Part shown: positions 1 to 29,969 of the stretch, piece by piece
Position numbering within the stretch: position 1 is the stretch's first letter
Layout of the letters: every line of letters begins with the position of its first letter
IMG/VR virus record: IMGVR_UViG_3300034082_002300
Location: 1-29,969 of that record
Source of the DNA: a virus
Direction: 5' to 3' (one strand)
DNA length: 29,969 bases
The notes under the pieces: model-generated
What the model saw: the letters and a program-made list of their open reading frames with translations, nothing else
Told to the model about the DNA's origin: nothing
Databases searched by the model: none
Translations under genes and position numbers: made by a program

Positions 1-136
1 CATGATCGCTCCATCGTTGCCAGCCCTTGAAATCAAAATTATTAAATCTATTACATTGTTCGCAAGTTAGATTGCAAACGTTGGTAATGTAAACTTCAAT
101 TTTGTTAAAAACAGTGCGGGCATTGTTAGGCGTCAT
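1..136 (-). CDS. Radical SAM enzyme, N-terminal fragment (runs off left edge)
   Basis: Only the first 45 codons are in the window. The frame starts at ATG 136-134 and stays open to base 1. The peptide begins MTPNNARTVFNKIEVYITNV and continues with CNLTCEQC (Cys21, Cys25, Cys28). That is the CX3CX2C motif that binds the 4Fe-4S cluster in radical SAM enzymes, placed after a hydrophobic beta strand as is usual for the first strand of the barrel. Enzymes of this family cleave S-adenosylmethionine to a 5'-deoxyadenosyl radical and use it for many chemistries. The substrate cannot be told from this fragment. The start is 9 bases after the stop of the 378-residue gene, and a GGAG (142-139) lies only 2 bases before the ATG, so the gene is probably co-transcribed with it. 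Seen: the motif. Known: the family. Unknown: the reaction. Confidence 0.75.
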   Translation of the reverse strand, partial: MTPNNARTVFNKIEVYITNVCNLTCEQCNRFNNFDFKGWQRWSDH

Positions 137-145
137 TGCTCCTAT

Positions 146-1282
146 TTACCAACTCTTTAGTATGATCAAGTTTTCTGTGCCACGGGCATTCCATGCAGTT
201 TCTGTGGCTTTGATGTCCTTGAACGCTTTGCGGGCGGCTGGTTTGCCTGCACCTGTAATGCCTTTCAGCTGTTCTGCTGGCTTGCGCAGAGTCTTTTGTA
301 CTGTATCCACAGTTGAGTAGCCAATGATTGAGTTGTTCTTTACAGTGAATGACTGTGTGTGGCTGTCTGCCACAAGGTGGATGAGCTTGCGTTTTTTGCT
401 GTCATACAACCAGGCTTCTGTTTTGTCCACAAGACTTGCGGCTGGCAATGATTTGAGTTTGAGTTCTGCAAACTCTACCTGCATCTTAAACTTGGCGGCC
501 CGCTTCTCCGGCGGCACTGCTTTGACCTTGCGCGGCTTGCGTTCCACTTTCTTGATCTGTACATAAGCACCGCAGTCGTTGACCACTGCTTCACAAAACT
601 TGATCACATTACGCAATTGTATTTTGGAGAGATGACTGTAGCCTTCAACCAACTGGGGATCTTTGCCTTCTACCACATGCTCAAACTCTGTGAGCTTGCG
701 TTTCCAATTGTCTGTAATTTGACTGATCATTTGCGGTGCAATGTTTAGGCCACGCATGATTGTGACAGGCTTGAAGTCTGCTGTCATTTTGGCACCACTC
801 AGCAAGAACTCGTCAAACAAGCCTTCCAATTCGCCGTTGCACTCTGCTGTCTTTTCGCGCAGTCGGTCTTGGATGGTAATTCGTGGTGTGGTATCTTCCA
901 CCACTACTTCGGGCACAACTTCGTTTTGTTTGCTGTCCAGTATTTCTCGCAGTTGGTTTTCTAATTTGAGCTGTTCTGTATCTAACAGTTCCAATCCAAC
1001 CATGCTCATGCGACACAGCCAGCCTGTGGTCAGTCGAATTGCCGAATCCGGAATGCCCTTGAGCAACCGTACATCTGCCTTACGGTCATGTGTTTCCAGA
1101 TAGTTTACAATCATGTCCCGGGCATCTTTTTTGCCATAAAAATAATTGTACCAGGAGAATGCTTCACTCAATTTGGTTTTTCTGTATTCAGTGGGCTGGA
1201 TTTGCCAGGTGGGCTCTGTGCCCAGAATGTTGGTGTCGGAACTGCGGGGGTTTAGCAGTTTGATTTTGAATGTGGTGCTCAT
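146..1282 (-). CDS. Hypothetical protein, 378 residues
   Basis: I do not recognise a family I can name. The protein is soluble-looking, with no signal peptide or membrane segment. It has an acidic linker at about residues 118-135 (EVVPEVVVEDTT) and a strongly basic stretch at about residues 245-265 (KKVERKPRKVKAVPPEKRAA). It ends in a Lys/Arg-rich region (VQKTLRKPAEQLK, then KPAARKAFKDIKATE), so nucleic-acid contact is possible but unproven. The ATG at 1282 is supported by AAGGA ending 5 bases upstream. It lies 12 bases downstream of the 95-residue gene and 9 bases upstream of the radical SAM gene, so the three are probably one operon. I have an impression of similar C-terminal segments in other marine T4-like phages, which needs a search. 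Confidence 0.8.
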   Translation of the reverse strand: MSTTFKIKLLNPRSSDTNILGTEPTWQIQPTEYRKTKLSEAFSWYNYFYGKKDARDMIVNYLETHDRKADVRLLKGIPDSAIRLTTGWLCRMSMVGLELLDTEQLKLENQLREILDSKQNEVVPEVVVEDTTPRITIQDRLREKTAECNGELEGLFDEFLLSGAKMTADFKPVTIMRGLNIAPQMISQITDNWKRKLTEFEHVVEGKDPQLVEGYSHLSKIQLRNVIKFCEAVVNDCGAYVQIKKVERKPRKVKAVPPEKRAAKFKMQVEFAELKLKSLPAASLVDKTEAWLYDSKKRKLIHLVADSHTQSFTVKNNSIIGYSTVDTVQKTLRKPAEQLKGITGAGKPAARKAFKDIKATETAWNARGTENLIILKSW

Positions 1283-1294
1283 GTGTGTCCTTAC

Positions 1295-1582
1295 TTATGT
1301 TACAGGTAAATCTCGGCAGAGTTCAAACAATTGCGTGGCACGTTTGAGTTTAAAGTTTTTGTGGTTGTACATGTACTTTCTCTTGCGCTCTGCAATGTCC
1401 AGGGCCTCCATCAGACGCCATTTGGTGTCAAAGTCTGACTGCATCAAAATACGATTCATATCCACAATGTCCAGGCTGTACTCCACCCATTTTTCTGTGG
1501 CTTTTATTAGGTCATAGGGCACCACTGCTTTGGACTTGTTGGCAGTAGAGTACTTTGCAACAAAATTTGCTGCCTTTTGCAT
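1295..1582 (-). CDS. Hypothetical small protein, 95 residues
   Basis: The open frame extends upstream to 1786, but the real start is almost certainly ATG 1582. It has AGGAG at 1592-1588 with 5-base spacing, and a full sigma70-type promoter ends at 1610. The product starts MQKAANFVAKYSTANKSKAV and ends LFELCRDLPVT. It is mostly helical in appearance, rich in charged and aromatic residues (EKWVEYSLDIVDMNR, ERKRKYMYNHKNFK), with no membrane segment. The upstream extension would read through the promoter and has atypical composition, so I reject it. No family is recognised. It sits first in a probable operon with the 378-residue and radical SAM genes. Confidence 0.75.
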   Translation of the reverse strand: MQKAANFVAKYSTANKSKAVVPYDLIKATEKWVEYSLDIVDMNRILMQSDFDTKWRLMEALDIAERKRKYMYNHKNFKLKRATQLFELCRDLPVT

Positions 1583-1587
1583 ACGGG

Positions 1588-1592
1588 CTCCT
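1588..1592 (-). promoter_or_regulatory. Shine-Dalgarno site that fixes the start of the 95-residue gene
   Basis: Read on the minus strand this is AGGAG followed by CCCGT and then ATG. The 5-base spacing is near optimal, and it decides for the start at 1582 over upstream alternatives in the same frame. Confidence 0.75.
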
Positions 1593-1609
1593 GTAGTGAA
1601 CAAGTGTGT

Positions 1610-1638
1610 ATTATAGCAGATCGTGATTATTTGGTCAA
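1610..1638 (-). promoter_or_regulatory. Sigma70-type promoter for the 95-residue gene and downstream operon
   Basis: On the minus strand there is TTGACC (1638-1633), a 17-base spacer and TATAAT (1615-1610). The bases TGC immediately before the -10 box give an extended -10. The predicted start near 1603 leaves a leader of about 20 bases containing the AGGAG site. The -35/-10 pair is close to the E. coli consensus. It overlaps the 3' end of the 89-residue gene, whose stop is at 1629-1627. It has a close relative at 1903-1931. Confidence 0.8.
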
Positions 1639-1896
1639 CTGGGCAGAAAGTAGTACTAAAGTAAGATCTGATTCCCTGCGGAAGGAGACCCAGAATGGGC
1701 GGTTGGCGCGGCCGTTGTTTTTGCCAAAGTAAGCATGCCAATCGTTGGTGGGCATGTAGCCTCGGCCTCCCAGTTTGGTCTTGCATATTTGTTCAAAAGA
1801 TGTGCCTTCCCCCAGCCAACTATCACATCGCACAGCAATCACATGCCCGTGCTGTTTGTATTGGCGGAATCTGCGGTCCAGTTTAACTACTTTCAT
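1627..1896 (-). CDS. Hypothetical small protein, 89 residues
   Basis: The product starts MKVVKLDRRFRQYKQHGHVI and ends SDLTLVLLSAQLTK. It is basic in its N-terminal half, contains VRCDSW and NDWHAYFG, and has a strand-like C-terminus (PFWVSFRRESDLTLVLL), as expected of a small folded beta-rich protein. I do not recognise the family. The frame is open upstream to 1921, and a TTG at 1902 is possible. I prefer ATG 1896 because the promoter at 1903-1931 places the predicted +1 on the A of that ATG, which would make the mRNA leaderless. No Shine-Dalgarno sequence is visible. It is divergent from the gp14-like gene, with 55 bases between the two start codons. Confidence 0.65.
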   Translation of the reverse strand: MKVVKLDRRFRQYKQHGHVIAVRCDSWLGEGTSFEQICKTKLGGRGYMPTNDWHAYFGKNNGRANRPFWVSFRRESDLTLVLLSAQLTK

Positions 1897-1902
1897 GCCC
1901 AA

Positions 1903-1931
1903 AGTATAACAGGTTGTGAATTATTGGTCAA
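1903..1931 (-). promoter_or_regulatory. Sigma70-type promoter for the 89-residue gene
   Basis: On the minus strand there is TTGACC (1931-1926), a 17-base spacer and TATACT (1908-1903), with TGT before the -10 box (extended -10). Spacer bases are largely shared with the promoter at 1610-1638 (TAAT, CAC and CTG at matching places), so the two are copies of one phage promoter type. The -10 box ends only 6 bases before the ATG. Confidence 0.75.
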
Positions 1932-1937
1932 CCGGCC

Positions 1938-1945
1938 CATAAATA
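1938..1945 (+). promoter_or_regulatory. Candidate T4-late-type promoter box before the gp14-like gene
   Basis: The sequence CATAAATA differs at one base from the T4 late consensus TATAAATA. It ends 6 bases before the ATG at 1952, so a transcript from it would have almost no leader. It falls immediately beyond the divergent sigma70-type promoter. This is a candidate only, because short AT-rich matches are common. Confidence 0.45.
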
Positions 1946-1951
1946 TATGTT

Positions 1952-3310
1952 ATGCCACGTCTAAGTTTATACCGCCCAAATCGCACAAGAGACTACCAAT
2001 TTTTTGACCGCACCATCAGTGAAATGTACACTGTGGGCGGATTAGATATCTATGTTCACAAATATCTGGGCCCACAAACTGGGGGCGAGGACTCTGCGCT
2101 GTCGGGCAATGCTGATGCCACACAGCCCATTTATGATGAGCAAAGCCCCTTAAACATTCAAGACTTGCTGTTGCTGGAAAACAGAGACAGAGTGTATGCT
2201 CCAGATATCTATGTCATGCGCGGTGTGTATCGTGTGCAGGATGTGGACTTTGATCTAACACAATTTGGATTGTTTTTAAACTCAGATACCTTGTTTGTGA
2301 CCTTTCACTACAACGATATGATAGATACGTTTGGTCGCAAACTCATGAACGGTGATGTTATTGAAGTGCCAAACCTGAAAGATTATAATCCCCTAAATGC
2401 TGCCTTGCCATTAGCCTTGCCCAGATACTATGTGATCCAGGATGCTAACTTTGCGTCAGAAGGTTTCAGTCAAACTTGGTTGCCGCACTTGTGGCGCATC
2501 AAGGCCACACCACTGACCAATGCACAAGAATACAACAGCATACTAGACAAGCCGTTTGTGTCTGAATACATTTGGGATCCGGGTGATTTCTATCCTGGCG
2601 GTAGCATTGTGAATTACGGTGATGTGTATTATCGAGCCACGAGAAATGTGCCTGCTGGCACAGAAATTACAGATACAACTTATTGGTCTGAGTATACTCC
2701 GCCCACAATCTCTGACATGCAAAGTACCCGACCCAAAGATCAACAGATCAATGACGACATACTTGCACAGGCCAATGTGGAAGTTCCACTCAGTGGGTAC
2801 GATGTTGAAAAGTTCTATGTTGTGGCCACACTGGACGATGGCCAACCTGCCAATCCGACCAGCCTGAGCACAATTGACGGCACCACAGTGGATGGTACAC
2901 AGGGTGGCATGAACATCACTCCACGAGCAGATGGTTATACAGCAGGCTATCTAACTGGTGATGGTTTTGCTCCTAACGGCTTGCCTGTGACTCCAGGTGT
3001 GAGCTTTCCAGCCAATGCTGTGAGTGGCGATTACTGTTTGAGACTGGACTACAAACCCAACAGACTGTTTCGCTACAACGGAAGATCATGGATCAAGATC
3101 GAGGAAAAAGTGCGAACACAACTAGACAATGCCGCAACCAATCAAACACAACGCTCAGGTTTTGTGAACAATACATACACTACCAATACCACGGACTTGG
3201 GTGCTGTACCACAGCGTCAGAGTTTGAGTCAAGCTCTCAAACCCAAGGCAGACAATGGTGACCAAGGCGGCTTCTTGCCACCTAACCCACCACCACCTTA
3301 TTCAAGATAA
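1952..3310 (+). CDS. 14: Neck / head-completion protein, T4 gp14-like
   Basis: This is a virion neck protein; in T4, gp13 and gp14 seal the filled head and connect it to the tail. Residues 20-195 carry the pattern I associate with the gp14 family: GGLDIYVHKYLG, DLLLLENRDR, then DLTQFGLFLNSDTLFVTFHY, the GRKLMNGDVIEVP segment and an EGFSQTWLPHLWRIK segment. At 452 residues it is much longer than T4 gp14 (about 256). Two segments account for the difference. Residues about 205-250 resemble a chitin-binding/CBM5-12-type module (GGSIVNYGDVYYRA, then TYWSEY). Residues about 355-385 carry YCLRLDYKPNRLFRYNGRSW. The C-terminus is Pro-rich. It is followed 2 bases later by the gp15-like gene, as in T4 gene order. 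No gp13 gene is seen upstream, where the strand switches. The number 14 is assigned by resemblance. Confidence 0.7.
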   Translation: MPRLSLYRPNRTRDYQFFDRTISEMYTVGGLDIYVHKYLGPQTGGEDSALSGNADATQPIYDEQSPLNIQDLLLLENRDRVYAPDIYVMRGVYRVQDVDFDLTQFGLFLNSDTLFVTFHYNDMIDTFGRKLMNGDVIEVPNLKDYNPLNAALPLALPRYYVIQDANFASEGFSQTWLPHLWRIKATPLTNAQEYNSILDKPFVSEYIWDPGDFYPGGSIVNYGDVYYRATRNVPAGTEITDTTYWSEYTPPTISDMQSTRPKDQQINDDILAQANVEVPLSGYDVEKFYVVATLDDGQPANPTSLSTIDGTTVDGTQGGMNITPRADGYTAGYLTGDGFAPNGLPVTPGVSFPANAVSGDYCLRLDYKPNRLFRYNGRSWIKIEEKVRTQLDNAATNQTQRSGFVNNTYTTNTTDLGAVPQRQSLSQALKPKADNGDQGGFLPPNPPPPYSR

Positions 3311-3312
3311 AC

Positions 3313-4734
3313 ATGCAACAATTTTTTTACGACGCACAAATACGCAGGTTCCTACTGCAATTTACCAGAATCTTTTCAGGATTCCAAATTGAGTACGGCA
3401 ACGAAACTGACGGCGTAAACAAAGCCACCCTGTTGCGTGTGCCTGTGCGCTATGGTGATTCCAGTCGCAATGCACAGACCATCATTCAAGAAAACTCTGC
3501 CAGTGCATTGCCATCAACTCCCTTAATGACTTTTTACATCAACAATCTTGAATACGATCGACCAAGAATACAAGATCCCACTTTTGTGGACAGATTCTCA
3601 GTGCGCCAACGCACATACGACACTGCTACAGAATCATACGACACCACACAAGGCAATGCATTTACCATTGAACGACTGATGCCTGTGCCGTACAAGTTGA
3701 GTGTAACACTGGACATTTGGACATCAAACACCAATCAGAAATTGCAATTATTTGAACAGATTTTGACCCTGTTTAATCCTTCGTTAGAACTACAAAGTAC
3801 AGACAACTACATTGACTGGTCAAGTTTGAGTGTGATGTATTTGGATCAACTGAGTTGGAGTTCAAGAACTATTCCAATGGGCACAGAAAATCCCATTGAT
3901 ATTGCCAGCATCAAATTCTCCATGCCCATATGGATTTCATCTCCAGCCAAGATCAAGAAACTGGGTGTGGTGGAACGCATCATTGCCGGCATCTTTGACG
4001 CACAAGGTGACGCTGCTGATGCCATAACCAACAACGATCTGTTGCTGGGAACTCGTCCCATGTTCACACCGTGGGGTTACAAACTGGTTGTGATCAACAA
4101 TCAGATTCAAGTGCTGCCGGCTCGTACTGTGGTGCCCAATGGTGCTTATGCGGACTTAGATCCCACTGCTATTGTGGCAGATTCGCCATTGTTATGGCCT
4201 GCTGTGATTTCAGCGTATGGCGTGTTGCGTCCGGGTATCAGTCAGATTAGATTGAATCGTCCTGTTGAATCGCCGCCAGACAGTGACAGTCCACCCATTA
4301 TTGGCACCATTGTGATCAACCCTGATGATGATCGATTGGTCATATTCACTCCTGATGCAGACACAGCACCACAAAATACGCTGAATCCAATTGACGCTAT
4401 CATTGATCCGCTGATCAGTGGTCCAGGAGACGGATTGCCGTCACCTGTTACAGGTGTGCGTTACTTGTTGACCGAAAGCACTGGCAACTATGACAATGTG
4501 GCCAACCCTACTGCTTGGGCAGGCACAGCAGGACAGCCGTTGGTGGCGTCAGCCAATGACATCATTGAGTGGGATGGCGCACGTTGGCGTGTGTCATTTG
4601 TGAGTGCGGGAGAAACTGCGGTGCAGTATGTGACCAACATAACTACTGGTACACAATATGAATGGACTGGAGCAGAATGGACCAAAAGTTATCAAGGGGA
4701 ATACCCAGCAGGCACCTGGAGCCTAGTACTGTAA
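3313..4734 (+). CDS. 15: Tail sheath stabiliser / tail completion protein, T4 gp15-like
   Basis: T4 gp15 caps the head-proximal end of the tail tube and sheath and joins the tail to the neck. The first 225 residues match that family closely as I know it: FFYDAQIRRFLLQFTRIFSG at residues 4-23, a VPVRYGDSSR segment, then RLMPVPYKLSVTLDIWTSNT (121-140), LFEQILTLFNPSLELQ and FSMPIWISSPAKIKK (202-216). This gene is the best evidence for a contractile tail. T4 gp15 is about 270 residues and this protein has 473. The extra part, from about residue 240, is a Pro/Asp-rich region followed by two small Trp-containing modules (IIEWDGARWRVSF and YEWTGAEWTKSY), which look like surface add-on domains. It is coupled to the gp14-like gene, and its 3' end overlaps the Nudix start. 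Confidence 0.85.
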   Translation: MQQFFYDAQIRRFLLQFTRIFSGFQIEYGNETDGVNKATLLRVPVRYGDSSRNAQTIIQENSASALPSTPLMTFYINNLEYDRPRIQDPTFVDRFSVRQRTYDTATESYDTTQGNAFTIERLMPVPYKLSVTLDIWTSNTNQKLQLFEQILTLFNPSLELQSTDNYIDWSSLSVMYLDQLSWSSRTIPMGTENPIDIASIKFSMPIWISSPAKIKKLGVVERIIAGIFDAQGDAADAITNNDLLLGTRPMFTPWGYKLVVINNQIQVLPARTVVPNGAYADLDPTAIVADSPLLWPAVISAYGVLRPGISQIRLNRPVESPPDSDSPPIIGTIVINPDDDRLVIFTPDADTAPQNTLNPIDAIIDPLISGPGDGLPSPVTGVRYLLTESTGNYDNVANPTAWAGTAGQPLVASANDIIEWDGARWRVSFVSAGETAVQYVTNITTGTQYEWTGAEWTKSYQGEYPAGTWSLVL

Positions 4735-5156
4735 AAGCAGTGGGTGTATGGTTCCTGGCCCGTGACACTGGCCGTTATCTATATCTCTTAAGAAATGACG
4801 TCAAACATCCTGGCGCATGGGGATTACCTGGCGGCAAGGTAGAAGCAGGCGAAACGCTGTTGGGCGGAATGGAACGTGAATGCCAAGAGGAATTAGGCAG
4901 TTTTCCAGACTATCGTCGACTCATGCCACTAGAAAAATTCACATCAGCAGATGGTGTGTTTGAATATCACACCTGGGTTTGTGTGCTGGATCAAGAATTT
5001 CAGCCTGTGTTAAACGACGAACACATTGGCTATGCATGGATTGCTGTGGGCACATGGCCCAAGCCCATGCATCCTGGCTTGTGGAGCACACTAAACATTG
5101 ATAGTGTTCAACAAAAACTGGCTGCTGTGGAACGAGTAGAGTTGGCCAGTTTGTGA
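4677..5156 (+). CDS. Nudix hydrolase
   Basis: Nudix enzymes hydrolyse nucleoside diphosphates linked to another moiety (oxidised dNTPs, ADP-ribose, NAD, Ap4A, capped RNA). The Nudix box GX5EX7REUXEEXGU is present at residues 53-75: GKVEAGE, seven residues, then RECQEELGS. The metal-binding residues R67, E68, E71 and E72 are intact, and the lead-in HPGAWGLPGGK is typical. The frame is open from 4662, but I choose ATG 4677 (159 residues) because GGAG at 4669-4672 lies 4 bases before it. This start is inside the gp15-like gene (58-base overlap, different frame), suggesting translational coupling. The substrate cannot be told from sequence; house-cleaning or nucleotide-pool functions are the default for phage Nudix proteins. 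The gene ends 1 base from a convergent gene. Confidence 0.88.
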   Translation: MDQKLSRGIPSRHLEPSTVKAVGVWFLARDTGRYLYLLRNDVKHPGAWGLPGGKVEAGETLLGGMERECQEELGSFPDYRRLMPLEKFTSADGVFEYHTWVCVLDQEFQPVLNDEHIGYAWIAVGTWPKPMHPGLWSTLNIDSVQQKLAAVERVELASL

Positions 5157-5157
5157 C

Positions 5158-5430
5158 TTATGCGTTTTCCAAAGCGGTTATACGAGCGGTTAGTTGGGTG
5201 ATGAGTGCTTGTTGTTGTTCTAGTAAAGTTTGTAAACTAGAGACTTGGGGGTCAGTCTGATATACAGGGACGGGTGCTTCTAAAAAAGCAAGGTGATGGG
5301 CTACCAATTCGGGAATTTCAGTTTCACTGTTTGCACAAAAAACATTAAAGTTAATTTTTTCCCCCAAATGTTCCATTGAAATATTATATCCAAATGATTG
5401 GTCTTGAATCTTGTTGACAGTATATTCCAT
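5158..5430 (-). CDS. Small protein with C-terminal coiled coil, 90 residues
   Basis: No family is recognised. Residues 1-55 are a mixed globular segment (MEYTVNKIQDQSFGYNISME, later NFNVFCANSETEIPELVAHH). Residues about 63-89 form heptad-like helix (LQTLLEQQQALITQLTARIT), suggesting a short oligomerising coiled coil. AAGGA lies 6 bases before ATG 5430, and the gene starts 8 bases after the stop of the 652-residue fibre, so it is the last gene of the fibre module. Small coiled-coil proteins beside tail fibres can be accessory or assembly proteins, but that is position-based inference only. Its stop is one base from that of the Nudix gene. Confidence 0.75.
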   Translation of the reverse strand: MEYTVNKIQDQSFGYNISMEHLGEKINFNVFCANSETEIPELVAHHLAFLEAPVPVYQTDPQVSSLQTLLEQQQALITQLTARITALENA

Positions 5431-5438
5431 TTTTTTCC

Positions 5439-7397
5439 TTAAGCTGTATCCCTTGTTCGGACAAAGAAGAACCCAAATGTAGCAGTTCCACCATAATTAT
5501 TAGTCCAAGTATACCCACCAATACCACTGTTATAAGCAAAAGATCCAGCTTGAGCAATGACGTTTGAAACTACAGTTACTGCTCCGCCACCGCAAAGGTA
5601 CAATGTTATAGCTCCATTAAACCAATTATTCACTACTAGCATTCCTGACGCACTAGGAAAATCAACTGTGCCGCCGTTAGCAATACTGGTAGCTCCTCCA
5701 GTTACGTCAACTGTGTATTTACCAGGTGTTTGAGTAATTTTAAAGTTACCGTCATAAGTAAGGCGCATCCGCTCACCCCAGCCGCCGTTGTAGGTTTGGA
5801 AAGCAATATTGCCAGAAGCAGTTCTTGAGCCAATAACTCCTGTATTTTGGTTGGTCATTGAACCCAACCACAAGCCTGCCCCATTGCCTGAATCATCTTC
5901 AATTAGAGCAAAACCAAGTTTGGTGTTTGCGGTTCCTGCGCCTGTGCCAGATGCAATAACTTGAAGTTTCCCATCAGGAGCAGAACCCCCTGTTCTCCCA
6001 ACTTGAAGCACCCCGTCGGAGCTGATTCGCATATTTTCGGTAAATCCACCTACCCCGGTTATTGCTGACCATGCGCCGAATGTAAGCGCAGTGCCAGATT
6101 TAACGCCTACTGCTGAGTTTGCGCTTGAATGACCGCTCCATACGCCAACAAATTTTGAGTTATCAGAGTTGCTGGCAAAAATGTTTGTACCAGTGCTTGT
6201 ACTTGCTGATTGAATTAAAAACGCATATGACGCATCACTAAATTTACCAGTAGAAGGTGATGTAGTCCCAACACCCAAGTTACCGCCTTCATCAAGGTAC
6301 ATCATGGTTTGAGCATTTTGTCTTTCATAAAATCCAAGACCACCTGCTGACGCAGAATCAGCATAAATTTCCCAAGTGCCAGAGCCAGTTGTTGTTGAGC
6401 TAAGTCTTAATGCGGGTTTAAGTCCAGAAATCATCAAACCACCAGAGCCAGCGGTAAATGATGGCGAACTCGTCCCAATACCCAAATTTGTACCATCAAA
6501 AACCAGCGCAGTACCACTTGTTGCTACCTTGGAGTCATTGAGATATACCACACCATTGGCTGTGCCATAAGACAAAGTTTGATTAGATGTGAAAGTGGCA
6601 TTGTTTGCACTGATGTTGCCGGCTGCTGATATCAACCCACCTGTTAAGATATTGCCGCCGGTTACGTTGCCAGTTACGCTGGCTGCACCACTTACGTTGG
6701 CACCATTGCTAACTACCCAGATGTTGCCGGTGCTGTTGTAGGTGATACTTGCATACTGTGCGCCAGCTGGGCCAACTTCAATACCACCTCCATTAGCAGC
6801 GGCGGCAGTGGCTGCATTGTTGGCCATGTTAATGGTCAAGTCATTTGTGGTAACGTTGTTGGAGTTGATATATGTTACATTACCAGTAACACTCAAATTA
6901 CCTTGAATGAAAACTGCGCCACTTGATCCTGCAGAAGCAGGATCAATTGTGATTATACTATCAGTTGAGCTGATTGTGTTGCCGGTTAACGACAATGTAC
7001 CAGCTGTTAATCCAGTAGTTGCAATTACGTTACCGCCAGCAATATTACCGGTTGCGGAGATCAATCCACCTGTTAGGATATTGCCACTGGTTGTGTTGGC
7101 TGTAACAGTTAAACTGCCTAATGTGCCAACACTTGTGATGTTTGTTTGTGCGGCTGTGGTCAATGTGCCCACAATGTTGGTACCTGACAAGTTGCCACCC
7201 AATACATTGCCAGTGGCACTAATCACGCCAGTGGCCAATACATTGCCACTGTTCACATTGTCACTCACGTTGATACTCACAAACGTATTGCTGACAGATG
7301 TGCTCACCGTCCATGCTGTGGCCGCACTGCTGTAAGTATAAGTTATACCATTAATGTTGGCTTGCTGACCATTAGTTGGTGATGTTGGAAATGCCAT
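5439..7397 (-). CDS. Tail-fibre-like structural protein, 652 residues
   Basis: The N-terminus (MAFPTSPTNGQQANINGITY) is shared in type with the next two upstream fibres and probably anchors the fibre to a common site. Residues about 40-265 are Gly/Asn/Thr-rich solenoid repeats (TGNVLGGN, ILTGGLISATGNI). From about residue 280 the sequence is different. It has LGIGTSSP and LGVGTTSP motifs typical of phage fibre domains, two MR-S/T-DG strands (ENMRISSDGV and ERMRLTYDGN), and a glycine/aromatic-rich C-terminus (WTNNYGGTATFGFFFVRTRD) that may be the receptor-contacting tip. The gene starts at TAATG, overlapping the stop of the 1288-residue fibre by one base, with AGGA 8 bases upstream, so it is translationally coupled. 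The fibre role is inferred from repeats and context. Confidence 0.8.
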   Translation of the reverse strand: MAFPTSPTNGQQANINGITYTYSSAATAWTVSTSVSNTFVSINVSDNVNSGNVLATGVISATGNVLGGNLSGTNIVGTLTTAAQTNITSVGTLGSLTVTANTTSGNILTGGLISATGNIAGGNVIATTGLTAGTLSLTGNTISSTDSIITIDPASAGSSGAVFIQGNLSVTGNVTYINSNNVTTNDLTINMANNAATAAAANGGGIEVGPAGAQYASITYNSTGNIWVVSNGANVSGAASVTGNVTGGNILTGGLISAAGNISANNATFTSNQTLSYGTANGVVYLNDSKVATSGTALVFDGTNLGIGTSSPSFTAGSGGLMISGLKPALRLSSTTTGSGTWEIYADSASAGGLGFYERQNAQTMMYLDEGGNLGVGTTSPSTGKFSDASYAFLIQSASTSTGTNIFASNSDNSKFVGVWSGHSSANSAVGVKSGTALTFGAWSAITGVGGFTENMRISSDGVLQVGRTGGSAPDGKLQVIASGTGAGTANTKLGFALIEDDSGNGAGLWLGSMTNQNTGVIGSRTASGNIAFQTYNGGWGERMRLTYDGNFKITQTPGKYTVDVTGGATSIANGGTVDFPSASGMLVVNNWFNGAITLYLCGGGAVTVVSNVIAQAGSFAYNSGIGGYTWTNNYGGTATFGFFFVRTRDTA

Positions 7398-7399
7398 TA
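7395..7399 (-). promoter_or_regulatory. TAATG stop/start overlap coupling two fibre genes
   Basis: On the minus strand the TAA of the 1288-residue fibre gene shares its last A with the ATG of the 652-residue gene. AGGA lies 8 bases upstream of the ATG. This arrangement usually means reinitiating or coupled translation, giving related amounts of both fibres. Confidence 0.75.
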
Positions 7400-10300
7400 T
7401 AATCTTCCTACTGCAATTTCAATTGTGCCAGATGCGCCAACAAAGTCTTCAACTGCTTTGCCAATCACTGTGCCCATGGCCGGTGTGGCACATGCCTGTG
7501 CATGACCATTACCTGCTGACACCATCATATCGCCTTTGCGTACAGGTCCGATCACCAGGGTTGGAACTCGGCCAGACAGTGCCACGGCTGCTGTGTGCGT
7601 GGATTCCAAAGTGGAATTCATCAAGTGAGCCGGATTTGTAGATACCACACCGGCTATTCTATTACTTCCGGATTCCACACTCAATGTTATTTCGCATGTG
7701 CCACCAAAATCTACCACTGTGCCTGGTGGATATTCGGCATCAGCGGAATACAATTCTGCCAAGTCAGCATATTTGGCTGTAGTTGATACACCACTAAAAG
7801 TAGCAGCATAAACAATACTACTATCTGAATCTAAGAAAATTCTTGAGACTCCAGCCGAAGCAACATACATTCCCCAACGATTTACTGGTACACCTGAACT
7901 ACCGCCAACGTTGGCAGTTTGTCCTGAATATCCATAGCCTATGCCGTACATGTTATTGAGACTGGTGGCTAAAGGAACATAAGAGCCGCCAATAGAATAA
8001 ATTGCTCCTGATGTACTAATTGTCTCAATGGAATTATAATTTCCATTGAGATATCCCGTTCCGGCTGCGGTACGAGTAATAGCCCCGCCTACACTGGTAA
8101 CACCAGAAATTGTCACACTACTCAATGTACCAACTGATGTAATATTTGGTTGGGCTGCTGTGGTTACTGTACTAGCTGTGGTTGAGCTGCCTGCACTCGT
8201 TGCATAAGTTGCATTGGCCACAGTGCCTGACACATTGGCGCCTGGTATTGACGTTAATCCAGCACCTGATCCATTGAATTGACTACCAGTTACTGTGCCA
8301 GTTGCCGAAATCAATCCGGCTGTTCGTAAGTTACCACCAGTTATATTGCCGGTAGCTGATATAATACCACCAGTTAAGATGTTACCACCAGTTATGTTGG
8401 CTGTTACAGTAACGGTATTGGCAGAAATTACATTGGCACCAGTTAAGTTACCACCCGATCCTGCTCCTGTAATAATATTGCCGCCAGTGATGTTGCCACT
8501 AGCAGAAATCAATCCATTGACAAATACATTTGCATTTGAATAAACATTACCACTGCCATTGGGTGTGAAATTGATGTTGGCATTTGCCGCAGAAGTTTGT
8601 AGATCTAAATTGCCTGTGTTGTCAACGATGCCGCCACTGAGAACAAGATTGCCACCGGTTATGTTACCAGTTGCAGATATCAATCCGCCGGTTAAGATGT
8701 TGCCGCCAGTTATGTTAGCTGTAACTGATACAGTTGTGCCAGTATGTGTTGTGGCATTGACATTTGCACCACCCAAGATGTTACCGCCAGTGATGTTGCC
8801 AGTTGCAGATATCACACCACCTGTGAGTAAATTACCGCTAGTGGTATTGGCGGTGACTGTTAATGAACCTAATGTACCAAGTGCGGTAATGTTTGTTTGT
8901 GAGGCTGTGGTCAGTGTACCCACAATGCTAGTGCCTGATAAATTACCACCTGTGATGTTGCCAGTAGAACTTATTAGTCCACCTGTTAGGACGTTACCAC
9001 CTGTTACGTTACCTGTTACTAATAAACTACCCAATGTACCAACCGAAGTCACTTGTGTTTGACTTGCATTTACACTAAACGTGGTGCCAGTAAGTGTAAG
9101 GCCAGTCCCAGCACTATATGTGCCAGATCCTGAAAACTGTGTAAATGTTATGTTATTGCCAGCGAATCCAATATTTGATACAGTAGAAGTTTGAATCCAT
9201 CCGGTGTTGCCGTATGTGGCACCATTGGTAACAAACATAAAGTCGCCAGCTTCAACTTCGGGCACAGTGTTGTAATCACTTGCACGAGTAATTGCTGTGG
9301 CATTGCTCCAAACATACACACCATTGGTCACTGCATTGGCTTCATTCAGCACTAGAATTCTAGTGCCTGCTGTTTGCACATTCACTGTGTCAATCAAGTT
9401 GAATGTGCCGGTTGTGCTCAGTGTAGCACCAACGCCATTGGATCCTGGACCATTGTAATAGGTAATTGTTCCGCTAGTGATAGTGGCCAGCGTGGTTGGA
9501 GTAGCAGCCGTTACAGCATCATGTACATTAAGTCCGGTAACAAAATTATCAACATACAGTTTGTTTACAGCATCACCATCAGCTACCGGAGTAGGTACGT
9601 TGTTGATGTATTCGTTGTTGACATTGATGTTACCAGTTGCGCTGAGTGTTAGATCACCAGTAGATACTAGTGTTAATCCGGTGCCAACCACTTGGTTGGT
9701 GTTGACATTGCCACCTGTGATATTGCCTGTGGCATTAATCAACCCACCAGTTAGTAAATTACCACCTGTTACGTTTGCCGTTACTGATACAGTAGTACCT
9801 GTATGTGTAGTAGCATTAACATTGGCTCCACCCAATACGTTACCACCAGTGATATTACCAGTTGCGGATATCACACCACCAGCTAAAATATTGTCGCCGG
9901 TAATGTTGCCCGATACGCTGACTGTGTTGCCAGTAATAGACGGTGTGGCACCTTGTAAAACAGTATTTCCACCTGCAGGATTGGTAATAGTTACAGCCGT
10001 GGCATTAGCACTAATCTGAGCATTTCCCAAATATATTGTGCTGTTACTCAGCCACAAGTCTTTCCAACGCTGTGTTGATGTTCCCAAATCATATGTGACG
10101 TTGGCGCTGGGCAACACATTGCCTTTTATAGTCACTGCATCAGTGCTGACCACAGCTACGTTTGAAGTTCCGCCTACGCCTACAGAAATATTGCCGCCTG
10201 AACTCACAACAGTGACGTTTGATGTGCCGTTGTTGATGTTTGATACTGATGTGATCACACCAGTCAACAATGCACCATTACCAAAAATGTAATTACCAGT

Positions 10301-11263
10301 AATATTACCAGTGGCCGATACCAGACCCGCAGTTAGTAAATTACCACTTGATGTATTTCCACTAACAGTTAAACTGGCAAATGTAGTAGGAGGACTTTGA
10401 TCAACCCAAGCGTTGCCAGTTCCGTCATTGACATAGAGATATAATTTATCTGCGTAAGAGTCGTACCAGTTGTCACCGGGTACTGCACCAGATGGTGCTG
10501 TGTTTGCTACTGTGGTCCATTTGTAAACTCGGACACCACTAGAAATAACATTACCACCAGTTATGTTGCCGCTTGCACTCAATTCACCTGTGATGTATCC
10601 ACCAGTTGTGGAAAAAACAGCAACGTTTCCTGTGCCACCCACGCCAACTGTGACATTGCCCCCTGAACTAACAACTGTGACATTTGACGTGCCATTGTTT
10701 ATATTTGACACTGATGTGATAACACCAGTTAGCAATGCGCCATTGCCAAAAATGTAACTGCCGGTTACATTCCCGCTTGCACTGACATAGCCACCTGAAA
10801 ATAAATTACCTACTGATGCTTCGCCTGTGCTGAGAAACCCACTGTTGACATTACCAGTGGTGCTGACAGTGGCAGCGTATACCGTGCCGGTTCCTGATAC
10901 TACGCCAGTACCAAACAAAACATTGTTAGCAGTTATATTGCCAGTGGTCGTGACTGGGCCAGTTAGGCTGACCAAATTGCCAGTGTAGGTTGGCAAGTAG
11001 TTGGCTACATCAGTATTGCTATAACTAACTGGCAGGCCAGTTAAGAATGCGCCGTTGCCAATAAAGTAGTTGGCAGTTGCAATATTACCAGCGATGCTGA
11101 ATGCCTGCACAACGTTTAGCACGTTGGCAGATATTACATTGGCCTGAATTATGTTGGCAATGCTTAGAACACGAGTCCAGCTGGTATTAGCAGACGCATA
11201 TTCGTATGCTACATTGTTTACAACGGCAATTTGCCCGTTAGTCGGCGACGTAGGAAAGCTCAT
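7397..11263 (-). CDS. Tail-fibre-like structural protein, 1288 residues
   Basis: The modules are, in order: N-terminal anchor (MSFPTSPTNGQIAVVNNVAY); solenoid repeats with one YLPTYTG cassette; a GDNWYDSYADKLYLYVNDG module at about residues 262-285; an LGTSTQRWKDLWLSNSTIYL module at about 390-410; a DAVNKLYVD motif followed by an NGVYVW domain at about 551-700; more TGNITGGN/LTGGLIS repeats to about 1075. A region around NMYGIGYGYSG leads into a C-terminal domain of about 125 residues (YADLAELYSADAEYPPGTVV, GVVSTNPAHLMN, GRVPTLVIGPVRKGD). That domain is clearly alignable with the C-terminus of the 2445-residue fibre. It recalls the C-terminal region of phage appendages with the peptidase-G2/intramolecular-chaperone fold, but that assignment is weak. 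AGGA lies 6 bases before the start and the gene is 9 bases after its upstream neighbour. Confidence 0.82.
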   Translation of the reverse strand: MSFPTSPTNGQIAVVNNVAYEYASANTSWTRVLSIANIIQANVISANVLNVVQAFSIAGNIATANYFIGNGAFLTGLPVSYSNTDVANYLPTYTGNLVSLTGPVTTTGNITANNVLFGTGVVSGTGTVYAATVSTTGNVNSGFLSTGEASVGNLFSGGYVSASGNVTGSYIFGNGALLTGVITSVSNINNGTSNVTVVSSGGNVTVGVGGTGNVAVFSTTGGYITGELSASGNITGGNVISSGVRVYKWTTVANTAPSGAVPGDNWYDSYADKLYLYVNDGTGNAWVDQSPPTTFASLTVSGNTSSGNLLTAGLVSATGNITGNYIFGNGALLTGVITSVSNINNGTSNVTVVSSGGNISVGVGGTSNVAVVSTDAVTIKGNVLPSANVTYDLGTSTQRWKDLWLSNSTIYLGNAQISANATAVTITNPAGGNTVLQGATPSITGNTVSVSGNITGDNILAGGVISATGNITGGNVLGGANVNATTHTGTTVSVTANVTGGNLLTGGLINATGNITGGNVNTNQVVGTGLTLVSTGDLTLSATGNINVNNEYINNVPTPVADGDAVNKLYVDNFVTGLNVHDAVTAATPTTLATITSGTITYYNGPGSNGVGATLSTTGTFNLIDTVNVQTAGTRILVLNEANAVTNGVYVWSNATAITRASDYNTVPEVEAGDFMFVTNGATYGNTGWIQTSTVSNIGFAGNNITFTQFSGSGTYSAGTGLTLTGTTFSVNASQTQVTSVGTLGSLLVTGNVTGGNVLTGGLISSTGNITGGNLSGTSIVGTLTTASQTNITALGTLGSLTVTANTTSGNLLTGGVISATGNITGGNILGGANVNATTHTGTTVSVTANITGGNILTGGLISATGNITGGNLVLSGGIVDNTGNLDLQTSAANANINFTPNGSGNVYSNANVFVNGLISASGNITGGNIITGAGSGGNLTGANVISANTVTVTANITGGNILTGGIISATGNITGGNLRTAGLISATGTVTGSQFNGSGAGLTSIPGANVSGTVANATYATSAGSSTTASTVTTAAQPNITSVGTLSSVTISGVTSVGGAITRTAAGTGYLNGNYNSIETISTSGAIYSIGGSYVPLATSLNNMYGIGYGYSGQTANVGGSSGVPVNRWGMYVASAGVSRIFLDSDSSIVYAATFSGVSTTAKYADLAELYSADAEYPPGTVVDFGGTCEITLSVESGSNRIAGVVSTNPAHLMNSTLESTHTAAVALSGRVPTLVIGPVRKGDMMVSAGNGHAQACATPAMGTVIGKAVEDFVGASGTIEIAVGRL

Positions 11264-11272
11264 TTAGCATCC

Positions 11273-14200
11273 TTATTGTTTGCCGATCACGACTTCAATT
11301 GTGCCCTCGCCGCCTGTAAAGTTTTCCAATGATTTACCAAGTATAGTACCCACAACTGGAACTGCATCCATGCATGCTCTTGCCCGTCCATTTCCATTTG
11401 ATACCATTAAATCTCCTTTAGCGACTGGTCCTTCAACTTTTACAGGTACTCGACCAGTCAGTGCCACAGCAGCAATATACATGCCGCCGAGCCCTGCGTT
11501 CATCAAATACGCTGGGTTAGTTGATACCACTCCAGCAACTCGTTTGCTGGAATCTGTGGTACTTATTGTAACTTCCTCATCGCCTCCAAATTCAAGTACA
11601 GTACCTGGTTCGTATGCAGCATCTGCGCGATAGTTTTCTGCCAAGTCAGCATATTGTGCTGATGTGGCTTTGGCAAATACTGTGTTAAAATACACACTTG
11701 AGCTACCAATATTACCAATGCCGTTACCGTTAGCGTTTACAATGTTGCCGCCAGTGATTGTGCCAGTTGACACAGTCAAACTAGATCCTGTAATTGCAGC
11801 ACCTGTGATTGCACCAGTTGCACTAATCAATCCACCTGTTCTCAAGTTACCAGCATCAACGTTACCAGTTACTGAAACTGTGGCACCTGTGTGTGTGGTA
11901 GCGTTAACGTTAGCACCACCTAGGATATTACCACCAGTAATGTTGCCAGCAGCAGAGATCAATCCACCTGTAAGTATATTTCCACCTGTGACGTTGCCAA
12001 CAGCACTAATACCAAGACTGCTTACCCAAACGTTGCTTGTACTGTTATAAAGCCAAGTAATAAACGCACCACCAATTGGACCAACTTCGATACCACCACC
12101 ATTGGCTGCGGCGCTGTTGATTGCATTGTTGGCATAGTTGACTGTTAAGTCGTTTGTGCTGACCACATTGGAGTTAATGGTAGTTGTTGTACCATTAACT
12201 TGCAAGTTACCGTTGATGATCACATGGCCTGTGTTGCCTATGTTGTACGGATCAATAGTAATTGTGTCACCTAAACTGCTGATCAAATCACCAGTAATAG
12301 TGATATTGCCTGTTCGAATATTACCACCAGTTACATTACCAGTTGCTGAAATTAATCCACCAGTTAGGATATTGCCACCTGTTGCATTGCCTGTAACTGT
12401 CAAACTGCCCAATGTACCAACTGCGGTAATATTTGTTTGGCTTGCTGTGGTCAGTGTACCTACAATATTAGTACCCGACAAGTTGCCACCGGTTACATTA
12501 CCAGTTGCAGATATCAACCCGCCTGTTAAGATGTTACCACCTGTGATATTGCCTGTAGCACTCACTGTTGCACCAGTTATACCTGCAGTAGCACCAGCTA
12601 ATACAGTTTCACCACCAGCTGGGTTTGTCAAAATTAGTGCTGTTGCGTTGGCACTCAATTGAGCATTACCAATGTAGATTGTGCTATTGGCCAGCCACAA
12701 ATCATTCCAACGTTGTGTAGAACTACCCAAGTTGTATGTGATGTTGGCACTAGGCAATATATTGCCTTTCATGGTCAATGCACCTTCACTGAACACAGCA
12801 ACGTTAGAATTCCCGTTGATGGTTATGTTGGCATTGCCATTGGCAGTTTGAATGTCAAATTGGCTCGTGCCATTTTGTACTCTATCTCCAATGATGTTGC
12901 CGCTGAGTGTGGCATTTCCTGTAACAGTCAAATTACCGTTAATGGTCACGTCAGTTGCACTAACAACCATCACATTGGATGTGCCACCAACTGACGTTAC
13001 AACATTGCCACCTGAACTTACCACACGCACATTTGATGTGCCGTTTTGTATTGATGTAGCATCAATACCAGTCAGTTGACTGCCGTTACCAAAGTAATAT
13101 TGAGCATACACGTTGGCAAATGTTTGACTGGCACTACCAATGTCGTATGTGGCGTTGGCATTGACCAACATGCTGCCAGAAATAGCAATGTTAGCAACCA
13201 CACCAGCAGCAAACGCTGGACTTACAATGTCAACCCAATAGTTGGTTGTGCCATCATATGTGTATTCATACAAGATATCAGTGCTGGTATTGTACCATTG
13301 ATCACCAATGCTTGGTCCTGGTGGAGGTGTTGTGGATGCGGTATAAGTGATACCAAATGTTCTTGGTGCACCGTTGGCATAGTAGAAGTTGTCGCTAAGG
13401 AAACCACCTGCTGCCGCATTGCCAGCAGTTGACACGTTGCCAGCAGTAATGTTACCACTTACGCTCAACAATCCAGTAATGTACTCGCCAGTTGTGGCAA
13501 ATACAGCTACATTGCCAGTTCCGCCCACTCCAATTGAAACATTACCACCAGAGCTTACAACACGAACATTTGAAGTTCCATTTTGTATTGATGTGGCATC
13601 AATGCCAGTAAGTTGGCTACCGTTACCCAGGATGTAGTTGCCGGTGACATTGCCAGTTGCTGATACTTGGCCAGCAGTTAGAATGTTGCCGCCTGTGATG
13701 TTACCTGCGGCACTTGCAGTACCACCTGTGGCCAAGTTGCCACCTGTGATTGTGGCAGCTGATGTAATTGTTGATGTGGCAGATATCAATCCACCTGTTA
13801 GAATATTGCCACCAGTTATGTTGGCTGCTGATGTAATTGTTGATGTGGCTGAGATCAATCCACCAGTTAGGATATTGCCACCTGTAATGTTGGCAGTTGC
13901 AGAGATTAATCCACTTGTTAAGACATTACCACCTGTAATGTTGCCTGTGGCACTTGCAGTACCACCTGTGGCTAAGTTGCCACCAGTGATGTCGCCAGTT
14001 GCTGAAATCAATCCACCAGTTAGGACATTGCCGCCGGTAATGTTACCAGTTGCACTAATCAATCCACCTGTTAGGACATTGCCACCTGTAACGTTGCCTA
14101 CTGCTGTTACCACGCTGTTACTGCGTATATTTTGTGCCAGCACCCAGGTGTTTGCATTTCCAATTTGAGTAATATTAGCACTTGAAAGTATTCCGTTGCC

Positions 14201-17200
14201 GTCAAGTATACCAGTTGTGAACAGGCCAAATACGCCCGGAGCAGCGGTACTTTCACCAATTTTAACAGTTACGCTATTAGCTATGTTTGCACCCACTTGA
14301 GTCAATACAATGCTGTCTGATTCAGCGTTACCAGCAACAAATGTTATTGTGCTATTTGCAGCGGCATTACGCACACCTGCTGCAACAATGTTACCAGTTG
14401 CGCTGACCAGGCCACCGGTTAAGATATTGCCGCCAGTAACATTGCCGCTTGCACTAAATTCACCTGTGACATATTCACCTGTGGTTGCAAATACTGCCAC
14501 GTTTGCTGTGCCGCCAATTCCAATGGCAACGTTGCCACCTGCGCTTACAACACGAACGTTTGAGTTTCCATTTTGTATTGATGTAGCATCAATACCAGTC
14601 AGTTGACTGCCATTACCAAAGAAATAATTGCCAGTGATGTTGCCAGTTGCTGACACTTGGCCAGCAGTCAGAATGTTGCCGCCTGTAATATTGGCAGCTG
14701 ATGTAATGGTTGATGTGGCAGATATCAATCCACCTGTTAGGACATTGCCACCAGTGATGTTAGCTGTGGCACTGAGTGTGGTACTTGAAATTACGTTTGC
14801 ACCAGAGATGTTGCCGCTTGCCCCACTTGTGCTAATGTTGCCAAATATACCATTGCCAGTGGCTGACACTAAACCACCAGTTAAGATGTTGCCACCTGTA
14901 ATGTTGCCTGTGGCACTTGCTGTACCACCTGTGGCCAAGTTGCCACCAGTAATTGTGGCCACAGCAGAAATCAATCCGCCTGTCAATAAGTTTGCACCAG
15001 TAATATTGGCAGCTGATGTAACGGTTGATGTGGCAGATATCAATCCGCCTGTAATTAAATTGCCGCCAGTCACGTTGCCAGAAGCTGTTACTACTGAACC
15101 AATCAAACTTGAACCAGTTATGGTACCAGTTGAGCTAATCAATCCGCCGGTTAATAAGTTGCCGCCTTCAATATTGCCTGTGGTACTCAAACTGGTGCCA
15201 GTAGCCGCACCAATATTTGGTGTGGTTAAGTTTGCACTGGCCTTGACAACAATGTTGCCGTTGAGATCAAATGCAGTGCTTACATTGTCAACTTTGGCGT
15301 TGAACACTGTGCCAATGAGACTCAAACCAGCTGAGGTGTTGGCTGTGTAAACTTGGCTGGCAGCAAACTGGGTAAACTCTATATTGGTTGTACCAAATAT
15401 AATTGTCCCAGTTGGGGCAGTTACAACATAACTTTCGCCTGCACCTGTATCACCAGATTGCACAAAGAAATAATCGCCTATGTCCAATTGTGAAGTTGAC
15501 TTTGGTCCATATGTATTGGTATCGGTGGAACGAGTCAACTCCCATCTGGCTGTAGCATTACCAACCGCAGTAACAGTATAAACACCGTTTTCAAATGCAC
15601 TAGTCTGTTGGTAAACCAACACACGTTGACTACTGGTTAGAGTCACACCGTCAATTTGAATAGCTGCATTTGCAGCAGCGTTGGTCAGTGTGGCACCTAC
15701 ACCTGAGTTAGCTCGTGAACCAATGGTCAATCCAGTACCGTTGGTCAACGTGGTTATTTCCGTGCCATCATGACTGAGACTCAGTGTGATCTGATTGCTA
15801 CCATTGGTACTGTAAACAAAATAAGCTGTACCGGCAGTAATACCATTGGTTGTACTGCTAAAAACAATTACATCATTTACCAACAGTGCTGGACTAGATC
15901 CAAATGTCAGTGTTTTGTTTCCTGAAATTGTAGTGACTGTTTGAGTGGTACCACCATCTGCATAAGTTGCAACTAAGTTGACGGGACTTTCCACATACAC
16001 TGGTGTGTGAATAGTCAGGCCAGCACTTACAGAATCATCCACATACTGTTTGGTTGCAGCATCTGTAGACTGGACAGGACTAGCTACAGAATTGATAAAA
16101 GTGGTAGCAAGAACAATGTTGCCAGTGCCATTAGGTTGCAGATAGATATTGGCATTGGCAGTAGTTGTGACTGCAATAGCAGAAGAGCCAATGATATTGC
16201 CAGTAACTACTGCTGTGGTTGCAATTAAGTTGCCACCTTGAATGTTGCCCGTAGCTGTTACTAATCCGCCAGTAGTTATGTTATTACCAGTTACATTGCC
16301 TGTGGCAGATACCAATCCTGCGGTACGCAAATTACCAGCATCAACGTTGCCTGTGGCAGTTATTAGCCCGCCTGTGCTGATGTTACCACCAATTACGTTA
16401 GCAGTGGCCACAACGTTGGCGCCTGTTAAAATGTTGCCTGTAGAACTAACTACTCCGCCTGTTAGGACATTACCACCCGACACATTGGCTGCTGAGGTAA
16501 TGTTACCAGTTGCAGAAATCAATCCGCCAGTTAGAACATTTCCACCTGTTATATTTCCAGTTGCATTTGCTGTGCCACTCACTGACAAGCTGGTGAGTGT
16601 GCCAACTGTGGTCAAACTTGAGAACAATACATTTGAACTTAGAGTATTGCCAGTTAAATTGTTTGCGTCAACACTGCTGGCTGTGACACCTGTTAGCTGT
16701 GAGCCGTTGCCAATAAAGAACGATCCTGTGTTGGCTGTGATATTGCCTACAGAACTTACCTGTCCGGCAGTTGTTATGTTACCGCCAACTACGTTAGCAG
16801 TGGCACTGAGTGTGGTACTAGAAATTACGTTGGCACCAGAAATATTACCACCTGATCCAGTTGTGGAAATATTACCAAATGTACCATTACCAGTTGCCGA
16901 AATCAATCCGCCAGTTAGAACATTACCACCGGTGACATTGCCGCTTGCACTCAATTCACCTGTGACATACTCGCCAGTTGTGGCAAATACAGCAACGTTT
17001 GACGTACCACCAATTCCAATGGCTACATTGCCGCCTGAACTTACCACACGCACATTACTTGTGCCATTTTGTATTGATGTGGCATCAATGCCAGTAAGTT
17101 GGCTACCATTGCCCAGGATGTAATTGCCGGAAATGTTACCAGTTGTTGAAATATTACCTGTACCAACTATACCCACAGTGTTTACATTACCTGTAGAACT

Positions 17201-18610
17201 CAATGTTGATCCAGTGATTGTTGTGCCGGTAATTGCACCACCTGCTGAAATCAATCCACCTGTTAGAACATTACCACCTGTAATGTTGCCTGTGGCACTT
17301 GCTGTGCCACCTGTGGCTAAATTGCCACCAGTAATTGTGGCTGCTGATGTAATGGTTGATGTGGCAGAGATCAATCCACCGGTTAGAACATTGCCACCAG
17401 TGATGTTACCTGCGGCACTTGCTGTGCCGCCTGTGGCCAAGTTGCCACCTGTGATTGTAGCCACAGCAGATATCAATCCACCTGTTAGAACATTACCACC
17501 TGTGACGTTACCTGTAGCAGATACTGAGTTTCCAGCAGTTATGTCGTTGAATGCGTTTATACTGTTGGCAGAAAAAATGTTTGCTGTTGCAAGGCCAGTA
17601 GCATTAGAAGTTAAACTTTGAGAGCCAAGATAAAGAGTAGTTCCTGATAGATACAAATCTTTCCAAAGTTGTCCAGGGCCACCTAAATTATATATTGTAT
17701 TAGCACTTGGCAACAAATTACCAGTTACGTTACCGGTAATGCTGAAGTTATTTGTTTCAGTTAATCCATTAGTAATTAAATTACCAGCAGTTATGGTTTG
17801 AGCTGAGGTAATAGTTGAAGCAGCTGAAATCAATCCAGCAGTTAGAATGTTTCCACCAGTTACGTTAGCAGTTGCAGATATCAATCCACCAGTTAGGATG
17901 TTTCCACCAGTGACATTACCGCTTGCACTAACAACCGAACCTATTAAATTGTCACCAATGATATTGCCAGTTGCGCTTAATAACCCAGTGATGTATTCAC
18001 CAGTTGTTGCAAACACTGCTACATTACCAGTTCCGCCAATTCCAATGGATACATTACCACCTGAGCTGACTACCCGTACATTTGATGTGCCGTTTTGTAT
18101 GGAAGTGGCATCAATGCCAGTAAGTTGGCTACCATTACCTAAAATGTAGTTTCCGCTAACATTACCAGTTGCAGAGATCAATCCACCTGTTAGAACATTA
18201 CCACCTGTAATATTGCCTGACGCACTCACAACACCTGTAACATATTCGCCTGTAGAAGCCCACTGTATTACGTTACTAGTTCCACCAATGCCTACTGTGA
18301 TATTGCCATTGGCCACACCAGCATTGATGTTTGATGTACCATTTGAAATATTAGTAATGTTTAAATTAGCAGTATTGATACCGGTCAAATAATAACCGTT
18401 ACCAATGAAAAAGTTAGCACTAGTAATATTACCTGTCACACTGGCAGTAGTGCCTACAGTTATAGCACCATTCACAGCAATTGTGTTGGCTGTGATGATA
18501 TTTGCGGTGGAAAGAATTCTTGTCCAACTGTTTGTAGCAGTGCTGTACTGATACGATACTTGATTAACTACTGTTACTTGTCCATTAGTGGGTGATATTG
18601 GAAAGGCCAT
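11273..18610 (-). CDS. Giant tail-fibre-like structural protein, 2445 residues
   Basis: This is the longest gene here. The N-terminal anchor is MAFPISPTNGQVTVVNQVSY. Most of the protein is 17-residue Gly/Asn/Thr repeats, with five GNGSQLTGI/SNVRVVS cassettes. A DAATKQYVDD motif lies near residue 850, followed by an NGVYTV domain to about 1140. A GDQWYNTSTDILYEYTYDG module lies near 1770, a QRWNDLWLANSTIYIGN module near 1980, and a TIDPYNIGN/NGGGIEVGP segment near 2115-2200. The C-terminal domain (about 2315-2445) has ADLAENYRADAAYEPGTVLE, GVVSTNPAYLMN and GRVPVKVEGPVAKGD, and matches that of the 1288-residue fibre. Charged residues are scarce and cysteine nearly absent in the shaft. Expected role: a long fibre or baseplate appendage used in host attachment. 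GGAG lies 6 bases before the ATG, with a late-promoter-like box 21 bases upstream. Confidence 0.85.
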   Translation of the reverse strand: MAFPISPTNGQVTVVNQVSYQYSTATNSWTRILSTANIITANTIAVNGAITVGTTASVTGNITSANFFIGNGYYLTGINTANLNITNISNGTSNINAGVANGNITVGIGGTSNVIQWASTGEYVTGVVSASGNITGGNVLTGGLISATGNVSGNYILGNGSQLTGIDATSIQNGTSNVRVVSSGGNVSIGIGGTGNVAVFATTGEYITGLLSATGNIIGDNLIGSVVSASGNVTGGNILTGGLISATANVTGGNILTAGLISAASTITSAQTITAGNLITNGLTETNNFSITGNVTGNLLPSANTIYNLGGPGQLWKDLYLSGTTLYLGSQSLTSNATGLATANIFSANSINAFNDITAGNSVSATGNVTGGNVLTGGLISAVATITGGNLATGGTASAAGNITGGNVLTGGLISATSTITSAATITGGNLATGGTASATGNITGGNVLTGGLISAGGAITGTTITGSTLSSTGNVNTVGIVGTGNISTTGNISGNYILGNGSQLTGIDATSIQNGTSNVRVVSSGGNVAIGIGGTSNVAVFATTGEYVTGELSASGNVTGGNVLTGGLISATGNGTFGNISTTGSGGNISGANVISSTTLSATANVVGGNITTAGQVSSVGNITANTGSFFIGNGSQLTGVTASSVDANNLTGNTLSSNVLFSSLTTVGTLTSLSVSGTANATGNITGGNVLTGGLISATGNITSAANVSGGNVLTGGVVSSTGNILTGANVVATANVIGGNISTGGLITATGNVDAGNLRTAGLVSATGNVTGNNITTGGLVTATGNIQGGNLIATTAVVTGNIIGSSAIAVTTTANANIYLQPNGTGNIVLATTFINSVASPVQSTDAATKQYVDDSVSAGLTIHTPVYVESPVNLVATYADGGTTQTVTTISGNKTLTFGSSPALLVNDVIVFSSTTNGITAGTAYFVYSTNGSNQITLSLSHDGTEITTLTNGTGLTIGSRANSGVGATLTNAAANAAIQIDGVTLTSSQRVLVYQQTSAFENGVYTVTAVGNATARWELTRSTDTNTYGPKSTSQLDIGDYFFVQSGDTGAGESYVVTAPTGTIIFGTTNIEFTQFAASQVYTANTSAGLSLIGTVFNAKVDNVSTAFDLNGNIVVKASANLTTPNIGAATGTSLSTTGNIEGGNLLTGGLISSTGTITGSSLIGSVVTASGNVTGGNLITGGLISATSTVTSAANITGANLLTGGLISAVATITGGNLATGGTASATGNITGGNILTGGLVSATGNGIFGNISTSGASGNISGANVISSTTLSATANITGGNVLTGGLISATSTITSAANITGGNILTAGQVSATGNITGNYFFGNGSQLTGIDATSIQNGNSNVRVVSAGGNVAIGIGGTANVAVFATTGEYVTGEFSASGNVTGGNILTGGLVSATGNIVAAGVRNAAANSTITFVAGNAESDSIVLTQVGANIANSVTVKIGESTAAPGVFGLFTTGILDGNGILSSANITQIGNANTWVLAQNIRSNSVVTAVGNVTGGNVLTGGLISATGNITGGNVLTGGLISATGDITGGNLATGGTASATGNITGGNVLTSGLISATANITGGNILTGGLISATSTITSAANITGGNILTGGLISATSTITSAATITGGNLATGGTASAAGNITGGNILTAGQVSATGNVTGNYILGNGSQLTGIDATSIQNGTSNVRVVSSGGNVSIGVGGTGNVAVFATTGEYITGLLSVSGNITAGNVSTAGNAAAGGFLSDNFYYANGAPRTFGITYTASTTPPPGPSIGDQWYNTSTDILYEYTYDGTTNYWVDIVSPAFAAGVVANIAISGSMLVNANATYDIGSASQTFANVYAQYYFGNGSQLTGIDATSIQNGTSNVRVVSSGGNVVTSVGGTSNVMVVSATDVTINGNLTVTGNATLSGNIIGDRVQNGTSQFDIQTANGNANITINGNSNVAVFSEGALTMKGNILPSANITYNLGSSTQRWNDLWLANSTIYIGNAQLSANATALILTNPAGGETVLAGATAGITGATVSATGNITGGNILTGGLISATGNVTGGNLSGTNIVGTLTTASQTNITAVGTLGSLTVTGNATGGNILTGGLISATGNVTGGNIRTGNITITGDLISSLGDTITIDPYNIGNTGHVIINGNLQVNGTTTTINSNVVSTNDLTVNYANNAINSAAANGGGIEVGPIGGAFITWLYNSTSNVWVSSLGISAVGNVTGGNILTGGLISAAGNITGGNILGGANVNATTHTGATVSVTGNVDAGNLRTGGLISATGAITGAAITGSSLTVSTGTITGGNIVNANGNGIGNIGSSSVYFNTVFAKATSAQYADLAENYRADAAYEPGTVLEFGGDEEVTISTTDSSKRVAGVVSTNPAYLMNAGLGGMYIAAVALTGRVPVKVEGPVAKGDLMVSNGNGRARACMDAVPVVGTILGKSLENFTGGEGTIEVVIGKQ
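13000..18165 (-). repeat. Five dispersed copies of a GNGSQLTGI cassette
   Basis: Five copies of a block of about 60 residues occur in the 2445-residue fibre. Each reads GNGSQLTGIDATSIQNG, then SNVRVVS, then a GG-N-V-GGT-NVAV strand, and in four of them FATTGEY. They lie near 18.0-18.16, 16.96-17.13, 14.47-14.63, 13.48-13.65 and 12.95-13.1 kb. A more diverged sixth copy lies near the N-terminus (about 18.25-18.42 kb). Related cassettes (GNGALLTGVITSV type) occur in the 1288- and 2335-residue fibres. Coordinates of individual copies are approximate. Confidence 0.8.
13630..14105 (-). repeat. Densest run of 17-residue (51-bp) shaft repeats
   Basis: Within the 2445-residue fibre, eight consecutive copies of an ITGGNxLTGGLISATGN-type unit are read here. 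Two copies carry a 6-residue insertion (unit of 23), and two copies are a NLATGGTAS variant. Copies are nearly identical as protein but differ at many third codon positions. The same unit recurs, more dispersed, through all the fibre genes from 5.4 to 28.4 kb. Confidence 0.85.
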
Positions 18611-18630
18611 TCTTTACTCCTGATTAGTAC

Positions 18631-18638
18631 TACTTATG
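18631..18638 (-). promoter_or_regulatory. Candidate late-type promoter box before the 2445-residue fibre
   Basis: On the minus strand the box reads CATAAGTA, and GTACTA follows it. It differs from the T4 late consensus TATAAATA at two positions. The ATG begins 21 bases after the box, leaving room for a short leader with the GGAG site. The 2335-residue gene has the related AATAAGTA at almost the same distance, which is the main support. Confidence 0.4.
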
Positions 18639-18663
18639 ACAGCATAAACAATTTTTTGCTGCG

Positions 18664-19338
18664 TCATAATGATTTTTGCCATGCCAACCACTCTTCACGA
18701 GTCATTGTTTGCGGCACCGTTATTGCTGGTTTTGGTGTTGCGAACACCATTCTTAACTGGCTTTCTAGCCATTCTTCACGTGTCATCTTTTGCGGTGCAG
18801 CTACCACTGTTTCGGCACCGGGCAATGTTATTTTTAACTGGCTTTCTAGCCATTCTTCACGTGTCATCGGTGTGTTAGACACCTGTTGCTGTGCTACCCA
18901 ATGTTGCTGTTCTTTTTCAAAATCCAGCACAGCTCCCTGACGTGCCTGTTCTTCAAACCACTGTTCCACTGACAATTTTTCTGGTTCTTCTGTAGGTTGC
19001 TGTTGTTTGTTAAACTCGGCCAACTGCTCCGGAGTCATTGTGGGTGCTGGGTATTTTTCTTTTACAGCACGAATTCTTGCAGACATTTCTGGGGGGAAAA
19101 CTCCAGCATGATACAGTGCATCCAGCTGTTCTTGAATGGTAGGATACTCTGTAGCACGATTTCTGCGGTACTCGTGCCAATCATGTATCATCTGCAGGCG
19201 TTGTTGTTCGGCAGCAATTTGCTCGTTAGTTATGGGTGGATTTTCTGGGTTGATCCAGGTCACTGAATCATCATGCACTGCCACAGATACTTCTGCCCCA
19301 GGCACTAGACTTTGTATGGCTTGAATTTTACTGATCAT
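18664..19338 (-). CDS. Tail-associated, possible fibre assembly chaperone, 224 residues
   Basis: The start is ATG 19338, which overlaps the stop of the 695-residue fibre as ATGA. An upstream start at 19368 is possible but less likely. Residues about 60-102 carry the pattern YRRNRATEYPTIQEQLDALY, then EMSARIRAVKEKYP. This resembles a small-protein motif (R-x-EYP-x-x-x-QLDAL, AVKxKYP) common beside phage tail-fibre genes, often annotated as tail assembly or hypothetical proteins. The C-terminal part is Glu/Gln-rich and holds three copies of MTREEWLxxQ about 27 residues apart. It is highly charged, in contrast to the fibres. Its place among the fibres suggests a chaperone or adaptor, but this is inference from context. 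Confidence 0.72.
   Translation of the reverse strand: MISKIQAIQSLVPGAEVSVAVHDDSVTWINPENPPITNEQIAAEQQRLQMIHDWHEYRRNRATEYPTIQEQLDALYHAGVFPPEMSARIRAVKEKYPAPTMTPEQLAEFNKQQQPTEEPEKLSVEQWFEEQARQGAVLDFEKEQQHWVAQQQVSNTPMTREEWLESQLKITLPGAETVVAAPQKMTREEWLESQLRMVFATPKPAITVPQTMTREEWLAWQKSL
18753..18868 (-). repeat. 35-bp direct repeat pair in the chaperone-like gene
   Basis: An exact 35-base sequence occurs at 18753-18787 and 18834-18868, 81 bases (27 codons) apart. It encodes MTREEWLESQL with flanking residues. A third, diverged copy encoding MTREEWLAWQ lies at about 18675-18706. This is in-frame internal duplication. Confidence 0.8.
19335..19338 (-). promoter_or_regulatory. ATGA stop/start overlap coupling fibre and chaperone-like gene
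   Basis: On the minus strand the ATG of the 224-residue gene and the TGA of the 695-residue fibre overlap by four bases. GGAG lies about 11 bases upstream. The arrangement supports the shorter start and coupled translation of the pair. Confidence 0.7.
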
Positions 19339-21422
19339 GGTACGGCAATCTCCATGGCAATTATCCACATGTTGGAACTGGTCAATGTGCTGGAAGAATT
19401 GGATATTTTCTGTTGCATTTTGTAAGTAACAGGTGAAGTGGTACCTGGACTGTCCAAGTAACTGAATGCCACTGCAGATGATCCACCCACTCCGCCGCCA
19501 GCAATGTTAGCACTGTAGTCTTGTATTTGTAACGACGCGGCGGTACGCACCAATTGTGTACTGGCAGTTAGATTTGCCGCAGCCAATGGAGTAAAACTAC
19601 TAGTTCCGGTAGCAATAATCAATACCTTGCTGTTGGCACTAGACGGCTGAATAACCACGTTGGCCAGTGCAATATCGCTATAACTGGTACCTGTAGTAGC
19701 ACTACCACCTAGGCTTGTGCTCATTATGGTCTGTACCACAGCACCAGACGGCATGTTGGATGCAGTCAATCTGTTGTTGGTATAGAGATTTTGTGTGTAA
19801 GTGTTGCGGAAATACACAGTGTTGGTGCCAATGTCGTATGTGACATTGGCAACTGGTACCAGTGTACCACTAATTGCCACGTTGGCTACCACACCGCCAG
19901 CAAATGCAGGGCTTGTAGTATCTACCCAGTATGTGCTGGTTCCGTCATTTATGTATTCATACAGCACATCGCTGGCAGTGTCGTACCATTGATCTGTAAC
20001 TTTAGGTGCCGGGCTTGTGGGAGGTGCTGTGTTGGCAGTGTAAATTATGCCTGGTGGAACTGGAGTTCCGTTGGCATAGTAATAGTAATCTGACAGTATT
20101 GCATTGCCGTACACATTGCCTGATGTAGATACTATACCAACAGTTAATATATTGCCGCCAGTGATGTTACCTGTAGCACTGACTTGACCGCTTGTAGTGA
20201 TGTTGCCAGTTACACTTTGAGCGCCAGCAACACTTAACAGTTGAGTTGAGTCGTTAAACGTAAAGTTGGCGCTGGCACCAAATCCACCAGACCCATCATT
20301 GTATTGAATTTGAGTATTAGAGCCAGCTGGTTGTTGGAAATCCCACGCCACACCATTAGCATGGTACAAGCCATCAGTCAACAAATTGCCAATGGCTGCA
20401 TTGGCAGTTGTGGTAATATTACTTGTAGAATTGATTACACTAAGCACATTGCCACTTAGACTCAACCCAGCTGCATTTAAGTTATTGCCAGTTATGTTTC
20501 CAGTTGCACTAATCAATCCACCAGTAAGTACATTGCCACCAATAACATTACCAGAGACTGATACATTAGATAGTGTACCAACGGATGTTAGACTTGAATA
20601 TAGTACATTTGAGCTTAAGGTATTGCCAGTCAATGCATTGGCATCTACACTTGATGCTGTAACCCCAGTTAACTGACTGCCGTTACCAATAAAGTAATTG
20701 CCAGTTACGTTGCCTGTTACACTTATCAATCCTGTTGCAGTAATATTTCCTGTTACTGATGTATTTGCAAGTATTATTACACTGCCGCTGCCATTGGGAT
20801 CAAATACCAAATCACCATTGGTGTTTAGCGTTGCAATGGTATTACCGGTGATCTGTATGTTGCCAATGTTGGCACTGGGTAAATTGGTTACACCAAGTTG
20901 CCCTACATATCTGTAACCTGTGATAAAAATACTCTTGCCAGCAGTGAGTGTACTGGGAATTGTTTCGCCAATGAAGTTTAATACACCTGCTTGAGTATCA
21001 AAGAAAAACTCACCAACTCCGCTGATACCCGGAGCAAAGATTTGTGTGCCAGTTACTGTGGGATCTGCAGCACCAGCGGTATCAACCCAGACTTTGACTG
21101 GCCAAGTTGATCCGAATTCTTGAGGTATCCAATATTGTAAATTGGTCAGCCAAGTTGGGTAGATGCCACCAATGGTAGGAACAGTGTTATCTGCTGTACA
21201 CTCAATTCTGCTGGTGGTAAGATACCCCTGAGTTACATTTGCTACTACTTGGGCTGTGCCCGGAATCTGATCAGCTTGAGTCCAAACAATGTCGCCACGC
21301 AATAGTGCCGGACTGGCAATACTTTCGTTTGACGCACTCTTCTGCGTGGCAGTGGCTGTTTTGGCCACGCCTTGTAATTTTTTAAACAGCAGGTCAATAT
21401 ATTGTGCAGTAGAAATTGACAT
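19335..21422 (-). CDS. Tail-fibre-like structural protein, 695 residues
   Basis: The N-terminus differs from the other fibres. MSISTAQYIDLLFKKLQGVA, then SPALLRGDIVW, LTNLQYWIPQEFGSTWPVKV, GEFFFDTQAGVLNFIG and FITGYRYVGQLG form a domain of about 185 residues. I have seen this type in structural proteins of marine T4-like phages, and it probably attaches to a different partner. Residues about 200-440 are solenoid repeats with GNGSQLTGVTASSVDAN. A KVTDQWYDTASDVLYEYIND module is near 475-500. The C-terminal 140 residues (VVQTIMSTSLGG, NVVIQPSSANSKVLI, NMWIIAMEIAVP) have the strand pattern of a compact beta-sandwich tip. The gene starts directly after the TAA of the 2335-residue gene (TAAATG), so it is probably coupled. 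Confidence 0.82.
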   Translation of the reverse strand: MSISTAQYIDLLFKKLQGVAKTATATQKSASNESIASPALLRGDIVWTQADQIPGTAQVVANVTQGYLTTSRIECTADNTVPTIGGIYPTWLTNLQYWIPQEFGSTWPVKVWVDTAGAADPTVTGTQIFAPGISGVGEFFFDTQAGVLNFIGETIPSTLTAGKSIFITGYRYVGQLGVTNLPSANIGNIQITGNTIATLNTNGDLVFDPNGSGSVIILANTSVTGNITATGLISVTGNVTGNYFIGNGSQLTGVTASSVDANALTGNTLSSNVLYSSLTSVGTLSNVSVSGNVIGGNVLTGGLISATGNITGNNLNAAGLSLSGNVLSVINSTSNITTTANAAIGNLLTDGLYHANGVAWDFQQPAGSNTQIQYNDGSGGFGASANFTFNDSTQLLSVAGAQSVTGNITTSGQVSATGNITGGNILTVGIVSTSGNVYGNAILSDYYYYANGTPVPPGIIYTANTAPPTSPAPKVTDQWYDTASDVLYEYINDGTSTYWVDTTSPAFAGGVVANVAISGTLVPVANVTYDIGTNTVYFRNTYTQNLYTNNRLTASNMPSGAVVQTIMSTSLGGSATTGTSYSDIALANVVIQPSSANSKVLIIATGTSSFTPLAAANLTASTQLVRTAASLQIQDYSANIAGGGVGGSSAVAFSYLDSPGTTSPVTYKMQQKISNSSSTLTSSNMWIIAMEIAVP

Positions 21423-24400
21423 TTAGTTGCTCGCTGTTTCTAGTGTGAGTGCAGTCACACTTTGACCTGATGTAAGAGCTATTCTCACATAAATTTCATT
21501 GGTTGCGGTGCTGGAACTGCTGACTGTTCCAAAGGTACATGTTCTACTACTGTTGGTCACAGATGTATTTACGCTTACTATACCGCCCACTGCACATCCG
21601 TCACTGCCATTGCCCGGAGAATTCACACCAGGGTATCCTGCACCACCATAGGCCACTGCCATATTGATCCAACCATTGGCACCGGAACTGGAATCTATAA
21701 CTGATCCAGGTAACGCCACCCACATGCCAGCAATTGTTCCTGTGTACTTGATGTCAAACTTAGACACCGCAGTACGCACAAATTTCATTGTGAAGTACTG
21801 TGTTCCTGAGCGTCCTGCACTCAAGTTTGGACCTGCTGGCAAATAGCCACTGGCGTAGTTGGTTTGATCGTGTTTGAGTACGCCACTTGATCCTGACCCA
21901 ACCACCGTGGCGTCATAAGTTTGTAGAGTGCTAGATTGGCTGTTAAATGCTGCTTCAGAGCCTGTGTAGGCAGGAGTGTTTCCTGTGCCAGGATTTACAA
22001 TTCGATAAGCATTACCTGATCCTGTGCCAATTGTGGTGTTGATCACCACGTTGCTTTCTTCTATGGCTGTGGCTGTTCCGGATTTCCACAACACAGTGTT
22101 GCCCAAAGCAGCGGTCAGTGTCAGTGTACCAGTTGAATAACTGTTGTTTACCGTCATGCTTGGACCAGTTGAGCTGCCACCAAATCCTGTTGTGACACTG
22201 GATGTGGTGTTAGCACTGGCGCTTGCAAAAGAATTCAGTACGTTGCTGCCAATGTTTGATCCGCTATAGGTAATTGCTGTAGGTGCCGCAAATGCACCGC
22301 CTGATGATCCAGATGCCAATGTGTTAGAAGTAGGATAAGTGTTGCCACTTATGTTGGCCACATTAAACGCAATGGTAAAGTTGTTGTTATTGGTATAGTG
22401 AGGAATAGTGCTACTATACAACAAGTTGGCTGACCCCGGAGGTGTCATTGTGGTTGAACTAAAACTTGGTGCAGACGGACTTGAATTGTCATAGTACCAC
22501 ACTGTGGTATTGGTGTTGCCTGTACTGCTATCAGCAATGTACAATTCATTCCAGCCCGCTGGAGCAGATGCCCCACTTACTCTTGAAGAAAACACATACC
22601 AGAATCCTGCTGTGATATTGGCGTTGGCTGAATTATAATCAAAGTTGTTGCTAATTACCAAGTTACTGCCATAGGTACCATTGGCCGACGGACTAGCGTT
22701 GGTGTTAAGAGTTACATTTCCTACGTTACTACCATTACGAACTGCGGTGATTGTGCCTGAATCGCCAGGGCCAACGTTGGCTATGGTGTTGGTTGCGTAG
22801 GTCGCTACTCTTAACACATTGGCTACTGAAGTACCAGCAGCTACTGATCGGTTGGCCCCAGGTGTGTTGTCCACCTGTGTGATGTTGGCCATGCGGTAAG
22901 TTGTGATACCAGACAATGAAAGTGTGTTAGCACCTGGAAAGTTAGGCGGAGACGGTGGAACTAATTTTCCTAAAACTTGATTGAGCAATGCTAATCCATT
23001 CGTTACTGTTGTTGCGGTAGTCAATGTCACGGCGTTGCTTACCAATGCACCAGCTGTGTTAGTGCCCATGTTGACATTGTTGCCAAGTATGCCAGTCAAT
23101 TGCAGGCCGTTGCCCAAAATGTAATCACCGGTGATATTACCAGTTGCACTTACTATACCAGCAGTAAGTATATTTCCACCAGTAATGTTAGCAGCAGAAG
23201 TAATAGTCGACGTGGCACTAATCAATCCACCGGTAGTTAAATTACCACCAATCACATTGGCAGTAGCACTAACTTCACCAACAGTAGTAATGTTACCACC
23301 AATCACATTGGCAGTGGCACTAATGGTTGTTCCGGAGATCACGTTGGCACCAGAAATATTACCACTGATACTTAAATTACCACCAGTGATATTACCTGTA
23401 GCACTTATCAATCCACCAGTTAGAACGTTGCCGCTGATTGCATTACCAGTCAAGCTCAAACTGGTACCAGTTGCGGCGCCAATGTTTGGTGTGGTTAGGT
23501 TCGCACTGGCCTTGACAATAATGTTGCCACCGGCATCGAATGCTGTGGTATCATTGTCAACTTTGGTATTGAATTGCGTTCCAATTAGACTTATACCAGC
23601 ATTTGTGTTAGCGGTGTATGTTTGTGAACTACTGAATTGACTGAAAGTAATTCCGCTGGTACCAAACGTGATAGTTCCGGCAGGAGCACTTACAACAAAT
23701 GCCGCACCTTTGTTTACTGTTCCATTTTGAACAAAGAAGTAATCATTAACGCTTAACTGTTCAGAGCTGTCCGGACCGTATTGATCAGCGTCAGTAGCAC
23801 GAACAATAACAGTAGCGTTTGCCCATGTGTACACGCCATTGAAGACTGTGTTGCCTTCATTTTGTACTAAAATTCTAGTGCCTGCTGTTTGTACATTAGC
23901 AGTGTCAATTAAATTAAACGAACCAGTGGTAGTAAGAGTTGCGCCAACACCATTAGCTAGACCGTTGGGCTGAGCATAGGTAATTGTACCACCTGTGGCA
24001 GTGGCCAAGTCAGTAGTAGTGGCTGCCAATACTGGTGAGTGATAAGCAATACCAGTTGACACCATATTGTCAACGTACAATTTGGTTGCAGCATCCGTGT
24101 CTTGTAATGGATATGCCAAACTATTAATAATAGTGTTAGCAAGAACAATATTGCCTGCAGGTTGCAGATTCAAATTGCCAGTAGGAGTGGTAATTGTTAA
24201 CTCGCCACTCACTGGCCTAATTGCACTGGTGTTGACATTGGCAGCAATCACGTTGCCAGTAACACTAACCAGCGTGGTAGCAAAAATATTGTTGCCAGAA
24301 ATATTGCCACTGGCTGTGATCAATCCTGTGGTAGTAATATTTCCGCCAACTACGTTAGCAGTTGCTGATATCAATCCACCAGTTAATAAGTTACCACCTG

Positions 24401-27400
24401 TAATGTTGCCAGTAACTGATGCAAGACCAACAGTGTTTATGTTGCCTACATCTATATTGCCGGTTGCAGAGATCAATCCACCAGTTAATAAGTTACCACC
24501 TGTAATGTTGCCAGTAACTGATGCAAGACCAACAGTGTTTATGTTGCCTACATCTATATTGCCGGTTGCAGAGATCAATCCACCAGTTAGTAAATTACCA
24601 CTGGTTGTGTTACCTACTACACTCAAGTTAGCCAAATTGCCAACTGTGGTCAAACTAGAATATAAAACGTTTGAACTTAATGTGTTACCAATTAGTGCAT
24701 TGGCATTTACACTAGATGCTGCCACACCAGTTAGTTGACTACCGTTACCAAAGAAGTAATTGCCAGTAACGTTGCCAGTTGCACTCAGTTCACCTGTGAT
24801 GTATTCACCAGTTGTGGCAAACACAGCCACATTGCCTGTGCCGCCTACGCCTACAGAAACATTGCCACCAGAACTAACAACAGTGACATTTGATGTGCCG
24901 TTGTTGATGTTGGCCACTGATGTGATCACGCCAGTCAACAAAGCACCATTGCCCAAAATGTAATTGCCGCTGATGTTACCAGTAGCCGATACTAGACCTG
25001 TGGTATAAACACCAGTTGTGGCAAATGTTGTGACGTTGTAATTTCCTGCCACAGTAACAGTCACATTACCATTTGCTGCCACAGTAACATTACTACTACC
25101 GTTTGTGATAGCAGCGCCAGCTGTGGCAATAATGCCAGTCAGTAAAGAACCGTTACCAACAAAGTATTGACCGGCAATATTACCAGTTGCACTGATCAAT
25201 CCTGCGGTGCGTAGGTTACCACTTTGAATGTTACCAGTTACTGAAAGAACTTGTGTGGTTTTGTTAAATGTTAGACCGGCATTAGCACCAGCTAGGCCGC
25301 CATCATTGAATAAAATTTGTGTGGTTGTACCTGGTACCGTAATATTACCAGTAACATTACCAATGAAGTTGGCAGCGTACATGTTGCCAGTGGCACTAAC
25401 TATACCATTGGTGTATATGTTGCTGCCGGTTACATTACCAACACCTGAAATATTGTTTCCTGATATGTCACCTGTGGCATTTATCTGTCCAGAGAATTCA
25501 ACTGCATCTGCTTGGACAGTCAATACTGCTGGATCAAAATTGCTAGGATAAAGATTGGCTAGACCAATTTTTAATTGGTTGGTAGCACGAATATTGTTAG
25601 CACTAATGTTGCCAGCAGTAAGAATGTTACCGCCTGTGATGTTTGCACTGGCACTGATTACTGATCCTAACAGACTTGACCCAGTTATTGTGCCTGTTGC
25701 AGATATCAACCCACCAGTACGTAAATTACCACCTGTGATGTTGGCAGCACTTGTGATTGTACCAGTTGCTGACATCAGCCCAGTAGTTAATATGCTACCA
25801 CCAGTGATATCGGCAGTGGTTGTGACTGGACCGGTTAGGCTGACTAGGTTGCCAGTATATGTGGGCAAGTAAGCCGCAACATTGGCATTTGAGTAATTAC
25901 CTGCTGGAAGATTTGTAAGCTGACTGCCATCACCTAAAATATAAGTACCACGAACATTACCAGTAGTTGATATGTTGCCACCAGTGATATTGCTTGTGGT
26001 TGTGACTGGACCAGTTAGGCTGACTAAGTTACCTGTGTATGTAGGCAAGTAAGCCGCAACATTAGCATTTGAGTAATTGTTGTTACCACTGGCAATGCCA
26101 GTTAAGAAAGCGCCATTGCCAATGAAGTATGTGCCGGTGACGTTGCCTACTGCACTAACTATGCCCAACGACTCTACATTGGCAGCAACTAAATTGCCTG
26201 TGGCAATGTTACCACCTGCAATATTACCTGTGGCTGTGATTGATCCAGCAGTACGTAAATTGCCGCCTGTGATATTGGCAGTAGTAGTAACTGGTCCAGT
26301 TAGACTAACTAAGTTACCTGTGTATGTGGGCAAGTAAGCCGCAACATTGGCATTTGAGTAATCGCCTGCTGGCAAATTAGTAAGTTGACTACCATCACCT
26401 AAAATATAAGTGCCGCTAACATTGCCAGCAGTGCTGACATTACCAGCAAGGATATTGCCTGTGCTGACATTGCCGCCTGTGATATTTCCTGTGGCTGTTA
26501 TTGATCCAGCAGTGCTAACATTGCCACCTGTGATATTACTTGTGGTTGTGACTGGACCTGTTAGGCTTGTAAGATTGCCAGTGTAGGTAGGAAGATAATT
26601 GGCTACGTTTGCATTTGAATAATTACCAGCTGGTAAGTTAGTAAGTTGACTGCCATCACCTAAAATATAAGTGCCGCTGACATTGCCAGCAGTGCTGACA
26701 TTGCCAGCAAGTATATTTCCAGTAGCAATATTGCCACCTGTGATGTTACCAGCGGCAGATATCAATCCACCAGTTTGTAAGTTACTACCAGTTATATTAG
26801 CTGTAGTTGTTACTGGACCTGTTAAGCTCGCAAGGTTACCGGTATAAGTTGGCAAGTAGGCAGCAACATTAGCATTTGAGTAATTGCCTGCTGGTAAGTT
26901 TGTTAATTGGCTACCATCACCTAGAAAGTATGCAGCCTGAACATTACCAACTGTGCTGACATTGGCAGCAATAACATTACCAGTAGAAACATTTCCACCA
27001 ACAACATTGCCAGATACAGTTAGACTTCCGCCAGTTTGTAAGTTACCACCTGTGATGTTACTTGTGGTTGTAACTGGTCCGGTTAGACTCGCAAGATTAC
27101 CAGTGTAGGTAGGAAGATAATTGGCTACATTGGCGTTGGAATAATTGCCTGCTGGTAAGTTTGTTAATTGGCTACCATCACCTAATATGTACGCACCAAT
27201 CACATTGCCAGTGGCGCTGATTGTTCCTGCAATACTTGCATTACCACCTGTGACATTACCAGTAGCAATATTACCAGTGGTAATATTTCCAGATACAGTT
27301 AGACTTCCACCAGTTTGTAAGTTACCGCCAGTGATATTACTTGTGGTGGTTACTGGTCCTGTTAAGTTCGCAAGATTGCCAGTATATGTGGGCAAGTAAG

Positions 27401-28430
27401 CAGCCACATTGGCATTTGAATAGTTGCCTGCTGGCAAATTGGTAAGTTGACTGCCATCACCTAGGAAGTATGCTGCCCGAACATTGCCTGTGGTACTAAC
27501 ATTGCCAGCAGTGATATTGCCTGTGCTAACATTACCGCCTGTAATAATTCCAGCAGCACTGATCAATCCGCTGGTCAAAATGTTGCCACCAGTTAGATTG
27601 CCTGTAGTTGTTACAGGTCCTGTCAAGTTGGGCAAGTTGCCTGTATATGTGGGCAAATAAGCAGCTACATTGGCATTTGAATAGGTGGCCGGCAATCCAG
27701 TTAGTTGACTACCATTACCAAAAATGTATGCACCAGTAATGTTGCCTACAGCAGAAATCAATCCTGAACTGTTGATACTGGCCGAAATAATGTTACCTGT
27801 GGCAAGATTGCCACCTGTGATGTTACCTGTGGCAGTAATGCTGCCTGCGGTGCGTAAGTTACCGCCTGTGATGTTGCCTGCGGCAGTGACCAATCCACTG
27901 GCGACAACATTGTTGCCAGTTAAGTTACCTGTAGTTGTTACAGGACCTGTTAAGTTGGGTAAGTTGCCTGTGTATGTAGGCAGGTAGTTGGCTACATTGG
28001 CATTTGAATAGTTAACGCCTGGAAGATTTGTAAGTTGACTGCCATCACCAATGAAGTATGCGCCGGTTACGTTACCTGTGGCACTCACTATGCCAGCGGC
28101 GAGTGTGCCTGCTGTGACGAAATTTGTGGCAGTAACATTGGCTCTAACATTCAGTGGTGAATTGACATTGCCAGCGACGCTGAGGTTACCAGTGGCATTT
28201 AGATTTGCGCCAGTGATGTTGCCTAGTACTGTGATGCCATTAGCAGCAAAAGTGTTAGCTGACAGAGTGGTAAACGCACCCGAAGCAGGTGTGATGTTGC
28301 CAATGGGAATATTGTTGATCGCACCAGACGCAGACAGTTGCCAGCCTTGGCCGTTCCACACCCAAGTTTTTCCGCCAAAACTATAAGTTTGGTTCAGTGT
28401 TGGGTTGGTTGGAAAATTTAATGTTGCCAT
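21423..28430 (-). CDS. Giant tail-fibre-like structural protein, 2335 residues
   Basis: The N-terminus (FPTNPTLNQTYSFGGKTWVW) is the classical form of the anchor segment seen in the other fibres. Residues about 140-860 are nine copies of a cassette centred on YSNANVA-YLPTYTGNL and LTGPVTTT. Then follow 17-residue repeats with a perfect 34-residue tandem duplication (about 1286-1353), a DAATKLYVDN motif near 1445 with an NGVYTW domain to about 1640, and further repeats to about 1775. The last 560 residues are non-repetitive (AGFWYVFSSRVSGASAPAGW, later VSKFDIKYTGTIAGMWVALP, ending IYVRIALTSGQSVTALTLE) and probably form the distal tip. No clear Shine-Dalgarno sequence is seen before ATG 28430, but a late-promoter-like box lies 20 bases upstream. 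The role as a host-contacting fibre is inferred. Confidence 0.85.
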   Translation of the reverse strand: MATLNFPTNPTLNQTYSFGGKTWVWNGQGWQLSASGAINNIPIGNITPASGAFTTLSANTFAANGITVLGNITGANLNATGNLSVAGNVNSPLNVRANVTATNFVTAGTLAAGIVSATGNVTGAYFIGDGSQLTNLPGVNYSNANVANYLPTYTGNLPNLTGPVTTTGNLTGNNVVASGLVTAAGNITGGNLRTAGSITATGNITGGNLATGNIISASINSSGLISAVGNITGAYIFGNGSQLTGLPATYSNANVAAYLPTYTGNLPNLTGPVTTTGNLTGGNILTSGLISAAGIITGGNVSTGNITAGNVSTTGNVRAAYFLGDGSQLTNLPAGNYSNANVAAYLPTYTGNLANLTGPVTTTSNITGGNLQTGGSLTVSGNITTGNIATGNVTGGNASIAGTISATGNVIGAYILGDGSQLTNLPAGNYSNANVANYLPTYTGNLASLTGPVTTTSNITGGNLQTGGSLTVSGNVVGGNVSTGNVIAANVSTVGNVQAAYFLGDGSQLTNLPAGNYSNANVAAYLPTYTGNLASLTGPVTTTANITGSNLQTGGLISAAGNITGGNIATGNILAGNVSTAGNVSGTYILGDGSQLTNLPAGNYSNANVANYLPTYTGNLTSLTGPVTTTSNITGGNVSTAGSITATGNITGGNVSTGNILAGNVSTAGNVSGTYILGDGSQLTNLPAGDYSNANVAAYLPTYTGNLVSLTGPVTTTANITGGNLRTAGSITATGNIAGGNIATGNLVAANVESLGIVSAVGNVTGTYFIGNGAFLTGIASGNNNYSNANVAAYLPTYTGNLVSLTGPVTTTSNITGGNISTTGNVRGTYILGDGSQLTNLPAGNYSNANVAAYLPTYTGNLVSLTGPVTTTADITGGSILTTGLMSATGTITSAANITGGNLRTGGLISATGTITGSSLLGSVISASANITGGNILTAGNISANNIRATNQLKIGLANLYPSNFDPAVLTVQADAVEFSGQINATGDISGNNISGVGNVTGSNIYTNGIVSATGNMYAANFIGNVTGNITVPGTTTQILFNDGGLAGANAGLTFNKTTQVLSVTGNIQSGNLRTAGLISATGNIAGQYFVGNGSLLTGIIATAGAAITNGSSNVTVAANGNVTVTVAGNYNVTTFATTGVYTTGLVSATGNISGNYILGNGALLTGVITSVANINNGTSNVTVVSSGGNVSVGVGGTGNVAVFATTGEYITGELSATGNVTGNYFFGNGSQLTGVAASSVNANALIGNTLSSNVLYSSLTTVGNLANLSVVGNTTSGNLLTGGLISATGNIDVGNINTVGLASVTGNITGGNLLTGGLISATGNIDVGNINTVGLASVTGNITGGNLLTGGLISATANVVGGNITTTGLITASGNISGNNIFATTLVSVTGNVIAANVNTSAIRPVSGELTITTPTGNLNLQPAGNIVLANTIINSLAYPLQDTDAATKLYVDNMVSTGIAYHSPVLAATTTDLATATGGTITYAQPNGLANGVGATLTTTGSFNLIDTANVQTAGTRILVQNEGNTVFNGVYTWANATVIVRATDADQYGPDSSEQLSVNDYFFVQNGTVNKGAAFVVSAPAGTITFGTSGITFSQFSSSQTYTANTNAGISLIGTQFNTKVDNDTTAFDAGGNIIVKASANLTTPNIGAATGTSLSLTGNAISGNVLTGGLISATGNITGGNLSISGNISGANVISGTTISATANVIGGNITTVGEVSATANVIGGNLTTGGLISATSTITSAANITGGNILTAGIVSATGNITGDYILGNGLQLTGILGNNVNMGTNTAGALVSNAVTLTTATTVTNGLALLNQVLGKLVPPSPPNFPGANTLSLSGITTYRMANITQVDNTPGANRSVAAGTSVANVLRVATYATNTIANVGPGDSGTITAVRNGSNVGNVTLNTNASPSANGTYGSNLVISNNFDYNSANANITAGFWYVFSSRVSGASAPAGWNELYIADSSTGNTNTTVWYYDNSSPSAPSFSSTTMTPPGSANLLYSSTIPHYTNNNNFTIAFNVANISGNTYPTSNTLASGSSGGAFAAPTAITYSGSNIGSNVLNSFASASANTTSSVTTGFGGSSTGPSMTVNNSYSTGTLTLTAALGNTVLWKSGTATAIEESNVVINTTIGTGSGNAYRIVNPGTGNTPAYTGSEAAFNSQSSTLQTYDATVVGSGSSGVLKHDQTNYASGYLPAGPNLSAGRSGTQYFTMKFVRTAVSKFDIKYTGTIAGMWVALPGSVIDSSSGANGWINMAVAYGGAGYPGVNSPGNGSDGCAVGGIVSVNTSVTNSSRTCTFGTVSSSSTATNEIYVRIALTSGQSVTALTLETASN
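24370..24573 (-). repeat. Perfect 102-bp tandem duplication in the 2335-residue fibre
   Basis: Bases 24370-24471 and 24472-24573 are identical. Identity continues about 16 bases into a third, imperfect copy. The unit encodes 34 residues (two 17-residue shaft units, one carrying NIDVGNINTVGLAS), so the frame is kept. Other repeats in the gene differ at synonymous sites, so this one is recent. Confidence 0.92.
25840..28020 (-). repeat. Nine YLPTYTG cassettes, about 260-280 bp apart
   Basis: The peptide block YSNANVA-YLPTYTGNL followed by LTGPVTTT occurs nine times in the 2335-residue fibre, at about 25.85, 26.03, 26.31, 26.58, 26.84, 27.10, 27.38, 27.64 and 27.97 kb. Between blocks lie solenoid units and a GDGSQLTNLPAG turn. 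Some neighbouring copies share DNA stretches of about 40 identical bases (for example near 26.88 and 27.14 kb). A tenth copy is in the 1288-residue fibre near 10.98 kb. Confidence 0.88.
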
Positions 28431-28444
28431 TTTTTAATGTCTAT

Positions 28445-28457
28445 TCTAGTACTTATT
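28445..28457 (-). promoter_or_regulatory. Candidate late-type promoter before the 2335-residue fibre
   Basis: On the minus strand it reads AATAAGTACTAGA. This matches 9 of 13 bases of the extended T4 late promoter TATAAATACTATT. The ATG begins 20 bases after the AATAAGTA box. It lies in the 67-base gap between two fibre genes. The 2445-residue gene has a similar box at a similar distance. Confidence 0.5.
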
Positions 28458-28497
28458 TGATTTTCAAACCGCGGATGCAATGGATGAGAAATGCATG

Positions 28498-29969
28498 TCA
28501 TGTGCCTCTGATCCATACTGCCTGGAAATAATTTGCTTGGGTTATACCCGATCTCCAAGTGCCTGAATAAATTGTATTATTTGAAACAATGTTTAGGTAG
28601 TCAGTAGATCCGTTTAAGTAAACCAATGTGTTGATTGATGAGCCAGAAACTGTCCCCCATGTAGGTGTTATTACCGTTGATCCCCCGAATGCAATTGGTG
28701 AACCAGTTTTATATAATGCAACATAAAAACCAGCATTAGCCGTTCCGGTTACAAGTTCGGGTAAAAACCAAACATTGACTTGGTAGTATCCGGCAACCAG
28801 TGGAGTGAACCTTCCAGTCACTGTGTTATAATAAGAGCTTGTATTAACAGTTGCAGTACCATAAATCAAATTAGTAGTGGCTCCGGTTAAACTTTGATTA
28901 GCCGAATTGTAAGCCATGAACACTGGTCCAGACATGCCAGTTAGTTGTGAACCATTGCCATAATAGTATCCAGCATACACACTATTAAATTTGTTAGAGG
29001 CAGATCCAATGTCACGAATTTGTGTAGCATCTGGCATGATACTACTGTTGGTTTGTACGTTGCCTACACCATTACCTGCCAATACCAAACTCTGATTTAG
29101 AGTAGTAGTAGAAATCTTGTTGTCTTTGAGTGATATGGTTGTGCCCGGAAGGCTATTGCTGCCTTGTGGAAAAGGTGCGCCATTGGCATAAAAATAGTTG
29201 TTGGTGTAAACTGCATTTGCATTCACATTACCAGTCACACTCAAGTTACTAAAGCTGAGTGGGCTGCTGGTTGTAAGTACTGTGTTGCCGTTGACTTTTA
29301 GGTTGGCACCATCTGCTGTGATCGGCAAACTGTTCAAATAGATTGTGCTGTTACTAACCCAAAGATCTTTCCATTGATATCCACTACTGCCTAAACTATA
29401 ACTGTTATTGGTGCTAGGAATAATGTCTGACGACACATTGGTTAAGTCAACGTTGCCATTACCTGTTCCGCCAGAACTGAAACTTTGATAGGCTTCTAGT
29501 TCGGCCCATTGGTTGCTGGTGTTGTCGTTAAAGTAAAGATACTGTATGCCAGTATCACTTTGAATCCAAATATCACCAATGTTGGCTGTTAGTGGTGGTG
29601 TGGCTGCAAATGTCACAGACGTTGCACTGCCGCTGCCATTGCTGATGCCAGTTAAGAATGCACCGTTACCGTAAAGGTATCTACCGTAAACACTGTCAAA
29701 TCTTGCATTTGCAGTTCCTAGGCTGTATACAGAATCAATGCTGGGAACAACAGAACTGCCAACTGTGATAGTACCGACGCCGTTACCAGCCAGTACCAAT
29801 GCTAGATTTTGTACTGTAGTAGATATGCGATTGTTGCTGATTACAACCTGTGAATCTACAGGTCCGGCCGTCCAGATGTTGGCAAAGTTATTGTTAACTG
29901 CATCAAACGCATTGCGCAGGCTTTCGCCCGTGCCATCGTTTGCCACCGCGCCGGTGTTGATTACTTGTT
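28498..29969 (-). CDS. Tail-fibre-like protein with C1q-like tip (start beyond right edge)
   Basis: The frame is open through the right edge. A GTG at 29946 could be mistaken for the start, but the upstream codons read QVINTGA and join ANDGTGESLRNAFDAVNNNF. Together these form a well-known phage structural N-terminal motif, so the real start lies outside the window. Then come LGTANARFDSVY and GNGAFLTGI modules, a GDIWIQSDTGIQYLYFNDN module (about 29.48-29.6 kb), and an LGSSGYQWKDLWVSNSTIYL module (about 29.33-29.4 kb). The C-terminal 145 residues (GPVFMAYNSANQSL, YYNTVTGRFTPLVAGYYQVN, ending YFQAVWIRG) have the strand pattern of a C1q/TNF-like trimeric jelly roll, a common receptor-binding tip. 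It lacks the long 17-residue repeat arrays of its neighbours. It ends 67 bases before the 2335-residue gene. Confidence 0.8.
   Translation of the reverse strand, partial: QVINTGAVANDGTGESLRNAFDAVNNNFANIWTAGPVDSQVVISNNRISTTVQNLALVLAGNGVGTITVGSSVVPSIDSVYSLGTANARFDSVYGRYLYGNGAFLTGISNGSGSATSVTFAATPPLTANIGDIWIQSDTGIQYLYFNDNTSNQWAELEAYQSFSSGGTGNGNVDLTNVSSDIIPSTNNSYSLGSSGYQWKDLWVSNSTIYLNSLPITADGANLKVNGNTVLTTSSPLSFSNLSVTGNVNANAVYTNNYFYANGAPFPQGSNSLPGTTISLKDNKISTTTLNQSLVLAGNGVGNVQTNSSIMPDATQIRDIGSASNKFNSVYAGYYYGNGSQLTGMSGPVFMAYNSANQSLTGATTNLIYGTATVNTSSYYNTVTGRFTPLVAGYYQVNVWFLPELVTGTANAGFYVALYKTGSPIAFGGSTVITPTWGTVSGSSINTLVYLNGSTDYLNIVSNNTIYSGTWRSGITQANYFQAVWIRGT

Follow-up and report, generated by a model that had tools for sequence, protein, structure and literature searches.

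The window analysed here is the whole of IMG/VR record IMGVR_UViG_3300034082_002300 (G000; 29,969 bases) and it begins inside a minus-strand gene, whose truncation, as the record is complete, is due to the contig end. The following features were assigned at this edge of the window and in the adjoining genes:

2-136, minus: the first 45 of 299 codons of a radical SAM gene of the Twitch type, assigned from its continuation in identical contigs and from PF04055 on the full protein
53-76, minus: CX3CX2C (C21, C25, C28), predicted to ligate the radical SAM [4Fe-4S] cluster
139-143, minus: AGGAG, a putative ribosome-binding-like sequence 5' of the ATG
146-1282, minus: 378-aa phage protein, phrog_11903 (E=6.9e-59; unplaced), in conserved order and forming one border of the slot described below
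1295-1639, minus: 114-aa conserved gene of the same strand block, recurring upstream of phrog_11903 in relatives; no Pfam or PHROG family
1627-1902, minus: 91-aa ORF with a TTG start, recurring in relatives; no Pfam or PHROG family
1952-3310, plus: virion structural protein, phrog_11591 (E=2.3e-82), divergent from the radical SAM block
3313-4734, plus: T4 gp15-like tail sheath stabiliser (PF16724, E=3e-23; phrog_11196/227)

A NUDIX hydrolase ORF that is conserved in relatives (window 4662-5156) overlaps, in a different frame, the last part of the gp15-like gene, and about 24 kb of the window (5439-29969) is taken up by minus-strand ORFs of fibre-like character, up to 2445 aa long and built of SATGNITGGN-type repeats.

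The minus-strand frame from window position 136 to 2 reads MTPNNARTVFNKIEVYITNVCNLTCEQCNRFNNFDFKGWQRWSDH and runs off the end of the contig without a stop. The motif CNLTCEQC, which the sequence-only reading had noted 21 residues from the start of this frame, is present there (window 76 to 53, minus strand). Counted over all six frames, the window contains 22 copies of the CX3CX2C pattern, most of them antisense to the repeat-rich fibre genes, so that the motif alone is no proof of a radical SAM enzyme and it is the continuation that makes the gene real. The 45-aa fragment by itself gave no Pfam match, no GenBank phage match and only a PHROG match at E=0.29; its sole PDB match, interleukin-18-binding protein (E=0.29), was dismissed as chance. 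The 48-residue edge stretch was found with 100% identity in seven other viral contigs and in diverged versions in more. Window 1-8145 is 100% identical to contigs L004, L005 and L006, window 1-3966 to L002 and window 1-6220 to L007, and these five contigs extend past window base 1. Extension from the identical contigs yielded an uninterrupted 299-aa ORF, which occupies 8010-8909 of L004, and the stop near base 1 that would have ended the frame was looked for and not found.

The full protein scored 45.9 bits with PF04055 (E=8.8e-12; gathering score 29.5), the radical SAM domain that had been expected of it, and five diverse relatives also passed this cut-off. PF13353 scored 23.2 against a cut-off of 22, and Radical_SAM and Fer4_12 were the only Pfam families at cut-off in the 299 aa; PHROG matches covered the general radical SAM core only. 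An AF2 model (pLDDT 91, pTM 0.89) matched radical SAM structures, in agreement with the partial TIM barrel and SAM-binding GGEP motif of this superfamily. The edge fragment is thereby confirmed as the start of a real 299-aa phage radical SAM protein, and PF04055, the AF2 model and the T4-like neighbourhood agree with its original description as a phage-encoded radical SAM enzyme. When 28 diverse relatives were aligned (A1), C21, C25, C28, GGEP at 65-68, C205, C223, C277 and C280 were invariant. In the wider set of 106 sequences GGEP was kept in all, C21/C25/C28 in 105 with a gap in the remaining sequence, and each of the seven cysteines in 105 or 106, with gaps as the only exceptions. C21, C25 and C28 are predicted to hold one SAM-binding [4Fe-4S] cluster, and H126, D164, K222 and Y251, also invariant in A1, are candidate substrate-binding or catalytic residues. 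Family pairs with unsaturated dS gave dN/dS values of 0.06-0.13; judged from the sequences, the family is under purifying selection with its function kept.

A profile-guided scan detected relatives in at least 380 viral stretches, on contigs of up to approximately 347 kb. Among GenBank phages there were three matches, of which only that in S-SCSM2R covers most of the protein. One of nine matches in the genome collection resembles the family (47%), the other eight sharing the general core only. This match lies on L130, a contig of 3.4 kb from a Legionella MAG, and is accompanied there by adaptor, exonuclease, dNMP kinase and HNH genes, for which reason L130 is probably a phage contig binned with its host. 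In the collections searched, the family is widespread, conserved and almost confined to uncultured phages.

The gene order around the family runs from gp15 and phrog_11591 (opposite strand) through phrog_11903, radical SAM, Ad2 (phrog_211), exonuclease, dNMP kinase and HNH (opposite strand) to the tail sheath, the last named from size, position and sequence rather than from a family scan. Going by the gp15 (PF16724), head-tail adaptor (Ad2) and dNMP kinase genes, the neighbourhood is that of a T4-like phage. The sequence-only reading had placed the enzyme beside proteins that it could not assign; the phrog_11591 virion protein and the gp15-like protein are now placed, and the 378-aa, 114-aa and 91-aa genes stay unplaced. 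An AF2 model of the phrog_11903 protein reached a pTM of 0.36, and Foldseek gave no significant fold match for it (best E 0.62).

The radical SAM gene was analysed at 118 unique loci having both slot borders, phrog_11903 and Ad2. One copy was found in 80 of them, two in tandem in 4 and none in 34; at 33 of these 34 the borders abut (-51 to +12 bp), and the gap at the remaining locus, L071, is 671 bp. Such abutting borders and the many loci devoid of the gene indicate that it is optional cargo of a fixed slot. When loci were sampled by phrog_11903 alone, 19 of 53 had a radical SAM gene, and a strict functional link between the two was rejected as the other 34 did without it. Tandem pairs, adjacent or approximately 640 bp apart in the slot, were seen at L021, L022/L092, L035/L173, L046 and L047/L048. 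At 41 loci the slot also holds a GDSL/SGNH hydrolase as partner of the radical SAM gene, and at 23 loci an unplaced 386-aa frame; the two partners never occur together, and no reliable match was found for the 386-aa frame. Two examples are:

L065, 9971-10726: slot partner, between the radical SAM and head-tail adaptor genes
L012, 2396-3553: slot partner, between the radical SAM and head-tail adaptor genes

The window's own lineage has the radical SAM gene and no slot partner.

The part of the protein beyond the core was searched for auxiliary domains such as SPASM or B12, as had been proposed. Neither was recovered in the 299-aa protein: no B12 domain matched, and in place of the seven-Cys SPASM motif for two auxiliary clusters only four invariant C-terminal cysteines are present. 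These are arranged as C205-x12-G218-x4-C223 followed by C277-x2-C280, the truncated SPASM pattern called Twitch. The C-x17-C spacing of C205 and C223, with a glycine five residues before the second cysteine, agrees with CX9-15GX4C, with which the SPASM/Twitch motif begins, and G218 is replaced by alanine in 25 of 106 relatives. On sequence, the protein has the Twitch motif (C-x9-15-G-x4-C plus a further Cys pair), with C205, C223, C277 and C280 predicted to bind and fully ligate one auxiliary [4Fe-4S] cluster. The Twitch domain of BtrN likewise binds one [4Fe-4S] cluster that is fully ligated by four cysteines (PMC6231123).

The cysteine pattern bears on the possibility that the enzyme has a nucleotide, a nucleoside or RNA as its substrate, in the manner of MoaA, QueE or viperin, for example against host defence or in DNA or tRNA modification. 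Its N-terminal core does resemble the viperin, MoaA and QueE models (E 1e-10 to 1e-8), but over approximately 90-135 residues of common core only and at 34-39 bits against cut-offs of 180-284. The individual scores were 39 bits for prokaryotic viperin (NF038283; cut-off 180), the best of the NCBIfam equivalogs, 34.7 for MoaA (TIGR02666; cut-off 284) and 33.8 for QueE (TIGR03963; cut-off 260), and no equivalog came near its cut-off in the NCBIfam scan of the full protein. N_Twi_rSAM (NF033640) was rejected as well (29.4 bits; cut-off 170). Moreover, one site of the Twitch cluster is left open in MoaA (PMC6231123), in contrast to the four invariant cysteines of the phage family, and by fold SpeY is a far better match than either MoaA or viperin. 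Action on a nucleotide is considered improbable, and the tRNA or nucleotide modification and antiviral nucleotide chemistry first listed for the gene are not supported.

Searches with the AF2 model and with sequence profiles instead converged on one Twitch dehydrogenase. Foldseek returned SpeY first (E=1.3e-12, TM 0.65, approximately full length), five orders of magnitude ahead of the next different protein, MoaA (4.5e-7), whose superposition is poor (rmsd 14.6), and the AF2 model has the overall fold of the SpeY type. The A1 profile likewise placed SpeY first among PDB sequences (1.1e-8; next 2.4e-5), and SpeY was also the top match for the homologues L217, L129 and L211. These searches bring the protein closest to bacterial enzymes by which alcohol groups on the sugars of antibiotics are oxidised. 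As SpeY leads by both fold and sequence profile and the four-Cys Twitch pattern is present, the favoured reading is that of a phage-borne Twitch enzyme which may oxidise an alcohol group of a sugar-like or cyclitol-like substrate; we put its probability at about 0.45, slightly short of even odds. In this reaction a 5'-deoxyadenosyl radical would take a hydrogen from the C-H next to the alcohol group of a small substrate resembling a sugar or cyclitol; the electron would pass to the auxiliary cluster and a ketone would result, by analogy with SpeY and BtrN. Its product might conceivably serve to modify a glycan or a small molecule that is made in the course of infection. Both the kind of substrate and what the phage would gain are guesswork in this scheme; the sugar or cyclitol is suggested by the DegT and amidinotransferase context of two distant homologues (S-SCSM2R and L217). 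Against the dehydrogenase reading it counts that identity to SpeY is 18% at a TM of 0.65, that the DegT/amidinotransferase context belongs to distant homologues and is absent from the slot subfamily, that the gene stands alone in the slot in the window's own lineage, and that function does not follow the sequence clusters of Twitch/SPASM proteins (PMC6231123).

Radical chemistry on a sugar or glycan need not be oxidation, and epimerisation, deoxygenation or ring rearrangement would suit the GDSL/SGNH hydrolase partner found at 41 loci. The epimerase EpeE as well as AbmM and BlsE are among the Foldseek matches, but they are weaker than SpeY by at least 7 orders of magnitude. All seven invariant cysteines look like cluster ligands, and no eighth that could serve as hydrogen donor was seen in the alignment of relatives, which makes these alternatives unlikely. 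The target could also be a peptide, or a protein of the phage or its host, as for anSME or RiPP maturases, and the fixed position beside virion genes, at a neck/tail site, would then suggest a virion protein; anSME, SuiB and SkfB do occur among the weaker fold matches. However, no peptide-binding domain accompanies the two Pfam families in the 299 aa, the cysteines suffice for one auxiliary cluster only, and no conserved precursor peptide was seen adjoining the gene. The NCBIfam RiPP maturase models scored far under cut-off, and the same genomes have paralogues at other sites, near iscU or within enzyme clusters. A peptide or protein substrate is thus held to be doubtful, and oxidation of a sugar-like alcohol stays the preferred reading.

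Some family members outside the slot were found close to iscU-iscA, either immediately upstream of it or a few genes further upstream (L036, L172, L179, L200 and L212). Others (L037 and L211) lie in enzyme clusters with a DegT aminotransferase, an AMP-ligase, SGNH-like and further radical SAM genes; off-slot assignments beyond DegT, AMP-binding, NifU_N and Fe-S_biosyn were made by reading the sequences rather than by family match. Three full-length members occur in one 347-kb contig (G022). The distant member L217:3702-8005, on a 353-kb phage contig (G017), lies between a DegT aminotransferase (PF01041, 1e-12) and an amidinotransferase, for which the PDB matches were HsvA (3.8e-9) and inosamine-phosphate amidinotransferase (2e-4). 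DegT lies near the L037 member as well. In the tree the distant off-slot members are on long branches and their placement is unsure. The L217 amidinotransferase is HsvA/StrB1-like and the arrangement recalls the S-SCSM2R cluster, which is annotated with a DegT-type synthase, radical SAM, glycosyltransferases and an inosamine amidinotransferase. At L051:4153-13225 a radical SAM gene was observed with sulfotransferase-, tryptophan-halogenase-, desaturase- and AdoMet-decarboxylase-like genes, which were recognised by eye.

IscU (NifU_N) was detected in all nine contigs longer than 200 kb (G002, G005, G008, G010, G015, G017, G018, G022 and G024). An iscA-like gene follows iscU or lies close behind it in L212, L214, L215, L216 and L218, all from contigs of more than 200 kb, and in L200; the iscU/iscA domain check covered L212. 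The radical SAM gene sometimes adjoins the iscU regions (L212:7407-8100, L036:9119-9800 and L200:8941-10648). A strict link between the two was rejected, as iscU also occurs in G015, which has no family match, and in G017, which has a distant match only; with two of the nine iscU contigs lacking a close radical SAM family member, the link is loose. Several SpeY-like paralogues per genome, sets of aminotransferases and amidinotransferases in some of the genomes and an IscU-IscA supply of Fe-S clusters might together mean that large T4-like phages, while infecting, run their own radical sugar or cyclitol chemistry and make an aminocyclitol-like decoration or small molecule of their own, an idea that we regard as speculative and rather unlikely.

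Radical SAM genes and viral genes for IscU and A-type carriers were already known from phages (PMC5332604). New here are a specific and widespread family, its dehydrogenase-like Twitch fold as predicted by the model, and a fixed cargo slot beside neck genes. If a sugar-like alcohol is indeed oxidised, a gene annotated merely as a radical SAM domain would gain a testable enzyme activity, and the Fe-S assembly genes of these phages would gain a reason.

Among known systems, SpeY (PDB 7WZV/7WZX/7X0B) is a Twitch radical SAM dehydrogenase and a remote whole-fold match, and the first half of its Twitch Cys motif aligns with the phage protein; unlike SpeY, the protein studied here is phage-encoded and has no spectinomycin-type pathway alongside. 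BtrN, the Twitch dehydrogenase of butirosin synthesis, belongs to the same Twitch class with a fully ligated four-Cys auxiliary cluster, like the one predicted here, and is in the fold list (4m7s), but its match is weak (E=0.012). The protein A0A6J5QVW3 (Radical_SAM domain protein, uncultured Caudovirales phage) is 47% identical with a TM of 0.91, belongs to the same family and was deposited without a function. The radical SAM superfamily maturase of Synechococcus phage S-SCSM2R (PQ898602.1) is 26.5% identical to the 299-aa protein, keeps all seven cysteines, lies in a glycosyltransferase/aminocyclitol-like cluster and also has SpeY as its best PDB match (5.7e-7). At the level of whole genomes, the environmental phage TARA_ERS488813_N000010 carries 12 radical SAM genes together with a gene for an Fe-S carrier (PMC5332604); like the phages described here it is large, T4-like and rich in radical SAM and Fe-S assembly genes, and it differs from them in being marine.
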